Shown here: positions 1-64,000 of the stretch, in pieces | Position numbering within the stretch: the first letter of the stretch is position 1 | Layout: each line of letters opens with the position of its first letter | Source of the DNA: Bradyrhizobium sp. CCGB01 | GTDB lineage: Bacteria > Pseudomonadota > Alphaproteobacteria > Rhizobiales > Xanthobacteraceae | DNA length: 64,000 nucleotides | Reading direction: 5' to 3' | Assembly: GCF_024199795.1 (NCBI RefSeq) | Contig: NZ_JANADK010000001.1 | Coordinates: forward strand, 9,104,001-9,168,000 | Made by a program: the position numbers and the translations under genes | Notes under the pieces: generated by a model | Databases searched by the model: none | Told to the model about the DNA's origin: nothing | The model's input: only the letters and a program-made list of their open reading frames with translations

Positions 1-329
1 GCGTCGGCCGCGACGGCTTCCAGTGGCAGGGTCTGGTGAACATCACCAACAAGAAAGAGTGGCCGGACTGGACGCCGCCGCCGGAGATGATCCAGCGCCA
101 GCCCTATCTGCCGCGCTTCATGGCCGGCGGCCCCGGCAATCCGCTCGGCGCCCGCGCCATGTATCTCGGCACCACGGTCTACCGCATCCACGGCACCAAC
201 CGCCCCGACACGATCGGCACCAAGGTGTCCTCAGGCTGCTTCCGTCTGGTCAACCATGACGTCGCCGATCTCTACGATCGCGTCCCTGTTGGCACCAAGG
301 TCGTCATCCGGCAGAAGCCCGAACTCTAA
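1..329 (+). CDS. L,D-transpeptidase (YkuD domain), 5'-truncated
   Basis: The reading frame is open from the window edge (first full codon at 3) to TAA at 327-329, so only the C-terminal part of the gene is present. The protein carries the YkuD active-site signature: a histidine at 189-191 in IHGTN, then SSGCFRLVN with the nucleophilic cysteine at 237-239. Enzymes of this family form 3-3 cross-links in periplasmic peptidoglycan or attach proteins to it. The upstream sequence is missing, so signal peptide and total length cannot be judged. A perfect inverted repeat follows the stop. Confidence 0.9.
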   Translation, partial: VGRDGFQWQGLVNITNKKEWPDWTPPPEMIQRQPYLPRFMAGGPGNPLGARAMYLGTTVYRIHGTNRPDTIGTKVSSGCFRLVNHDVADLYDRVPVGTKVVIRQKPEL

Positions 330-340
330 GCTTATCGCTG

Positions 341-366
341 GAGCATGATCCCCAGGGATCATGCTC
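341..366. terminator. Perfect 12-bp inverted repeat after the L,D-transpeptidase gene
   Basis: GAGCATGATCCC and GGGATCATGCTC form a perfect palindrome with a two-base centre, 11 bases after the transpeptidase stop codon. No clear T tract follows, so it may end transcription with Rho or protect the 3' end, or it may be a dispersed GCATGATC-type repeat. Confidence 0.45.
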
Positions 367-412
367 TGCGCCCTCCCCCAAATTCCTTTTCCCGATTTTT
401 CGAGAGAGCAAC

Positions 413-1453
413 ATGATGCGCACATTCCGAGGCGGCCTGCTGATCGGGCTCGCAGTCGCCGTGCTGGTCGCCGTCCTGGCCATCATCTATGAATTCTACG
501 ATACCCGCACGCTGAAGCGCACCGTGCGCCGCGGCGAGGTGCTGTGCGGCGTCAACAAGGGCCTGCCGGGCTTCTCGATCCCGGACGACAAGGGCAACTG
601 GACCGGCTTCGACGTCGATTTCTGCCGCGCGGTGGCCTCCGCGATCTTCAACGATCCGGGCAAGGCGAAGTTCGTCCCGCTCGACGCCGGCGAACGCTTC
701 AAGGAATTGCAGAGCCGGAAAGTGGACATCCTCTCGCGCAACTCGACCTGGAGCATGGCGCGCGAGCTCGACTACGACCTCTATTTCCCCGCGGTCGCCT
801 ATTACGACGGCGCAGGCTTCATGCTGCCGCGCTCGCGCAACAAGGAGACTTCGCTGGACCTGACCGGCAGCAAGGTCTGCGTGCAGGCCGGCACCACCAC
901 GCTGCTCAACGTCGCCGATTACTTCAAAGCCAACAACATGAAGTATGAAGAGGTGAAGTTCGACAAGCTCGATGACGTGGTGAAGGCCTACGACACCGGC
1001 AAGTGCGACACGCTGTCGGCCGACGTCTCCCAGCTCTACGCGCTCAGGCTCAACCTCTCAAAGCCCGGCGACCACATGATCCTGCCGGATATGATCTCCA
1101 AGGAGCCGCTCGCTCCCGTCGTGCGCCAGCGCGACGACGACTGGATGATGATCGTGAAATGGACGCTCTACGCGATGATCAACGCCGAAGAGCTCGGCGT
1201 GACCTCGGAGAATATCGACGAGGCCCTGAAGTCGAAGAAGCCGGAAGTGATGCGCCTGGTCGGCACCGAGGGCAATTACGGCGAGCAGCTCGGCCTCACC
1301 AAGGACTGGGTCGTCCGCATCATCCGCCACGTCGGCAATTACGGCGAGATGTACGAGCGCAACATCGGCGAGAAGTCGAAGCTGAAGATCCCGCGCGGCA
1401 TGAACCAGCTGTGGAATGCAGGTGGTGTGCAGTATGCCCCGCCGATGAGGTAA
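413..1453 (+). CDS. Amino-acid ABC transporter substrate-binding protein, AapJ-like
   Basis: This 346-residue protein belongs to the family 3 extracellular solute-binding proteins and most resembles the general L-amino-acid binding protein AapJ. Recognisable parts are VLCGVNKGLPGFS, WTGFDVDFCRAVASA and KVCVQAGTTTLLNVADYF. The N-terminus is one hydrophobic helix (about residues 8-27) with no AxA cleavage site or lipobox, so the protein may stay membrane-anchored. No aapQ, aapM or aapP gene is nearby; it is an orphan binding protein in this window. The start ATG follows GAGAGAGCAAC. A palindromic repeat lies downstream. Confidence 0.9.
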   Translation: MMRTFRGGLLIGLAVAVLVAVLAIIYEFYDTRTLKRTVRRGEVLCGVNKGLPGFSIPDDKGNWTGFDVDFCRAVASAIFNDPGKAKFVPLDAGERFKELQSRKVDILSRNSTWSMARELDYDLYFPAVAYYDGAGFMLPRSRNKETSLDLTGSKVCVQAGTTTLLNVADYFKANNMKYEEVKFDKLDDVVKAYDTGKCDTLSADVSQLYALRLNLSKPGDHMILPDMISKEPLAPVVRQRDDDWMMIVKWTLYAMINAEELGVTSENIDEALKSKKPEVMRLVGTEGNYGEQLGLTKDWVVRIIRHVGNYGEMYERNIGEKSKLKIPRGMNQLWNAGGVQYAPPMR

Positions 1454-1508
1454 CGGCGGTCTCACCGCCGTCACTGCGAGCTTGGGGCGGCCGCTCTCCA
1501 CACTCAAC

Positions 1509-1613
1509 TGTCATCGCCCGGCTTGACTGGGCGATCCAGTACGCCGCGGCCTCTCCGTAAATCACTTCTGTCTCTGGAATACTGGGTCGCCCGGTCAAGC
1601 CGGGCGACGACAC
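1509..1613. repeat. Palindromic intergenic repeat, family C (TGTCATCGCCCGG type)
   Basis: The element starts TGTCATCGCCCGGCTTGA and ends TCAAGCCGGGCGACGACA, with a conserved middle containing CTGGAATACTGG. A related element is at 16289-16414. It fills the gap between an amino-acid-binding protein gene and a convergent acyl-CoA dehydrogenase gene, where it could serve as a two-way terminator. Nothing else is visible in 1454-1652. Confidence 0.8.
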
Positions 1614-1652
1614 TGAGGGTGAGGCACGCGCTCGCGCCTCACGTCCGCTGCC

Positions 1653-2792
1653 TCAATACCCCCGCGTGCGCGCCAGTTGCTCGGTGTGGTAATTCGCATC
1701 GCCGAACAGTTCCTCGCACACCCTTGCGCGCTTCATGAAGAAGCCGATGTCGAACTGGTCGGTCATGCCCATGCCGCCGTGCATCTGCACGCCTTCCTGC
1801 ACCGCGCGCGTGGCGGTGGTGCCGGCGCGTGCCTTAGCGACGGCGACGGCTGAGGCGGCCTTGGCGACGTCGGCATCCAGTGCCTGGAGCGCCTTCATCG
1901 TGGCGGCACGGGTGATCTCGATGTCGACATAGAGTTCGGCGGCGCGGTGCTGGAGCGCCTGGAATTCGCCGATCAGCTTGCCGAACTGCTTTCTGTTCTT
2001 GAGATACTCGACGGTGCGGTTGAACACCTCGTCGCTGAGACCCACCATTTCAGCCGCGACCGCGCCGCGGCCGATGTCGAGCACGCCCTCGAGCAGGCTC
2101 GCGCCCTGATCCACCTCGCCGAGCACGCTGTCGGCATTGACCTCGACATTGGCAAGCTCGATCCGCGCCGCATTATGCGCGTCGACCATGATGGTGCGCT
2201 CGATCGATACGCCCTTGGCCTTGGGGTTGACCAGGAACAGCGTCAAGCCATCGCGCTCGCCGGCCGCGCCAGCGGTCCGCGCGGCGACGATGAAGAGGTC
2301 GGCGACGTGACCGTCGACGACCAGCGCCTTGGAGCCGGAGAGCTTGAAGCCGTTGCCGGCGCGCACCGCCTGGAGGCTGGTCTGGAGCGGGCGATGCTTT
2401 GCGCCTTCGTCGACCGCGAGCGTCGCGAGCAGCGAGCCGTTGGAGACCTTCGGCAGATATTCCGACTTCTGCGCGGCATTGCCGCCGCGGTTCAGCGCCG
2501 AGGCTGCCACCACGCTGGTGGCGAGGAACGGCGACGGCATCAAGGTGCGGCCGATCTCCTCCATCACGATCCCGGCCTCCATGAAGCCGAGACCGCTGCC
2601 GCCGAACTCTTCCGGCACGAGCAGGCCGGCAAAGCCCATCTCGGCGAAGGAGTGCCACAGCTCCTTGGAGAATCCGGTCGGATCCTTGGCGTCGCGCAAA
2701 TGCCGCAGGTGCGACACCGGCGCCTTGTCGCTGATCAGCCCGCGCGCGGAGTCGCGGAGCATCGATTGTTCTTCGGTGAGGACGAGGGCCAT
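1653..2792 (-). CDS. Acyl-CoA dehydrogenase
   Basis: The 379-residue protein has the three-part acyl-CoA dehydrogenase architecture: an N-terminal helical domain (LTEEQSMLRDSARG), a middle beta domain and a C-terminal helical domain with RKQFGKLIGEFQALQH and the late MHGGMGMTDQFDIG motif. It would oxidise an acyl-CoA to the 2-enoyl-CoA with FAD and pass electrons to ETF. I chose ATG at 2792 over an in-frame TTG at 2801 because AGAGAT sits upstream. It lies on the same strand as the acyl-CoA dehydrogenase at 2937-4136; such pairs sometimes form heteromers. The substrate is unknown. Confidence 0.93.
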   Translation of the reverse strand: MALVLTEEQSMLRDSARGLISDKAPVSHLRHLRDAKDPTGFSKELWHSFAEMGFAGLLVPEEFGGSGLGFMEAGIVMEEIGRTLMPSPFLATSVVAASALNRGGNAAQKSEYLPKVSNGSLLATLAVDEGAKHRPLQTSLQAVRAGNGFKLSGSKALVVDGHVADLFIVAARTAGAAGERDGLTLFLVNPKAKGVSIERTIMVDAHNAARIELANVEVNADSVLGEVDQGASLLEGVLDIGRGAVAAEMVGLSDEVFNRTVEYLKNRKQFGKLIGEFQALQHRAAELYVDIEITRAATMKALQALDADVAKAASAVAVAKARAGTTATRAVQEGVQMHGGMGMTDQFDIGFFMKRARVCEELFGDANYHTEQLARTRGY

Positions 2793-2830
2793 GATGTTCA
2801 ATCTCTAAGGTCTTGCAAATCTGTTGGTGT

Positions 2831-2928
2831 CATTCCGGGGCGATGCGCAGCATCGAACCCGGAATCTCGAGGTTCTCAGGTGCGCAACTGCGCACCATAG
2901 TTCGCGCTATCGCGCGCCCCGGAACGAC
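2831..2928. repeat. Palindromic intergenic repeat, family A (CATTCCGGGGC type)
   Basis: The element begins CATTCCGGGGCGATGCGCAG and ends GCGCCCCGGAACG, with CTCGAGGTTCTCAGGTGCGC and GCACCATAGTTCGC inside. Near-copies are at 27632-27735, 47164-47264 and, in divergent form, 51159-51258. It lies between two same-strand acyl-CoA dehydrogenase genes. Confidence 0.85.
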
Positions 2929-2936
2929 GGAGAACC

Positions 2937-4136
2937 TTACGCCCCCGGCAAATCCAGGATGCGCTTGGCGACGATGCCGAGCATCACCTCCGTCGTGCCG
3001 CCCTCGATCGAGTTGGCCTTGGTGCGCAGCCAGGCGCGCGGACGGGCGCCCTGCTTGGAGCGCTCGCTCTCCCATTCCAACGCATCGACGCCGCCGGCGG
3101 ACATCAGGATCTCGTAGCGGCGCTTGTTGAGCTCGGTGCCATAATATTTCATCGCCGATGAGAACGCCGGATGCGCCTGCCCCGCCTTGGCGAGATCGAC
3201 CGCGCGCTCGGCGCAAGCCGCAAGCGCAGCTTCATCGACGTCGAACATCGCGATCTTGCCGCGCAGCATGGAATCGTCGAGCCGCCCCAGCGCATCGGAG
3301 CCGACGGAGTCGGCCGCGATCTGGCCGAGCGGACGACCGACGCCACGCTCGCCCATGCCCGAGATCATCGCGCGCTCGTGCTGGAGCAGATATTTCGCGA
3401 CGTCCCAGCCGCGGTTGACGCTGCCGACCACATGCGACTTCGGCACGCGGACGCCGTCGAAGAAAGTCTCGCAGAACGGCGAATAGCCGGAAATGAGCAG
3501 GATCGGCTTGGTCGTCACACCCTTCGAGGTCATGTCGAACAGGATGAAGCTGATGCCGTCATGCTTCTTCGCGGCGGGATCGGTGCGGACGAGGCAGAAG
3601 ATCCAGTCGGCGTAATTGGCGTAGGACGTCCAGATCTTCGAACCCGTGATGACGAAATCGTCGCCGTCACTCTCGGCGCGGGTCTGGAGCGAGGCGAGAT
3701 CGGAGCCGGCGTTCGGCTCGGAATAACCCTGGCACCAGCGGATGAGGCCCGCCGCGATCTTCGGCAGATGCTCCTTCTTCTGGGCCTCATTGCCATACTT
3801 GAGCAAAGCCGGTCCGAGCATCCAGATGCCGAAACTCGACAGCGGCGGACGCGCGCCCATCTTCGCCATCTCGGCGCGCAGCACCTTGTGCTCGGCAGCG
3901 CTGAGGCCTCCGCCGCCATATTCCTTCGGCCAATCCGGCACGGTCCAGCCCTTGTCGCGCATGCGCTCGAACCAGATGCGCTGCGGCTCGGACGCGAATT
4001 TCGTATTGCGTCCGCCCCAGAACACGTCGCCGTCGGAGGTCACGGGTTTACGCATCTCCGGCGGACAATTGGCTTCCAGCCAGGCGCGCGTTTGCTTGCG
4101 GAATTCTTCGAGATCGGCTGTCTCAGTGTCGCTCAT
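2937..4136 (-). CDS. Acyl-CoA dehydrogenase
   Basis: The 399-residue protein is an acyl-CoA dehydrogenase with PDWPKEYGGGGLS, WCQGYSEPNAGSDLAS (the FAD/acyl loop), a middle domain with ITGSKIWTSYANYADW, and the C-terminal SIEGGTTEVMLGIVAKRILDL signature that closes most members. I chose ATG at 4136 because GGAAACG lies a proper distance upstream; an ATG at 4148 and a TTG at 4151 lack a ribosome-binding site. The downstream gene on the same strand (1653-2792) encodes a second, different acyl-CoA dehydrogenase, separated by a palindromic repeat. A divergent gene starts at 4275. Confidence 0.94.
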   Translation of the reverse strand: MSDTETADLEEFRKQTRAWLEANCPPEMRKPVTSDGDVFWGGRNTKFASEPQRIWFERMRDKGWTVPDWPKEYGGGGLSAAEHKVLRAEMAKMGARPPLSSFGIWMLGPALLKYGNEAQKKEHLPKIAAGLIRWCQGYSEPNAGSDLASLQTRAESDGDDFVITGSKIWTSYANYADWIFCLVRTDPAAKKHDGISFILFDMTSKGVTTKPILLISGYSPFCETFFDGVRVPKSHVVGSVNRGWDVAKYLLQHERAMISGMGERGVGRPLGQIAADSVGSDALGRLDDSMLRGKIAMFDVDEAALAACAERAVDLAKAGQAHPAFSSAMKYYGTELNKRRYEILMSAGGVDALEWESERSKQGARPRAWLRTKANSIEGGTTEVMLGIVAKRILDLPGA

Positions 4137-4274
4137 GGTCGTTTCCATCAATCAAAAATCGACTTGTTGGGCGCGACTCTGGGCCATCGCACCGTGGAAT
4201 TCAACCACTTCCGTGGCGCGCGTTCGGCTATAGTCGCCGCCACGACGGTGCTTGAAAACAAAGAGGAAACGAGA

Positions 4275-4820
4275 ATGCGCCTGAAACTCCTTTCGCCTGG
4301 CGAAATGAACGAGAGCCAGCGGCAGACCTATGACGAGTCGATTGCCGGCAAGCGCGGCAAGCCGCCGGCGCCGATGATGGCATGGCTCAACAGCCCCGAC
4401 ATGGCCCGTCACGCCACGCGGCTCGGCGAGGTGCTGCGCTACGACACGATCTTCCCCGCCAAGCTCTCGGAGATCGCGATCCTGGTGACGGCGCGGCACT
4501 GGACTGCGCATTACGAATGGTATGCGCATAAGCGCCTCGCGCTTGCGGGCGGCATGGACCCGAAAATCATCGACGCGATCCGCGACCGTCGCACGCCTGA
4601 GTTCGACGATCCCAAGGGCAGGATGATCTACGACGTCGCGAAGTCGCTGCACGAGGGTCACGGCGTCGAGAAGGGGCTGTATGATGAAGCGGTGAAAGTG
4701 CTCAGCGAGCGCGGCGTCGTCGAGGTGATCGGGCTATGCGGCTACTACACCATGGTGTCGATGACACTGAACACGTTCGAGTTCGAGCTGCCCGAGGGCG
4801 AGGTGCCGGAGCTGTCATAG
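4275..4820 (+). CDS. Carboxymuconolactone decarboxylase family protein
   Basis: The 181-residue protein has the all-helical CMD/AhpD-like fold signature: MARHATRLGEVLRYDTIF, EIAILVTARHWTAHYEWYAH, and a C-terminal VVEVIGLCGYYTMVSMTLN. The CxxC pair of AhpD peroxidases is absent, which points to a decarboxylase-like or non-redox role. ATG at 4275 follows GAGGAAACGAGA. An open frame runs upstream to 3171, but it is antisense to the acyl-CoA dehydrogenase and is not coding. Divergence from acyl-CoA dehydrogenase genes suggests a role in the same catabolic route; the substrate is unknown. Confidence 0.9.
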   Translation: MRLKLLSPGEMNESQRQTYDESIAGKRGKPPAPMMAWLNSPDMARHATRLGEVLRYDTIFPAKLSEIAILVTARHWTAHYEWYAHKRLALAGGMDPKIIDAIRDRRTPEFDDPKGRMIYDVAKSLHEGHGVEKGLYDEAVKVLSERGVVEVIGLCGYYTMVSMTLNTFEFELPEGEVPELS

Positions 4821-4910
4821 TTTCGTGTCCGGAAACGCAGGGTTTCGGGATAGGGCCGTAGCGCTGTCCTGAAGCCGGGCCTATGTGGAGTTCATCAACG
4901 GAGCAGCCAC

Positions 4911-5405
4911 ATGTCGCAAAGCCCAGCCGTCCATGCCGGCACCAGGATCGGCCACGTTCACCTCAAGGTCGCCGATCTCGATCGCGCGCTCGGCTTCTAT
5001 TGCGGCGTGCTCGGCTTCGAGCTGATGCAGCGCATGGGCTCCGGTGCGGCCTTCATCTCGGCCGGCGGTTATCATCACCACATCGGGCTCAACACCTGGG
5101 AAAGCAAGGGCGGCTCGCCGCCGCCGCCGGGCAGCACGGGGCTCTTCCACACCGCGATCCTCTATCCGACGCGGCCGGCGCTGGCGGATGCGTTGCATCG
5201 GGTGCTGACGGCCGGCATTGCGCTGGACGGCGCCAGCGACCACGGCGTCAGCGAAGCCTTGTATTTGCGCGACCCGGACCAGAACGGCGTGGAGCTGTAT
5301 TGGGACAAGCCGCGGGAGCAATGGCCGTTCGGGCCGGATGGCAAGCTTGCGATGGTCACGAAGCGGCTGGATGTGGAGGGGTTGTTGCGAGTGCGCGAGG
5401 GGTGA
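4911..5405 (+). CDS. VOC-family (glyoxalase/extradiol dioxygenase-like) protein
   Basis: The 164-residue protein contains two beta-alpha-beta-beta-beta units of the vicinal oxygen chelate fold. Likely metal ligands are the histidine in IGHVHLKVADL, the histidine in GLFHTAIL and the glutamate in NGVELYWDKP, the set used by CatE-like catechol 2,3-dioxygenases and related enzymes. The substrate cannot be read from sequence. It sits 90 bases after the carboxymuconolactone-decarboxylase-family gene and may be cotranscribed with it. Confidence 0.88.
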   Translation: MSQSPAVHAGTRIGHVHLKVADLDRALGFYCGVLGFELMQRMGSGAAFISAGGYHHHIGLNTWESKGGSPPPPGSTGLFHTAILYPTRPALADALHRVLTAGIALDGASDHGVSEALYLRDPDQNGVELYWDKPREQWPFGPDGKLAMVTKRLDVEGLLRVREG

Positions 5406-5409
5406 TGCC

Positions 5410-5524
5410 GTAGGGTGGGTTAGCCCCGTGGATGCGCGAAGCGCATCCACTCGGCGTAACCCACCATGCCTCGGCGAATGCAGGACGAAGTTGGTGGATT
5501 ACGCCTTCGGCTAATCCACCCTAC
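5410..5524. repeat. Palindromic intergenic repeat, family B (GTAGGGTGGGTTA type)
   Basis: The element starts GTAGGGTGGGTTAGCC and ends GGCTAATCCACCCTAC, with internal copies of GGCGTAACCCACC. It fills the gap between the VOC gene and the convergent MFS gene. Its right end contains the TAG stop codon of the MFS gene (5521-5523). Relatives are at 42469-42525, 43456-43545 and 48231-48345. Confidence 0.85.
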
Positions 5525-6759
5525 GAGAGCTTCGCCCGGGGCGTCCCCCGCACCATGATCAGCCCGGCGGCCATCACCTCCAGCGCGATGCAGAGATAGA
5601 ACGGCAGCGCGTAGCCACCGGACCAATCGCGCAAGGCCCCGACGACCCCAGGGCCGAACGCATACGTCACCTGGTTGATCGCCGTATTCAAGCTGATCAG
5701 CACGCCGAACGAGGCGCTATCGAACTCCCGCTGCACGATCAGCGACGGCAGCGTGATGAGGTTGCCGACCGAGAAGCCGAACACTGCGCAGGCCGCGATC
5801 AGCACATAGTCGTTGTGCAAATTGATGACGACGCACAGCGCCGCGGCCTGGCTCAGGAACGACAGCGCCGAGGCCAGCCGCTGGTTGAGGCGATCGATCA
5901 CCATCGAGAACAGCACCCGGCCGACCACCGCCATCGCGGTCAGCAGCGCAACGGCAACAGCGGCGCGTTCGCGGCCGATCACGGGATCGAGGAACGAGAT
6001 CAGGTGCACGATGAAGCCGACCTGCGCGAACAGCACCAGCGCAAACGCAATCGTCACCGTGAGGAAGCCGACATCGCGCAACGCCCATGCGCGGATTTGC
6101 GTCGACGATTGCGGCTTCGCTTTCGCCGCCGCATGCCAGCCGTGAAGGTCGGGCGGCCGTCCGACGAGAATGAGGATCACCGGCAGCAGCAGCACCAGCA
6201 TGGCCCCGGCGGCGGCGTACATCGCACTGGCAAAGCCGACATGGCCGATCAACGTCACCAGCAGCGGCACGCCGACGATGCCGCCGAAGCTGGCGCCGTT
6301 CAGCGCCAGGCTGATCGCCATGCCGCGCTTCTGGTCGAACCAGAGGCTGATCGTGTTGGTGATCATGGCGAGACTGGTGCCGGCCCAGCCGAAGGCGAGC
6401 ACGGCGTCGGCGAGATAGAGCTGCCAGGGCTCGCGCACTGCGCCGATCGCGACCGCGGCCGCCGCCATCGCCAGCGTGCCGGCGATCAGGCAGAGCCGCG
6501 GGCCGTATTTCCTCACGGCCTCGCCAACGAAGACGACGAGCAGCGCGCCGAACAGGTAGAAGAACGTCGTGCCCGAGGAGACCAGCGAAGCCGGCCAGCC
6601 CCGCGCCCGCTGGAGCTCGGCGACGTAGACGCTCTGCCCGTAGAAGCCGAGCCCCCAGCCGAAGGTCGCAAGCAGGAAGCAGACCGCGACGATGCGCCAG
6701 CCTTCGTAACGAAGCGAGGTTTCGTCGATGGGCGCGGTCGGCTGGGGATTGTCGAGCAT
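5521..6759 (-). CDS. MFS transporter
   Basis: The 412-residue protein has about 12 hydrophobic segments and belongs to the major facilitator superfamily, resembling monocarboxylate/oxalate-type members. The loop between helices 2 and 3 reads VGEAVRKYGPR, and SLWFDQKRGMAISLALNG is the conserved segment near helix 5. I chose ATG at 6759 because AAGGACC lies about 9 bases upstream; the frame stays open to 6834. The stop codon TAG is supplied by the end of a family B repeat. The transported substrate is unknown. Confidence 0.9.
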   Translation of the reverse strand: MLDNPQPTAPIDETSLRYEGWRIVAVCFLLATFGWGLGFYGQSVYVAELQRARGWPASLVSSGTTFFYLFGALLVVFVGEAVRKYGPRLCLIAGTLAMAAAAVAIGAVREPWQLYLADAVLAFGWAGTSLAMITNTISLWFDQKRGMAISLALNGASFGGIVGVPLLVTLIGHVGFASAMYAAAGAMLVLLLPVILILVGRPPDLHGWHAAAKAKPQSSTQIRAWALRDVGFLTVTIAFALVLFAQVGFIVHLISFLDPVIGRERAAVAVALLTAMAVVGRVLFSMVIDRLNQRLASALSFLSQAAALCVVINLHNDYVLIAACAVFGFSVGNLITLPSLIVQREFDSASFGVLISLNTAINQVTYAFGPGVVGALRDWSGGYALPFYLCIALEVMAAGLIMVRGTPRAKLS

Positions 6760-6910
6760 TTGCGCTGGTCCTTCGTTTCCCCCGCGAGCGCCGTGCTTCA
6801 CGCCAGCCTGTCGATGACGAGCATCATGTAACAACCGGGCTCTCGAAAATCACTTCGACCGGGATCGAAGTATCAACGTTGCTGACAGCCTCCTGCCAAC
6901 CTTGTTGAGT

Positions 6911-6951
6911 ATGATCTTATCGGAAAACCGCTCCACACTTTTCCGGATCAT
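6911..6951 (-). terminator. Stem-loop after the MFS gene at 6955-8202
   Basis: ATGATC and CGGAAAA pair with TTTTCCG and GATCAT around an 11-base loop, with one 4-base interruption. It starts four bases past the stop codon of the minus-strand MFS gene. The core CGGAAAA/TTTTCCG resembles a dispersed hairpin I remember from rhizobial genomes. Confidence 0.45.
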
Positions 6952-6954
6952 ACG

Positions 6955-8202
6955 TCAGATCGCATCCGGGAACTCGCCCATCGCAGCCTCGAGCCGCGCC
7001 TTGCGGTGGCGAGCCCAGGACGCTAGCGAGAGCACGGCGAGGCCGAGCACCACCGGTGGGAACACCACCATGTTCACCGCGGACCAGCCGTAATTGGCGA
7101 GCAGCTGGCCGGAGGAGAACGAGCCGATCGCCATCATGCCGAACACGAGGAAATCGTTGAAGGCCTGCACCTTGTTGCGCTCCTGCGGCCGGTGCGTCTC
7201 CAGCACCAGCGCGGAGGCGCCGATGAAGGAGAAATTCCAGCCGACACCGAGCACGATCAGCGTGGCCCAGAAATGCATCGCGGTGAGGCCGGAGAGACCG
7301 ATGCCGGCGGCGACGGCCTCCAGCAGCAGGCCGGCGGCGACGATCCTGGGCGCGCCGAAGCGCGCGATCAGCGCACCCGTGAAGAAGCTCGGCCCGTACA
7401 TGGCGACGATGTGCCATTGAATACCGAAATTGGAATCGGACACGGACAGGCCGCACATCTTCATGGCGAGCGGTGCCGAGGTCATGACGAGATTCATCAT
7501 GGGATAGGAGATGACGCCGCACAAAGCCGCCGCAATGAAGCGCGGCCGGGTCACGATGGTAAGCAGCGGCCGGCCGCCGTGCAGATCGGCGGGCGCAGGC
7601 TTGGGCATGTCGACGCCGGCGACGATGCCCATCGCGACCAGTGCGACCGCGGCCTGCACCAGGAAGCTGAAGGCGAACAGATAGGGCGACCAGACGTCCA
7701 TGGTCCATTGCACGAGCTGCGGACCAAGCACGCCCGCGAACACGCCACCGGCCATCACCCAGGATACCGCTTTCGGCCGGTAGGCGGCGCTGGCGCCGTC
7801 GGCGGCGGCGAAGCGGTAGGATTGCGCCACCGCGCCGTAGAGGCCGCCGAGAAAGGTCGCGAGGCAGAACAGCGCGAACGAAGCGTGCAGGATCGCAAAG
7901 CAGCCGCACAGACCGGTGAGCGTGCCCAGACCCGTGCCGACGATGAAGGCCGCACGGCGGCCGAAGCGGCGCGAGATCGCGCCGGTCGGCAGCGTGCCGG
8001 CCGCTAGCCCCAGCACATACATCGAGATCGGCACGGTCGCGAACGACATGTCGGGCGCGAGCGTCGCGCCGACGATCGAGCCGGTCGCGAAGATCACCGC
8101 CGAGTTGGCGCCGGTCAGCGCCTGCGCCGCGGCGAGACGCACCACATTGGCACGCACGCGGACATCGTCGGCGATCTCGTTGGCTGTCGTCACGTCTAGC
8201 AT
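6955..8202 (-). CDS. MFS transporter
   Basis: The 415-residue protein is a major facilitator with about 12 membrane helices. The helix 2-3 loop GAISRRFGRRAAF is a clear motif A. I chose ATG at 8202 because GGCGGA lies about 7 bases upstream; an in-frame ATG at 8208 would place that site too close. It is divergent from the S9 peptidase gene. The substrate is unknown; such proteins in Bradyrhizobium are usually labelled MFS transporters of unclear specificity. Confidence 0.9.
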   Translation of the reverse strand: MLDVTTANEIADDVRVRANVVRLAAAQALTGANSAVIFATGSIVGATLAPDMSFATVPISMYVLGLAAGTLPTGAISRRFGRRAAFIVGTGLGTLTGLCGCFAILHASFALFCLATFLGGLYGAVAQSYRFAAADGASAAYRPKAVSWVMAGGVFAGVLGPQLVQWTMDVWSPYLFAFSFLVQAAVALVAMGIVAGVDMPKPAPADLHGGRPLLTIVTRPRFIAAALCGVISYPMMNLVMTSAPLAMKMCGLSVSDSNFGIQWHIVAMYGPSFFTGALIARFGAPRIVAAGLLLEAVAAGIGLSGLTAMHFWATLIVLGVGWNFSFIGASALVLETHRPQERNKVQAFNDFLVFGMMAIGSFSSGQLLANYGWSAVNMVVFPPVVLGLAVLSLASWARHRKARLEAAMGEFPDAI

Positions 8203-8398
8203 CGGCATTTCCGCCCAGGGGGATGTTCGGGAGCTTGGTTGATTCCCGGCACTATGGAGGGGCGCGGGAGGGCGGGCAACCGGCGCAAACGGGCGCAGGC
8301 CATGCCTCTGACGCAATCGGAGGGATGATAGCGGGCCGCGCTTTTGACGGCTTGCGCTCGATCAAATCCTATCCGCCGTGACTTCCGGAGTTTCGATC

Positions 8399-10480
8399 AT
8401 GACCGTCGACGACAGACCCACGCTCAGCGCTCCCGACGACGATCCCTGGCTCTGGCTGGAAGAGATCGAAGGCAAGCAGGCGCTCGACTTCGTCGAACGG
8501 CAGAATCAACTGACGCTCACCGCGTTCGGCGGGAAGGCCTATGAGCGCGACCGCGACATCCTCGCCACGATCTACGATCGTCCCGACAACATTCCCTATG
8601 TCAGCCGCCGCGGAGATGATCTGCACAATCTCTGGAAGGATGCCACCAACCCGCGCGGCCTGTGGCGGCGGACCAATCTGGCGGAATTTCGCAAGGCCGA
8701 TCCGGCCTGGGAGATCATGCTGGATGTCGACCAACTCGCGGCGCGCGAAGGCGAGGACTGGCTGCTCAGCGGAATCGCCACGAGGCCGGGAAGCTCGCGG
8801 GCGATTCTGAGCCTGTCGCGCGGCGGCAGCGACGCCGTTACCTTGCGCGAGTTCGACCTCGCCACGAAAAATTTTTTGCCGGACGGCTTTACGCTACCGG
8901 AAGCGAAAGGCGGCGCGGACTGGTTCGATGCCGACACGCTGCTGCTGTCGAGCGCGCATGGCGAGGGCATGGCAACGAGCTCCGGCTATGCACGAACCGT
9001 GCGGCTTTGGCGGCGTGGCCAGCCTGTCGATCAGGCCGAAATGATCGCCGAGACTACCGCCGATCACATGGTGATCTATGGTGGTGTCGACGACACCGGG
9101 GCGGCGCCGCGGGTCTGGATCGTCGACCAGATCGATTTCTTCAATCACGCGATCTGGCTGCGCGATGCGACTGGTGCGACGACAAAGCTCGATCTGCCGA
9201 CCGGCATCTGGATGCAGGCGCATGGCGACTGGTTCGCGATGAAGCTGCGCAAGGACTGGACGGTCCAAGAGCAGACTCAAGAACGAACCTACGCCACCGA
9301 CACCGTGCTCGGCATATCGCTCTCGGCGTTCCTCGCCGGCAGCCGCGATTTCGCGGTTCTGTTCGAGCCGGCACCGCGACGCGCCCTGCAGGGCCTGTTC
9401 TGGACCGCGGGCAAGCTCGTCCTCTCGATCCTCGACGAGCTCAGGCCGCGCTTCGAGATCTGCACGCCGTCCACCACGAGCTGGAGCCGCGAGACACTTC
9501 CCGGCCTCCCGCAGATCGGCGTCGTCGACATCTGGCCGCTCGATCGCCATCCGTCCGAAAGCAATGGCGACCTGCTCGCCAATGTGCAGGACCCGCTGAC
9601 GCCACCGTCGCTGCTGTTGCTCGCGCGCGGCGTCGCAAGCCCGACCGTGCTGAAGCAGGCGCCGAAGACGTTCACCCCTGACGGCCTCGTGGTGACGCAG
9701 CACGAGGCGATCTCTGTCGACGGCGAACGCATTCCCTATGTGCAGACCGGCCCGGCGGGCGAGACCGGCGATGCGCCCGTCTATATGAGCGCCTATGGCG
9801 GCTTCGCCCATGCGGTGAAGCCATACTACAACCCCTCGCTCGGCAAGCTGTGGCTGGAGCGCGGCGGCACCGTCGTGCAGGCGAATTTGCGCGGCGGCGG
9901 CGAGTTCGGCACGCGCTGGCACGACGCCGGCCGGCTCGCCGGCAAGAAACTCTCGCACGACGATTTCGCGGCCGTTGCCGCCGATCTCGTCCGCCGCGGC
10001 GTGACCAAGGCAAAGCGCATCGCCGCGCAGGGCGGATCGAACGGCGGCATCCTCATCACCAACATGCTGGTGCGTTATCCCGAGCGCTTCGGCGCGCTGT
10101 TCTGCACCATTCCTCTGATCGACATGCGCCGTTACACGAAGCTGCTCGCGGGCGCGAGCTGGATCGCGGAGTATGGCGACCCCGACAAGCCCGACGAATG
10201 GGAGTGGCTGAAGACCTACTCCGCCTATCACAACGTCAGGGACGGCCAGACTTACCCGCCGATCCTGATCGCCACGACGCGGCGCGACGACCGCGTTCAT
10301 CCCGGCCATGCGCGCAAGATGGCCGCAAAGCTCCAGGCGATGGGCTACGAGGCCTGGTTCTACGAGCCGGCAGCGGGCGGCCACGGCTACGGCAAGGACA
10401 ACAAGGAGCGCGCCGGCTTCGAGGTGCTCGGCTTCCGGTTCTTGAAGGAGAAGATCGGGTGGAGGGATGGCGAGGCGTGA
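8399..10480 (+). CDS. Prolyl oligopeptidase family serine peptidase (S9)
   Basis: The 693-residue protein has an N-terminal seven-bladed propeller region (DDPWLWLEEIEGKQALDFV opens the S9A family) and a C-terminal alpha/beta hydrolase domain. The nucleophile is Ser547 in GGSNGG, the acid is Asp630 or Asp631 in TRRDDRVHPGH, and His662 is in GGHGYG. GGTVVQANLRGGGEFG is the typical segment before the nucleophile. It would cleave short peptides, probably in the cytoplasm since no signal peptide is visible. ATG at 8399 follows GGAG; a GTG at 8378 lacks a good site. Confidence 0.93.
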   Translation: MTVDDRPTLSAPDDDPWLWLEEIEGKQALDFVERQNQLTLTAFGGKAYERDRDILATIYDRPDNIPYVSRRGDDLHNLWKDATNPRGLWRRTNLAEFRKADPAWEIMLDVDQLAAREGEDWLLSGIATRPGSSRAILSLSRGGSDAVTLREFDLATKNFLPDGFTLPEAKGGADWFDADTLLLSSAHGEGMATSSGYARTVRLWRRGQPVDQAEMIAETTADHMVIYGGVDDTGAAPRVWIVDQIDFFNHAIWLRDATGATTKLDLPTGIWMQAHGDWFAMKLRKDWTVQEQTQERTYATDTVLGISLSAFLAGSRDFAVLFEPAPRRALQGLFWTAGKLVLSILDELRPRFEICTPSTTSWSRETLPGLPQIGVVDIWPLDRHPSESNGDLLANVQDPLTPPSLLLLARGVASPTVLKQAPKTFTPDGLVVTQHEAISVDGERIPYVQTGPAGETGDAPVYMSAYGGFAHAVKPYYNPSLGKLWLERGGTVVQANLRGGGEFGTRWHDAGRLAGKKLSHDDFAAVAADLVRRGVTKAKRIAAQGGSNGGILITNMLVRYPERFGALFCTIPLIDMRRYTKLLAGASWIAEYGDPDKPDEWEWLKTYSAYHNVRDGQTYPPILIATTRRDDRVHPGHARKMAAKLQAMGYEAWFYEPAAGGHGYGKDNKERAGFEVLGFRFLKEKIGWRDGEA

Positions 10481-10541
10481 GAGCGCCGTCCGCTCGAGGC
10501 TTTGATCGTAGCGCGAGGTGAGGGAGGCACCGCTCTCTCAT

Positions 10542-10649
10542 TCCCTCCCCCCTTGCGGGGGAGGGGCAGGGAGAGGGGTGGCCACAAACTCCGATCTCGC
10601 TTGGGGCTACCCCTCTCCCCCGCCCTCCCCCGCAAGGGGGGAGGGAGCG
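10542..10649. repeat. Palindromic intergenic repeat, family E (CCCTCCCCCCTTGCGGGGGAG type)
   Basis: Left and right ends are CCTCCCCCCTTGCGGGGGAG and CTCCCCCGCAAGGGGGGAGG, a long GC-rich inverted repeat around a variable middle. A second copy is at 17870-18016. It sits between convergent genes for the S9 peptidase and the methyltransferase. Confidence 0.85.
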
Positions 10650-10691
10650 CACCACCTTCGTGGCGCGCACCCAGCCTAAGTCAGCAGTGCT

Positions 10692-11366
10692 CTACGAGCG
10701 CGCAAACACCAGCGTCAGATTATTCGCCGGCATGTCGATCGTATCGACGAGGCGAAGCCCTGCGGCTTTTGCGAGCGTCTCGACATCGCTGATATCGCGC
10801 ACGCCCCATTCGGGATTGCCTTCGCGCAAGGAGGTGTCGAACACGGCATTGCTGAGCGCGGTGTGCTTGCCGTCGCGCTTGAACGGCCCGTACAGGAACA
10901 GCTTGCCGTCGGCGCGCAGATAGCGGCCGGCGCCGGCGAACAGGCCCTCGGCCACGCTCCATGGCGCGATGTGGATGACGTTGGCGCAGAACAACGCGGC
11001 AAGGCTTGTCGGGCCCTGCCCGCTTCGCATCTCCGGACACCAATCGGGATCGGTGAGATCGATCCGCAGCGGGCTGCGGATGTTTTGCAGGCCCGAATGA
11101 ATGCGCCAGGCTTCGATGCTCTTGAGATGCCGCTGGTTGAGGTCGCTGGGCCACCAGGTCAGGCCGGGCGTATGGCGGGCGAAATGGACCACATGCTGGC
11201 CGGTTCCGCTGCCGAGCTCGACCACGTTGCCGGTCAGGCCTGCGAGATGCTTTTCCAGCGCCGCCCAGAGCGGCTCGTGATTGCGATGAAATGCCGGGGC
11301 ATCGAGCCGCCCATCGGACTCGACCCGTCCGCCGTCCCTGCCAAATTCGACGACATATTCAGCCAA
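10692..11366 (-). CDS. DUF938 family SAM-dependent methyltransferase
   Basis: The protein (224 residues) carries the SAM-binding motif VVELGSGTGQHVVHFA followed by WWPSDLNQ and is typical of the DUF938 family, whose substrate is not known. No ATG is available near the expected N-terminus. I place the start at TTG 11366, since AAGGGGACC lies upstream and the sequence EYVVEFGRDG is the usual beginning. The frame is open further upstream to 11483, but without a ribosome-binding site. It is divergent from the sox cluster; a functional link to sulfur oxidation is not shown. Confidence 0.85.
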   Translation of the reverse strand: MAEYVVEFGRDGGRVESDGRLDAPAFHRNHEPLWAALEKHLAGLTGNVVELGSGTGQHVVHFARHTPGLTWWPSDLNQRHLKSIEAWRIHSGLQNIRSPLRIDLTDPDWCPEMRSGQGPTSLAALFCANVIHIAPWSVAEGLFAGAGRYLRADGKLFLYGPFKRDGKHTALSNAVFDTSLREGNPEWGVRDISDVETLAKAAGLRLVDTIDMPANNLTLVFARS

Positions 11367-11626
11367 TTGAGGTCCCCTTGAAAAACGAGAACGAGTAAGA
11401 AAACAGGATGGGCGCCCAAACGCCCCGAAAACAGCCAGCCAGCGCCCATTGCCTTTAGTCCTGGGCCCGAATTCGCCGAACAAATAATCTCTTTAGTTGC
11501 AATGCGGAAGATATTAACTCCATTTTGCCGCGTGCATAGTCTTGATTGTCAGGCGATGCCCTTTGTGCTTTGGAACACTATATTTCCGCGAACGAGATCA
11601 TCGACATAACGCCTCGGAACGACGCC
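11367..11626. promoter_or_regulatory. Divergent intergenic region, DUF938 gene / sox cluster
   Basis: About 260 bases separate the two divergent starts. The part at 11475-11590 is clearly richer in A and T than the surroundings (for instance AATAATCTCTTTAG and CACTATATTTCC), as expected of promoters. No regulator gene and no obvious palindrome are visible. Assignment of -35 and -10 boxes would be a guess. Confidence 0.35.
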
Positions 11627-11983
11627 TTGACCGCCCTTCCACGGACGCCCGTCCTTACCCTCCTGCTGGCCATCGCCGCCGGCCTTGCCGCAAGCCCCGT
11701 GCAGGCGCAATCCGCCGTGGCCGACGGCCAGAAGCTCGCCTTCGATCGCGGCAAGGGCAATTGCCTGACCTGCCATGTCATCAAGGGCGGCGACCTGCCC
11801 GGAACGATCGGCCCGGAGCTGAAGGACATCAAGTCAAAATACCCTGATCGCAACGAGCTGGTCGCGATCATCTTCGACGAGACCAAGCGCAATCCGCAGA
11901 CCATGATGCCGCCGTTCGGCCGGAACCGGATTCTGAACGAACAGGAGATCAGCGCGATCGTTGATTTCCTCCAGACCCTGTGA
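11627..11983 (+). CDS. soxX: Sulfur oxidation c-type cytochrome SoxX
   Basis: The 118-residue protein is the small heme subunit of SoxXA, which couples thiosulfate oxidatively to a cysteine of SoxY in the periplasm. It has a signal peptide ending near SPVQAQ, a heme site CLTCH at residues 46-50, and the distal methionine region TMMPPFG at 92-98. No ATG is available; TTG at 11627, with GGAACG upstream, gives a normal signal peptide. The frame remains open to a TTG at 11546. First gene of the sox cluster, 37 bases before soxY. Confidence 0.9.
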   Translation: MTALPRTPVLTLLLAIAAGLAASPVQAQSAVADGQKLAFDRGKGNCLTCHVIKGGDLPGTIGPELKDIKSKYPDRNELVAIIFDETKRNPQTMMPPFGRNRILNEQEISAIVDFLQTL

Positions 11984-12020
11984 CTTCAGGCACGCCAAGA
12001 GACTGTCCAGGAGACCTCTG

Positions 12021-12512
12021 ATGACGACACGCACCGGCCTTCATCCGACGCGGCGCCTGATCCTTCAGGGCACAGCCTCGGTCGCGCTGCTCGGCCTCGG
12101 TAACCTGCCGTTCGGCGCGACGTCCGCGCTTGCCGCGGCCAACGACAAATATCCCGACGAGGCGTTCAAGCAGAAGAGCGAGGCCGACGCGATCAAGGCG
12201 CTCTATGGCAAGACCGCCGAGCCCTCCGACAAGGTCAAGCTCGATGCACCCGAGATCGCCGAGAACGGCGGCGTCGTGCCGATCGCAGTGACGACGACGC
12301 TCGACAAGGTGACCTCGATCTCGCTCTTCGTGGCCGAGAATCCGAACGCGCTCGCGGCGTCCTACAAGATACCCGACGGCACGATGCCCAGTGTCGCCAA
12401 CCGGCTGAAGATGGCCAAGACCAGCAACGTGGTCGCCATCGTAGAAGCCGACGGCAAGCTCTACAGCGCGACCAAGGAAGTGAAGGTCACCGTCGGCGGC
12501 TGCGGCGGCTAG
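12021..12512 (+). CDS. soxY: Thiosulfate oxidation carrier protein SoxY
   Basis: SoxY carries sulfur intermediates on a C-terminal cysteine. This 163-residue protein ends in GGCGG, the invariant swinging arm with Cys161. The N-terminus has a twin-arginine-type leader (PTRRLILQG followed by a hydrophobic stretch and ALAAAN), fitting Tat export together with SoxZ. ATG at 12021 follows CAGGAGACC. The next gene, soxZ, begins 13 bases downstream. Confidence 0.96.
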   Translation: MTTRTGLHPTRRLILQGTASVALLGLGNLPFGATSALAAANDKYPDEAFKQKSEADAIKALYGKTAEPSDKVKLDAPEIAENGGVVPIAVTTTLDKVTSISLFVAENPNALAASYKIPDGTMPSVANRLKMAKTSNVVAIVEADGKLYSATKEVKVTVGGCGG

Positions 12513-12525
12513 GAGGATCGATCCG

Positions 12526-12837
12526 ATGGCATCAAGCATTCGCGTACGCGCCACCGCCAACGGCGACATCACCGAGGTGCAGGCGCTGATCCAGCACCCC
12601 ATGGATACCGGCCTGGTCAAGGATTCCAAGGGCGAGCTGATCCCGGCGCACTACATCCAGGTGCTGAAGTTCGAATGTAACGGCAAGGACGTCTTCGTCG
12701 CCAATTGGGGCACTGCGGTCTCCAAGGACCCCTACGTCAAGTTCAGCTTCAAGGGCGCCAAGAAGGGCGACGACCTCAAGATCTCCTGGACCGACAACAA
12801 GGGTGGGTCGGATACGACCACCGCGAAGATCGCGTGA
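12526..12837 (+). CDS. soxZ: Thiosulfate oxidation carrier complex protein SoxZ
   Basis: The 103-residue protein is SoxZ, the partner of SoxY, with the immunoglobulin-like SoxZ fold signature VQALIQHPMDTG and IQVLKFECNGKDVF. It has no signal peptide, as expected for a protein exported with SoxY through Tat. The gene has a strong AGGAGG site and its TGA overlaps the soxA ATG by one base. Confidence 0.96.
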   Translation: MASSIRVRATANGDITEVQALIQHPMDTGLVKDSKGELIPAHYIQVLKFECNGKDVFVANWGTAVSKDPYVKFSFKGAKKGDDLKISWTDNKGGSDTTTAKIA

Positions 12838-13700
12838 TGAAGGCCCGTTTTGCCCTGCTGCTTGGCTCGCTGAGTGCCGCGCTCGTCGCGTTCGCCCTCA
12901 CCTCTCCGCGCGTGATCGCGGCCGACAAGGTCGATCCCGTTGCCGATGCGAAAGCGTTCCAGAACTTCTTCTTCCAGAAGTTTCCGACCGTGAAGCACGA
13001 CGATTTCGTCAACGGTCCTTATTCGATGAACGAGGACATGAAGCGGCAGTGGCAGGAAAAGGAAGAATTCCCGCCCTACGAGTTCGCGCTCGATGCCGGC
13101 AAGGAGATGTTTTCGACGCCGTTCAAGAACGGCAAGACCTATGCGGACTGCTTCCCGAACGGCGGCATCGGCATCCGCCAGAACTATCCCTACTTCGACA
13201 CTGGCGAAGGCAAGGTCGTCACGCTGGAGCTCGCGCTCAACCGCTGCCGCGAGGCCAATGGCGAAGCGCCCTATTCCTACGTCAAGGACGAGATGGCCTC
13301 GCTGACCGCCTACATGGCGTTCACCTCGCGCGGCAAGCCGATGGACATCAAGATCCCCGATGATCCCCGCGCGCTCGCGGCGTTCGAGAACGGCAAGCGC
13401 TATTTCTACACCCGCCGCGGCCAGATGAATTTCTCCTGTGCGAGCTGCCACGTGCAGAGCCCGGGCGAGCGCATTCGCGCCGAGATTTTGGCGCCCGCGC
13501 TCGGCATCCTGAACGCGATGCCGATCTACCGCTCCGAGTGGAGCGGCATGGGCACGACCAGCCGCCGCTTCGTCACCTGCAACAGTCAGACCCGCGCGGT
13601 TCCGTTGGAGCCGCAGGCGGATGAATATCGCGACGTCGAATATTTCCTCTCCTACGTCGCCAACGGCCTGCCGATATCAGGCCCGGGAGCGCGGCCATGA
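12837..13700 (+). CDS. soxA: Sulfur oxidation c-type cytochrome SoxA, single-heme type
   Basis: SoxA is the catalytic subunit of SoxXA. The 287-residue protein has a signal peptide (residues 1-29), one heme site CASCH at 201-205, and the active-site cysteine Cys248 in RRFVTCNSQTR that ligates heme as a persulfide. The N-terminal domain keeps two lone cysteines (Cys105, Cys137) where diheme SoxA has a second CxxCH, so this is the monoheme type. It overlaps soxZ by one base and the next gene by four, indicating translational coupling. Confidence 0.96.
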   Translation: MKARFALLLGSLSAALVAFALTSPRVIAADKVDPVADAKAFQNFFFQKFPTVKHDDFVNGPYSMNEDMKRQWQEKEEFPPYEFALDAGKEMFSTPFKNGKTYADCFPNGGIGIRQNYPYFDTGEGKVVTLELALNRCREANGEAPYSYVKDEMASLTAYMAFTSRGKPMDIKIPDDPRALAAFENGKRYFYTRRGQMNFSCASCHVQSPGERIRAEILAPALGILNAMPIYRSEWSGMGTTSRRFVTCNSQTRAVPLEPQADEYRDVEYFLSYVANGLPISGPGARP

Positions 13701-14002
13701 AGCTGTCACTTGCTCTCGCCATGCTGCTTGCCTTCAGCCTCGCGCCAGCGGCGCGCGCGGCAAATGAGGCGGACTACAAGGCGGCCTATGCCGCTGCGGA
13801 GGCCGCCTCCAAGGAGGCTGCCGGCATGCGCAACCAGTGGACCGTGACCGTATCTGCGCTGGCGGCAGCCAGGAAGGCGGCCGACGGCGGCGATTTCGAC
13901 CGCGCAGTGACCGCAGCCAAGGAAGCCGAAGCGCTGGCGAAGGCGTCGGTTGTCCAGGCCACGTCCGAAAAAGAAGCCTGGAAGGCGATGGAAATCCGCT
14001 AG
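13697..14002 (+). CDS. Small exported protein, probable SoxXA-binding protein (SoxK-like)
   Basis: The 101-residue protein has a signal peptide ending in ARA (residue 21) and a short alanine- and lysine-rich helical body (EADYKAAYAAAEAASKEA, DFDRAVTAAKEAEALAKAS). Small helical proteins at this place, between soxA and soxB, are known as SoxXA-binding protein or SoxK and stimulate SoxXA. Its start overlaps the soxA stop by four bases. Low-complexity composition makes the assignment depend on context, so I leave the symbol empty. Confidence 0.75.
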   Translation: MKLSLALAMLLAFSLAPAARAANEADYKAAYAAAEAASKEAAGMRNQWTVTVSALAAARKAADGGDFDRAVTAAKEAEALAKASVVQATSEKEAWKAMEIR

Positions 14003-14057
14003 AATAAGATCTCGTGGAACCGTCGAGCTGCCGAGAACAGGCGCGGAGATTTTTTGG

Positions 14058-15809
14058 ATGGCCATCCGCCGCCGCGACTTCCTGAAGGGCACAGCCGCTG
14101 CTGCCGCATCGATTGGCCTGCCGCGGCTTGCGCGCGGGGCCGACAATGCGAGCATTTACGACCTCGAACGGTTCGGCAATGCGCGGATCCTGCACATCAC
14201 CGACACGCACGCGCAGCTCAATCCGGTGTATTTCCGAGAGCCCAGCGTCAATATCGGCATCGGCGAGATGGCGGGACAGCCGCCGCACCTGGTCGGCCGC
14301 GCGTTTCTCGAACGTTTCGGCATCCGGCCCGACAGCGCCGATGCCTATGCCTTCAGCTGCTTCGAGTTCGAGAAGTCGGCCGGCCGGTTCGGCAAGCTCG
14401 GCGGCTTCGCCCATCTGAAGACGCTGGTGGATCGCCTGCGCAGCGATGCCGGCGAAAAGCACGCCGTGCTGGTCGACGGCGGCGATCTCTGGCAGGGCAC
14501 GGGGCTTGCCAACGTCACGCAGGGCCGCGACATGGTCGAGGTCGCCAACCTGCTCGGCATCGAGGCGATGACCGGACATTGGGAATTCACCTATGGCGAG
14601 CAGGTGCTGCGCGAGAATCTCGAGCGCTTCAAGGGCGAGTTTCTGGCGCAGAACGTCTTCCTGACCGAGGAAGCCGCATTCAACGACGCCCGCGCCTTCG
14701 ACAAGGCTACGGGACGCGTGTTCAAGCCCTCCGTGATCAAGGAGCTTGGCGGCCATCGCGTCGCGATCGTCGGCCAGGCCTTCCCTTACGTTCCGATCGC
14801 GCATCCCAAGCGGTTCACGCCGGACTGGACCTTTGGTATTCGCGAGGAAGAGCTGCAGAAGCATGTCGATGCCTTGCGCAACACCGACAAGGTCGATGCG
14901 GTCATCCTGCTGTCGCACAACGGCATGGATGTCGACCTCAAGCTCGCAAGCCGCGTCACCGGCATCGACGTCATCCTCGGCGGCCATACCCATGACGCCG
15001 TGCCGCAGCCGATTGCCGTGAAGAACGCCGGCGGCACGACACTCGTCACCAATGCCGGCTCCAACGGAAAATTTCTCGCGGTGCTCGATCTCGCGCTCGA
15101 CAAGGGTAAGGTCAATGACATCCACTATCATTTGCTGCCGGTCTATTCCGAGCTGCTGAAGCCGGACCCTGCGATGGCCGAGCTGATCGGCCGGCTGCGC
15201 GCGCCGCATGTCACCGACTGGTCGGAGAAGATCGCAACGCCAGACCGCCTGCTGTATCGGCGCGACAATTTTGCCGGCCCCATGGACGAGCTGATCTGCG
15301 CCGCGCTGCGCACCGAGCTCGACACCGAGATCGCGCTGTCGCCGGGCTTCCGCTGGGGCGTCACCGCGCTGTCCGGCCAGCCGCTAACCATGGAGGATGT
15401 GCTCGCAGAAACCGCGATCACTTATCCCGAGACCTACGTGCAGGAGATGACCGGCGCAGAGATCAAGGACGTGCTGGAAGACATCTGCGACAACCTCTTC
15501 AACCCCGACCCCTATTACCAGCAGGGTGGCGACATGGTGCGGGCCGGCGGGCTCAGCTACACCTGCACGCCGACCGCGGCGATCGGCAGCCGCATCTCCG
15601 AGCTGAAGCTCAGGGACGGCAAGGCGCTCAGCGCGAGCCACCGCTACAAGGTCGCGGGCTGGGCCTCGGTCAACGGCCAGCAGGGCGCACCGGTGTGGGA
15701 TGTCGTCGGCAAATATCTGCGCTCGGGCCGGATGTTGCAGGAGCGGCTCGGCTCCGGCGTCACGCTGAAAGGCGTCGACGGCAATCCGGGCATTGCAGGA
15801 CAGGGATGA
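14058..15809 (+). CDS. soxB: Thiosulfohydrolase SoxB
   Basis: SoxB hydrolyses the sulfone group from SoxY-bound thiosulfonate, releasing sulfate. The 583-residue protein has a Tat leader (RRRDFLKG at 4-11), dimanganese ligands in HITDTHAQ (46-53), GGDLWQG (141-147), GHWEFTYG (173-180), SHNGMD and GGHTHD, and a C-terminal 5'-nucleotidase-like domain. ATG at 14058 is preceded by GGAG with 9-base spacing. It overlaps the next gene by four bases. Length and motifs match complete SoxB. Confidence 0.96.
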   Translation: MAIRRRDFLKGTAAAAASIGLPRLARGADNASIYDLERFGNARILHITDTHAQLNPVYFREPSVNIGIGEMAGQPPHLVGRAFLERFGIRPDSADAYAFSCFEFEKSAGRFGKLGGFAHLKTLVDRLRSDAGEKHAVLVDGGDLWQGTGLANVTQGRDMVEVANLLGIEAMTGHWEFTYGEQVLRENLERFKGEFLAQNVFLTEEAAFNDARAFDKATGRVFKPSVIKELGGHRVAIVGQAFPYVPIAHPKRFTPDWTFGIREEELQKHVDALRNTDKVDAVILLSHNGMDVDLKLASRVTGIDVILGGHTHDAVPQPIAVKNAGGTTLVTNAGSNGKFLAVLDLALDKGKVNDIHYHLLPVYSELLKPDPAMAELIGRLRAPHVTDWSEKIATPDRLLYRRDNFAGPMDELICAALRTELDTEIALSPGFRWGVTALSGQPLTMEDVLAETAITYPETYVQEMTGAEIKDVLEDICDNLFNPDPYYQQGGDMVRAGGLSYTCTPTAAIGSRISELKLRDGKALSASHRYKVAGWASVNGQQGAPVWDVVGKYLRSGRMLQERLGSGVTLKGVDGNPGIAGQG

Positions 15810-16264
15810 TGCGGCCGCAAATCTTTTCCGCGATGCTGCTGGCGTTGCTCGCATGGGCGGTGCTGCCGCCGATTTTTGCGCAGCACGCGCCGCTCCAGGA
15901 CAAGCCGTTCGCCGAGCACAAGATCGTGCTTCAACTCTCCGACGGCGATGCCAAGAAGCAGGCGCTGGTGCTGAGCGTCGCCAACAATCTCCTCAAGGCC
16001 TACGACCCCGACAAGGTCGCGATCGAGGTGGTCGCGTTCGGCCCCGGCATCGACCTGCTGTTGTCAGGCAGCGAGCGCCGCAAGCAGGTCGAAAGCCTGA
16101 TCGCGCAGGGCGTGCGGTTCGATATCTGCCTGAACACAGTCGACACGATCGAGCGCGAGACCGGAAAACGGCCGGAGTTCATTCCGGCGGCGACACCGGT
16201 GCAGGTCGGCGTCGGGCAGATCCTGTTCCTGGCGGAGAACGGGTACACGGTGGTGAGGCCGTAA
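15806..16264 (+). CDS. Exported DsrE/DsrF-like protein
   Basis: The 152-residue protein starts with a hydrophobic signal sequence ending near IFAQ and continues with a DsrE-like Rossmann domain (HKIVLQLSDGDAKKQALVLS, VAIEVVAFGPGIDLLL). One cysteine in VRFDICLNT may be the sulfur-carrying residue. Most DsrE proteins are cytoplasmic sulfurtransferases; the leader here points to the periplasm, where Sox proteins act. ATG 15806 overlaps the soxB stop by four bases, so the two are translationally coupled. Function is inferred from fold and context only. Confidence 0.85.
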   Translation: MMRPQIFSAMLLALLAWAVLPPIFAQHAPLQDKPFAEHKIVLQLSDGDAKKQALVLSVANNLLKAYDPDKVAIEVVAFGPGIDLLLSGSERRKQVESLIAQGVRFDICLNTVDTIERETGKRPEFIPAATPVQVGVGQILFLAENGYTVVRP

Positions 16265-16288
16265 GGGCTTCCGCCGCGCCTCATTCAC

Positions 16289-16414
16289 CGCTGTCATTCC
16301 TCGCGAAAGCGGGGAATCCAGTACGCCCCGACTTCTCCGTACCCCTCGCCGCCTCTGGAATACTGGATCGCCCGCTCCAGTGCGCGATTGCGCACAAGGC
16401 GGGCGATGACAGCG
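16289..16414. repeat. Palindromic intergenic repeat, family C
   Basis: Ends are CGCTGTCATTCC... and ...GGGCGATGACAGCG; the middle includes CCAGTACGCCCCGACTTCTC and CTGGAATACTGGATCGCCCG, as in the element at 1509-1613. It lies after the sox cluster and could terminate it. Confidence 0.75.
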
Positions 16415-16419
16415 AGCAT

Positions 16420-16547
16420 GTGGCGGGCACCGGCCTCATCACGCACAATAAAAATTTTCTAAATCTTCTTGCCATGCAGTGGATTACTTCTCTTTATAGT
16501 CCCAAATGTAGTAGAATCCTCGAAGCCAACTCACGCCGGGTCCTGCC
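16420..16547 (+). promoter_or_regulatory. AT-rich region upstream of the persulfide dioxygenase gene
   Basis: After the repeat the sequence becomes unusually AT-rich (ACAATAAAAATTTTCTAAATC, then TTACTTCTCTTTATAGTCCC), ending 40 bases before the start codon. This is the likely promoter of the persulfide dioxygenase gene and a place to look for a sulfide-responsive repressor site. I could not define a clear palindrome. Confidence 0.35.
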
Positions 16548-17585
16548 ATGATCTTCCGCCAGCTCTTCGACAGCGTTTCGGGCACCTACAGCTACGTCCT
16601 CGCCAGCCGTCCCGGCGGCGAGGCACTGATCCTCGATCCCGTGCTGGAGAAGGTCGACCGCTACTGCCAGCTATTGCGTGAGCTCGACCTCAAGCTGGTC
16701 AAGGCGGTCGACACCCATCTGCATGCCGACCACGTCACCGGGCTCGGCGAGCTGCGCGACCGCACCCATTGCATGACCGTGATGGGCGACCAGACCAAGG
16801 CCGACGTGGTGGCGATGCGGGTCGCCGACGGCGACAAGGTGACGATCGAGGGCCTGTCGCTCGACGTGATGTACACGCCCGGCCACACCGACGATTCCTA
16901 TTCCTATTTGATGGGCGACCGCGTCTTCACCGGCGATACGCTGCTGATCCGCGGCACCGGCCGCACCGACTTCCAGAACGGGTCGTCGCGCGCGCAATAC
17001 GAATCGATCTTCAACCGCCTGCTGAAGCTGCCGGACGAGACGATGGTGTTCCCGGCACACGACTACAAGGGCGACACCGTCTCCACCATCGGCGAGGAGA
17101 AACGCTACAATCCGCGGCTCCAGGTGCGCTCGGTCGACGAATATATCGAGCTGATGGCGAACCTGAAGCTGCCCAATCCAAAGATGATGGACGTCGCGGT
17201 GCCCGCCAACATGCATGTCGGCCTGCATCAGGAGGAGCTGGAGAAAGAGGGCCGCGCGCTCAGCGCGGTCGAGGCGATCAGCTCGCTCGGCCGGCCCGAC
17301 ATCCTGCTGGTCGATCTGCGCGAGACCAATGAGCGGATGAAGCACGGCATGCTGGAGGGCGCGCTGCATACGCCCTATCCGTCCGTTGAAGACAGCCTCA
17401 AGCCCGGTGGCATGCTGCGCGAGGTCGCAGCCTCAACCGGCCGCCGCGTCGTGTTCTTCTGCGCTTTCGGCGAACGCTCGGCGATGGCTGTCACCGCCGC
17501 CAAGGCAGCCGGGCTCACCAACACCGCCCACATCGCCGGCGGCATCGACGCCTGGAAGAAGGCGGGCGGGCCGGTGCTGCACTGA
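16548..17585 (+). CDS. Persulfide dioxygenase-rhodanese fusion (ETHE1-like MBL fold)
   Basis: The 345-residue protein joins an ETHE1-like metallo-beta-lactamase domain to a rhodanese domain. Iron ligands are visible: HLHADH at 57-62, His113 in PGHTDD, Asp130 in FTGDTLLIRGTGRTDF and His171 in PAHDY. The rhodanese loop is CAFGER with Cys305. Such enzymes oxidise glutathione persulfide to sulfite in the cytoplasm and move sulfane sulfur to acceptors. It lies 283 bases after the sox cluster on the same strand, with its own AT-rich upstream region, so it is probably a separate but related sulfur unit. Confidence 0.92.
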   Translation: MIFRQLFDSVSGTYSYVLASRPGGEALILDPVLEKVDRYCQLLRELDLKLVKAVDTHLHADHVTGLGELRDRTHCMTVMGDQTKADVVAMRVADGDKVTIEGLSLDVMYTPGHTDDSYSYLMGDRVFTGDTLLIRGTGRTDFQNGSSRAQYESIFNRLLKLPDETMVFPAHDYKGDTVSTIGEEKRYNPRLQVRSVDEYIELMANLKLPNPKMMDVAVPANMHVGLHQEELEKEGRALSAVEAISSLGRPDILLVDLRETNERMKHGMLEGALHTPYPSVEDSLKPGGMLREVAASTGRRVVFFCAFGERSAMAVTAAKAAGLTNTAHIAGGIDAWKKAGGPVLH

Positions 17586-17665
17586 CGGCGCAGGCTTGCG
17601 ATAGGTCAGGAACTGCACATATCCTCCTGGTAAGACGGGTGCAGCATCACCATCCGGGACCAGCC

Positions 17666-17836
17666 ATGGCCAAGATCGGCAAGCCGAGCAAGCCGCCCAA
17701 AATTGCGGACAACAAGCAAGCGGATGACAAGGCGAAAAAGCCTCCGCCTCCACGCGAGATCGACGACGATTACGAAGACGGCGATTTTGTTTCGCCGAAG
17801 CGCGATCGCGATGGGAATGATGATGAGCCGTTGTGA
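17666..17836 (+). CDS. Small, highly charged hypothetical protein
   Basis: A 56-residue frame starts at ATG 17666 and is rich in lysine, proline and aspartate (KIGKPSKPPK, KKPPPPREIDDDYEDGD). No domain, signal peptide or membrane segment is visible; it is probably disordered. GGGACCAGCC is a poor ribosome-binding site. It could be a real small gene, since the composition is biased but not random for this GC content. I do not recognise it. Confidence 0.4.
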   Translation: MAKIGKPSKPPKIADNKQADDKAKKPPPPREIDDDYEDGDFVSPKRDRDGNDDEPL

Positions 17837-17869
17837 GGGGGTACGAGGCTCACCTCACGCATGGTGCGT

Positions 17870-18016
17870 TCCCTCCCCCCTTGCGGGGGAGGGTTAGGGA
17901 GAGGGGTGCCACACGGCACACTCTTTCAAGATCGCGACGATTCTTGCACGACGACCGACAGACCGTTTGCTGGGCTACCCCTCTCCCCCGCCCTCCCCCG
18001 CAAGGGGGGAGGGAGC
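17870..18016. repeat. Palindromic intergenic repeat, family E
   Basis: Ends are TCCCTCCCCCCTTGCGGGGG and CCCCGCAAGGGGGGAGGGAG, matching the element at 10542-10649, with a different middle. It takes up most of the gap 17837-18160; the remaining 145 bases hold the MFS gene leader and nothing else I can identify. Confidence 0.85.
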
Positions 18017-18160
18017 GCAGTTTGCCCGACTGCACCGCCGAGCGATCACTGAGATCGCAGCACCCCACCCGCACTACCTGCCATGCGCCTGCGTTCATGG
18101 ACAAATAACCGCTCTCCCCGATAGTTTGCGCGTCTCTCAAGGACGTGAAACGGAACTACG

Positions 18161-19369
18161 ATGGTCGACGTTCTCGCCGCACCGCAACAAGGCAAGGCGG
18201 ACAGCGCGCTGCGCACGCTGACCGGAATCTCGATCGCGCATTGGGTCAGCCATTTCCATCTGCTGGTCCTGCCGATGCTGTTTCCGTTCCTCAAGAGCCA
18301 GCTCGGCGTCGGCTATATCGAGCTCGGCTTCGCACTCACTGTGTCAGCGGTCGTATCCGGCCTGACGCAAGCGCCGACCGGCTATCTCGTCGATCATTTT
18401 GGTGCGCGCAGAATCCTGCTGGCCGGGCTGACGCTCGGCGGCTTCGCGCTGATCCTGCTCGGCCTGCACCTCAGCTACGCCTCGCTGATTGCCTGCGCGG
18501 TGCTGCTGGGTCTTGCCAACAGCGTCTACCATCCCGCCGACTACGCCATCCTCGCCGAGCATATGGATGAGGCGCGGATGGGCCGCGCGTTCTCGATCCA
18601 CACCTTTGCCGGCTATCTCGGCGGCGCGCTGGCACCGGCGATCGTTGCGGCCCTCATCACCATCTCTGGCGGGACAGGCGCCATCATCGCTTCGGGCGCA
18701 ATCGGCGTGCTGGTGGCGTTGCTGCTGGTCGTCATGAACATTCCCGATGCCGGCGCCCACAAGAAAAAGCCGGGCGACGAGAACGCGCCGAAGCAGGCGG
18801 TGATCACGCCGGCGCTGATCACGCTCACCATGCTGTTCATGCTGCTCAGCCTCTCGGTCGCCGGCATCAACAATTTCGGCGTGGTCGCGCTGATGAGCGG
18901 CTATGGCGCGACCTATTCCATCGCCAACGTCGCGCTGACGGCGTTCCTCGGCTCTAGCGCCGTGGGCGTGCTCGCGGGCGGCTTCCTCGCCGATTACACC
19001 GAGCGCCATGGCTATGTCGCAGCCGCCTGCTTTGCGGCGAATGCGGCGATCGTGCTGCTGATCGCACTGGTGACGCTGCCGGGTTGGGCTTTGACCGTCA
19101 CGATGGCGACCGCGGGCTTCCTCTCCGGCGTCATCGCGCCGTCGCGGGACATGCTGGTGCGCAACGCCGCGCCTCCCGGTGCAGCGGGGCGCGCCTTCGG
19201 CATCGTCTCCACTGGCTTCAATCTCGGCGGCATCGTCTCACCGCTGCTGTTCGGCTGGATCATGGACCAGAGCGCGCCGCACTGGGTGTTCGGGGCGTCG
19301 GTGATCTTCATGCTGGCCACGGTGGTGCTGTCGCCGTTCACGGAGCGGAAGCCGCAAGGCAAGGCTTGA
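18161..19369 (+). CDS. MFS transporter, fosmidomycin-resistance-like
   Basis: The 402-residue protein has about 12 membrane segments. Motif A is GYLVDHFGARR, and NSVYHPADYAILAEHM is a segment shared with fosmidomycin-resistance (Fsr) type transporters. ATG at 18161 has AAGGACG and CGGAAC upstream. The next gene encodes a D-amino-acid deacylase-type amidohydrolase, so the transporter may handle its substrate or product, but that is only positional inference. Confidence 0.9.
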   Translation: MVDVLAAPQQGKADSALRTLTGISIAHWVSHFHLLVLPMLFPFLKSQLGVGYIELGFALTVSAVVSGLTQAPTGYLVDHFGARRILLAGLTLGGFALILLGLHLSYASLIACAVLLGLANSVYHPADYAILAEHMDEARMGRAFSIHTFAGYLGGALAPAIVAALITISGGTGAIIASGAIGVLVALLLVVMNIPDAGAHKKKPGDENAPKQAVITPALITLTMLFMLLSLSVAGINNFGVVALMSGYGATYSIANVALTAFLGSSAVGVLAGGFLADYTERHGYVAAACFAANAAIVLLIALVTLPGWALTVTMATAGFLSGVIAPSRDMLVRNAAPPGAAGRAFGIVSTGFNLGGIVSPLLFGWIMDQSAPHWVFGASVIFMLATVVLSPFTERKPQGKA

Positions 19370-19383
19370 GCAACGAATTCAAC

Positions 19384-19518
19384 TGTCGTCCCTGCGAAAG
19401 CAGGGACCCATAATCCCAGGGAGAAATTGGCGGCGCGGACTGGTCACCAAGAGTCTTCGCCAGATAGCTCCCTGTGGTTATGGGTCCCGGATCTTCGCTT
19501 CGCTCGTCCGGGACGACG
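19384..19518. repeat. Palindromic intergenic repeat, family D (GTCGTCCC...GGGACCCATAA type)
   Basis: The left end GTCGTCCCTGCGAAAGCAGG and right end GTCCGGGACGACG flank two inverted copies of GGGACCCATAA/TTATGGGTCCC and a spacer with AAGAGTCTTCGCCA. A relative is at 29070-29213. It lies between the MFS gene and the amidohydrolase gene. Confidence 0.8.
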
Positions 19519-19564
19519 AGCCGTTAAAGCCAAAACACAACAAAACAAAACGGGAAGAAACATC

Positions 19565-21280
19565 ATGAGCACCCCTGATCTCGTGATCCGCGGCGGCACT
19601 GTCGCGGACGGTCGCGGCGGCGAGCTGTTCGAGGCCGACGTCGCCATCACCGGCGGCAAGATCAGCGAGGTCGGCAAGGTCTCGGCCAAAGGCAACGAGG
19701 AGATCGACGCACGCGGGAAACTCGTGACGCCGGGCTTCGTCGACGTCCACACGCATTATGACGGCCAGGTCACCTGGAGCCAAGACATCACGCCGTCGTC
19801 GCAGAACGGCGTCACCACCGCGATCATGGGCAATTGCGGCGTCGGCTTTGCACCGTGCAAGCCCGCCGACCACACCCGCCTGATCCAGCTCATGGAAGGC
19901 GTCGAGGACATTCCCGAGCCTGTCCTGAGCGCCGGCATTCCCTGGGCCTGGGAGAGCTTTCCGGATTACATGAACTGGCTTTCCAGGCGCGATTTCGACA
20001 TCGACGTCGGCGCGCAGCTGCCGCACGCGGCGCTGCGCGTCTATGTCATGGGCGAGCGCGGCGCGCGCCGCGATCCCTCCACAGCCGAAGACAACGCGGC
20101 GATGGCGAAGCTCGCGGGTGAAGCCGTACGTTCCGGCGCACTCGGCTTCTCGACCTCGCGCACGCTCAACCACCGCACCTCGACCGGCGATTTCACGCCG
20201 ACGCTGAAGGCCGGCGAGGACGAGCTCACCGCGATTGCCGGCGCGATGCACAGCCAGGGCCGCAGCGTGCTGCAATTCGTGCTGGACCTGTCGACCCTCC
20301 ACGAAGATCTGCCGATGATGCTGCGGGTGGCGGACGCCACGAAATGCCCGATCTCGTTCTCGATCACGCAGAACGACAAGGCGCCAAACCGCTGGCGCCA
20401 GACGCTGGACGAGATCAATGCAGCCGCGAAGCGCGGCCTCTCCATCACCGCGCAGATCGCGGCGCGCCCGGTCGGGCTCTTGCTCGGTCTCGAGCTGTCG
20501 CGAAACCCGTTCCAGACCCATCCGAGCTACAAGGCGATCGCGCATCTGCCGCTGAAGGAGCGGCTGGCGGCGCTGCATCAGCCGGAGGTGCGCAAAGCCA
20601 TCTTGAGCGAGACGGCGACCGCGACCGACGACCCGCTGTTTTTCCGGCCCAACTACGACAAGATGTTTTTGCTCGGCGATCCCCCGGATTACGAGCAGCC
20701 GCCGGAGAATGCGCTGGGCCCGCAGGCGCGCAAGCAGGGCCGCCAGCCGGAGGAGCTCGCCTACGACGCGATGCTGTCGGACGAGGGCCGCGGCATGCTC
20801 TACGTGCCGTTCCTCAACTATGCCGACGGCAATCTCGATGCGACGCGCGAGATGCTGATCGATCCGCAATCGGTGCCGGGCCTGTCTGACGGCGGCGCCC
20901 ATTGCGGCATTATCTGCGATGCCAGCTTCCCGACCTATCTGCTGACGCACTGGACGCGTGACCGCAAGCGCGGCGAGAAGCTGACAATCCCGTTCGTGGT
21001 CGCCGCACAGTCGCGCAAGACCGCGCTGTCGGTCGGCCTCACCGATCGCGGGCTGATCGCGCCGGGCTACAAGGCGGATGTGAACGTGATCGACTACGAC
21101 CGCCTGCATCTGCATCCGCCGAAGGTGCATTACGATCTGCCGGTCGGCGGGCGGCGGCTGTTGCAGGACGTCGATGGCTACGAGGCGACGATCGTCTCGG
21201 GTGTCGTGACGCGGCGGCACGGTGAGGCGACGGGACGCCGGCCGGGGAAGCTGATTCGGGGCGCGCAGGGGATGAATTAA
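19565..21280 (+). CDS. N-acyl-D-amino-acid deacylase-type amidohydrolase
   Basis: The 571-residue protein is a metal-dependent amidohydrolase of the D-aminoacylase group. It begins with the small beta domain (LVIRGGTVADGRGGELF), then VTPGFVDVHTHYDGQ with the HTH metal site, GNCGVGFAPC, and ends with GLIAPGYKADVNVIDYDRL. VPGLSDGGAHCG contains the conserved catalytic aspartate region. It may hydrolyse N-acyl-D-amino acids or another amide; specificity is not certain. ATG at 19565 follows GGGAAGAAAC. The frame is open upstream only across the repeat. Confidence 0.92.
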   Translation: MSTPDLVIRGGTVADGRGGELFEADVAITGGKISEVGKVSAKGNEEIDARGKLVTPGFVDVHTHYDGQVTWSQDITPSSQNGVTTAIMGNCGVGFAPCKPADHTRLIQLMEGVEDIPEPVLSAGIPWAWESFPDYMNWLSRRDFDIDVGAQLPHAALRVYVMGERGARRDPSTAEDNAAMAKLAGEAVRSGALGFSTSRTLNHRTSTGDFTPTLKAGEDELTAIAGAMHSQGRSVLQFVLDLSTLHEDLPMMLRVADATKCPISFSITQNDKAPNRWRQTLDEINAAAKRGLSITAQIAARPVGLLLGLELSRNPFQTHPSYKAIAHLPLKERLAALHQPEVRKAILSETATATDDPLFFRPNYDKMFLLGDPPDYEQPPENALGPQARKQGRQPEELAYDAMLSDEGRGMLYVPFLNYADGNLDATREMLIDPQSVPGLSDGGAHCGIICDASFPTYLLTHWTRDRKRGEKLTIPFVVAAQSRKTALSVGLTDRGLIAPGYKADVNVIDYDRLHLHPPKVHYDLPVGGRRLLQDVDGYEATIVSGVVTRRHGEATGRRPGKLIRGAQGMN

Positions 21281-21292
21281 ACGAGGAGCTGC

Positions 21293-21455
21293 TTACCCTC
21301 CCCTGGAGGGGGAGGGTCGGCTCACATGGAGCGCAGCGGAATGTGAGACGGGGTGGGGTGACAGTCTCTCCGCACGGAACAGTGCCCGTGTTGAGAGATC
21401 ACCCCACCCCGCTCGCGCTTCGCACGATCGACCCTCCCCCTCCAGGGGAGGGTAA
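21293..21455. repeat. Palindromic intergenic repeat, family F (TTACCCTCCCCTGGAGGGGGAGGG type)
   Basis: Ends are TTACCCTCCCCTGGAGGGGG and CCCCCTCCAGGGGAGGGTAA, with a conserved core containing GTGAGACGGGGTGGGGTGAC and GAGAGATCACCCCACCCCGC. A near-identical element is at 33829-33988. It lies between convergent genes for the amidohydrolase and an MFS transporter. Confidence 0.9.
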
Positions 21456-21469
21456 GACAACCCGCCCTC

Positions 21470-22807
21470 TTACGTCGGCGACACCGCGCCCTTCAGAGGA
21501 GCTGCCTGCGGAGCGGCACCGCGCGTCAGCCTGGCCTTTTCCGTGTTCGGCCAGAGCAGCAGCAGGCCGATGACACCGGAGCCGACCATGACCACCGCGT
21601 TGATGGTGAAGCCGGTCAGGTAGCCGTCGAGCATGGCGCCGGCGCGCTGGATCACGGTGCCCATCACCATCGGCGCGATGATGCCCGAGAGCGTATAGAG
21701 CGCACCGTAGATCGCGAGGACCGCGCCGCGCTGCGACGCCGGCGTGAACTCACCGAGCATCGGCGGGCAGACGACATAGATGGCGCCGCACAGGCCGGAG
21801 CCGACGACGAGCAGCGCGATCTGGAGACCAGCGCCGGTGACATGCGGCATCATCGCCAGGATCAGGCCGCCGATGATCAGCGGCACCGAGCCGAGCACGC
21901 CGCGCGAGATGCGCGTGGTGTAGCCGCGCGCGTTCATGACCTGCGAGATCCAGCCGGTGAGGATGACGACGGTCGCGCCGAACACCCAGGGCAGGATCGA
22001 GATGAAGCCGGCCTGGCTTTGCGAGAAGCCAAGGCCCTTCACAATGAACGGCGTGAACCAGGTGAGGCCGAGCGACAGCGCCCAATAGGCGCCGAAGGTC
22101 GCGATCACGCAGCCGACGAAGGTGCGCGAGGTCAGCAGGTGCAAATAGGGAATTTTCGCCTCGGTTACAGCGAGGACCTGCGTGTCCTCCAGCGGGCCTT
22201 CCTCGCCGAAGGTGAGCCAGGCGCAGACCCACATCAGACCGACGACACCGAGCGCGCCGAAGGCATAATGCCAGGAATGATTGACGATGACCCAGTTCAG
22301 CGCCGGCACCGCGAGAATGACGCCGAAGGCCGAGCCCTGCGACAGGATCGCGGTCGGCAGCGTGCGCTTCTCATCCGGGAACCATTTGTAGATCGCGTGC
22401 GCGGCGACCGAGAAGGCCGGGCCTTCGCCGGCGCCCAGCACGATGCGGCAGATCAGGAGCGTGGTAAACGAGACGGTGCCGACCATCGGAAACTGCGCCA
22501 GCGCCCAGATCACCGCCAGCGTCAGCAGCACCCAGCGCGTCGGCACCTTGTTGACGATGAAGCCGACCACGATGGCCGAGATCGAGAACAGGAAGAAGAA
22601 CGAGGAGCCTAGCAGGCCGAATTGCTCGGCGCTGAGCTTCATGTCGGTCATGATCGGCACGCCGGCGAGTCCGACGACAATCTTGTCCGCGAAGTTCACG
22701 ACCATGAAGAGAAAGAGGAGAAAAGTGACGGTCCAGGCGCCTTTCGGCGTTGCCTTGGAATCCCCTGCCGTCTTACCCGCCGCGGACGGCGTTCCCTGAG
22801 CGCTCAT
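21470..22807 (-). CDS. MFS transporter, anion:cation symporter (ACS) type
   Basis: The 445-residue protein has about 12 membrane helices and resembles the ACS family (glucarate, phthalate and 4-hydroxyphenylacetate permeases): NFADKIVVGLAGVPIMTDMK in helix 1, GEGPAFSVAAHAIYKWFPDE near helix 4. Two ATG codons lie in tandem (22810 and 22807) after GGGGAG; the second has the better spacing. The substrate is probably an organic anion. It converges on the amidohydrolase gene and is divergent from an ABC transporter operon. Confidence 0.9.
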   Translation of the reverse strand: MSAQGTPSAAGKTAGDSKATPKGAWTVTFLLFLFMVVNFADKIVVGLAGVPIMTDMKLSAEQFGLLGSSFFFLFSISAIVVGFIVNKVPTRWVLLTLAVIWALAQFPMVGTVSFTTLLICRIVLGAGEGPAFSVAAHAIYKWFPDEKRTLPTAILSQGSAFGVILAVPALNWVIVNHSWHYAFGALGVVGLMWVCAWLTFGEEGPLEDTQVLAVTEAKIPYLHLLTSRTFVGCVIATFGAYWALSLGLTWFTPFIVKGLGFSQSQAGFISILPWVFGATVVILTGWISQVMNARGYTTRISRGVLGSVPLIIGGLILAMMPHVTGAGLQIALLVVGSGLCGAIYVVCPPMLGEFTPASQRGAVLAIYGALYTLSGIIAPMVMGTVIQRAGAMLDGYLTGFTINAVVMVGSGVIGLLLLWPNTEKARLTRGAAPQAAPLKGAVSPT

Positions 22808-22911
22808 CATTCTCCCCGTATGTCTTTATTGTCGGCACTTTTTGATTTGGCCGTTTTGGGAGCTAACAACGGCTTCAAGGCCAACGCAACCCCGGCATTT
22901 CCACGGCAAGT

Positions 22912-23603
<692 letters not shown>

Positions 23604-23607
<4 letters not shown>

Positions 23608-26066
23608 GGCGCGCGCTGTGGGTCCTCGCGGTGCTCCTGAGCCACTGGCGGCGGCACAAGATGCAGTTCGCGACGCTGCTGATCGGCCTGATCGCGGCAA
23701 CCGCATTGTGGAGCGGCGTGCAGGCCATCAACCAGCAGGCCCGCAATGCCTATGACCGCGCCGCGGCGACATTCGGCGGCGTGCGCACGGCGATGCTGGT
23801 TGCGCCTGACGCGGCGACCTTTTCGCAAGGCCTGTTCGTCAAGCTTCGCCGCGCGGGCTGGCCGGTCTCGCCGGTGCTGGAAGGCCGCGTCCAGGTCAAC
23901 GGACGTTCGGTGCGGCTGCTCGGCATCGAGCCGGTGACGATGCCGGCGGACGTCGGCAACGCGCCGCGCCTCGGTGCTTCGGATCTGAGCAGCTTCGTCG
24001 CGCCTCCGGGCCAGACGCTGGTGGCGCGCGAAACGCTCGCTGACATGCAGGAACAGGAGGGCGCGGCACCGCCGATCAGCAGCGGCGCAAAACTGCCGCC
24101 GCTGCGCGTGCTGCCGCAGCTCGTGCCCGACGTTCTGGTCGTGGACATCGGCGTGGCGCAGCGGCTGCTCAACAAGCCGGATCAGGTGTCGCGGCTGCTG
24201 ATCGGCAAAGCGAAGGGCAGGCCGGCGCCGCTGGCCAGCATCGTCAGCGGGCAGTTGCAGCGGGTCGAGCCGAATGCGGAGACGGAGCTGGAGCGCCTCA
24301 CCGATAGCTTCCATCTCAACCTCACGGCCTTCGGCCTGCTGTCGTTCTTCGTCGGCCTCTTCATCGTCAACTCGGCCGTCGGCCTCGCCTTCGAGCAGCG
24401 GTTGCCGATGCTGCGCACGCTGCGGGCCTGCGGGGCCTCGGCGCGGCTGGTCAACACGGTGCTGGTGATCGAGCTGGTGGCGCTGGCGCTGGTCGCAGGA
24501 TTGATCGGGCTCGTCTGCGGCTATTTCATCGCAGCCGCGCTGCTGCCCGACGTCGCGGCCTCGCTGCGCGGGCTCTATGGCGCGCAGATCCCCGGGCAGC
24601 TCGCGCTGCGCTCGGAGTGGTGGCTCGCCGGCATCGGCATCAGCATCGCGGGCGCGCTGGTGGCGGCGGCGACGAGCCTGATCAAGGCCATCAGGATGCC
24701 GGTGCTGGCGACCGCGCAGCCGCGCGCCTGGCAGCAGCGGCAGCGGCGCTGGCTGATCCTGCAAAGCCTTGCTGCCTGCGCCGTGTTTGCGGTCGCGCTG
24801 CTGTTGCTTCACTACGGACAATCGCTGATCGCCGGCTTCGGCGTACTCGCGGCGCTGATGCTCGGTGCGGCACTGATCCTGCCGGCCTTCCTCGAGATCA
24901 TCCTGCTCATCGGCCAGCGCTGGTCGCGCGGACCGCTGTCGCTTTGGTTCTGGGCGGACAGCCGGCAACAGCTCTCCGGACTGTCGCTCGCGCTGATGGC
25001 GCTGCTGCTCGCGCTGGCCGTCAATGTCGGGGTCTCCACCATGGTGGAGACCTTCAGCCGCACTTTCCTCGGCTGGCTCAACGGGCGGCTCGCAGCCGAC
25101 GTCTACATCAGCGCCTCCGACAATTCGCAAGGCGTTGCGATCCGCGACTGGCTGAAGGAGCGCAGCGATGTCCAGGCGATCCTGTCGGGCGGGCGCGCCG
25201 AGGCGCAGGTCCAGGGCCAGCCGGTGGAATTGCTCGGCCTGCCCGATCACGCGCTCTATCGCGAGCGCTGGCCGCTGCTGGAGACCGCGCCGAGGGCGTG
25301 GACCCAGCTGGTGCCGGGCAATGCCGCCTTCATCAGCGAGCAGTTGAGCCGCCGCCTCAATGTCCGTGTCGGCGACGTCATCGAGGTGCCGGCGCCCGGC
25401 GGGACCTGGGAGCTCGATATCGTCGGCATCTATGCCGATTACGGCAATCCCAAGGGGCAGCTCGCGGTGAATGTCGCGGCGCTGATCCGGCACTTTCCGC
25501 AGACGCCGCAGACACGGATCGGCCTGATCGTCGCGAAGCAGGATATCCCAGGCTTGATCGCGGCCCTACAGAAGCAGTTTGCGCTCGATGATCGCAGCGT
25601 TGCCGACCAGGCGACGGTGAAGGCGGAATCGATCCGCATCTTCAACCGCACCTTCGCGGTGACATCGGCGCTGAATGCGTTCACGCTCGGCGTCGCCGGC
25701 ATCGCACTTTTGACCAGTCTCCTGACGCTGGCGAATTCCCGCCTGCCGCAGCTTGCGCCGCTGTGGGCGATCGGCCTCACGCGCCCGCGCCTTGCCGCGA
25801 TCGAATTGACCAAGACGCTCTCCGTTGCGCTGTTCACGTCCCTGCTGGCCGTGCCGCTCGGCCTGTTGGTGGCGTGGTGCCTGATCGCCATCGTCAACGT
25901 GAAGGCGTTCGGCTGGCGGCTGCCGTTCCACGTCTTTCCGCTGCAACTGGTCGAGCTGGTTGCGGTCGCGCTGATCGCGTCGCTGCTTGCCGCATTGCTG
26001 CCGATGGTGCGGCTGGCGCGGATGCAGCCGGCGAGCCTCGTAAAGGTGTTTGCCAATGAGCGCTGA
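23604..26066 (+). CDS. ABC transporter permease with two FtsX domains
   Basis: The 820-residue protein contains two FtsX-like permease domains, one near residues 225-370 (FGLLSFFVGLFIVNSAVGLAF) and one near 690-815, with further membrane segments between them and large extracytoplasmic regions. It begins with a membrane helix after HWRRHKMQF. This is the architecture of permeases that work with LolD/MacB-type ATPases on lipids or hydrophobic molecules. It overlaps both its neighbours (4 bases upstream, 11 bases downstream), so the three genes form one coupled operon. Confidence 0.93.
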
Positions 26067-27138
26067 GACGATCTCGCGGCGCACGTTTGCCGGCGGCATT
26101 GCCGCACTCGCGCTCACACGCCGTGCCGGCGCACAAGGCTATGCCGGGCTCGGCGAGACCGCTGACGGCTTTGCGAAGGTCACGCCGGGAAAGCTGTTCA
26201 CCTTCCCCGCCGATCACGGACCGCATCCGGAGTTTCGCATCGAATGGTGGTATCTGACGGCGAACCTCACCGACAGCAGCGGCGCGGCCTGCGGGCTGCA
26301 ATGGACACTGTTCCGTCAGGCGGCGCGGCCGGGCCCGCAAGGCGAAGGCTGGGCCAATCAGCAGATCTGGATGGCGCATGCGGCAGTCACGCGCGCCGAT
26401 ACACACCGCTTCAACGAGGTGTTTTCGCGCGGCGGCATCGGGCAGGCCGGCGTCACGGCAAAGCCGTTCGCGGCCTGGATCGACGATTGGGAGATGAAGG
26501 GTTTTGAACGCACCGACGATCGCTCCCTGGCGCCACTGACGCTGAAGGCCTCCGGGACAGACTTCAGCTACGCACTGACGCTGGAGGCCGATCGTCCGGT
26601 GGTGTTGCAGGGCGATGGCGGCTACAGCCGCAAGTCCGAGCGCGGGCAAGCGTCCTACTATTACAGCCAGCCATTCTATCGCGCGCGCGGCAGCCTCACG
26701 ATCGACGACAAATCCGTCGATGTCTCGGGCCAGGCCTGGATGGACCGCGAGTGGAGCAGCCAGCCGCTCGATGCCGACCAATCCGGCTGGGATTGGCTGT
26801 CGCTGCACCTTTCATCCGGCGACAAGCTGATGCTGTACCGGCTGCGGCAGAAGGACGGCAAGGAGTATCCGTTCGGCAACTGGATCAGCGCCACGGGCGA
26901 CACGCAGATGATCGCGGGTGGCGATATCCAGATGGTTCCGAAGGCGACCGCCGAGATCGCGGGACGCAAGCTGTCGTTGGAATGGCAGATCGCGATCCCC
27001 TCACGATCGTTCTCGATTGCCTGCAAGCCGCTCAATCCAAAGGCCTGGATGGGGACCGGCTTCTCCTATTGGGAGGGACCGATCAGCTTTGCCGGCACGC
27101 ATGACGGCGTTGGCTATCTCGAGCTGACCGGCTATTGA
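26056..27138 (+). CDS. AttH/CrtC-like lipocalin-fold protein
   Basis: The 360-residue protein matches the AttH family, related to carotenoid 1,2-hydratase (CrtC): FPADHGPHPEFRIEWWYLTA opens the domain and GQAWMDREWSSQPLDADQSG lies in the second half. A Tat-like leader (SRRTFAGGIAALAL, ending GAQG) suggests export. AttH proteins are commonly encoded next to ATPase and permease genes like those here. The exact substrate or enzymatic activity is unknown. ATG 26056 lies inside the end of the permease gene (11-base overlap). Confidence 0.88.
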   Translation: MSAETISRRTFAGGIAALALTRRAGAQGYAGLGETADGFAKVTPGKLFTFPADHGPHPEFRIEWWYLTANLTDSSGAACGLQWTLFRQAARPGPQGEGWANQQIWMAHAAVTRADTHRFNEVFSRGGIGQAGVTAKPFAAWIDDWEMKGFERTDDRSLAPLTLKASGTDFSYALTLEADRPVVLQGDGGYSRKSERGQASYYYSQPFYRARGSLTIDDKSVDVSGQAWMDREWSSQPLDADQSGWDWLSLHLSSGDKLMLYRLRQKDGKEYPFGNWISATGDTQMIAGGDIQMVPKATAEIAGRKLSLEWQIAIPSRSFSIACKPLNPKAWMGTGFSYWEGPISFAGTHDGVGYLELTGY

Positions 27139-27162
27139 AGCCCGACCTGCGTAGATTCTGGT

Positions 27163-27212
27163 TTTGACGCGTATTCCTTGCGCGAACCGGTGTCCACTTC
27201 GCTCGAAACGCT
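27163..27212. repeat. Fragment of a dispersed sequence (TTTGACGCG...GCGAACCGGTGTCC)
   Basis: The stretch GGTTTTGACGCGTATTCC, then GCGCGAACCGGTGTCCACTT and CGCTCGAAACGCT, resembles a dispersed intergenic sequence I recall from Bradyrhizobium genomes. Only one copy is in this window, so the identification relies on memory. It forms the leader of the MAPEG gene. Confidence 0.4.
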
Positions 27213-27227
27213 TGAGGGAAATCAGCA

Positions 27228-27614
27228 ATGTATCATCTCACCGCCCTCGTCACGCTGCTGGCGATCGCATTTTATTTCTTCACCAGCATCAACGTCTCGC
27301 GGGCGCGGACGAGCACCGGCATCAAGGTTCCGGCAACGTCCGGCCATCCGGATTTCGAGCGCGCCTTTCGCATCCAGATGAACACGCTGGAATGGATGCC
27401 GATCTTCCTGCCGTCGCTCTGGCTGTTCGCAGTCTATATCGGCGACGCCACCGCTGCCGGGATCGGCGCGGTCTGGATCATCGGCCGCATCGTCTATTTC
27501 ATCGGCTATTCGAAAGCGGCGGCCAAGCGCGGCCCCGGCTTCGCGATCCAGGTCCTCGCCGCGTTCGCGCTGTGGGTCGGTGCGCTGGGGGCGGTGGTGC
27601 TGCGGATGGTGTAA
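27228..27614 (+). CDS. MAPEG family membrane protein
   Basis: The 128-residue protein has four membrane helices and the MAPEG signature region (SRARTSTGIKVP, then HPDFERAFRIQMNTLEWMPI). Family members are glutathione transferases or peroxidases in membranes; eukaryotic relatives make leukotrienes and prostaglandins. The bacterial role is usually thought to be detoxification. ATG 27228 follows GAGGGAAATCAGC. It stands alone between the Att-like operon and a family A repeat. Confidence 0.9.
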   Translation: MYHLTALVTLLAIAFYFFTSINVSRARTSTGIKVPATSGHPDFERAFRIQMNTLEWMPIFLPSLWLFAVYIGDATAAGIGAVWIIGRIVYFIGYSKAAAKRGPGFAIQVLAAFALWVGALGAVVLRMV

Positions 27615-27631
27615 AGGGAAGAATTGTAAGC

Positions 27632-27735
27632 CGTCATTCCGGGGCGGCGCGCCAGCGCCGAACCCGGAATCTCGAGATTCTCAGGTGCGCAATTGCGCAC
27701 CATAGTTCGATGCTTCGCATCGCCCCGGAATGACG
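27632..27735. repeat. Palindromic intergenic repeat, family A
   Basis: Ends are CGTCATTCCGGGGCGGCGCG and CGCCCCGGAATGACG. Internal CTCGAGATTCTCAGGTGCGC and GCGCACCATAGTTCG match the copies at 2831 and 47164. It separates convergent MAPEG and substrate-binding protein genes. Confidence 0.88.
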
Positions 27736-27742
27736 CTACGCG

Positions 27743-28936
27743 TCACTTCGTCAGCGGGCAGCCGCTGTCCTTGGCGGCGAAGAACGCCTTGTCGCCAGGG
27801 ACGGTGGCGAGCAGCTTGTAATAGTCCCACGGCTTCTTCGATTCCGACGGCTTCTTGACCTCGAACAGATACATGTCGTGGACCATGCGGCCGTTCTCGA
27901 GCACCTTGCCGCCCTGCGCAAAATCGTCGTCGACCGGAAGCTCCTTCAGCTTCTTGGCGACTGCGTCCGGGTCCTTGGTGCCGGCGGCCTTGACCGCCTT
28001 GAGATAGCTGATCGTCGCCGAATAGGTGCCGGCCTGGATCATGTTCGGCATCCGGCTGGTGCGCTTGAAGAAGCGTTCGCCGAAATGGCGGGTGCGATCG
28101 TTGAGATCCCAGTAATAGCCCTCGGTCAGCACCAGGCCTTGCGCGGCCTGAAGGCCGAGGCCGTTCACCTCCGCGAGCGTCATCAGGAGGCCGGCAAGCT
28201 TCTGGCCGCCCGAGACAATGCCGAACTCGGCCGCCTGCTTGATCGAATTGGTGGTGTCGAGGCCGGCATTGGCGAGGCCGACGATCTTCGCCTTCGAGCT
28301 CTGCGCCTGGAGCAGGAAGGAGGAGAAGTCCGAGGAGTTGAGCGGCACGCGCACCGAGCCGACCACCTTGCCGCCATTGGCGGTGACGATCTCGCTGGTG
28401 TCCTTTTCCAGCGCGTAGCCGAAGGCGTAATCGGCGGTGAGGAAGAACCAGGTGTCGCCGCCGGCCTTGGTCAGCGCACCGCCGGTGCCGACGCCGAGCG
28501 CGCGGGTGTCATAGGCCCAGTGGAAGCCGTAGGGCTGGCAGGCATCGCCGGTGAGGCGCGAGGTCGCGGCGCCGACGACGATGTCGATCTTCTTCTTTTC
28601 CTTGGAGAGCTCGTGGATCGCGAGCGCGACCGAGGAGGTCGTCAGCTCGGTGATCATGTCGACATTCTCGACGTCGTACCAGCGCCGCGCGATCGAGGCG
28701 GCGAGATCCGGCTTGTTCTGGTGATCGGCCGTGACCATCTCGATCTTCTGGCCCAGCACTTCGCCGCCGAAATCCTCGATCGCCATCTTGGCGGCTTCGA
28801 CCGAATATTTTCCGCCGTAATCGGCATAGACGCCGGACTGGTCGTTGAGGATGCCGATCTTGACGCCCTGCGCGAAGGCCGGCGCAGCCAGCAACAGGGC
28901 AGACGTTGCGACAGCGGCCAAAAGTGCTGATTTCAT
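27743..28936 (-). CDS. ABC transporter substrate-binding protein, branched-chain amino acid type
   Basis: The 397-residue protein is a type 1 periplasmic binding protein: a signal peptide ending AFAQ (residue 23), then VKIGILNDQSGVYADYGG and a two-lobed Peripla_BP_6 domain. Family members bind branched-chain amino acids, aromatic acids, amides or urea. No livHMGF genes are near, so it must share a permease coded elsewhere. The start ATG follows a weak GGGAGC site. Confidence 0.92.
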   Translation of the reverse strand: MKSALLAAVATSALLLAAPAFAQGVKIGILNDQSGVYADYGGKYSVEAAKMAIEDFGGEVLGQKIEMVTADHQNKPDLAASIARRWYDVENVDMITELTTSSVALAIHELSKEKKKIDIVVGAATSRLTGDACQPYGFHWAYDTRALGVGTGGALTKAGGDTWFFLTADYAFGYALEKDTSEIVTANGGKVVGSVRVPLNSSDFSSFLLQAQSSKAKIVGLANAGLDTTNSIKQAAEFGIVSGGQKLAGLLMTLAEVNGLGLQAAQGLVLTEGYYWDLNDRTRHFGERFFKRTSRMPNMIQAGTYSATISYLKAVKAAGTKDPDAVAKKLKELPVDDDFAQGGKVLENGRMVHDMYLFEVKKPSESKKPWDYYKLLATVPGDKAFFAAKDSGCPLTK

Positions 28937-29069
28937 GTGTTAGCTCCCAGCAGTATTCTGTTTTGAAATCGCGCGGATACTAGTGAAGAACACCGGCGAT
29001 GCCCATCCATTTCGGCGTAGGCCGTTAGTATGGGCGGGAGGCATGGGAAGCTTTGCACCCAACAACCGG

Positions 29070-29213
29070 TGTCGTCCCGGACAAACGAAGCGAAGCGGAG
29101 TGCAGATCCGGGACCCATAACCATAGGGAGAGGTTTGGCGAAGACTCGTGGTTGCCCCTTTACCCCACACGCCCCCCTGGGGTTATGGGTCCCCGCTTTC
29201 GCGGGGACGACAC
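29070..29213. repeat. Palindromic intergenic repeat, family D
   Basis: Starts TGTCGTCCCGGACAAACGAA and ends CCCGCTTTCGCGGGGACGAC, with GGGACCCATAA and GGTTATGGGTCCC inside. Similar to 19384-19518 but with the end types exchanged. It is most of the gap 28937-29248; the rest (28937-29069) holds only the leader of the binding-protein gene. Confidence 0.8.
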
Positions 29214-29248
29214 TGTGATTGAGGACGCACCGGTGGCCGCCTGACCTG

Positions 29249-32200
29249 TCAGGCCACTACCTCCGGCTTCTTGTCGCGCCGCCCTTCCGCCAGGTTCCGC
29301 ACCACCACATAGAAGATCGGGGTGAACAGCAGCCCGAACAGGGTAACGCCGATCATGCCGAAGAACACGGCAACACCGACCGCCTGCCGCATCTCCGAGC
29401 CGGAGCCGCTCGAGATCACCAGCGGCAGCACGCCGAGGATGAAGGCGAACGAGGTCATCAGGATCGGCCGCAGGCGCAGGCGGCAGGCGTCGATCACGGC
29501 CTCCAGCCGCGGCTTGCCTTCGTTCTCGATGTCGCGCGCGAATTCGACGATCAGAATCGCGTTCTTTGCCGCCAGCCCCACCAGCACGACGAAGCCGATC
29601 TGGGTGAGGATGTTGACGTCCTGCCCCATGATGCGCACGCCGATGGTGGCAGCGAGCAGGCACATCGGCACGATCAGGATCACCGCGAACGGCAGGGTCC
29701 AGCTGCCATATTGCGCGGCGAGCACGAGATAGACGAACAGCACGCAGATCGGGAACACGTAGAGGCCCGCATTGCCACCGGTGACCTGCTGATAGGACAG
29801 GTCGGTCCATTCGAAGGTGAAGCCGCTCGGCAGAGTGTCGTCCGCGAGCTTCTTGATGGTGTTGAGCGCGGTGGTCGAGCTGGTGCCCGGCGCCGGCTCG
29901 CCCTGCAATTCGGACGCCGCATAGAGATTGTAGCGCGCGACGCGGTCGGGGCCAGAGACATCCTTGAACTCGACCACGCTGCCCAGCATCACCATGTCGC
30001 CGGAGGCGTTGCGCGTGCGCAGGCGTGAGAGGTCGCTTGGCTCTTTGCGGAACGGGAAGTCCGCCTGCGCGGTGACGTGATAGGTGCGGCCGAACAGGTT
30101 GAAGTCGTTGACATAGGTCGATCCGAAATAGGTCTGGATCGTGTCGTTGATGCTGGCGATGGGGACGCCGAGTTTTTGCGCCTTGGTGCGATCGATGTCG
30201 ACGAAGAGCTGCGGCGTGTTGGCCGAGAACGGCGAGAACACCGTGGGACCGAGCAGCGAAGGCGATTTGCGCGCCGCTGCGACAAGCTCGTCGGTGGCTG
30301 CGGCGAGCAGCTCCGGCCCGCGGCCCTGGCGGTCCTGGATGCGGATGGTGAAGCCGCCGCCGGTGCCGATGCCGGGCACGGCTGGCGGCGGAATGACGAT
30401 GATGAACGCGCCCTGGAGCACGGAGAGCCGCTTGCGCAGCTCGGCCGTGATGGCGTTCGCCGTCAGCCCCTTCTTCAGGCGCACCTCGGGTTCATCGAAC
30501 ACCGGAAACAGTGCGGCCGCGTTGCCGGCCTGCGTGCGCGTCGCGCCGGAGAAGCCCGCGAAAGCGGCAACGCGGACGATACCCGGCGTATCCAGCGAGA
30601 TCCGCTCGATCTCGCGGACGATCTCCGTGGTCCGCGCCAGCGACGCCGCGCCCGGCAATTGCACGGAGATGATGACGTAGCCGCGGTCCTGCGCCGGAAT
30701 AAAGCCTTGCGACGTGGTCCCGATCAGCCAGCCGGCACTGCCGATCAGCACAATATAGATCAGGATCATCACCACCGAATGCCGGATCACGAAATTGGCG
30801 AGGCCGGCATAGCCATGCGCGAGCCGGTCGAACACGCGATTGAACACGCCAGTGAAAGCGTTCCAACCGCGCGCAATGACGTTCCAGGCAGCCGGCGGTC
30901 GTTTCTCCTCGTGCGGTGTGAGGATCAGCGAGGCCAGCGCCGGCGACAGCGTCAGCGAGCAGAAGCAGGAGATCGCGGTCGCCACCGCAATGGTGACGGC
31001 AAATTGCTGGAAGAACTGCCCGGAGATGCCGCCGAGGAATGCGGTGGGGACGAACACCGCGCACAGCACCAGCGCGATCGAGACCAGGGCGCCGCCGACC
31101 TCCTCCATGGTTTTCAGCGCCGCGTCGCGCCGACTCATGCCGTGCTCGAGATGCCGCTCGACATTCTCGACCACCACGATGGCGTCGTCGACCACGATGC
31201 CGACCGCGAGCACGAGGCCGAACAGCGTGAGATTGTTGATGGAGAAGCCGAGCGCCGCCATCACCGCGAAGGTGCCGACCAGCGAAACCGGGATCGCGAT
31301 GATCGGGATGATCGCGGGCCGCCAGCCCTGGAGGAACACCAGCACCACGATGACCACGAGCAGCATGGCCTCATAGATGGTCTTGATCAGCTCGTGGACG
31401 GACTGCGCGATGAACTCGGTCGGGTTGTAGCCGATGTTGTAGTCGAGGCCCTTGGGAAAGACCTCCTTGAGCTTCACCATCGTGTCGGAGATGTTCTTTG
31501 CCGTCGCGAGCGCGTTCGATCCCGGCCGCTGGGTCACCAGCATGGCCACCGCCGATTTGCGCAGCAGGAAGCTGTTGGTGCTGTAGGCGAGCGCCCCGAG
31601 CTCGATGCGGGCGACGTCGCGCAGGCGCACGGTGCGGCCGTCGGAGCCGGCCTTGATCAGGATGTCCTCGAACTGCTTCTGGTCCTTCAGGCGGCCCGTG
31701 AAGGTGAGGTTCGGCTGGAAGGCGCGGTCGGCGATCGGCGGCTCGGCGATCTGGCCGCCTGCGATCTGCACGTTCTGCGCGCGGATCGCGGCCAGCACTT
31801 CGGTCGAGGTCAGGCCGAGATTGGCGATTCGATCCGGGTCGAGCCAGAGCCGCATCGAATAGTCGCGCGCGCCGAAGATCTGGATGTCACCGACGCCGTC
31901 GATCCGGAGCAGCTGGTCGCGGACCTGGAGCAACGCGTAGTTGGAGATGTAGAGCTGGTCGAAGGTGTCGTCGGGCGACAGCATGAACACGACCATCAGG
32001 ATGTCGGGCGAGTTCTTGCGTGTGGTGACGCCGTTGCGCTGAACCTCTTCAGGCAGACGCGGCTGCGCGATCGCGACGCGGTTCTGCACCAGCACCTGGG
32101 CCTTGTCGAGATCGGTGCCGAGCTTGAAGGTGACGGTGATGGTGAGCTGGCCGTTCGAGGTCGCCTGACTGTAGAGATACAGCATGTCCTCGACGCCGTT

Positions 32201-32413
32201 GATCTCCTGCTCGATGGGAGCTGCGACCGTGTCGGACACGGTTTGCGCGGAGGCGCCGGGATATTGCGTGGTGACCACGACGGTCGGCGGCACCACTTGC
32301 GGATATTCGGAGACGGGCAGCGTCGTATAGGCGAGCGCGCCGACGATCAGCAGCACGATCGACAGCACCATCGCCAGGATGGGCTGGTTGATGGAGAGAC
32401 GGCCAAGGTTCAT
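29249..32413 (-). CDS. RND efflux transporter permease, HAE1 family
   Basis: The 1054-residue protein is an AcrB/MexF-like proton-driven multidrug exporter of the inner membrane. It starts with a helix (INQPILAMVLSIVLLIVGAL), has the periplasmic porter domains twice, and carries the paired aspartates of helix 4 in VGIVVDDAIVVVENVERH. FFGMIGVTLFGLLFTPIFYV closes the second helix bundle. Full length. It overlaps the adaptor gene by four bases. No outer-membrane channel gene is nearby; a TolC-like protein must be shared. Confidence 0.95.
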   Translation of the reverse strand: MNLGRLSINQPILAMVLSIVLLIVGALAYTTLPVSEYPQVVPPTVVVTTQYPGASAQTVSDTVAAPIEQEINGVEDMLYLYSQATSNGQLTITVTFKLGTDLDKAQVLVQNRVAIAQPRLPEEVQRNGVTTRKNSPDILMVVFMLSPDDTFDQLYISNYALLQVRDQLLRIDGVGDIQIFGARDYSMRLWLDPDRIANLGLTSTEVLAAIRAQNVQIAGGQIAEPPIADRAFQPNLTFTGRLKDQKQFEDILIKAGSDGRTVRLRDVARIELGALAYSTNSFLLRKSAVAMLVTQRPGSNALATAKNISDTMVKLKEVFPKGLDYNIGYNPTEFIAQSVHELIKTIYEAMLLVVIVVLVFLQGWRPAIIPIIAIPVSLVGTFAVMAALGFSINNLTLFGLVLAVGIVVDDAIVVVENVERHLEHGMSRRDAALKTMEEVGGALVSIALVLCAVFVPTAFLGGISGQFFQQFAVTIAVATAISCFCSLTLSPALASLILTPHEEKRPPAAWNVIARGWNAFTGVFNRVFDRLAHGYAGLANFVIRHSVVMILIYIVLIGSAGWLIGTTSQGFIPAQDRGYVIISVQLPGAASLARTTEIVREIERISLDTPGIVRVAAFAGFSGATRTQAGNAAALFPVFDEPEVRLKKGLTANAITAELRKRLSVLQGAFIIVIPPPAVPGIGTGGGFTIRIQDRQGRGPELLAAATDELVAAARKSPSLLGPTVFSPFSANTPQLFVDIDRTKAQKLGVPIASINDTIQTYFGSTYVNDFNLFGRTYHVTAQADFPFRKEPSDLSRLRTRNASGDMVMLGSVVEFKDVSGPDRVARYNLYAASELQGEPAPGTSSTTALNTIKKLADDTLPSGFTFEWTDLSYQQVTGGNAGLYVFPICVLFVYLVLAAQYGSWTLPFAVILIVPMCLLAATIGVRIMGQDVNILTQIGFVVLVGLAAKNAILIVEFARDIENEGKPRLEAVIDACRLRLRPILMTSFAFILGVLPLVISSGSGSEMRQAVGVAVFFGMIGVTLFGLLFTPIFYVVVRNLAEGRRDKKPEVVA

Positions 32414-33627
32414 GACTTGTCACCGGGCTTGCCACCGGCCGGCGCGGGTGCGGGAGACGGGGCGACCTTGGCGCCGACGCGGGCGCGCTGGATGCCGTTG
32501 ACGATGACGCGGTCCTCCGCCTTCAGCCCCTCGCGAATCACGCGCAGCCCGTCGTCGAGCGGACCCAGCACCACGGGGCGCGCCTCGACGGTGTCGTCCG
32601 GCTTCACGACGAACACGATCTTGCGGGACTGGTCGGTCGCGACCGCGACGTCGGGAATCAGCAGCGCCTCGTAGGGCGCGCTGCCGATCAGGCGGACGCG
32701 GCCGAACTGGCCCGGCAGGATCGAGAGATCGGTGTTCTTGATCACGGCGCGGCTGCGCAGCGTGCCGGTGGAGACATCGAGGCGGTTGTCGAGGAAGTTG
32801 ATCGTGCCCTCATGCGACGGCTTGGTCTCGCCGGCGAGCGTCACCTGCACCGGGTTCGCGGTGTCGCGCGAGCTCGGGCGGCGGCCTTCGAACCACAGCT
32901 TGCTGTATTTGATGAAGGTCGCCTCATCCATATCGAAATAGACGTAGATCGGGTCGAGCGCGACGATCGAGGTCAGCAGCGTTGAGGTGCCGGTATCGCT
33001 GCCTTGCACGAGATTGCCGGGGCTGACGAGATGACGGCTGACGCGGCCCGTGAGCGGCGCGGTCACATGCGTGAACTCGATGTTGAGCCGGGCGGCCTTC
33101 AGCGCACCGGCGGCCTGCGTCTCCGCGGCGTGCGCAGCCTGCAAGGCCTGGCGGCGCTGGTCGACGGCCTGCTCGGAGACCGCGCTGGTCTGGACCAGGT
33201 TCAGGCCACGGTCGAGCTCGCGCTTGGCAAGCTCCACCTTGGCACGCGCGTCGGACAACTGGCCGTCGGCCTGCTCGGCGACTGCCTCGAACGGGCGCGG
33301 GTCGATGACGTAGAGCAGGTCGCCCTGACGCACGATCGCGCCGTCCTGGAATTCGACGGAGTTGACGAAGCCGCCGACACGGGGGCGCACCTGCACCTCC
33401 TCGACCGCCTCGAAGCGGCCGGTGAACTCGTCCCAATCGGTGACGGTGCGCTTGACCGGCTGGGCGACGGTCACCGGCGCAGGCGGCGGAGCGCCCGCCT
33501 GCGAGGCGGGCCTGTCGCAACCGGTAAGAGCTATTGCCGCGGCGAGGAGACCGGCAATTGCGAAAGGTCGCGATCGAACGAAATCGTGCTTTTTGACAAG
33601 TGGCTCGCTTCCGTCCAGTCCAGTCAT
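32410..33627 (-). CDS. RND efflux periplasmic adaptor (membrane fusion protein)
   Basis: The 405-residue lipoprotein has a lipobox-like LTGC after an N-terminal hydrophobic helix, then biotinyl-lipoyl-like (GGFVNSVEFQDGAIVRQGDL), alpha-hairpin (AKVELAKRELDRGLNLVQ) and beta-barrel domains. It would link the RND pump to an outer-membrane channel. I chose ATG at 33627, which has GAGGACC upstream; the frame runs open to 33723 without a site. No TetR or other regulator adjoins the operon. Confidence 0.94.
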   Translation of the reverse strand: MTGLDGSEPLVKKHDFVRSRPFAIAGLLAAAIALTGCDRPASQAGAPPPAPVTVAQPVKRTVTDWDEFTGRFEAVEEVQVRPRVGGFVNSVEFQDGAIVRQGDLLYVIDPRPFEAVAEQADGQLSDARAKVELAKRELDRGLNLVQTSAVSEQAVDQRRQALQAAHAAETQAAGALKAARLNIEFTHVTAPLTGRVSRHLVSPGNLVQGSDTGTSTLLTSIVALDPIYVYFDMDEATFIKYSKLWFEGRRPSSRDTANPVQVTLAGETKPSHEGTINFLDNRLDVSTGTLRSRAVIKNTDLSILPGQFGRVRLIGSAPYEALLIPDVAVATDQSRKIVFVVKPDDTVEARPVVLGPLDDGLRVIREGLKAEDRVIVNGIQRARVGAKVAPSPAPAPAGGKPGDKS

Positions 33628-33828
33628 CCTAGGTCCTCGCATCAAAGCCACGGAAAAAGCAGGGTACGCGTCGCCCCGCGGGCGCCACAGGATGGGCGGC
33701 GATGATGAAATCTTCAAGACCAATACACGCGCATTGCCCGGACGGATGCCCTGGCCGGATGGCGGGTTGACAAGGGAGAGAGATGACGAGCGCGACGTAA
33801 GGAGGGTGACGAAGGAGCGACGCGCGCC

Positions 33829-33988
33829 ACCCTCCCCTGGAGGGGGAGGGTCGGCTCACATGGAGCGCAAGCGAAATGTGAGACGGGGTGGGGTGACGGT
33901 CTCTCCACGACCAACAGTGCCCGTGTTGAGAGATCACCCCACCCCGCTCGCGCTTCGCGCGATCGACCCTCCCCCTCCAGGGGAGGGT
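33829..33988. repeat. Palindromic intergenic repeat, family F
   Basis: Nearly identical to 21293-21455: left end ACCCTCCCCTGGAGGGGGAG, right end CCCTCCCCCTCCAGGGGAGG, core GAGACGGGGTGGGGTGAC and TGTTGAGAGATCACCCCACC. It occupies the middle of the 457-base gap 33628-34084, between divergent operons. Outside it I see only leaders of the two operons. Confidence 0.9.
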
Positions 33989-34084
33989 AAGGAAACGGCC
34001 AGCGTCTTCGCACATGACGGGCACGGCGGGCTCGGCTAGATTGGCGCCACAAGAACAAAGACGGATTGTCCGGGGAGGACAGGC

Positions 34085-35239
34085 GTGCACCAGGGACGTG
34101 TCGTTTACGGCGCGATCGAAGAGGTCGTGTTCGGCCATCCCGCGGCCGAGGCCGTCGTTGCGCAGATGGACCGGCTGGGGACGCGCCGTGCCTTCCTGAT
34201 GGTCTCCGGCACGCTCAACCGGCAGACCGACGAAATCACCAAGATCAAGGAAGCACTCGGCGCCCGCTGCGCCGGCCTGTTCGATGCCATGCCGGCGCAC
34301 ACGCCGCGCGAGGCGGTGATCGCAGCGACAAACGCGGCGCGCGAGGCGGGCGCGGACCTGATCGTCACCGTGGGCGGCGGCTCGATCACCGACGGTGCCA
34401 AGGCGGTGCAGCTCTGCCTCGCCAACGGCATCGACGATATCGACGGCATCGAGCGCATCCGCGTCCACAAGGGCGTCGCACCCGAGATGACCGCGCCAAG
34501 CGTGCGACAGGTCAGCGTTCCGACCACGATCGCCGGCGGCGAGTTCAGCGCGATCGCGGGCGTCACCGACCGCGGCACGCATGTGAAGCAGATGCTGCGA
34601 CATCCGCTCACGGTGCCGCGCGCGACCATCCTCGATCCCGCCATCACCGTGCACACGCCGGAATGGTTGTTCCTCTCTACCGGCATCCGCGCCGTCGACC
34701 ATTGCGTCGAGGCGATCTGCTCGCGCGAGACGCACCCTTATGCCGACGCGCAATCGGTCAAGGGCCTCGCCATGCTCGCCGACGCGCTGCCGCGGGTGAA
34801 GGCCGATCCTGCCGACCTCGACGCCCGCATGGATGCGCAGATCGGCACCTGGCTGTCGATGGGCGCGCTCGCCGCCGGCGTGCCGATGGGCGCGAGCCAC
34901 GGCATTGGCTATGTGCTGGGCGCGGCCTTCGACGTGCCGCACGGCCACACCTCCTGCATCATGCTGCCGGCGGTGATGCGCTGGAATGCGAGCGCCAATG
35001 CCGAGCGCCAGATGATCGTCGCCGCCGCGATGGGCTTTCCCGGGCACAACGCCGCCGACGTGCTCGATGCCTTCATCCGCTCGCTCGGCATGCCGCGCAG
35101 CCTCGCTGAGGTGGGGGTCTCGCCGGACAATTTCGACGCCATCGCGGAAGCTGCGATGCGCACGAACTGGATCCCACGCAATCCGCGCAAGATCGACGGC
35201 CCCGCACAGTTGCGCGAAATCCTGTTTCTCGCCGCATAA
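34085..35239 (+). CDS. Iron-containing alcohol dehydrogenase / maleylacetate reductase-like
   Basis: The 384-residue protein has the family III dehydrogenase fold: NAD-binding GGGSITDGAKAV, STGIRAVDHCVEAICS, GASHGIGYVLGAAF and HGHTSCIMLPAV, which hold the metal-binding aspartate/histidine positions. The overall sequence is closest to maleylacetate reductases, which act at the end of hydroxyquinol or chlorocatechol degradation. GTG at 34085 follows GGGGAGGACAG. The acyl-CoA ligase gene starts 18 bases later, so they are cotranscribed. Exact substrate is open. Confidence 0.88.
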   Translation: MHQGRVVYGAIEEVVFGHPAAEAVVAQMDRLGTRRAFLMVSGTLNRQTDEITKIKEALGARCAGLFDAMPAHTPREAVIAATNAAREAGADLIVTVGGGSITDGAKAVQLCLANGIDDIDGIERIRVHKGVAPEMTAPSVRQVSVPTTIAGGEFSAIAGVTDRGTHVKQMLRHPLTVPRATILDPAITVHTPEWLFLSTGIRAVDHCVEAICSRETHPYADAQSVKGLAMLADALPRVKADPADLDARMDAQIGTWLSMGALAAGVPMGASHGIGYVLGAAFDVPHGHTSCIMLPAVMRWNASANAERQMIVAAAMGFPGHNAADVLDAFIRSLGMPRSLAEVGVSPDNFDAIAEAAMRTNWIPRNPRKIDGPAQLREILFLAA

Positions 35240-35257
35240 TCCAGAGCCGGAGGACTG

Positions 35258-36808
35258 ATGTATCCAGGTCAGCATGCCCGTCTACGCCCGCTCCAGCCGG
35301 CCTTCATCATGGCTGCGACCGGCGAGGCCGTCACCTATCGCGAGCTCGATGCGCGCAGCAACCGCCTCGCGCATCTGTTCCGCAAGCACGGTTTGAAGCG
35401 GCTCGACCACTTCTCGATCTTCATGGAGAACAATTCGCGCTATCTCGAAGCCTGCGGCGCGGGCGAGCGCTCCGGGCTGTACTACACCTGCATCAACTCG
35501 TTCCTGACGCCGGGCGAGCTCGCCTATCTCCTGGTGAACAGCCAGTCGAAAATCCTGATCACGTCTGTTGCAAAACTCGATATCGCGCGCGAGGCGATCA
35601 AGGCCTGTCCTGATATCAAGCTCTGCATCGTCGCCGACGGCCCTGGAGAGAGCGACCGCATCGTCGGCCTTGCCGAGGTGACCGCGGACCTGCCGCCAAC
35701 ACCGATCGCGGATGAGTGGCTGGGCACCGCCATGCTCTACTCATCCGGCACGACCGGGCGGCCGAAAGGCATCCTGCGGCCGCTGCCGGAGGAACCGCCA
35801 AAGCATAATCTGCCGCTGTTCGATTTCCTGACCAAACTTTGGCACTACCGCGAGGGCATGGTCTATCTGTCGCCGGCGCCGCTCTATCATTCCGCACCGC
35901 AAGCGGCCGTGAACCTCACGATCCGCATGGGCGGCACCGTGATCATCATGGAGACTTTCGATCCCGAGCGCTATCTCCAGCTCGTCGAGCAATGGGGTAT
36001 CACCCACACCCAGCTGGTACCGACGATGTTCTCGCGCCTGCTCAAATTGCCGGAGGAGGTGCGCAGCCGCTACGACCTGTCGTCGCTGGAGATCGCGATC
36101 CACGCCGCCGCGCCCTGCCCGGCGCTGGTCAAGGACGACATGATCAAATGGTGGGGGCCGATCATCCACGAATATTACGGCGCGACCGAGGGGCTCGGCT
36201 TCACGGCGTGCAACAGCGCGGAATGGCTCGCCCATCGCGGCACCGTCGGCAAGGTGCTGCTCGGTGACCTCCACATTCTCGATGAGAACATGAAGGCGTG
36301 CCCGACCGGCACGCCCGGCCAGGTGTGGTTCAAGACGGGATCGCCGTTCGAATATTTCAACGACCCTGAGAAAACCAAAGAGGCGCGCTCGGCCGACGGC
36401 AGCATGAGCACGGTGGGCGACGTCGGCTATGTCGACGAGGATCGGTTTCTCTATCTCACCGACCGCGCGACCTTCATGATCATCTCCGGCGGGGTGAACA
36501 TCTATCCGCAGGAATGCGAAAACCTGCTGATCACCCATCCGAAGGTCGCCGATGCCGCCGTGTTCGGCGTGCCCAATCCCGATCTCGGCGAAGAGGTGAA
36601 GGCGGTGGTGCAGCCGATGCCCGGCGTGGTGCCGGGACCCGCGCTCGCCGACGAACTGATCACCTTCTGCGGCCAGTCGCTGTCGCGGCAGAAGGTGCCG
36701 CGCTCGGTCGATTTCGAGAAGGAGCTGCCGCGGCTGCCGACGGGCAAGCTTTACAAGCGGCTGCTGCGGGATCGGTATTGGGGGAACAAGACGTCGCGGA
36801 TCGTGTGA
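35258..36808 (+). CDS. AMP-dependent acyl-CoA synthetase
   Basis: The 516-residue protein is an adenylate-forming ligase that activates a carboxylic acid as its CoA thioester. It has the P-loop YSSGTTGRPKG, HEYYGATEGLG, GDVGYVDEDRFLYLTDR and a C-terminal LPTGKLYKRLL with the catalytic lysine. ATG at 35258 follows GGAGGACTG. Together with the iron-dependent dehydrogenase upstream and the ABC importer downstream it suggests uptake and activation of an organic acid. Confidence 0.92.
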   Translation: MYPGQHARLRPLQPAFIMAATGEAVTYRELDARSNRLAHLFRKHGLKRLDHFSIFMENNSRYLEACGAGERSGLYYTCINSFLTPGELAYLLVNSQSKILITSVAKLDIAREAIKACPDIKLCIVADGPGESDRIVGLAEVTADLPPTPIADEWLGTAMLYSSGTTGRPKGILRPLPEEPPKHNLPLFDFLTKLWHYREGMVYLSPAPLYHSAPQAAVNLTIRMGGTVIIMETFDPERYLQLVEQWGITHTQLVPTMFSRLLKLPEEVRSRYDLSSLEIAIHAAAPCPALVKDDMIKWWGPIIHEYYGATEGLGFTACNSAEWLAHRGTVGKVLLGDLHILDENMKACPTGTPGQVWFKTGSPFEYFNDPEKTKEARSADGSMSTVGDVGYVDEDRFLYLTDRATFMIISGGVNIYPQECENLLITHPKVADAAVFGVPNPDLGEEVKAVVQPMPGVVPGPALADELITFCGQSLSRQKVPRSVDFEKELPRLPTGKLYKRLLRDRYWGNKTSRIV

Positions 36809-36988
36809 GGGGGCGCCGCTCAGCGCGTTCGCACCTGCACTCTCACATGATGAGAATGTGAAACCCCTGCGGCCTTCCGTCATCCGAATTGTCGAGACGG
36901 CTACTGGCCTTGCGGGTTGCCTCCCTCAACTTGCGTCGCTATCGTCTGACAAACAGGCCGAAAAGGCCGTTGTCCAGGGAGGATGAGC

Positions 36989-38587
36989 ATGCGGAGCGTG
37001 TGGGCGCTCGCCGTGATGGCGGCGCTATCTGTGCTGACGGCCTCAACCACCACGCTCGCCGGCGAGCCCAAGCAGGGGGGGATCCTGCGGATGTACCACC
37101 GCGACAGCCCCGGCAATGCCTCGATCCATGAAGGCGCGACCTACTCGCTCAATGTTCCCTTCATGCCTGTTTTCAACAACCTCGTCATCTACAAGCAGGA
37201 CGAAGCCCAGAACAGGATGGACAACATCGTGCCCGAGCTCGCCGAGAGCTGGGCCTGGGTGAACGACAACAAGACGCTGACCTTCAAGCTGCGCCAGGGC
37301 GTGAAATGGCATGACGGCAAGCCGTTTACCTCGGCGGACGTCAAATGCACCTTCGACATGCTGATGGGCAAGTCGCAGCAGAAGTTCCGTCAGAACCCGC
37401 GCAAGACCTGGTACGAACAGGTCAACGACGTCTCCACCAACGGCGACCTCGAGGTTTCCTTCAACCTGAAGCGGCCGCAGCCGTCGCTGCTGGCGCTGCT
37501 CGCCTCCGGCTACACGCCGGTCTATCCTTGCCACGTCTCGCCCGGCGACATGCGCACGCATCCGATCGGCACCGGTCCGTTCAAGTTCGTCGAATTCAAG
37601 GCCAATGAATCGATCAAGCTGACCCGCAATCCCGACTATTGGCGCAAGGGCCGGCCCTATCTCGACGGCATCGAGTTCACCATCATTCCGAACCGCTCGA
37701 CAGCGATCCTCGCCTTCGTCGCCGGCAAGTTCGACATGGCCTTCCCGACCGAAGTGAGCATTCCGCTGCTCAAAGACGTCAAATCGCAGGCGCCGAATGC
37801 AGTCTGCGTGGTCGAGCCGAACAACGTCGCGACCAACATCATCGTCAATTCGTCGGCACCGCCGTTCGACAATATCGACATCCGCCGCGCCATGGCGCTG
37901 TCGCTGGACCGCAAGGCGTTCATCTCGATCATGTTCGAGGGCCAGGGCGACATCGGCGGCACGTTGCTGCCGCAGCCGAACGGGTTGTGGGGCATGCCGA
38001 AGGAGATGCTCGAGACCATCCCGGGCTATGGCCCCGATGTGAACGCCAACCGCGAGGCAGCGAAAAAGCTGATGCAGAAGGCCGGCTACGGGCCGGACAA
38101 GCACCTCGCCGTCAAGGTCTCGACCCGCAACATCCCCGTCTACCGCGATCCCGCGGTGATCCTGATCGACCAGCTCAAGAGCATCTATATCGACGGCGAA
38201 CTCGATGTGGTCGAAACCGCGAACTGGTTCCCGAAGGTCGCGCGCAAGGACTACATGCTCGGGCTCAATCTGACGGGCAACGCGGTCGACGACCCCGACC
38301 AGTCGTTCTACGAGAACTATTCCTGCGGTTCCGAGCGCAATTACACCAATTACTGCAACAAGGAGATCGAGAAGCTGTTCGACGTGCAGTCGCAGGAGAC
38401 CGACGTCAACAAGCGCAAGAAGCTGGTGTGGGACATCGACAAGAAGTTGCAGGAGGACGTCGCCCGTCCGATCATCTTCCACGCGCGCACCGGCTCCTGC
38501 TGGCAGCCTTACGTCAAGGGCGTGACCGTGATGTCGAACAGCTCCTATAATGGGTACCGGTACGAGGACGTCTGGATGGACAAGTAG
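36989..38587 (+). CDS. Peptide/opine-type ABC transporter substrate-binding protein (family 5)
   Basis: The 532-residue protein has a signal peptide (residues 1-25) and an SBP_bac_5 domain: KQGGILRMYHRDSPGN, PELAESWAWVNDNKTLTFKL, WHDGKPFTSADVKCTFD. Family members bind peptides, nickel, opines or other small solutes. I chose ATG 36989 because AGGGAGG is well placed for it; ATG 36983 lies too close. It leads a five-gene operon encoding a complete importer. Confidence 0.93.
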   Translation: MRSVWALAVMAALSVLTASTTTLAGEPKQGGILRMYHRDSPGNASIHEGATYSLNVPFMPVFNNLVIYKQDEAQNRMDNIVPELAESWAWVNDNKTLTFKLRQGVKWHDGKPFTSADVKCTFDMLMGKSQQKFRQNPRKTWYEQVNDVSTNGDLEVSFNLKRPQPSLLALLASGYTPVYPCHVSPGDMRTHPIGTGPFKFVEFKANESIKLTRNPDYWRKGRPYLDGIEFTIIPNRSTAILAFVAGKFDMAFPTEVSIPLLKDVKSQAPNAVCVVEPNNVATNIIVNSSAPPFDNIDIRRAMALSLDRKAFISIMFEGQGDIGGTLLPQPNGLWGMPKEMLETIPGYGPDVNANREAAKKLMQKAGYGPDKHLAVKVSTRNIPVYRDPAVILIDQLKSIYIDGELDVVETANWFPKVARKDYMLGLNLTGNAVDDPDQSFYENYSCGSERNYTNYCNKEIEKLFDVQSQETDVNKRKKLVWDIDKKLQEDVARPIIFHARTGSCWQPYVKGVTVMSNSSYNGYRYEDVWMDK

Positions 38588-38622
38588 CGCTGGCGGCTGA
38601 CGGTTTCGACAGGAGGCGATGC

Positions 38623-39570
38623 ATGTTTGCCTATCTGGTGCGGCGCCTGTTCCTGATGCTCGTGACCCTGTTCGGGATCTCGGTCGTCATCTTCTTCCTG
38701 CTGCGCATCGTGCCCGGCAACATCGTCGATATCCTGTTCGCCGCGGCCGGCTATGTCGATCCTGCCGACAAGGCCAATCTGGAGAAGGAGCTCGGCATCG
38801 ACCAGCCGCTGATCGTGCAATATTGGCACTGGATCAGCGGGTTCCTGCGCGGCGATTTCGGCTACTCCTACGTCTCCGAGAAGCCCGCGCTTCAGGAGAT
38901 CCTGCCGCGGATCCCGATCACCGCGCGGCTCGCCGGCCTGGCGCTGTTGTTCTCGGCCTCGATCGGCATTCCCCTAGGCGTCATCAGTGCGGTAAAGCAG
39001 GGCACGCGGCTCGACTACGCGCTCCGCGTCGTCAGCCTCAGCGGATTGTCGCTGCCCTCGTTCTGGCTCGGCCTGCTCATCCTCACCGCCTCGGTGGCGA
39101 TGTTCGGCCAGATGCCGATCTTCAATCCCAATCCACAGACCTGGCTGGAGGCGTTCGCGACCTACGCCGTTCCCGCCGCCGCGGTCGGCTTCCGCAGCGC
39201 GGCGCTGACCATGCGCATCACCCGCTCTTCGATGCTGGAGGTGCTGCGGCAGGACTATATCCGCACCGCCCGCGCCAAGGGCGCATCGGATGCGGCGGTG
39301 AACTATCATCACGCGCTGAAGAACGCGATCCTGCCGGTCATCACCGTGATCGGCATCGAGGCGGCGTTCCTGATCGGCGGCCTGATCGTCACCGAGACCG
39401 TGTTCAACATCCCCGGCGTCGCCCGCTTCCTGGTCGAGGCGATCCGCTGGCGCGACTATCCGATCGTGCAGAACCTCGTGATGCTGATTGCGGTCGTGGT
39501 GGTGAGCGCGAATTTCATCGTCGACATGCTCTACGCCGTGTTCGATCCACGTATCAGATACACGGATTAG
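38623..39570 (+). CDS. ABC transporter permease, DppB/OppB type
   Basis: The 315-residue permease has six membrane helices and the EAA loop in DYIRTARAKGASDAAVNYHHA. The opening MFAYLVRRLFLMLVTLFGIS and GIDQPLIVQYWHWISG are typical of DppB. Strong AGGAGG site. Works as a heterodimer with the next gene product. Confidence 0.94.
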   Translation: MFAYLVRRLFLMLVTLFGISVVIFFLLRIVPGNIVDILFAAAGYVDPADKANLEKELGIDQPLIVQYWHWISGFLRGDFGYSYVSEKPALQEILPRIPITARLAGLALLFSASIGIPLGVISAVKQGTRLDYALRVVSLSGLSLPSFWLGLLILTASVAMFGQMPIFNPNPQTWLEAFATYAVPAAAVGFRSAALTMRITRSSMLEVLRQDYIRTARAKGASDAAVNYHHALKNAILPVITVIGIEAAFLIGGLIVTETVFNIPGVARFLVEAIRWRDYPIVQNLVMLIAVVVVSANFIVDMLYAVFDPRIRYTD

Positions 39571-39579
39571 GAGATCAGC

Positions 39580-40472
39580 TTGGCTGCGATCGACTTCGAC
39601 GTTGAACTGAGGCGCGCCGGGGCACATGCGACCGGCGGCTGGCGGCGCGTGCTGTTCCTGGCGCAACGGCACGTGCTGGGTGCGGCCGGGCTCGTCATCA
39701 TGACGGTGTTCGTGCTCACGGCCATCTTCGCCGACTTCATCGCGCGCTATGATCCCCTCACGGTCGATGCCGCACGTGCGCTGGCCCGCCCGAGCTGGGC
39801 GCACTGGATGGGCACCGATTCCTTCGGCCGCGACGTGTTCAGCCGGATCATCCACGGCGCGCGGATCTCGCTCGCGGTCGGCATCGGCTCGACCGCGCTC
39901 GGCGGCGCGATCGGCGTGATCGTCGGCCTGACCTCCGGCTATCTCTCCGGATGGGTCGACCTCGTGTTCCAGCGCGTCTCCGACGTTCTCCAGGCCTTGC
40001 CGCTGCTGGTTCTGGCCCTGATCATGACGGCCGCGCTCGGCCCGTCGCTGCCGAACGTCATCATCGCCATCGCCATTCCGCTGATCCCGACCGTGTCGCG
40101 CGTCATCCGCGCCAACACGCTGGCGCTGCGCGAGCAACCCTTCGTCGAGGCCGCCAAGTCGATCGGCATGAGCGAGGTGCGCATCGCGCTCCGCCACGTG
40201 CTGCCGAACACGCTGGCGCCGCTGATCGTGCTCGCGACGGCCCAGCTCGGCTCGACCATCCTCACCGAGGCCTCGCTCTCCTTCCTCGGGCTCGGCATTC
40301 CCGAGCCTTATCCGTCCTGGGGGCGCATGCTGTCGGAGTCGGCCGCCGAATATGTCCGCACGGCGCCGTGGCTGGTGATCTTCCCGGGCATCGCCATCAG
40401 TCTCGCCGTGTTCGGCGCCAATCTGTTCGGCGACGCCCTGCGCGACATCCTCGATCCCCGGCAGCGCGGCTG

Positions 40473-40473
<1 letters not shown>
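39580..40473 (+). CDS. ABC transporter permease, DppC/OppC type
   Basis: The 297-residue permease has DppC features: GTDSFGRDVFSRIIHGARIS, the EAA loop EAAKSIGMSEVRIALRHVLP, and SFLGLGIPEPYPSWGRML near the end. The start is TTG at 39580 with AGGAGATC upstream, 9 bases after dppB-like stop. The stop overlaps the next ATG by one base. Confidence 0.94.
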
Positions 40474-41476
<1,003 letters not shown>

Positions 41477-41480
<4 letters not shown>

Positions 41481-42472
41481 CCGAAGCGCTGCTCGAAGTC
41501 ACCGACCTCAAGAAGCATTATCCGGTGCGCGCCGGCGTGTTGCGCCGGCAGGTCGGCACCGTGCACGCGGTCGACGGCGTCTCGTTTGCGCTCGGCATCG
41601 GCGAGACGCTCGGCCTCGTCGGCGAATCCGGCTGCGGCAAGTCGACGGTGGCGCGCAGTGTGCTGCGGCTGGTCGAACCCACCTCGGGCCAGATCCGCCT
41701 CGAGGGCGAGGACATTACCCACCTCTCCAAGACGGCACTGCGCCCGCACCGCCGTTCGATGCAGATCGTGTTCCAGGATCCCTTCGCCTCGCTCAATCCG
41801 CGCATGACCGCGGGCGACATCGTCGGCGAGCCGCTGGCCGTGCATGGCCTCGCGACCGGCAAGGCGCTGGAGACGCGCGTCGCAAAACTGTTCGAACAGG
41901 TAGGCTTGCGGCCCGACCAGATGCGCAATTTCCCGCATCAATTTTCGGGCGGCCAGCGCCAGCGCATCTGCATCGCACGGGCGCTGGCGCTGGAGCCCCG
42001 CCTGATCGTCTGCGACGAGCCGGTTTCCGCACTCGACGTCTCGATTCAGGCGCAGGTGATCAACCTGCTGATCGATCTGCAACGCCAGCACGGCTTCTCC
42101 TATCTCTTCATCGCGCATGACCTCGCCGTGGTCGCCCATATCAGCCACCGCGTCGCCGTGATGTATCTCGGCCGGATCGTCGAGATCGCCGACAAGGACG
42201 AGCTGTTCCGAAACCCCAGGCATCCCTACACGCAGGCCCTGCTCGCTTCAGTGCCGGTTGCGAACCCGTTTGCGAAAAAACTCGCGCCGCTCGTCGACGG
42301 CGACGTGCCGAGCCCGGTCAATCCGCCCCCGGGCTGCGCGTTTCACACCCGCTGCCGGTTCGCGATGGAGCGGTGCAAGACGGAGCGGCCGGCGCTGGTG
42401 GATGCCGGTGACGGGCATCAGGTGGCGTGCCTGCTCAACGACGGCACGGGACGAAGCAACGCGATCCCGTAG
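41477..42472 (+). CDS. ABC transporter ATP-binding protein, DppF/OppF type
   Basis: The 331-residue ATPase has Walker [10 protein letters not shown], signature FSGGQRQR, Walker [13 protein letters not shown] and the same cysteine-bearing C-terminal extension ([15 protein letters not shown]). It overlaps the DppD-like gene by four bases. Its TAG stop (42470-42472) lies in the first bases of a family B repeat. Confidence 0.94.
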
Positions 42473-42525
42473 AGGGGTACGCCAGCGAAGTGCGCTTCGC
42501 GCAGTCGCAGGGCTAACCACCCTAC
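42469..42525. repeat. Short palindromic repeat, family B; supplies two stop codons
   Basis: The 57-base element runs from GTAGAGGGGTACGCC to GGCTAACCACCCTAC, with GAAGTGCGCTTCGC in the centre. The plus-strand DppF-like gene stops on its left TAG (42470-42472), and the convergent ceramidase-like gene stops on the TAG at its right end (42522-42524 on the minus strand). The two coding regions are therefore separated by nothing but the repeat. Confidence 0.85.
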
Positions 42526-43313
42526 GATTTGCGTAACGTCCGGATCACCGGCCAGGCCGCCAGCGCGGCAGCCAGATGCTTGAGCGTATGGCCCGAGACA
42601 ATGTGCCCTGTCGCCTCAAAGATGGTCTCGTCGCCGAGCTCGAAAAGCTTGGCCAGCACGTAAAAGAACATCACGCCGCCCAGCGGCACGCCAAGCGCAC
42701 CGGGCCGGGGCCGTGTCAGCGCCAGTCCGACAGCGAGCGCCATGCCGCCGAACTGCACGACCACCCATGGCGTGAGGTTCTCGTACGCCACCCAGGCCGC
42801 AAGCAGGCCGGCCGCCGTCACCAGCACCACCACCGCCCGACCGGCGCGTGCGCTGATGCGCTCGTCGGCCGCGATGCCCAAAAAGCCCGCGAACGCGACC
42901 GCCATGCCGAGACGATCGGCCACGAGCCGCTGCGGCGCGTCGGGGGCGAGATGATAGAAGCACGATCCGATGCAAGTGAGGATCAGGCCCACGAAGAGGC
43001 AACCTGCACCCGCGGGCGCATCGCGGCTGGCGCGCAGCTTCACCAAGCCCCAGATGCCCATCGCGAGGAAGGCGAGATTGCTCAGTACGTCACCGGCGTT
43101 GGGCACGCCCAGCCAAGTGCGGGTGTCGACAAATTGCGGGATATGCCAGGCGGAGGCGGGCATCGCGGGCGCGAACAGCGCCGCCAGCGCCAGGCCGAGG
43201 AGCGCGGCGAGCAGGTAGTTTTCGCGGGCTTGCAGGACGGGGAACGAAAGCCGGCGAGAAGCTGAGGGGAGTGTAGCACCGGTCTCCCGGGCAGGATTAT
43301 TTGCGCGCAACAT
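42522..43313 (-). CDS. Ceramidase-like membrane protein (CREST superfamily)
   Basis: The 263-residue protein has about seven membrane helices and the spacing of alkaline ceramidase-like proteins: GDVLSNLAFLAMGIWGLV, GSCFYHLAPDAPQRLVADRL with the His and Asp of a zinc site, and a late HIVSGHTLKHLAAALAAWP with further histidines. CREST-superfamily enzymes hydrolyse amide bonds in lipids. I chose ATG at 43313 because CGGAGG lies 5-7 bases upstream; a TTG at 43376 has none. Bacterial members are mostly uncharacterised. Confidence 0.85.
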   Translation of the reverse strand: MLRANNPARETGATLPSASRRLSFPVLQARENYLLAALLGLALAALFAPAMPASAWHIPQFVDTRTWLGVPNAGDVLSNLAFLAMGIWGLVKLRASRDAPAGAGCLFVGLILTCIGSCFYHLAPDAPQRLVADRLGMAVAFAGFLGIAADERISARAGRAVVVLVTAAGLLAAWVAYENLTPWVVVQFGGMALAVGLALTRPRPGALGVPLGGVMFFYVLAKLFELGDETIFEATGHIVSGHTLKHLAAALAAWPVIRTLRKS

Positions 43314-43362
43314 ACAAGCCTCCGCATGTATCGAGCGACGTTTAAGATTAGTAGCATAAAAA

Positions 43363-43375
43363 TGAACAATGTTCA
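43363..43375 (-). promoter_or_regulatory. Perfect 13-bp palindrome upstream of the ceramidase-like gene
   Basis: TGAACAATGTTCA reads the same on both strands except for its central base. It lies 50 bases before the ceramidase-like start codon in an AT-rich stretch. Its form is that of a TetR-family operator. No TetR gene is in the vicinity, so the regulator would be coded elsewhere. Confidence 0.45.
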
Positions 43376-43455
43376 ATGGATTCTACGCGCAAGCACGATC
43401 AGACCAGTATCCCTTTGAAATTATTTTGAATTCCGTACGCGACGCGCGCAGTGCC

Positions 43456-43545
43456 GTAGGGTGGGCAAAGCGAAGCGTGCCCACCAATCCAAACGCAATT
43501 GCCGCACGAGGGTGGGCACGGCGCTTCGCGCCTTTGCCCACCCTC
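43456..43545. repeat. Palindromic intergenic repeat, family B variant (GTAGGGTGGGCAAAG type)
   Basis: Begins GTAGGGTGGGCAAAGCGAAG and ends GCGCCTTTGCCCACCCTC; GTGCCCACC and GGTGGGCAC pair inside. It stands 19 bases from the stop of the biotin carboxylase subunit gene and could terminate that operon. Confidence 0.8.
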
Positions 43546-43564
43546 GAGTGCGACGCGTGCCGCA

Positions 43565-45541
43565 CTAACCTGCCCCGATCTCGGCCACGATCCTGCCGGT
43601 CGTCACCTGCTCGCCCTCGGCAACGTCGATCGCGGCGACCACGCCATCGATGCCGGCCTTGTGGATGTGCTCCATCTTCATCGCTTCCAGCGTCATCACC
43701 GGCTGACCGGCGGTGACGCGATCGCCCGGCTTGACGAGAACGGCAACGACGCGACCGTTCATCGCGGCGCGGACTTTTCCGTCGCCGCCATTGGCCGCGG
43801 CAGCCTTCGGCGCGGCGAGGGTGAGATCGGTGACCGCGAGCGGGATGCCGCGACGCTGGAGGTAGAGCCGGTCGCCGTCGCGCAGGAATTTTGCGCTGTC
43901 CATCACGCCGTCGTGGCGGAAGCGGATGGCGCCGGGATCGAGCTGATCGATCTCGAACTTGTCCTGACGGCCGTCGGAGGCCACGGTGTAGCTGCCATCG
44001 CGCTCGCGGGTGACTTCGAGCTCGTGCGCGTGGCCGGCGATATCAACTTTCGCAGGCAGGGGAAACGTGGCCGACAGGCTACGGCCACGCTGCCATGACG
44101 GCGCGCTGGGATTTGTGACGTAGAGCAGCAGACCCGCCAGCGCTGTGTCGAATGCGGCGTCCGCTCGGGGCGCCAGCAGCGCGTCGCGATGCGCGCCGAT
44201 GAACGCCGTCGTCGCCTCGCCTCCGGCAAATCCGGGGTGACGCAGGCAGGACATCAGGAACGCCTGGTTGGTCGTCACGCCAAACGCCGTGAGCTGCTCC
44301 AAGCCGACGATCAGGCGTCCCCTCGCCTCCTCGCGACTCGCGCCATGGCTGATGACCTTGGCGATCATGGAATCGTAGTAGGGCGGGATCTCCGAGCCCG
44401 ATTGCAGCGCGTGCTCGACGCGGATGCCATCCGGCACCTGCCAGCGCGCCATGCGGCCGGACTGCGGCATGAAGTCTTGCGCGGCATCTTCCGAGCAGAG
44501 CCGCACCTCGATGGCATGACCGGAGAATTTGATCTCCTGCTGCTTCACCGGCAATGGCTCGCCGCGCGCGACACGCAGCTGGAGCTCGACGAGATCGAGC
44601 CCGGTGATCGCCTCGGTCACGGGATGCTCGACCTGAAGGCGGGTGTTCATCTCCATGAAGTAGAACTCGCCGCTCGCATCAAGCAGGAATTCCAGCGTGC
44701 CGGCGCCCTCGTAGCGCAGCGCCTTCACCGCAGCGACGGCGACCTCGCCCATTCTTGCACGCAGCTCAGGCGTCACGGCCGGCGATGGCGCCTCTTCGAT
44801 CAGCTTCTGGTGCCGTCGCTGCACCGAGCAGTCGCGCTCGCCGAGATGGATGGCGTTGCCGTGGCTGTCGCCGAACACCTGGATCTCGATATGCCTGGGA
44901 TTCTGGATGGCGCGTTCGAGGATGACCGTGGGATCGCCGAACGCGGCCTTTGCCTCCGACCGCGCGCTACGCAGCGCATCGCCGAAGGAGGCTGCGTCGG
45001 TGACGAGCCGCATGCCGCGCCCGCCGCCGCCGGCAACCGCCTTGATCATCACGGGGAAGCCGATCTTTTTGGCTTCCGCGAGCATGACTTCGTCACCCTG
45101 GTCCACGCCCTGATAGCCGGGGACGCAGGGAACGCCGGCCTTCTTCATGATCTCCTTGGCGCCGGCCTTGTTGCCCATCGCCTCGATCGCCTGCGGGGAC
45201 GGGCCGATGAAGACGAGGCCGGCGTCCTTGCAGGCCTGGGCGAAATCCTCGTTCTCGGCGAGGAAGCCATAGCCGGGGTGCACGGCATCGGCGCCGCTCG
45301 TCCTGGCGGCTGCGATAATCGCTGGGATGTTGAGATAGGACTGCGCCGGCAAGGCTTCGCCGATGCGCACGGCCTGGTCGGCCTGCTTGACGTGGAGCGC
45401 ATCGCGATCCGCATCCGAATAGACCGCGACGACGCCGAGACCAAGCTGCCGCGCGCTACGCATCACGCGCAGTGCGATCTCGCCGCGATTGGCAACCAGG
45501 ACCTTGAAGAACGGCCGGTGCTGCACTGATCCGTTCCTCAT
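43565..45541 (-). CDS. Acyl-CoA carboxylase, biotin carboxylase and biotin carrier subunit
   Basis: The 658-residue protein resembles the alpha subunits of methylcrotonyl-, geranyl- and propionyl-CoA carboxylases. It has the biotin carboxylase part (VLVANRGEIALRVMRSAR, AVAGGGGRGM, EMNTRLQVEHPVTE) and a C-terminal biotin carrier with the biotinylated lysine in EAMKMEH. ATG 45541 overlaps the carboxyltransferase stop by four bases. Subunit type cannot separate methylcrotonyl from geranyl or other substrates; the neighbouring genes lack a full leucine pathway. Confidence 0.93.
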   Translation of the reverse strand: MRNGSVQHRPFFKVLVANRGEIALRVMRSARQLGLGVVAVYSDADRDALHVKQADQAVRIGEALPAQSYLNIPAIIAAARTSGADAVHPGYGFLAENEDFAQACKDAGLVFIGPSPQAIEAMGNKAGAKEIMKKAGVPCVPGYQGVDQGDEVMLAEAKKIGFPVMIKAVAGGGGRGMRLVTDAASFGDALRSARSEAKAAFGDPTVILERAIQNPRHIEIQVFGDSHGNAIHLGERDCSVQRRHQKLIEEAPSPAVTPELRARMGEVAVAAVKALRYEGAGTLEFLLDASGEFYFMEMNTRLQVEHPVTEAITGLDLVELQLRVARGEPLPVKQQEIKFSGHAIEVRLCSEDAAQDFMPQSGRMARWQVPDGIRVEHALQSGSEIPPYYDSMIAKVISHGASREEARGRLIVGLEQLTAFGVTTNQAFLMSCLRHPGFAGGEATTAFIGAHRDALLAPRADAAFDTALAGLLLYVTNPSAPSWQRGRSLSATFPLPAKVDIAGHAHELEVTRERDGSYTVASDGRQDKFEIDQLDPGAIRFRHDGVMDSAKFLRDGDRLYLQRRGIPLAVTDLTLAAPKAAAANGGDGKVRAAMNGRVVAVLVKPGDRVTAGQPVMTLEAMKMEHIHKAGIDGVVAAIDVAEGEQVTTGRIVAEIGAG

Positions 45542-47154
45542 GGGCGGGCCACCGAAAACTGCATGCGCTGCGGCGTGCGCGTATCGCCCTCGCGGCAGAT
45601 CGCGAGCACCTCCGACAGCACCGCGCGGGTGTCGCGCGGATCGATCACGCCGTCGTCGAGCACGCGCGCGCTGGTCGAGAACACGTCCATCTGGCCGTCG
45701 AACACGCCGATGATCTGCGCCTTCATCGCATCGAGCTTCTCTTTCTCGACCGGCTTGCCGCGGCGCGCGGCGGCTGCCTCGGTCACGATCGCCATGGTCT
45801 CGGCGGCCTGCTCGCCGCCCATCACCGCGGTCTTGGCGTTGGGCCAGGAGAAGCAGAAGCGCGGATGGAAGCCACGGCCGCACATGCCGTAATTGCCGGC
45901 GCCGAACGAGGCGCCGCAATAGATGGTGATCTGCGGCACCGTCGCCGAGGTCACAGCCTGGATCATCTTCGAGCCGTGCTTGATCATGCCGGCTTCTTCA
46001 TAGGCCTTGCCGACCATGTAGCCGGTGGTGTTGTTGAGATAGAGGATCGGCGTGCGGGTCTGGCAGCAGGCCTGGATGAAATGCGTCGCCTTGTTGGCGC
46101 CAGCGGGATCGAGCGGGCCGTTGTTGGTGATGATGCCGATCGCCTGGCCCTCGATGCGGGCATGGCCGCACACGGTGGCCGGACCGTAATTCGGCGCCAT
46201 CTCGGTGAAATCGGAATCGTCGATGATGCGCGCGATCACCTGCTTCATATCGACCGGGCGCTTGTGGTCCATCGGCATGATGCCAAGCAGCTCGTCCTGG
46301 TCGTAGCGCGGCGGCTTGAACTCCGGAGCCGCCCGGCCCGGCCGCTCCCATTCCAGCGCCGCCATGATCTCGCGCGCAATGCGCAGGGCATCGCGGTCGT
46401 CCTCGGCGAGATAGTCGCCGAGACCGGAGACCTGGGTATGCATCTCGGCGCCCCCGAGCTCCTCCTCGGTCGCGACCTCGCCGGTCGCGGCCTTCAGCAG
46501 CGGCGGTCCCGCAAGGAAGGCGCGCGTGCGGCCACGCACCATGACGATGTAGTCGGAGAGACCGGTCTGGTAGGCGCCGCCCGCGGTGGACGAGCCGTGC
46601 GTCACCGTGACGACCGGCAGCCCCGCCGCCGAGAGCCGCGCGAGATTGCGAAAGATGTTGCCGCCGCGGACAAAGTCCTCGACGCGATAGCGCAGGAGGT
46701 TGGCGCCGGCGCTTTCGACCAGCTGCACGTAAGGCAGCTTGTTCTCCAGCGCGAGCTCCTGCACCCGCAGCGTCTTGTCGAGGCCGTAGGGCTGCAGCGC
46801 ACCGGCATCGATGCCGGCGTCGTTGGCGCTGACCATGCAGCGGATGCCGGAGACAAAGCCAATGCCGGCGATGACGCCGCCGCCGGGCACGCTCTTGCCC
46901 GCATCCGGCACGTCGAACATGTAGCCGGCGAGCGTCGACAGCTCGATGAAAGGCGCTCCGGGATCGAGCACCAGCGCGACGCGCTCGCGCGGCAGCAGCT
47001 GACCGCGCTTGTGGAAGCGATCCTTTGCCGCGGCCGATGCGGCCCGCGTGCGCTCTTCCAACGCGCGCATGCGGTCGATCAGACCGAGCATGCCGTCGCG
47101 GTTGGCGTGGTAGGCAGCGCTGCCGGGGGAAATGGTGTTTTCGAGAATGGACAC
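45538..47154 (-). CDS. Acyl-CoA carboxylase carboxyltransferase subunit
   Basis: The 538-residue protein is the beta subunit that moves the carboxyl group from biotin to an acyl-CoA. N- and C-terminal crotonase-like domains are present: THGSSTAGGAYQTGLSDYIV and CGASFGAGNYGMCGRGFHPR. NNGPLDPAGANKATHFIQ and MDVFSTSARVLDDGVIDPRD are typical of methylcrotonyl/geranyl-CoA carboxylases. The start is GTG at 47154 with GGAG upstream. It is translationally coupled to the biotin subunit. Confidence 0.93.
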   Translation of the reverse strand: MSILENTISPGSAAYHANRDGMLGLIDRMRALEERTRAASAAAKDRFHKRGQLLPRERVALVLDPGAPFIELSTLAGYMFDVPDAGKSVPGGGVIAGIGFVSGIRCMVSANDAGIDAGALQPYGLDKTLRVQELALENKLPYVQLVESAGANLLRYRVEDFVRGGNIFRNLARLSAAGLPVVTVTHGSSTAGGAYQTGLSDYIVMVRGRTRAFLAGPPLLKAATGEVATEEELGGAEMHTQVSGLGDYLAEDDRDALRIAREIMAALEWERPGRAAPEFKPPRYDQDELLGIMPMDHKRPVDMKQVIARIIDDSDFTEMAPNYGPATVCGHARIEGQAIGIITNNGPLDPAGANKATHFIQACCQTRTPILYLNNTTGYMVGKAYEEAGMIKHGSKMIQAVTSATVPQITIYCGASFGAGNYGMCGRGFHPRFCFSWPNAKTAVMGGEQAAETMAIVTEAAAARRGKPVEKEKLDAMKAQIIGVFDGQMDVFSTSARVLDDGVIDPRDTRAVLSEVLAICREGDTRTPQRMQFSVARP

Positions 47155-47163
47155 AGTTTACTC

Positions 47164-47264
47164 CGTCATTCCGGGGCGATGCGCAGCATCGAACCCGGAA
47201 TCTCGAGGTTCTCAGGTGCGCAATTGCGCACCATAGTTCGCGCTTCGCGCGCCCCGGAACGACG
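47164..47264. repeat. Palindromic intergenic repeat, family A
   Basis: Ends CGTCATTCCGGGGCGATGCG and GCGCGCCCCGGAACGACG; nearly identical to 2831-2928. It begins 10 bases before the GTG start of the carboxyltransferase gene and ends one base after the stop of the BKACE gene. It contains the ribosome-binding site of the carboxyltransferase gene at its edge. Confidence 0.9.
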
Positions 47265-47265
47265 T

Positions 47266-48159
47266 TCAGCGATTCGTCCCAAAGATCTTCCGCGCCTCGG
47301 CTGGGCTTGCGATCTCGCGGCCGGCGCGGCGGGCGCAGGCGGCGATGGCCTCGATCAGCTGGCCGTTCGACGTCACCTTCTTGCCGTCGGCGAGATAGAA
47401 GGCGTCCTCGAGACCGGTGCGGAGATGACCGCCGAGCTCGGCGCAACGCTGATGCAGCGGCCAGATTTCCTCGCGGCCGATCGCCGTGACCTGAAACTGC
47501 GCCTCGGGGCGTTTCAGCTTGATCAGGATCGGCAGCAGCTCGGGATCGGACGGCATGCCGGAGGCCACGCCCATCACGAAGTTATATTCGAGCGGGCCCT
47601 TGTACATGCCCACCTGATGATACATGCCGACGCAGCGGACGATGCCGACGTCGAAACATTCGAACTCGGGGATGGTGCCGACCGCGTTCATGACGTCGAG
47701 ATAGTCCTTCACCTTCTCGACCGCGTTGTCGAACATCATCGGCGGCCAGGCCCAGGTATTGTCGGCCTTCACTTTCAGGTAATTCAGCGAGCCGGCATTG
47801 CAGGCGGCGATCTCGGGCCTGGTCTCGCGGATGCAGTCGAGCGCACCGCTGTAGTTCGGCCCTGACACGCCCGACGTGTGATTGATGATGACGCCGGGGC
47901 AGGCTTCGCGGATCGCCTGCTGGATTTCCTTGCTGACGCTGACGTCCCAGGACGGCAGGTGCCCCTTGTCCGGCGCCTGCTGGCGCAGATGGATGTGCAT
48001 GATGGACGCGCCGGCATCGAACGCAGCCTTGGCCTCGCGCGCCATCTGCTCGGGCGTGACGGGCACGTTGTGCTGCTTCGGGTCGGTGAGCACGCCGTTC
48101 AGCGCGCAGGTGATGACGGCCTTGTCGCTCATGCCACTCATGTCTCGCAGGTTGATCAT
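47266..48159 (-). CDS. BKACE-family beta-keto acid cleavage enzyme
   Basis: The protein (up to 297 residues) belongs to the 3-keto-5-aminohexanoate cleavage enzyme family (DUF849), zinc enzymes that cleave a beta-keto acid with acetyl-CoA to give acetoacetate and a new acyl-CoA. The metal motif HIHLR follows DAGASIM; INHTSG and LRTGLEDAFYLADGK are other conserved segments. ATG at 48159 has no clear ribosome-binding site; in-frame ATG codons at 48141 and 48132 are alternatives, the last giving the usual SDKAVITCALNG start. The substrate is not predictable. Confidence 0.92.
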   Translation of the reverse strand: MINLRDMSGMSDKAVITCALNGVLTDPKQHNVPVTPEQMAREAKAAFDAGASIMHIHLRQQAPDKGHLPSWDVSVSKEIQQAIREACPGVIINHTSGVSGPNYSGALDCIRETRPEIAACNAGSLNYLKVKADNTWAWPPMMFDNAVEKVKDYLDVMNAVGTIPEFECFDVGIVRCVGMYHQVGMYKGPLEYNFVMGVASGMPSDPELLPILIKLKRPEAQFQVTAIGREEIWPLHQRCAELGGHLRTGLEDAFYLADGKKVTSNGQLIEAIAACARRAGREIASPAEARKIFGTNR

Positions 48160-48230
48160 TCAACGTTTGCGATCATGTGACGCGCGACATGCGGCTTCTT
48201 GCGCGGAGAAGCTGGGAAAAACGAGGAATC

Positions 48231-48345
48231 GTAGGGTGGGTTAGCCGAAGGCGTAACCCACCACTGTCCATCTCGGCGGCGAATGAAGAGGTGGGTTACG
48301 CCGAGCAGATGCGCTTCGCGCATCTGCAGGGCTAACCCACCCTAC
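48231..48345. repeat. Palindromic intergenic repeat, family B
   Basis: GTAGGGTGGGTTAGCC at the left and GGCTAACCCACCCTAC at the right, with GGCGTAACCCACC, GGTGGGTTACGCC and a CAGATGCGCTTCGCGCATCTG hairpin between them. It fills the gap between the BKACE gene start and the AraC regulator gene end. Confidence 0.9.
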
Positions 48346-48352
48346 AAAAGCG

Positions 48353-49153
48353 CTAGCTCGCCTCAGCGAGCCGCACAGTTTCGCTACTGCGATAGATCGC
48401 AAGGTCGCGCGAGCCGACGAAGATCGCCCGCGGCTTCAATCCGTAGAAGCGGCGGATCGAGTGGCTGAAATGCGTGGAGTCGGGATAGCCGATGTCCTGC
48501 GCGAGATGGGCGAGGTTGAGGTCCTGGTTGGCGAAGTGCAGCAAATGCCGCGCACGCTTCCAGGCGCGGAAGGAGCGGAAGGAAATGCCGGTCTCTTCCT
48601 TGAACAGATGCAGGAAGCGCGAGGCCGAGAGACCCGCCTCCGCCGCGCATGTATCCGCCGTCACCGGCTCGCCGGAGAAGCGCTCGATGCGGGCGACCGC
48701 GCGCGTCACGCGCGGGTCGAGGACGCGGCGCGGCAGCGCCTCGCCAAAACACATCTCGTCGAATTCAGCGGTGGTGATGTCGCCATAGCGGCGCTGGCGC
48801 AGCAGAGCGTAGGCAGCGAGGATTTGTCGGGCATACACGGCCCGGTCCGGTCCCATCAACCGCTCGGCCAACGTCTCGATCACGCCGTCCGACATGCTCT
48901 CAGGTTCAAGCGTGACGCTGATTGCCGTGCGGTAGTCGCTGGCGATGGAATGCCGCTGGTTCGGCAGTGTCACGAACAGCTCGCCAGTGGCGAATACGTC
49001 GTCGATGGTCAGATGCAGGCTGCCCTTCACCGCCACATAGACGTGGCAGCAGCCCGGGGTTCGCTTGCGGGGCCGTCCGAGCAAACCGGCATAGAATACC
49101 CGTTCCGGCGTGATCAGCATCAGATGGTCGGATTCGCGACCCTTATCTTCCAT
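48353..49153 (-). CDS. AraC family transcriptional regulator
   Basis: The 266-residue protein has an N-terminal cupin-like sensor part and a C-terminal AraC DNA-binding domain with two helix-turn-helix motifs (AAEAGLSASRFLHLFKEETG and LAQDIGYPDSTHFSHSIRRF). ATG at 49153 is preceded by GAGGAGGACC; the frame is open to 49255 without a site. It stands within the acyl-CoA catabolic island on the same strand as the BKACE and carboxylase genes and could control them. Confidence 0.93.
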   Translation of the reverse strand: MEDKGRESDHLMLITPERVFYAGLLGRPRKRTPGCCHVYVAVKGSLHLTIDDVFATGELFVTLPNQRHSIASDYRTAISVTLEPESMSDGVIETLAERLMGPDRAVYARQILAAYALLRQRRYGDITTAEFDEMCFGEALPRRVLDPRVTRAVARIERFSGEPVTADTCAAEAGLSASRFLHLFKEETGISFRSFRAWKRARHLLHFANQDLNLAHLAQDIGYPDSTHFSHSIRRFYGLKPRAIFVGSRDLAIYRSSETVRLAEAS

Positions 49154-49327
49154 TGGCGGTCCTCCTCGCGCGGCTCTTTGGCCGCTGCGGACGGAGGTCA
49201 CCTTAGCGGAAATTTGGGCGCTGTCACGGCGCGATAGCGCTGTCACGAGGCGCAAAACGTTGGCATCCCAGGACGAAGGTGGCTCGCCCGGAACCGTCGT
49301 GAGACTGTAGTCCCAATCAGTGAAAGC

Positions 49328-49983
49328 TTACGCCCTCACACGCGGTGCAACATTCTGCTCGACGCCAGCCTTCTGCTCCGCAGCGACCGCGCGCCTGAAA
49401 CCGTCGCGCTGCTGCAAGCGCGCCCAATAGGCTGCGACATTTGGCCCAAAGTCCTTCGCGAGCCCGATGCTGTCGGCAAGGCGGAGCGCGTAACCAATGA
49501 CAATGTCAGCGGCGGTGAAGCGGCCCGCGCACAATGTTTCGGCATTGGCCGTCGCTGCCTCGACGGCGCGCAGTCGCCCCAAGAACCATTTTGCATAATC
49601 GGTGGCGACCTGCGGATTGCGGCGCTCCTCCGGCTCGAGCTGGGTGTAGCGGAGCACCAGCGTTTGCGGAAAGGTTAACGTGGCGTCGCTGAAATACATC
49701 CAGTTCAGGAACGCGCCATAGGCGGGATCTTCCGGCCCGACCATCAGCGGCGTCGGCCCGTGCTTGACGCCGAGATAGTGGCAGATGCCGGAGGACTCGG
49801 TCATCTTCGTCTCGCCGTCGACCATGAAGGGAATCGTGCCCAGCGGATTGATGCCGAGATAGTCCTTGGCGAAGACCCGCGGCGGGAACGGCAGCATCTT
49901 CAACTCGTAGGGGAGCCCCATCTCCTCCAGCATCCAGAGCGGGCGAAACGAACGTGCGCCGTCGCAGTGATAAAGCGTAATCA

Positions 49984-49984
<1 letters not shown>
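49328..49984 (-). CDS. Glutathione S-transferase family protein
   Basis: The 218-residue protein has an N-terminal thioredoxin-fold domain (MITLYHCDGARSFRPLWMLE, then NPLGTIPFMVDGETKMTES) and a C-terminal helical domain (AGRFTAADIVIGYALRLAD). ESS in MTESSGICHYL is the usual glutathione-binding site. ATG 49984 overlaps the stop of the upstream acyl-CoA dehydrogenase gene by one base, with AAGGGAAAC as the site. Coupling to the catabolic island suggests it protects against, or processes, an electrophilic intermediate. Confidence 0.93.
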
Positions 49985-51147
<1,163 letters not shown>

Positions 51148-51158
51148 TATTTCCCCTT

Positions 51159-51258
51159 CGTCATTCCGGGGCGCGCAAAGCGCGAACCCGGAATCCAGAG
51201 ATGAGTCCTACAAGATCGAGATTCCGGGTTCGACGCTTCGCGTCGCCCAGGAATGACG
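51159..51258. repeat. Palindromic intergenic repeat, family A, divergent copy
   Basis: Ends CGTCATTCCGGGGCGCGCAA and GCGTCGCCCAGGAATGACG, with GCGAACCCGGAATC and GATTCCGGGTTCG in the middle. It is shorter in its conserved core than the other family A copies. It separates two same-strand acyl-CoA dehydrogenase genes, just as at 2831. Confidence 0.8.
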
Positions 51259-51265
51259 GTGAAAG

Positions 51266-52402
51266 TCACAATCCCATCTGCCGGCTGGCCAGATCCTTCA
51301 TGATCTCCTCGGTGCCGCCGCCGATGGCGTTGACCTTGACCTCGCGGTAGATGCGCTCGGCCTTGATGCCGCGCATGAAGCCGGCGCCGCCGAAGATCTG
51401 CACGGCCTCCGAGGCGCAGAAGGCCATGGTCTGCGTCGCCTGGTTCTTCATCATGCAGATTTCGGCGACCGGGCTCTCGCCCTGCTCGAGTCGCCACGCC
51501 AGCATCTCCAGCATCGCCTGCGAGGCCGCGACCTTCTGGGCCATGTCGACGATCTTGTGGCGGATCACCTGGTGCTGGGCGAGCGGCTTGCCGAAGGTCT
51601 TGCGTTCCCTGGCGTAGGCGATCGCCTCGTCGAGGCAGACCCGCGCGAACGCGGTGCAGCCCGCCGCCATGCCCATGCGCTCGCTGTTGAAGTTCCGCAT
51701 GATGATCTTGAAGCCCTGGCCTTCCTCGCCGATCAGGTTTTCGGCCGGCACCCGACACTCGTCGAAATGCAGCGTCGCGGTGTCGGACGCCCACCAGCCC
51801 ATCTTCTTCAGCTTCGTCCGCGACAGGCCGGGCGTATCGCCCTCGATCAGGAGCAGGCTGACGCCGCCGGCGCCCTCGCCGCCCGTGCGCACCGCAACGG
51901 TCAGATAATCGGCGCGCACGCCGGAGGTGATGAAGGTCTTCTCGCCGCTCACGACGTAGTGATCGCCATCGCGCCGCGCCTTGGTGCGGAGGTTCGCGAC
52001 ATCCGAGCCGCCGCCCGGCTCGGTGATCGCCAGCGCGGAGATCTTCTCGCCCGCCAGTACCTGCGGCAGCACCCGCGCCCTGACCTCCGGGCGCGCCGCC
52101 CGCGCGATCGGCGGCGAGCCGATGGTGTGGCTCATCAGGCTGGCGCTGACGCCGCCGGCGCCGGCCCGCGCCAACTCCTGGCTCGCGACGATCTTCATGA
52201 ACTGGTCGGCGGCGATCCCGCCATATTCCTCGGGGAATCCGAGCCCCAACAGGCCAATCTCGGCTGCCTTGCGATAGAGCGCGCGGGGAAATTCGCCAGC
52301 CTCGTCCCATTCATGGGCGAACGGCGCGATCTCCTTGTCGACGAAGCGGCGCATCACCTCGCGGAAGGCGTCATGCTCGGCGGTATAGAATGGGCTCTTC
52401 AT
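51266..52402 (-). CDS. Acyl-CoA dehydrogenase
   Basis: The 378-residue enzyme has ALAITEPGGGSDVANLRT, VSGEKTFITSGVRADYLT, RKTFGKPLAQHQVIRHKIVD and AIGGGTEEIMKDLASRQMG. ATG at 52402, with GGCGAGAG upstream, begins the usual MKSPFYTAEHDAFRE. It lies upstream of the second acyl-CoA dehydrogenase gene on the same strand, with a repeat between, and is divergent from an acyl-CoA ligase gene. Confidence 0.94.
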   Translation of the reverse strand: MKSPFYTAEHDAFREVMRRFVDKEIAPFAHEWDEAGEFPRALYRKAAEIGLLGLGFPEEYGGIAADQFMKIVASQELARAGAGGVSASLMSHTIGSPPIARAARPEVRARVLPQVLAGEKISALAITEPGGGSDVANLRTKARRDGDHYVVSGEKTFITSGVRADYLTVAVRTGGEGAGGVSLLLIEGDTPGLSRTKLKKMGWWASDTATLHFDECRVPAENLIGEEGQGFKIIMRNFNSERMGMAAGCTAFARVCLDEAIAYARERKTFGKPLAQHQVIRHKIVDMAQKVAASQAMLEMLAWRLEQGESPVAEICMMKNQATQTMAFCASEAVQIFGGAGFMRGIKAERIYREVKVNAIGGGTEEIMKDLASRQMGL

Positions 52403-52548
52403 CGCACTCTCGCCTTGTTGGCGGATTCGTCCTCTCCACCATGGCCGGAACATCTGCGGTTCACTTGCGCAGAGTGGCTGGCGGGGGATCCGGTCCACGG
52501 CAGGCCATAACCTAGCAACTCAACGCAAGACGATTTTCACCCCTCGCA

Positions 52549-52597
52549 GGCCAACTCCGGAGCAAAAAAAGACGTGGCGCACAAACTCCGGCTGGCC
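52549..52597. promoter_or_regulatory. Imperfect inverted repeat in the divergent promoter region
   Basis: GGCCA-ACT-CCGGAG and CTCCGG-C-TGGCC pair over 11 positions around a 23-base A-rich spacer, midway between the divergent acyl-CoA dehydrogenase (52402) and acyl-CoA ligase (52669) starts. It could bind a regulator of both genes. Confidence 0.3.
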
Positions 52598-52668
52598 CCA
52601 GGGCCACGCCGGGCATGGTGCACCCGATAGGGACGAGAGGCGACACAAGACCGCCGAGGGAGGAATTT

Positions 52669-54219
52669 TTGGCCGTTCGTTATTACGACTGGATCGTCCA
52701 TCACGGCCGCCGCACGCCTGATAAGGTCGCGGTGATCGACCTCGCGAGCGAGCGCCGCTTCACCTATGCGCAGCTCGATGGCCGCGTCGCACGCCTCGCC
52801 GGATTTCTCCGCGACACGCTGAAAGTCTCGCGCGGCGACCGCGTCGCGGTGCTGGCGCTGAACACCACCGATACGCTGGAGGTGCAATTCGCCTGCGGGC
52901 GGCTGGGCGCCATCTTCGTGCCGCTGAACACCCGCCTCACCGTTCCCGAGCTCCAGTTCATCACCGGCGACTGCGCGCCGAAGGTGATGATCCACGACAC
53001 CGATCTCGCCGAGACCGCGCTGAGCGTCGCAAAGCTCTGCAACATCGGGACCAGCCTGCTGCTCGGGCCCGGCGGCGCCTATGAGGCCGGCATCGCGGCA
53101 GCCAAGCCGCTCGACCGCGCCGAAGAGGTCACGCTCGATGACGTCTCGACCATCATGTACACGTCGGGCACCACGGGTCATCCGAAGGGCGCGACCATCA
53201 CCCATGGCATGACCTTCTGGAATTGCGTCAATCTCGGCGGCCCCGCCTGCATCGGACCGTCCTCGGTGCTGCTCACCGTGCTGCCGCTGTTCCACACCGG
53301 CGGTCTCAATTGCTACACCAATCCGGTGCTGCATGCCGGCGGCACCGTGATGATCATGCGCGCCTTCGATCCCGGCACGGCGCTCGGCCTGATCAACGAT
53401 CCCGCGCAGGGCATCAACGTGTTCTTCGGCGTGCCCGCGATCTACCAGTTCATGGCGCAGCACCCGGCCTTCGCGACGACCGACCTCGGCCGGCTGATCG
53501 TCGGCGGTGTCGGCGGCGCACCGATGCCGGTGCCGCTACTGAAAGTGTGGGAGGCGCGCGGCGTCGCGCTCCAGCAGGGCTACGGCATGACCGAGACCTC
53601 GCCGGCCGTGCTGGTGCTCGACCGCGAGGATGCGGCGCGCAAGGCGGGCTCGGCCGGCAAGCCGGTGCTGCACACGGAAGTCCGCATCGTGCGCCCCGAT
53701 GGCAGCGACGCCGATGTCGGCGAGCTCGGTGAGCTCTGGGTCAAGGGGCCGAACATCACGCCCGGCTACTGGAACAGGCCGGAGGCAAACAAGAATTCCT
53801 TCACCGACGGCTGGCTGCACACCGGCGATGCGACCCGCGTCGACGAGGAGGGCTTCTACTACATCGTCGACCGCTGGAAGGACATGTACATCTCGGGCGG
53901 CGAGAACGTCTATCCGGCGGAGGTCGAGAACGTCCTGCACCAGCTCACCGCCATCGCGGAAGCCGCCGTGATCGGCATTCCCGATCCGCAATGGGGCGAA
54001 GTGGGACTCGCCATCGTCGCGGCCAAGCCCGGACAGCGACTGACCGAGGCGGATGTCTTTGCGCACTGCGCGGCGAACCTGGCGCGCTTCAAATGCCCTC
54101 GCCAGATCCGCTTCGTCGATGCGCTGCCGCGCAACGCCACCGGCAAGATCCACAAGCCGACCTTGCGCAAGGAATTCTCGGTGGCCTCTGAAGTCGACAA
54201 GAAAGTCGCCAACGCCTGA
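52669..54219 (+). CDS. AMP-dependent acyl-CoA synthetase
   Basis: The 516-residue ligase has P-loop MYTSGTTGHPKGA, QQGYGMTETSPAV, TGDATRVDEEGFYYIVDRWK, MYISGGENVYPAEVE and the catalytic lysine in NATGKIHKPTLRK. The start is TTG at 52669, for which GGGAGGAA is well placed; an ATG at 52615 lacks a site. It would activate the acid degraded by the surrounding acyl-CoA enzymes. A strong terminator follows the stop. Confidence 0.93.
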   Translation: MAVRYYDWIVHHGRRTPDKVAVIDLASERRFTYAQLDGRVARLAGFLRDTLKVSRGDRVAVLALNTTDTLEVQFACGRLGAIFVPLNTRLTVPELQFITGDCAPKVMIHDTDLAETALSVAKLCNIGTSLLLGPGGAYEAGIAAAKPLDRAEEVTLDDVSTIMYTSGTTGHPKGATITHGMTFWNCVNLGGPACIGPSSVLLTVLPLFHTGGLNCYTNPVLHAGGTVMIMRAFDPGTALGLINDPAQGINVFFGVPAIYQFMAQHPAFATTDLGRLIVGGVGGAPMPVPLLKVWEARGVALQQGYGMTETSPAVLVLDREDAARKAGSAGKPVLHTEVRIVRPDGSDADVGELGELWVKGPNITPGYWNRPEANKNSFTDGWLHTGDATRVDEEGFYYIVDRWKDMYISGGENVYPAEVENVLHQLTAIAEAAVIGIPDPQWGEVGLAIVAAKPGQRLTEADVFAHCAANLARFKCPRQIRFVDALPRNATGKIHKPTLRKEFSVASEVDKKVANA

Positions 54220-54221
54220 TC

Positions 54222-54253
54222 AAAGCGCCCCTCTCGCGGGCGCTTTTGTTTTT
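54222..54253 (+). terminator. Rho-independent terminator after the acyl-CoA ligase gene
   Basis: AAAGCGCCC pairs perfectly with GGGCGCTTT around a seven-base loop, followed by TGTTTTT. It starts two bases after the TGA stop codon and separates the ligase gene from the binding-protein gene. Confidence 0.88.
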
Positions 54254-54295
54254 CGACGTGCCTGCCCAAAACCAAAAGAACCCCAAGGAATTTTC

Positions 54296-55516
54296 ATGAA
54301 CAAGAAACTCTCCCTGCTTGCCGCAGCAACGGCGCTGACACTGCTTGCGACCCCATCCGCGTATGCGCAGAAGGCGTACGACACCGGCGTCACCGACACC
54401 GAGATCAAGATCGGCAATGTCGAGGCCTATTCGGGTCCCGCTTCCGCCTACGGCATCATCGGCAAGACCGAGGAAGCCTATTTCAAGATGATCAACGACC
54501 AGGGCGGCATCAACGGCCGCAAGATCAACTGGATTTCGTATGACGACGGCTACTCGCCGCCGAAGACGGTGGAGCAGGTCCGCAAGCTGATCGAGAGCGA
54601 CGAGGTCTTCCTGGTGTTCAACGCGCTGGGCACACCGACCCAGACCGCCGTGCAGAAATATCACAACGCCAAGAAGGTGCCGCAGCTCTTCCTCGCCACC
54701 GGCGCCAGCAAGTGGAACGACCCGAAGAACTTTCCCTGGACCATGGGCTTCCAGCCCAGCTACCGGGTCGAGGCACAGATCTTCGCAAAGTATATTCTGA
54801 AGGAGAAGCCGGACGCGAAGGTTGCGATCTTCTATGCCAACGACGACTTCGGCAAGGACTACCTCGCCGGCATCAAGGACGTGTTCGGTGACAAGGCAGC
54901 GAAGCTGATCGTGGCCGAAGAGAGCTACGAGACGTCGGAGCCGTCGATCGATGCCCATATCGTCAAGCTCAAGGGCACCGGCGCCGATGTCTTCGTGAAC
55001 ATCGCGACCCCGAAGTTCGCCGCGCAGGCGATCAAGAAGATCGCGGAGCTGGAGTGGAAGCCGATGCACCTGATGACCGACGTGTCGGTGTCCATCGGCG
55101 CGGTGATGAAGCCGGCCGGCCTCGAGGCCTCCGAAGGCGTGCTGTCGGCGGGCTATCTGAAGGATGCGTCGGACCCGCAGTGGAAGGACGACGAGGGCAT
55201 GAAGAAGTTCATGACCTTCATCGACAAGTACATGCCCGGCGCCAACATTTCGGACGCCAATCTGGTGTACGCCTATGCCGCGGCGCAGACGATGGTGCAG
55301 GTGCTGAAGCAGTCGGGCGACAACCTGACCCGCGAGAACGTGATGAAGCAGGCCGCCAGCCTGAAGGACTTCGTCCCCGACACGCTGATCCCGGGGATCA
55401 AGATCAATACCTCTTCCACCGACTTCGCGCCGATCGAGCAGCTCAAGATGTGGCGGTTCAAGAAGGGCCAGTGGGAGCTGTTCGGCGACATCATCAGCGC
55501 CGAAACGGGCGGCTAG
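54296..55516 (+). CDS. ABC transporter substrate-binding protein, branched-chain amino acid type
   Basis: The 406-residue protein has a signal peptide ending AYAQ (residue 25) and a Peripla_BP_6 domain (DTEIKIGNVEAYSGPASAYG, NDQGGINGRKINWISYDDGY). Close relatives are described as binding proteins next to aromatic or fatty-acid catabolism genes. No permease or ATPase gene follows. ATG 54296 follows CCCAAGGAATTTTC. Its TAG stop shares three bases with the stop of the convergent glycosyltransferase gene. Confidence 0.93.
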   Translation: MNKKLSLLAAATALTLLATPSAYAQKAYDTGVTDTEIKIGNVEAYSGPASAYGIIGKTEEAYFKMINDQGGINGRKINWISYDDGYSPPKTVEQVRKLIESDEVFLVFNALGTPTQTAVQKYHNAKKVPQLFLATGASKWNDPKNFPWTMGFQPSYRVEAQIFAKYILKEKPDAKVAIFYANDDFGKDYLAGIKDVFGDKAAKLIVAEESYETSEPSIDAHIVKLKGTGADVFVNIATPKFAAQAIKKIAELEWKPMHLMTDVSVSIGAVMKPAGLEASEGVLSAGYLKDASDPQWKDDEGMKKFMTFIDKYMPGANISDANLVYAYAAAQTMVQVLKQSGDNLTRENVMKQAASLKDFVPDTLIPGIKINTSSTDFAPIEQLKMWRFKKGQWELFGDIISAETGG

Positions 55517-57003
55517 CCCTGCATCATGGCGGCGGGCGATGGCGCGTCGTTCGCGCCTTCGTCCGCCCCGATGCTGATCCCTGCCACCGGCAGACCAAGC
55601 CGGCGCTCGTCACCTCGCGCCGCAAAGCGCGAGCATGTCCATGCCAGTATCGCCGTGCCGGATGACGGCTGATCGAATTGCAGGACGAAGGCGTCGGCGT
55701 CGATGGCGATCGCTGCATTGGAGAGGCGTACGCCGTCGAGATAGAACCGCACCCCGATTCGATCCAGGGGTCCGCGAATCTCCGGCGATGCAATGCGGAT
55801 CATGTTGCGCCCCTTCGGCACCTTGATCCGCAACGCGGCTTCCGGCTCACTCCAGCGAAAGCTGCGGTGCTGCCAGACTTCAGGCGCGTGGAACCCCGCC
55901 TGCGCCACCACCCGATCTCCAAGGCGGGGCAGTTTCGCGCCGGCGGCCTCGCCGCTGCCGTGAATGCAATCGAGGCGCTGAAAGTGGATCAGCGAGGCGA
56001 TATAGCGCTTCAGCCAACGTGCAATGCCGTCGCGCGAGCCGACCATCGTGAGCATGGTCAGCACACAACGCGCATAGGCCGCGGCAACGCGCGCTGAACT
56101 GCACGCAGAGCGGCCGCCCGTCAGCGCGATCGGTCCCCAGCGCCAGAGGCCATCCAGGCTCTCGCGATTCACGTGCGCGGATCGCATCCGTGCGACCAGG
56201 GCGCTGCGCGCGAGCGCCACGTTGAAATCGCCGCGGCTGTTCCATTCGATCGGAATGTCGAGCAGATCGCTGCCGGGATCGCTACGCGCCTCGCTGAGAT
56301 AGCGGATCTCGCCCTGCACGAAATCGAGCGTGAATTTCTTCAGCTCGCCGATTTCGCCGACATAGTAGTGATGGAAGCGCGCCTCCTCGAGATAGCCGAT
56401 CTTATGGCCCCTCGCGTGATACGCGGCGGCGAGCACCCATTCGGCGAAATGACCGAACTCCTCGCGCAGCCCGCCGCATTCCCGATAGACGTCGCGCCGC
56501 GTCACGAAGCACTGGTCCAGCACCTTGCGCCAGGGATGCTGCTTCATGCCGAACTCGATATCGGCCTGGTACATGGCGGCCTCCGCCACCGACAGCCGGT
56601 TATGGCAGATCGGCACCGACCGGCAGGAGAACCCGGCCCAGTCGGGATGAGCGTCGATCGCGCGGATGCAGACATCGATCACGTCGGGCTCGGGCCAGCA
56701 ATGCGACTCCGTGAAGAAGAGGTATTTGCCGCGGGCCTTGGCCGCGCCGAAGGCGCAGAGCCCGATGTCGTGATCCGAGTTGGTGAATTCGAGACGCGCA
56801 CTGTCGCCGGCGAGGGCGCTCAGCTTGTCGTGCGCCGTGAAGTCGGGCGGCACAACCAGGATGAGTTCGTAAAGAGATGCGTCCGCTGTCTGCGATGTCC
56901 AGCCGAGCCACGACAGCTCCCACTGCCCGCGATGAAACTCGAGCGGGATGATGACGGAGAAAAGCGGGGATTCACCACCGTATGACGCGGGCACGTCCTG
57001 CAT
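55513..57003 (-). CDS. Glycosyltransferase family 2 with extra C-terminal domain
   Basis: The 496-residue protein starts with a GT-A domain: FSVIIPLEFHRGQWELSWL, ELILVVPP, then AKARGKYLFFTESHCWPEPD in place of the usual DxD segment. Residues about 370-490 form a separate beta-rich part (RIKVPKGRNMIRIASPE, VRFYLDGVRLSNAAIAID) that looks like a carbohydrate-binding or jelly-roll module. ATG 57003 is only one base after AAGGAGG; GTG at 56994 has better spacing. It is cotranscribed with the XRE regulator gene (48-base gap). The acceptor is unknown. Confidence 0.87.
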   Translation of the reverse strand: MQDVPASYGGESPLFSVIIPLEFHRGQWELSWLGWTSQTADASLYELILVVPPDFTAHDKLSALAGDSARLEFTNSDHDIGLCAFGAAKARGKYLFFTESHCWPEPDVIDVCIRAIDAHPDWAGFSCRSVPICHNRLSVAEAAMYQADIEFGMKQHPWRKVLDQCFVTRRDVYRECGGLREEFGHFAEWVLAAAYHARGHKIGYLEEARFHHYYVGEIGELKKFTLDFVQGEIRYLSEARSDPGSDLLDIPIEWNSRGDFNVALARSALVARMRSAHVNRESLDGLWRWGPIALTGGRSACSSARVAAAYARCVLTMLTMVGSRDGIARWLKRYIASLIHFQRLDCIHGSGEAAGAKLPRLGDRVVAQAGFHAPEVWQHRSFRWSEPEAALRIKVPKGRNMIRIASPEIRGPLDRIGVRFYLDGVRLSNAAIAIDADAFVLQFDQPSSGTAILAWTCSRFAARGDERRLGLPVAGISIGADEGANDAPSPAAMMQG

Positions 57004-57051
57004 GCCTCCTTATAGACGCATGCGACGCCATTTTCGGACTTTTCTCACAGA

Positions 57052-57822
57052 CTATACCGACAGAAACAATGCGAACGATTCCTCCACCGTGCGGCGCAGA
57101 TGCCTTGCATACAACGCGTGGTTGGGATCGTCGGGACCGACCCGTCCCAGCGACGGCTTCGGGACATTGCGGAGCGGCACATAGGCGATCGGCGCCGCGA
57201 TCGGCGTCAATTGCGAGCCGGGGCCGGCGCGGAGCGTCGAGATGATGCCGTACATCTCGCCGGCAACCGTCGGCCGCGACACCGTGATCACGCGATGCTG
57301 GCCGTGCTTGATGATGACGAGGTAGATGAAGCCGGACTGATGCGGCACCGCCACCTCGCCGGTGTGCTCATAGGCGGCATCGGTCCGCTCGCCCTCGCGG
57401 AACACCAGTGAAGACACCTTCGGCTCCCAGACGATCTCGGTGCGATAGGCGAAGATCGCATCCTTGTCGCCGAAGGATGGCCGCAGCGTGATGTAGACGT
57501 CCTCGAGCCAGGTCACCGCGCGATGCGCATAAGAGCCGAGGCTGTCGGGCGCGACATCGTTTGCGGCCGGGGGCGCCACCACGATGACGCTTTTGCGCAA
57601 GGATACGCCGAGGGCCTGCTCCAGCCGCACGGTCGTTGCCAGCGTGAACGGCCGCCGGCCGCCGAGCACCTTCTCCAGCGTGGACAGGCTGAGCTTGGCC
57701 TGCTCGGCCAGCGCCTGCCGGGAAATCCGTCGCCTGGCGAGCTCCTCGCGGATGGTCTCCGCGATCTCGCGGCTCTGCTCGTCCGAAAGCTGTCTATCGG
57801 TGATTTTATCCTGCATCTGCAT
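57052..57822 (-). CDS. XRE-type helix-turn-helix regulator with C-terminal domain
   Basis: The 256-residue protein has an N-terminal helix-turn-helix (ISRQALAEQAKLSLSTLEKV) and a roughly 165-residue C-terminal part (residues about 90-256) that I do not recognise, rich in beta structure (AIFAYRTEIVWEPKVSSLVF, SGFIYLVIIKHGQHRVITVS). It may sense a ligand. ATG at 57822 follows AGGGTTG. The gene is divergent from the sorted vWA protein gene and precedes a glycosyltransferase gene on its own strand, so it may control this surface module. Confidence 0.88.
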   Translation of the reverse strand: MQMQDKITDRQLSDEQSREIAETIREELARRRISRQALAEQAKLSLSTLEKVLGGRRPFTLATTVRLEQALGVSLRKSVIVVAPPAANDVAPDSLGSYAHRAVTWLEDVYITLRPSFGDKDAIFAYRTEIVWEPKVSSLVFREGERTDAAYEHTGEVAVPHQSGFIYLVIIKHGQHRVITVSRPTVAGEMYGIISTLRAGPGSQLTPIAAPIAYVPLRNVPKPSLGRVGPDDPNHALYARHLRRTVEESFALFLSV

Positions 57823-57959
57823 CGTCAACCCTGCCTTGCGAGAGCCAGTCTAGCAGGGCGGACAAACCAGCACAAAACCGCACTTGGCCGTTCCGGCCGC
57901 GGCTGCCGGGGCCGGCTGCGGCGGAACATTGCCGATCATTCTGCTCGCGAATTCAGGCC

Positions 57960-58000
57960 CTCCCGACGGATGCTCCGAGCCAGCAAACATCCTTCGGGAG
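57960..58000 (+). promoter_or_regulatory. Inverted repeat enclosing the ribosome-binding site of the vWA gene
   Basis: CTCCCGACGGATG (57960-57972) pairs with CATCCTTCGGGAG (57988-58000) at 12 of 13 positions around a 15-base loop. The 3' arm contains GGGAG, the ribosome-binding site, 8 bases before the ATG at 58009. In RNA this hairpin would hide the site; as DNA it is a candidate operator for the divergent XRE regulator. Confidence 0.6.
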
Positions 58001-58008
58001 CAGGCGAA

Positions 58009-60270
58009 ATGGATACCTACGACACGGCCGACAGTGACGAACACCCCATGCTGGGGCGGCTGATCACGATCGGACTATTTCTTCTGGTGCAGGGCATCGC
58101 AGTGATGCTGGTCGCCTTCGTGGCCCTGCTGGTGAGTTTTGAGCCGGGATGGTCGGCGACGGCGGAGCAGGCCAGCCTGCTCCAGCCCGGCGATGCCAGA
58201 TCCGGCACCCTTCTGCTGAAGGAGGACGGCGCTTATGCCGAAGCGATCCGCCTCGGCATCGACGTCGACATCACGGTATCCGGTCCGACGCTGCGCGCCC
58301 GCGTCACCCAGATCTTCCGCAATCCGACCAAGGACTGGGTCGAGGCGACCTATGTCTATCCGCTTCCCACCGGCGGCGCCGTCGATACGCTGAAGATGGT
58401 GGTCGGCGACCGCGTCATCGTCGGCGACATCAAGGAGCGGCAGCAGGCCCGCCTGGTCTACGAGCAGGCGCGCCGTACCGGCCAGAAGGCCGCGCTCACC
58501 GAACAGGAGCGGCCGAACATCTTCACCAACTCGGTCGCCAATATCGGCCCAGGCGAAACCGTGCTGGTGCAGATCGAATACCAGGAGCCGGTGCATCAAT
58601 CCGGCAATGAATATTCGCTGCGCCTGCCGCTCGTGGTCGGACCGCGCTACAATCCGGCGCCGATCGTACAGAGCGTCGACTTCCGCAACGACGGCTCGGG
58701 CTGGGGCGCGACGAATTCGGATCCGGTGCCTGACCGCGACCGCATCTCGCCGCCGGTGCTGGATCCCGCGAAGAACGCGCCGGTCAATCCGACCAGCATC
58801 ACGGTGCGTTTGAAAGCCGGCTTCGCGCTCGGCGAGGTCAAGAGCCACCACCATAACGTCAAGGTCGAGAGCCCGGACAATGCGACGCGGATCGTCACGC
58901 TCGCTGAGGGCACTGTACCCGCCGACCGCGATTTCGAGCTGACCTGGAAGCCCGCCGCGGAGAAGGCGCCGTCGGTCGGCCTGTTCCGTGAGCGTGTCGG
59001 CGATGCCGATTATCTGCTCGCCTTCGTCACCCCGCCCAGCGCCGAGCAGGCGACGCAAAAGCCGCTGCCGCGCGAGGTCGTGTTCGTGATCGACAATTCC
59101 GGCTCGATGGGCGGCACGTCGATCGTGCAGGCCAAGGCCAGCCTGCTTTACGCCCTTGGGCGCCTTCAGCCGAACGACCGCTTCAACGTGATCCGGTTCG
59201 ACGACACCATGGATGTGTTGTTCCCGACCGCCGTACAGGCTGATGCAGCGCATGTCAGGGACGCAACCTCGTTCGTCGACGCGTTGCAGGCGCGCGGCGG
59301 CACCGAGATGGTGCCGGCGATGCGGGCGGCGCTGACGGACAAGCTCGGCGACACCGGCATGGTCCGCCAGGTGGTATTCCTGACCGACGGTGCGATCGGC
59401 AACGAGCAGCAATTGTTCGAAACGATCACGGCGATGCGGGGGCGCTCGCGCGTCTTCATGGTCGGCATCGGATCCGCGCCCAACACCTATCTGATGACGC
59501 GCGCCGCCGAACTCGGCCGCGGTGCCTTCACCCATATCGGCTCCGTCGAGCAGGTCGAGGAGCGCATGCGCGGCCTGTTCGCCAAACTGGAGAACCCGGC
59601 AGTGACCGGCCTCAGTGCGAAGTTCTCTGACGCGAAGGCCGACGTCACGCCGGCGATCGTTCCCGACATCTATCGCGACGAGCCGCTGGTGCTGGCGGCA
59701 AAGCTCGACAAGCTCGCGGGTTCGCTCGAGATCAAGGGACGCGTCGGCGATCGCCCGTGGTCGGTGACGCTGCCGCTACAAAACGCCGCCGAAGGCAAGG
59801 GCCTGTCAAAACTCTGGGCACAGCGCAAGATCGGCGACGCAGAGGTCGCCCGCACCCTGCGCGAGATGACACCCGACGCATCCGACAAAGCGATCCTGGC
59901 ACTGGCGCTCGACCATCAGATCGTCACGCGGCTGACCAGCCTCGTCGCGGTTGACAAGACGCCGAGCCGCCCCGAGGGCGAGCCGCTCAAGCTCAGCGAG
60001 CTGCCGCTCAACCTGCCGGCCGGCTGGGATTTCGCGAAGGTCTTTGGCGAACGGCCGCAGGTGCCGGCGCAACTCCGCGAACGTCATGCCGACGCGCGCA
60101 ACCAGCCGGCAGTGCGACGGCCGACACCTGCCGCCCCCGATGCCGTTCGCCTGCCCAAGACTGCAACCTCGGCCGAGCTGAAGATGATCGCTGGCCTCGT
60201 CCTGATCGTGCTCGCCCTGATCCTGTTCGTGTTCAACCGGCGTCAGTCCTTGCTCACTGACGCTGCTTGA
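58009..60270 (+). CDS. VIT and vWA domain protein with LPxTxTS sorting signal
   Basis: The 753-residue protein has an N-terminal membrane helix (about 15-44), a VIT domain (about 60-190, with IFRNPTKDWVEATYVYPLP), and a vWA domain with the metal site DNSGSMGG from Asp362. The C-terminus reads LPKTATS (715-721), a hydrophobic helix and FNRRQ, which is a complete sortase sorting signal. This is the layout of proteobacterial sortase target proteins. The cognate sortase gene follows. ATG 58009 follows GGGAG; the open frame upstream to 57523 is antisense to the regulator. It would be anchored in the cell envelope by the sortase. Confidence 0.93.
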   Translation: MDTYDTADSDEHPMLGRLITIGLFLLVQGIAVMLVAFVALLVSFEPGWSATAEQASLLQPGDARSGTLLLKEDGAYAEAIRLGIDVDITVSGPTLRARVTQIFRNPTKDWVEATYVYPLPTGGAVDTLKMVVGDRVIVGDIKERQQARLVYEQARRTGQKAALTEQERPNIFTNSVANIGPGETVLVQIEYQEPVHQSGNEYSLRLPLVVGPRYNPAPIVQSVDFRNDGSGWGATNSDPVPDRDRISPPVLDPAKNAPVNPTSITVRLKAGFALGEVKSHHHNVKVESPDNATRIVTLAEGTVPADRDFELTWKPAAEKAPSVGLFRERVGDADYLLAFVTPPSAEQATQKPLPREVVFVIDNSGSMGGTSIVQAKASLLYALGRLQPNDRFNVIRFDDTMDVLFPTAVQADAAHVRDATSFVDALQARGGTEMVPAMRAALTDKLGDTGMVRQVVFLTDGAIGNEQQLFETITAMRGRSRVFMVGIGSAPNTYLMTRAAELGRGAFTHIGSVEQVEERMRGLFAKLENPAVTGLSAKFSDAKADVTPAIVPDIYRDEPLVLAAKLDKLAGSLEIKGRVGDRPWSVTLPLQNAAEGKGLSKLWAQRKIGDAEVARTLREMTPDASDKAILALALDHQIVTRLTSLVAVDKTPSRPEGEPLKLSELPLNLPAGWDFAKVFGERPQVPAQLRERHADARNQPAVRRPTPAAPDAVRLPKTATSAELKMIAGLVLIVLALILFVFNRRQSLLTDAA

Positions 60271-60298
60271 GAGAGGAGCCCCCCGAACTCCTCTGTTA

Positions 60299-60347
60299 GC
60301 GCGCGCGGTCGCCCGTCCCACACCAACGGCCGCGCGCGCCTTTTTCT
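60299..60347 (+). terminator. Rho-independent terminator between target and sortase genes
   Basis: GCGCGCGCGG (60299-60308) pairs with CCGCGCGCGC (60330-60339) around a 21-base loop, followed by CTTTTTCTTCTT. It begins 28 bases after the vWA gene stop and would reduce read-through into the sortase gene. Confidence 0.75.
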
Positions 60348-60352
60348 TCTTC

Positions 60353-60432
60353 CGTCATTGCGAGCGCAGCGAAGCAATCCAGACTGCCTCCGGGGAAAGA
60401 ATCTGGATTGCTTCGCTTCGCTCGCAATGACG
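60353..60432. repeat. Palindromic intergenic repeat (CGTCATTGCGAGCGCAGCGAAGCAATCCAG type)
   Basis: CGTCATTGCGAGCGCAGCGA and AAGCAATCCAGA pair with TCTGGATTGCTTCGCTTCGC and CTCGCAATGACG, nearly a full-length hairpin of 80 bases. This type is widespread in Alphaproteobacteria as I recall. It ends 12 bases before the sortase ATG. Only copy of its kind in the window. Confidence 0.85.
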
Positions 60433-60444
60433 ATTGTGGATACA

Positions 60445-61014
60445 ATGCCCCGCTTCATCTCTCCCCTGGCGCTCGCGCTGATCGGCACCATCCTGTTCGG
60501 CGACGGCGCGTACATCCACGCCAAGGCATGGCTCGCACAGGTGCTGCTGGAGCGCGCGTTCGACAGGAGCGTTGCGACCGGCACGATGGTCAAGCCATGG
60601 TCTTGGGCCGACACCTGGCCGGTCGCACGGATCGAGGTGAAGCGGATCGGCGCCAGCGCCATCGTGCTGGAAGGCACCAGCGGTCAGGCACTTGCCTTCG
60701 GACCCGGCCATATCCACCAAACGGTTGATGCCGGCGAGCGCGGCATTGCGGTATATGCTGCACATCGCGACACACATTTCCGTTTCCTGCGGAATGTTGC
60801 CATTGGTGACGTAATCGATGTCACACGCAGTGACGGCAAACACTTCCGCTATCGCACGGATTCTTCCGCGGTCGTTCGTTTCGATGCATCGGGCATCGAT
60901 CCCGCAACGCAGGACTTCGAGCTCGTGCTCGCGACCTGCTGGCCGTTCGACGCCGTCACCTCGGGCCCCGAACGCTACACCCTGCATGCCACCTTGATCA
61001 AAGCCGATGAATAG
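60445..61014 (+). CDS. Proteobacterial sortase (class GN type)
   Basis: The 189-residue protein has an N-terminal membrane helix and a sortase domain with the catalytic triad His107 in YAAHRDTHF, Cys165 in LATCWPFDA and Arg177 in GPERYTLHA. Sortases cut LPxTG-like signals and join the protein to an envelope amine. In Gram-negative bacteria this class typically has a single dedicated target, here the preceding gene product ending in LPKTATS. ATG 60445 is preceded by GTGGATACA, a weak site; ATG 60427 lies within the repeat. A terminator and repeat separate it from the target gene. Confidence 0.93.
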   Translation: MPRFISPLALALIGTILFGDGAYIHAKAWLAQVLLERAFDRSVATGTMVKPWSWADTWPVARIEVKRIGASAIVLEGTSGQALAFGPGHIHQTVDAGERGIAVYAAHRDTHFRFLRNVAIGDVIDVTRSDGKHFRYRTDSSAVVRFDASGIDPATQDFELVLATCWPFDAVTSGPERYTLHATLIKADE

Positions 61015-61175
61015 CGGTTCGCAATCGGCCCGTTCGGGACCGGTTGAAGCCTCGCAGATGGCACCTGCCACGCCCGGCAATCGCGTTTGATGGGGCCACT
61101 GAACTGGCGTCCTCGCCCGTCGCCCTGTAAGAAAGGCCGATTGATTTGACGCTGCAATTTTCAGGACAAACGGTA

Positions 61176-62156
61176 ATGGCCGACGAGTTCAGGCAGCGTC
61201 TCGAACAGCTCGAGAACCGCATCGCACTCCTGGAAAGGAACCAGGATCTCATTGCCGCCGGGCAAAGACGGTCCTCGCTTCGGAGCCTCTGGCGACGCCC
61301 GCCGATGTGGACCTTCGAGCAATATCCGCCGCGCCTGCTCAACCTGACCGCTTTCCCGCCTGCGCCTGCGATCCCGGCGCGTGCGCCGCGGATCGCGATG
61401 GTCACGCCAAGCTACAACCATGCGCAATATCTCGGCGCCGCGATCGAGAGCATCGTGAGCCAGAACTATCCGAGCCTGTATTATCATGTGCAGGACGGCG
61501 CCTCGATCGACGGCACGATCGATCTCCTGAAGACCCTTGGCGACGGCATCAGCTGGAAGAGCGAGCCGGACACGGGGCAGTCGAACGCCATCAATCTCGG
61601 CTTCGCCGGTGCCGATTGCGAGATCATGGCTTATCTCAACAGCGACGACATGCTGCTGCCCGGAACACTCGCCTATGTCGCCAACTATTTCATGTCGCAC
61701 CCCGATGTCGACGTCGTCTACGGCCATCGCGTCTTTGTCGATCGCGAGGGGCTCGAGGTCGGCCGCGCCGTGCTGCCACCCCATGACGGCAAGGCGCTGC
61801 AATATGCCGATTACATTCCGCAGGAGACGATGTTCTGGCGCAAGCGCGTGTGGGACCGGATCGGGCCGATCGACGAGAACTTCCACTACGCGATGGACTG
61901 GGACTTCATCCTGCGGGCGCAGGCTGCGGAATTCAAGCTCGTGCGGCTGCCGCGATTTCTCGCCTGCTTCCGAATCCACGATGCACAGAAGACGGCTTCG
62001 ACCTACGCAGTCGGCGTCAGGGAGATGGGCATCCTGCGGCGCCGCTGTCTCGGCTTCGACCCGACGCAGATGCAGATCAGGCGCGCCATCGCTCCCTATC
62101 TCGCGAAGCAATTGGCCTATCACTACGCCTACAAGCTGAGCCTGCTGCGCTACTGA
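61176..62156 (+). CDS. Glycosyltransferase family 2 with N-terminal coiled coil
   Basis: The 326-residue protein starts with a short coiled-coil (FRQRLEQLENRIALLERNQ) and continues with a GT-A domain: PRIAMVTPSYNHAQYLGAAI, YYHVQDGASIDGTIDLLK, AYLNSDDMLLPGTLAYVA (the acidic metal-binding motif is NSDD) and MDWDFILRAQ. ATG 61176, with AGGACAAACG upstream, is preferred to TTG 61146. Closest relatives act in polysaccharide or glycoprotein synthesis. It follows the sortase gene by 161 bases on the same strand. Confidence 0.9.
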   Translation: MADEFRQRLEQLENRIALLERNQDLIAAGQRRSSLRSLWRRPPMWTFEQYPPRLLNLTAFPPAPAIPARAPRIAMVTPSYNHAQYLGAAIESIVSQNYPSLYYHVQDGASIDGTIDLLKTLGDGISWKSEPDTGQSNAINLGFAGADCEIMAYLNSDDMLLPGTLAYVANYFMSHPDVDVVYGHRVFVDREGLEVGRAVLPPHDGKALQYADYIPQETMFWRKRVWDRIGPIDENFHYAMDWDFILRAQAAEFKLVRLPRFLACFRIHDAQKTASTYAVGVREMGILRRRCLGFDPTQMQIRRAIAPYLAKQLAYHYAYKLSLLRY

Positions 62157-62392
62157 ACAAGCAGGAGATCAGCGAAGTGCTTGGAGCGCGCGTCGTCCAT
62201 TGCGAGAATGAGCGTCACGACGTCGTAGCACTTCACCTCGCCGTTCGCACTTTCGCCAAAAGTCTGGTGATGCTAGCCTTGTCGCAAAGCCACTTCATTC
62301 CGTCACGCGGCATGGAGCCAGTCACGATCAGTCCCGCCAGAAGCCGGCGCATGACAGCGCGCTGCAACAAAAACAATAAGTGAGGAAGCGCC

Positions 62393-64000
62393 ATGGAAGC
62401 CCAGGTGTCTGCTGCGTCCGTTTCTCCGCGCCCATGGTCTCCAGCACCCGACGCCAGCGACATCGTCAAAGGCATTCACGCCATGCTGCACCCGCACAAC
62501 ATCGTGCTGGTGGGGGCGACTGACAAGCCCGGCAACTATGCCGAACGCATCTGGAACAATCTGGTCAAGTACGGCTACGAGGGCGGGCTCTATCCGGTCA
62601 ACGCCAAGCGCGAGACCATCTGGGGCGTCCCCTGCTTCAAGGATTTTGCCAGCCTGCCGGAAAAGCCTGATCATGTGCTGGTGCTGGTGCCGGCGCGCTT
62701 CGCCGTGCAGGTGATCCGCGACGCCGCTGCCGCCGGCGCGCGCTCGGCCACCATCGTCACCTCCGGCTTCAGCGAGTTGCAGGATGATGAGAGCCAGAAG
62801 CTCGCCGCCGAATTACAAGCCGCGATACGCGAGACGGGCCTTGCCGTCACCGGCCCCAACTGCCTCGGCAACTTAAGCGCCGGCGAAAAGCTCTTCACCA
62901 ATATCGACGACCGCAACGTCACCATGGAACAGGGTGCGGTGGCGATCGCCGGGCAATCCGGCGCCATTGTCATGGCGATCCGCCAGGCGCTGGAGGATCG
63001 CGGCGTCGGGGTCGGTTACATGGTGACGACCGGCAACGAAGCCGGGCTCGAGACGCCGGACCTGATGCGCTATTTCGCCGAGGATCCGAGCGTCAAGGTG
63101 ATCGTGGTCTATCTGGAAGGCGTGCGCAACACCAAGGCCTTTCGCGATGCGTGCAAGGCGGCACGCGCCGCGAGCAAGCCGGTGATCGCACTCAAGCTCG
63201 GCGCATCCGAAGGCGGCCGCGCCGCGGCGATGGCGCATACCGGTGCACTTGCAGGCTCGATCGAGACCTTCGACGCGATCGCAACCCGCGAAGGCGTGAT
63301 CCGGGTCGGCGGGCTCGACGAGCTGATCGAGACCACCGAATGCTTCGTTCACTCTGCCGTGCCCAAGGGCGACCGGCTCGCCGCGGTCACGCTGTCCGGC
63401 GGCAAGCGTGGCATGCTGCTCGATGCTTTCTATGCCGAAGGCTTGAACTTTGCACCGCTGAGCCCGCATGTCGGCTCTGAGCTGGCAAAGATGCTCGGGC
63501 CGGGCTCGATCGTCGGCAATCCGCTCGACGCCGGCTTTGCCGCGGTGGTTGACCCCTCCGTCTACATGAAGTCGATCAAGCTGATGATCGACGACCCCGA
63601 TATCGACATCGTCATCGTCGATGCCGAGCTGCCCAAGACACCGCACGAATTGCGCGAGCGCAATCTGCGCATCGTCAACGAGATGGCGAGCCAGGCCTCG
63701 AAACCCGTGATCTACATCAGCGCGATGTCGATCGGCTTCACCGAATTCACCAAGGACTTGCGCAAATCGCTGCCGCATCTCGCGGTCATGCAGGGCATGG
63801 ACCGCGCGGTGACCGCGATCAAGTCGCTGCTCGACTATGCGAAGCTGCGCAAGGAAGTGCCCGACATCGCCTCGAGCTCAAAGCCTGCCGCGCGCGCGGT
63901 GCTGGAGAAGGCGCTGAAATCGGCGAGCGGCGCCGCACTCGACGAGGTCGCCTCGAAGAAGCTGCTGAAGGCCTACGGCATCCCGATCTCCAAGGAGGCA
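62393..64000 (+). CDS. NDP-forming acyl-CoA synthetase / acetyltransferase-like protein, 3'-truncated
   Basis: The frame is open from ATG 62393 (with TGAGGAAGC upstream) to the window end, 536 residues so far. It has a CoA-binding domain (MLHPHNIVLVGATDKPGNYA, PCFKDFASLPEKPDHVLVLV), the succinyl-CoA-ligase-like domain with GQSGAIVMA and the phosphorylated-histidine region MAHTGALAGS. The last residues (KKLLKAYGIPISKE) begin the ATP-grasp domain, which lies outside. Proteins of this layout make or use acyl-CoA with ADP/ATP. No ribosomal or mobile features between 62157 and 62392. Confidence 0.9.
   Translation, partial: MEAQVSAASVSPRPWSPAPDASDIVKGIHAMLHPHNIVLVGATDKPGNYAERIWNNLVKYGYEGGLYPVNAKRETIWGVPCFKDFASLPEKPDHVLVLVPARFAVQVIRDAAAAGARSATIVTSGFSELQDDESQKLAAELQAAIRETGLAVTGPNCLGNLSAGEKLFTNIDDRNVTMEQGAVAIAGQSGAIVMAIRQALEDRGVGVGYMVTTGNEAGLETPDLMRYFAEDPSVKVIVVYLEGVRNTKAFRDACKAARAASKPVIALKLGASEGGRAAAMAHTGALAGSIETFDAIATREGVIRVGGLDELIETTECFVHSAVPKGDRLAAVTLSGGKRGMLLDAFYAEGLNFAPLSPHVGSELAKMLGPGSIVGNPLDAGFAAVVDPSVYMKSIKLMIDDPDIDIVIVDAELPKTPHELRERNLRIVNEMASQASKPVIYISAMSIGFTEFTKDLRKSLPHLAVMQGMDRAVTAIKSLLDYAKLRKEVPDIASSSKPAARAVLEKALKSASGAALDEVASKKLLKAYGIPISKEA

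What the first reader, a model, noticed from the sequence alone, without database searches (positions are those of the whole stretch)
58009..61014. A dedicated sortase with its single target in a Gram-negative bacterium
The vWA protein ends LPKTATS plus a membrane helix and FNRRQ, and the next gene encodes a small sortase with His107, Cys165 and Arg177. Sortases are best known from Gram-positive bacteria. Proteobacterial class GN sortases with one vWA target have been described, but their biology is hardly known. Here the sensor kinase, response regulator and OmpA-like genes often found with the marine versions are not in the window; an XRE regulator and two glycosyltransferases are nearby instead.
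Basis: partly seen in the sequence, partly recalled or inferred. Interest (0 to 1): 0.7.

Follow-up and report, generated by a model that had tools for sequence, protein, structure and literature searches.

The report
Bradyrhizobium sortase, its target, its regulator
A soil bacterium carries an enzyme that probably fastens one particular surface protein into its envelope; this pair was already known, but a third gene and a three-repeat DNA switch beside it look like a control circuit for which I found no description.

Summary
At 58009-60270 lies a VIT-vWA protein ending LPKTATS, helix, FNRRQ; at 60445-61014 a sortase with His107, Cys165, Arg177. Both pass NCBI's curated cut-offs for class GN sortase (TIGR03784) and its target (TIGR03788), and the genome search found one of each. 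The pair is a member of a known dedicated sortase system, already recorded in this genus.

What I add: (1) Sortase and signal travel together: of 146 Bradyrhizobium genomes 123 have both genes, 17 neither. VIT-vWA relatives in genomes without this sortase lack LPxTA (0 of 21 tails); half carry PEP-CTERM, several beside a dedicated exosortase (XrtT, XrtQ). That this protein family bears different sorting signals was published in 2011. (2) The XRE gene at 57052-57822 is a conserved, mostly divergent third gene of one alphaproteobacterial branch; some other loci have a two-component pair instead. (3) Between it and the target lie three 10-bp direct repeats (57860-57889); in 146 genomes, 126 of 131 matches to this pattern are at this locus. 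I read this as an XRE-controlled variant of the dedicated sortase system. DNA binding, regulation and the acceptor of the target are untested.

The parts
57052..57822 (-). XRE-family regulator: helix-turn-helix (residues ~21-76) plus a conserved C-terminal part of about 160 aa without a Pfam match; divergent from the target
   Evidence: PF13560 27.1 bits against cut-off 27; conserved beside the target and genome-wide; alignment of 29 sequences, 49-95% identity to the window's
57860..57889 (.). Predicted operator: three 10-bp direct repeats GGACAAACCA GCACAAAACC GCACTTGGCC, with 37 bases to the XRE ATG and 119 bases to the target ATG
58009..60270 (+). Sortase target: N-terminal hydrophobic export signal (read by eye), VIT domain, vWA domain, C-terminal sorting signal
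58258..58581 (+). VIT domain (residues 84-191)
   Evidence: PF08487 113.7 bits
59074..59526 (+). vWA domain (residues 356-506), with a DNSGS motif
   Evidence: PF13768 73.4 bits; motif read in the sequence, its role as a metal site recalled
60151..60267 (+). Sorting signal: LPKTATS, hydrophobic helix, FNRRQ tail (residues 715-753); cleavage expected after Thr718
   Evidence: of 60 DNA matches to an LPxTAT pattern in the genome, the one with a strongly hydrophobic (3.37) C-terminal tail at the end of a long frame
60353..60432 (.). 80-bp palindromic insert between target and sortase; a polymorphic small repeat, not taken as part of the mechanism; explains the doubtful TTG start at 60358
   Evidence: 85% self-complement; found in the gap of 28 of 78 named loci; -59.1 kcal/mol, z -9.4
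60445..61014 (+). Class GN sortase, 189 aa, N-terminal hydrophobic stretch (read by eye), catalytic H107 (60763-60765), C165 (60937-60939), R177 (60973-60975)

Best explanation
This is an XRE-controlled branch of the proteobacterial dedicated sortase system. The VIT-vWA protein is exported and held in the inner membrane by its C-terminal helix, with LPKTATS facing the periplasm. The class GN sortase cuts between Thr718 and Ala719, holds the protein as a thioester on Cys165, and passes it to an amine, most likely on peptidoglycan or a lipid of the envelope, so that the VIT-vWA part is fixed by its C-terminus. The divergent XRE protein binds the three 10-bp repeats, controls its own gene, and probably that of the target. 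Shown here by sequence: membership of both families, near-invariance of the catalytic residues, coupling of sortase and signal, conservation of the XRE gene and of the repeats. Inferred: export route, cleavage site, acyl transfer, acceptor, DNA binding and the direction of regulation.
For: Family scores over curated cut-offs. Joint presence or absence in the same 146 genomes, lists compared by hand: 123 both, 17 neither, 2 target only, 4 sortase only; the six exceptions are a contig edge, incomplete genomes or gene fragments. In the order set 57 of 58 sortase genomes have the target; in the phylum set 37 of 37. Strict LPxTA[TS] in 152 of 179 C-termini with a sortase gene in the locus; in 0 of 21 from genomes where no class GN sortase was found. 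Two genomes of one genus without the sortase, whose targets nest inside the GN group, keep the helix but lack the motif (G390, G407). XRE beside the pair in 27 of 52 GN loci, which fall in one 30-row group of the target tree with SH-aLRT 99. Repeats: 41 period-10 pairs in 26 of 31 non-redundant intergenic regions, none at 9, 11 or 13, shuffles mean 0.9, maximum 5. Second set: with XRE 12 of 16, without XRE 0 of 14 and 0 of 11. Single-locus position. Where XRE lies downstream of the sortase (G260), repeats are found upstream of XRE.
Against: No acceptor gene is conserved beside the pair in this branch. In 25 of 52 GN loci no XRE relative was found, and none of the 25 loci of this kind tested has the repeats, so the regulator is not needed for the enzyme. 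The repeats lie nearer the XRE start than the target start and could serve XRE alone; in G083 they persist with XRE although most of the target is gone and no sortase was found. G146 has the XRE relative, but no target, sortase or nearby repeats were found; G142 has the target without a repeat match; L216 and L217 have XRE without clear repeats. XRE lies downstream of the pair in G260 and G411 and about 8 kb away in G315. The repeat motif was chosen after seeing the sequences. No structure was obtained.
Confidence: 0.75

Rival explanations
1. The sortase acts mainly as a releasing protease: it cuts LPKT/A and water resolves the thioester, so the target is freed into the periplasm or medium rather than anchored.
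For: No acceptor is known or conserved at the locus; members of the same VIT-vWA family carry GlyGly-CTERM, paired with a rhomboid-type protease (PMC3237569, passages), so release may be the shared outcome.
Against: Relatives also sit beside exosortases, which have been proposed to be transpeptidases (PMC1569441, passages); PdsO, the OmpA-like partner in some other loci (TIGR03789 262 against 152.2 in L194), hints at peptidoglycan, an inference.
Confidence: 0.25
2. The XRE protein is a neighbour that regulates only itself; the sortase pair is expressed independently of it.
For: The repeats lie 37 bases from the XRE start and 119 from the target start and stay with XRE when the other genes are lost or when XRE lies downstream.
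Against: XRE and target stay neighbours, mostly divergent, across one whole group of the target tree, with named records labelled with three orders; 25 of 27 genomes with a strong XRE match have the sortase; a histidine kinase and response regulator were found in 8 of 25 GN loci without XRE and in 0 of 27 with it.
Confidence: 0.25
3. The sortase builds a polymer of the VIT-vWA protein, as class C sortases do with pilins.
For: One enzyme with one substrate would allow it.
Against: Class C score 25.3 against a cut-off of 160; no second LPxTAT-tailed protein found.
Confidence: 0.04
4. The pair is a relic under decay in this genome.
For: Broken or cut copies exist in several relatives (G009, G078, G081, G010, G112, G129, G123, G099).
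Against: Both frames, the catalytic residues and the signal are intact in the window; 124 of 146 genomes have the sortase and 119 of 146 the target over cut-off.
Confidence: 0.03

Closest known systems
Proteobacterial dedicated (class GN, 'marine') sortase system: TIGR03784 sortase, TIGR03788 target, PdsS TIGR03785, PdsR TIGR03787, PdsO TIGR03789
   Same: Sortase and target are equivalog-level members in adjacent genes
   Different: No PdsS, PdsR or PdsO relatives found in the window; a divergent XRE gene and a three-repeat operator are there instead. PdsS and PdsO were confirmed by model in one locus of another branch, L194
Exosortase T / exosortase Q with a VIT-vWA protein
   Same: Homologous cargo and a sorting enzyme in a neighbouring gene; PEP-CTERM-like motif, helix and basic tail in 11 of the cargo tails seen
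   Different: Enzyme of an unrelated membrane family, PEP instead of LPxTA; response regulator and kinase best matching CreB/CreC, under cut-off, at the one XrtT locus scanned; separate groups of the cargo tree
Vault/ITIH-like family with GlyGly-CTERM, PEP-CTERM or LPXTG tails (Haft and Varghese 2011, PMC3237569; passages read)
   Same: That paper already shows this protein family bearing three kinds of sorting signal, the LPXTG ones next to TIGR03784
   Different: The passages I read do not mention an XRE regulator, the repeats, XrtT or XrtQ; I did not read the whole paper
Class D and E sortases
   Same: Pfam sortase family and, for class D, an LPxTATN-type signal model; second-best matches (80.5 and 41.5 bits)
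   Different: Far under their cut-offs (140-165 and 160)

Membership tests
Class GN sortase (TIGR03784) | Score over the curated equivalog cut-off | tested here: met
   200.6 against 158.25 bits
Class GN sortase (TIGR03784) | Catalytic His, Cys, Arg | tested here: met
   H107, C165, R177; invariant in 22 of 22 aligned; 183, 182 and 180 of 184 rows
Class GN sortase (TIGR03784) | N-terminal membrane anchor | tested here: inconclusive
   Hydrophobic stretch read in the sequence; no topology program run
Class GN sortase (TIGR03784) | Transpeptidase activity on the target | not testable with these tools
   Needs protein chemistry
Dedicated sortase target (TIGR03788) | Score over the curated equivalog cut-off, VIT and vWA domains | tested here: met
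   810.6 against 551.65; PF08487, PF13768
Dedicated sortase target (TIGR03788) | LPxTA-type motif, helix, basic tail at the C-terminus | tested here: met
   LPKTATS, hydropathy 3.37 over 16 residues, FNRRQ
Dedicated system: one enzyme, one target | No second sortase and no second target in the genome | tested here: met
   within their limits: motif spellings other than LPxTAT, such as LPxTG, were not scanned
PdsS/PdsR/PdsO-type dedicated system | PdsS, PdsR and PdsO genes at the locus | tested here: not met
   No match at E 1e-3 among window ORFs of 80 aa or more; whole genome not tested
Class D sortase (NF033746, NF058671) | Score over the cut-off | tested here: not met
   76.6 against 165 and 80.5 against 140
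Class C (pilin) sortase | Score over the cut-off | tested here: not met
   25.3 against 160

The most novel reading that the evidence does not exclude
The locus is a self-contained envelope-sensing circuit: the XRE protein's uncharacterised C-terminal part reads a signal from the envelope or from unanchored VIT-vWA protein and sets expression of the target and its own gene through the three helically phased repeats, while the sortase fixes the target by its C-terminus to an amine of the Gram-negative envelope. Sortase, exosortase T and exosortase Q would then be interchangeable ways of making the same C-terminally fixed VIT-vWA product, much as animal ITIH heavy chains are transferred by their C-terminus to chondroitin sulphate (that parallel is recalled, not tested).
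Probability: 0.2. Interest if true: 0.7.

Novelty: new variant of a known kind. Interest (0 to 1): 0.45.

Why it matters
What sortases do in bacteria with an outer membrane is an open question; one paper says their role in Gram-negative organisms remains unknown and that they are limited to halotolerant proteobacteria (PMC10581121, passages), a limit that the wide presence in Bradyrhizobium does not bear out. Bradyrhizobium offers a single enzyme and a single substrate, so acceptor and phenotype can be sought without redundancy. The predicted regulator and operator give a direct handle on when the system is switched on. A lineage without the sortase that lacks the motif while keeping the helix (G390, G407) is natural evidence that the motif is read by this enzyme.

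Tried and rejected
Glycosyltransferases as partners: rejected, 3 of 10 Bradyrhizobium loci and no others in that comparison. RNA families and tRNAs in the window: no matches. TTG start at 60358: rejected, since that stretch is a palindromic insert. A swap of sorting enzymes as a new idea: rejected as new, because PMC3237569 shows it. Recent signal swapping inside the tree: not supported; XrtT and XrtQ cargo form groups of their own apart from GN cargo (quick method, SH-aLRT only, several long branches). GlyGly-like tails: neighbours not tested for a rhombosortase. CreBCD link of exosortase loci: CreB-like 218 against 273 and CreC-like 73 against 356 in L137, CreD 457 against 275 in L184; not pursued. 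Literature: ten searches. No paper held two of the terms exosortase, XrtT and XrtQ; the search for sortase, XRE, regulator, alphaproteobacteria and von Willebrand listed two papers whose titles are unrelated. I read passages only, no whole paper; the rest are listings. Pallen 2001 and Comfort and Clubb 2004 were seen only as citations; what they say of Bradyrhizobium is recalled. Structure prediction: no result.
Full report
What is there. The window is a 64-kb stretch of a 9.32-Mb single-contig genome whose nearest listed relatives by sortase and XRE protein are Bradyrhizobium. At 58009-60270 a 753-aa protein has a VIT domain, a vWA domain and the C-terminus LPKTATS-helix-FNRRQ. After a 174-base gap with a palindromic insert comes a 189-aa sortase with H107, C165 and R177, best read from ATG 60445. 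Both pass curated equivalog cut-offs: TIGR03788 810.6 against 551.65, TIGR03784 200.6 against 158.25.

One enzyme, one target. PF04203 finds one sortase in the genome, TIGR03788 one target over cut-off and one weak match. A pattern for LPxTAT gave 60 DNA matches. All 60 surroundings were read (30 as loci, 30). In 45 the frame begins with Leu. The target has a tail hydropathy of 3.37 and ends 39 residues from the motif; the next highest are 2.32 in a frame that runs on past the stretch and 1.98 in a frame with only 28 open codons before the motif. Motifs spelled otherwise, such as LPxTG, were not scanned.

Coupling of enzyme and signal. In the same 146 Bradyrhizobium genomes the sortase is found in 127 at E 1e-3 (124 over cut-off) and the target in 125 at E 1e-30 (119 over cut-off). 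Comparing the printed lists by hand: both 123, neither 17, target only 2 (G042, G136), sortase only 4 (G093, G097, G140, G143; G143 by elimination, since one search leaves one genome unlisted). The exceptions are a contig edge, incomplete genomes or fragments. In 297 genomes of the order, 58 have the sortase at E 1e-15 (57 over cut-off) and 57 of these have the target at E 1e-60; the odd one, G223, scores 82.5 bits. In 398 genomes of the phylum, 37 have it (33 over cut-off) and all 37 have the target. Among 179 distinct C-termini with a sortase gene in the fetched locus, 152 fit LPxTA[TS] and 177 a looser pattern. Twenty-three have none in the locus: one (G355) fits the motif and its genome has the sortase on another contig; one (L191) is a second VIT-vWA protein of G570, a genome that has the sortase, and does not fit; the other 21 come from genomes where no class GN sortase was found, and 0 of 21 fit. 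These counts leave out L003, the broken or rearranged copies L010 and L152-L155, and rows whose match ended before residue 640. The catalytic residues are kept in 183 (His), 182 (Cys, two gaps) and 180 (Arg, three gaps, one Lys) of 184 distinct rows.

What replaces it elsewhere. Fifteen genomes of the order set have a VIT-vWA relative at E 1e-60 but no class GN sortase. Eight of these 15 have a PF09721 exosortase, and in all eight one lies within about 1.2 kb of the target; a ninth, G271, has an exosortase-like frame at the edge of its contig that one search did not report. Of 22 GN-sortase genomes one has an exosortase (G129, on another contig than the pair), and of three genomes with neither gene, none. 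Three of the neighbouring enzymes were scanned and are exosortase T (603-687 bits against 250). In two phylum loci, L184 and L187, the enzyme is exosortase Q (397 and 335 against 270); L185 and L186 have similar frames. A PEP motif was seen in 11 of the 22 tails without LPxTA; the tail of the XrtT locus L141 showed none. In G390 and G407, of one genus, the cargo nests within the GN group of the tree, no sortase was found, the helix remains and the motif is absent. That this protein family bears different sorting signals, including LPXTG next to TIGR03784, was shown in 2011 (PMC3237569, passages). I claim only the wider sample and the loss case.

A third gene. The XRE gene at 57052-57822 is not a chance neighbour. 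Among 52 fetched loci with sortase and target a relative lies beside the pair in all 11 Bradyrhizobium loci and in 16 of 41 others. In the 80 named loci it is found in 74; five of the six misses are at contig ends and the sixth (L353) lacks most of the target. That set is the 80 best of 580 and biased towards near relatives; it includes records labelled Caulobacterales and Rhodospirillales. In 80 genomes chosen by hand, strong matches (over 200 bits) occur in 25 of 56 with the sortase and 2 of 24 without. In three of the 25 it is not upstream: downstream in G260 and G411, about 8 kb off in G315. In the target tree the XRE loci fall in one 30-row group with SH-aLRT 99 and no XRE-less locus falls in it (two loci are in it twice, and L156 was not itself checked for XRE), which fits a single gain. 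A histidine kinase and response regulator were found in 8 of the 25 GN loci without XRE, in two of them at the locus edge, and in 0 of 27 with it; in L194 the kinase is PdsS (1031 bits against 612) and PdsO is present (262 against 152). The other 17 loci showed neither. Where sources name the XRE protein among the best 120 hits, the names are generic.

A repeat operator. The region between XRE and target holds three 10-bp direct repeats, at 57860-57889 in the window. In 31 non-redundant intergenic regions out of 74, pairs of [GCT]ACA spaced by exactly 10 bp number 41 in 26 regions; spacings 9, 11 and 13 give none, 12 gives 1 and 8 gives 7. Three hundred shuffles average 0.9 with a maximum of 5. 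The motif was picked after looking at the sequences. Twenty-six of the 31 have three or more units in phase by the weak rule NAC. In a second set 12 of 16 XRE loci have such pairs within 600 bp upstream of the target's aligned start; two more (L214, L221) have weaker repeats just upstream of XRE; for L216 and L217 none were seen there. Controls: 0 of 14 GN loci without XRE, 0 of 11 GN loci from elsewhere in the phylum, 1 of 11 exosortase loci. A Bradyrhizobium-derived pattern with up to one mismatch gives 131 matches in 125 of 146 genomes, against 3 for the reversed pattern. Of these, 123 lie 359-413 bp upstream of the target match, three lie at loci where target and sortase have decayed (G083, G140, G143), and five lie elsewhere, each with one mismatch. 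Of 125 target genomes, 122 have it; of the others, G091 starts at the edge of its contig, G016 shows only the later part of the target, and G142 has an intact target and no match. The pattern was drawn from these genomes, so the weight is on its single position per genome and on the other families. In G083, XRE and repeats survive with only the first part of the target, which suggests that the repeats belong to XRE and include self-control.

Reading. Known kind: the proteobacterial dedicated sortase system. Variant: control by a dedicated XRE protein and a helically phased triple repeat, where some other branches have PdsS/PdsR. The chemistry (cut after Thr718, thioester on Cys165, transfer to an amine) follows from sortases in general and is inferred. 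The acceptor is unknown; peptidoglycan is favoured because the partner PdsO in some other loci is OmpA-like, but release by hydrolysis is not excluded. No structural model could be made: the sortase job was interrupted and the XRE job was never accepted.

Already known: a 2023 paper names Bradyrhizobium japonicum among Gram-negative bacteria with a sortase, which it calls SrtA (PMC10004702, passage), and NCBI names many Bradyrhizobium proteins 'class GN sortase'.

Noticed in passing
window 60353-60432: 80-bp near-perfect palindrome (-59 kcal/mol, z -9.4) between target and sortase; in the gap of 28 of 78 named loci, where gaps with it run 119-217 bases. It might affect expression of the sortase.
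   Followed up: partly
G009, G078, G081 and L345 (target genes): The target frame is broken in the linker between VIT and vWA in four genomes while the sortase is intact; in G009 the XRE gene is also in two frames. Decay or sequencing errors.
   Followed up: partly
G099: L152 and L155: The target is split just before its sorting signal: XRE plus residues 1-681 on one contig, the last ~55 residues plus sortase on another; rearrangement or assembly break.
   Followed up: partly
G129 (L153) and G123 (L154): Target frame disturbed shortly before or within the sorting signal, sortase intact.
   Followed up: no
L137 and L184: Exosortase T locus with genes best matching CreB and CreC (below cut-off); exosortase Q locus with CreD (457 against 275) and a peptidoglycan transglycosylase-like gene (142.5 against 182.65): a possible link of VIT-vWA systems to the Cre envelope response.
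   Followed up: partly
L139, L143, L146, L149, L190: More distant VIT-vWA proteins with glycine-rich, GlyGly-CTERM-like tails; a gene that looks TetR-like by eye is nearby in four of them. Not tested for a rhombosortase.
   Followed up: no
L381 and L317: Records titled Bacillus subtilis SK6B4 and Frankia sp. RB7 carry XRE-target-sortase loci whose target tails and scores match Pseudochrobactrum and Bradyrhizobium ones; probably mislabelled or contaminated records.
   Followed up: no
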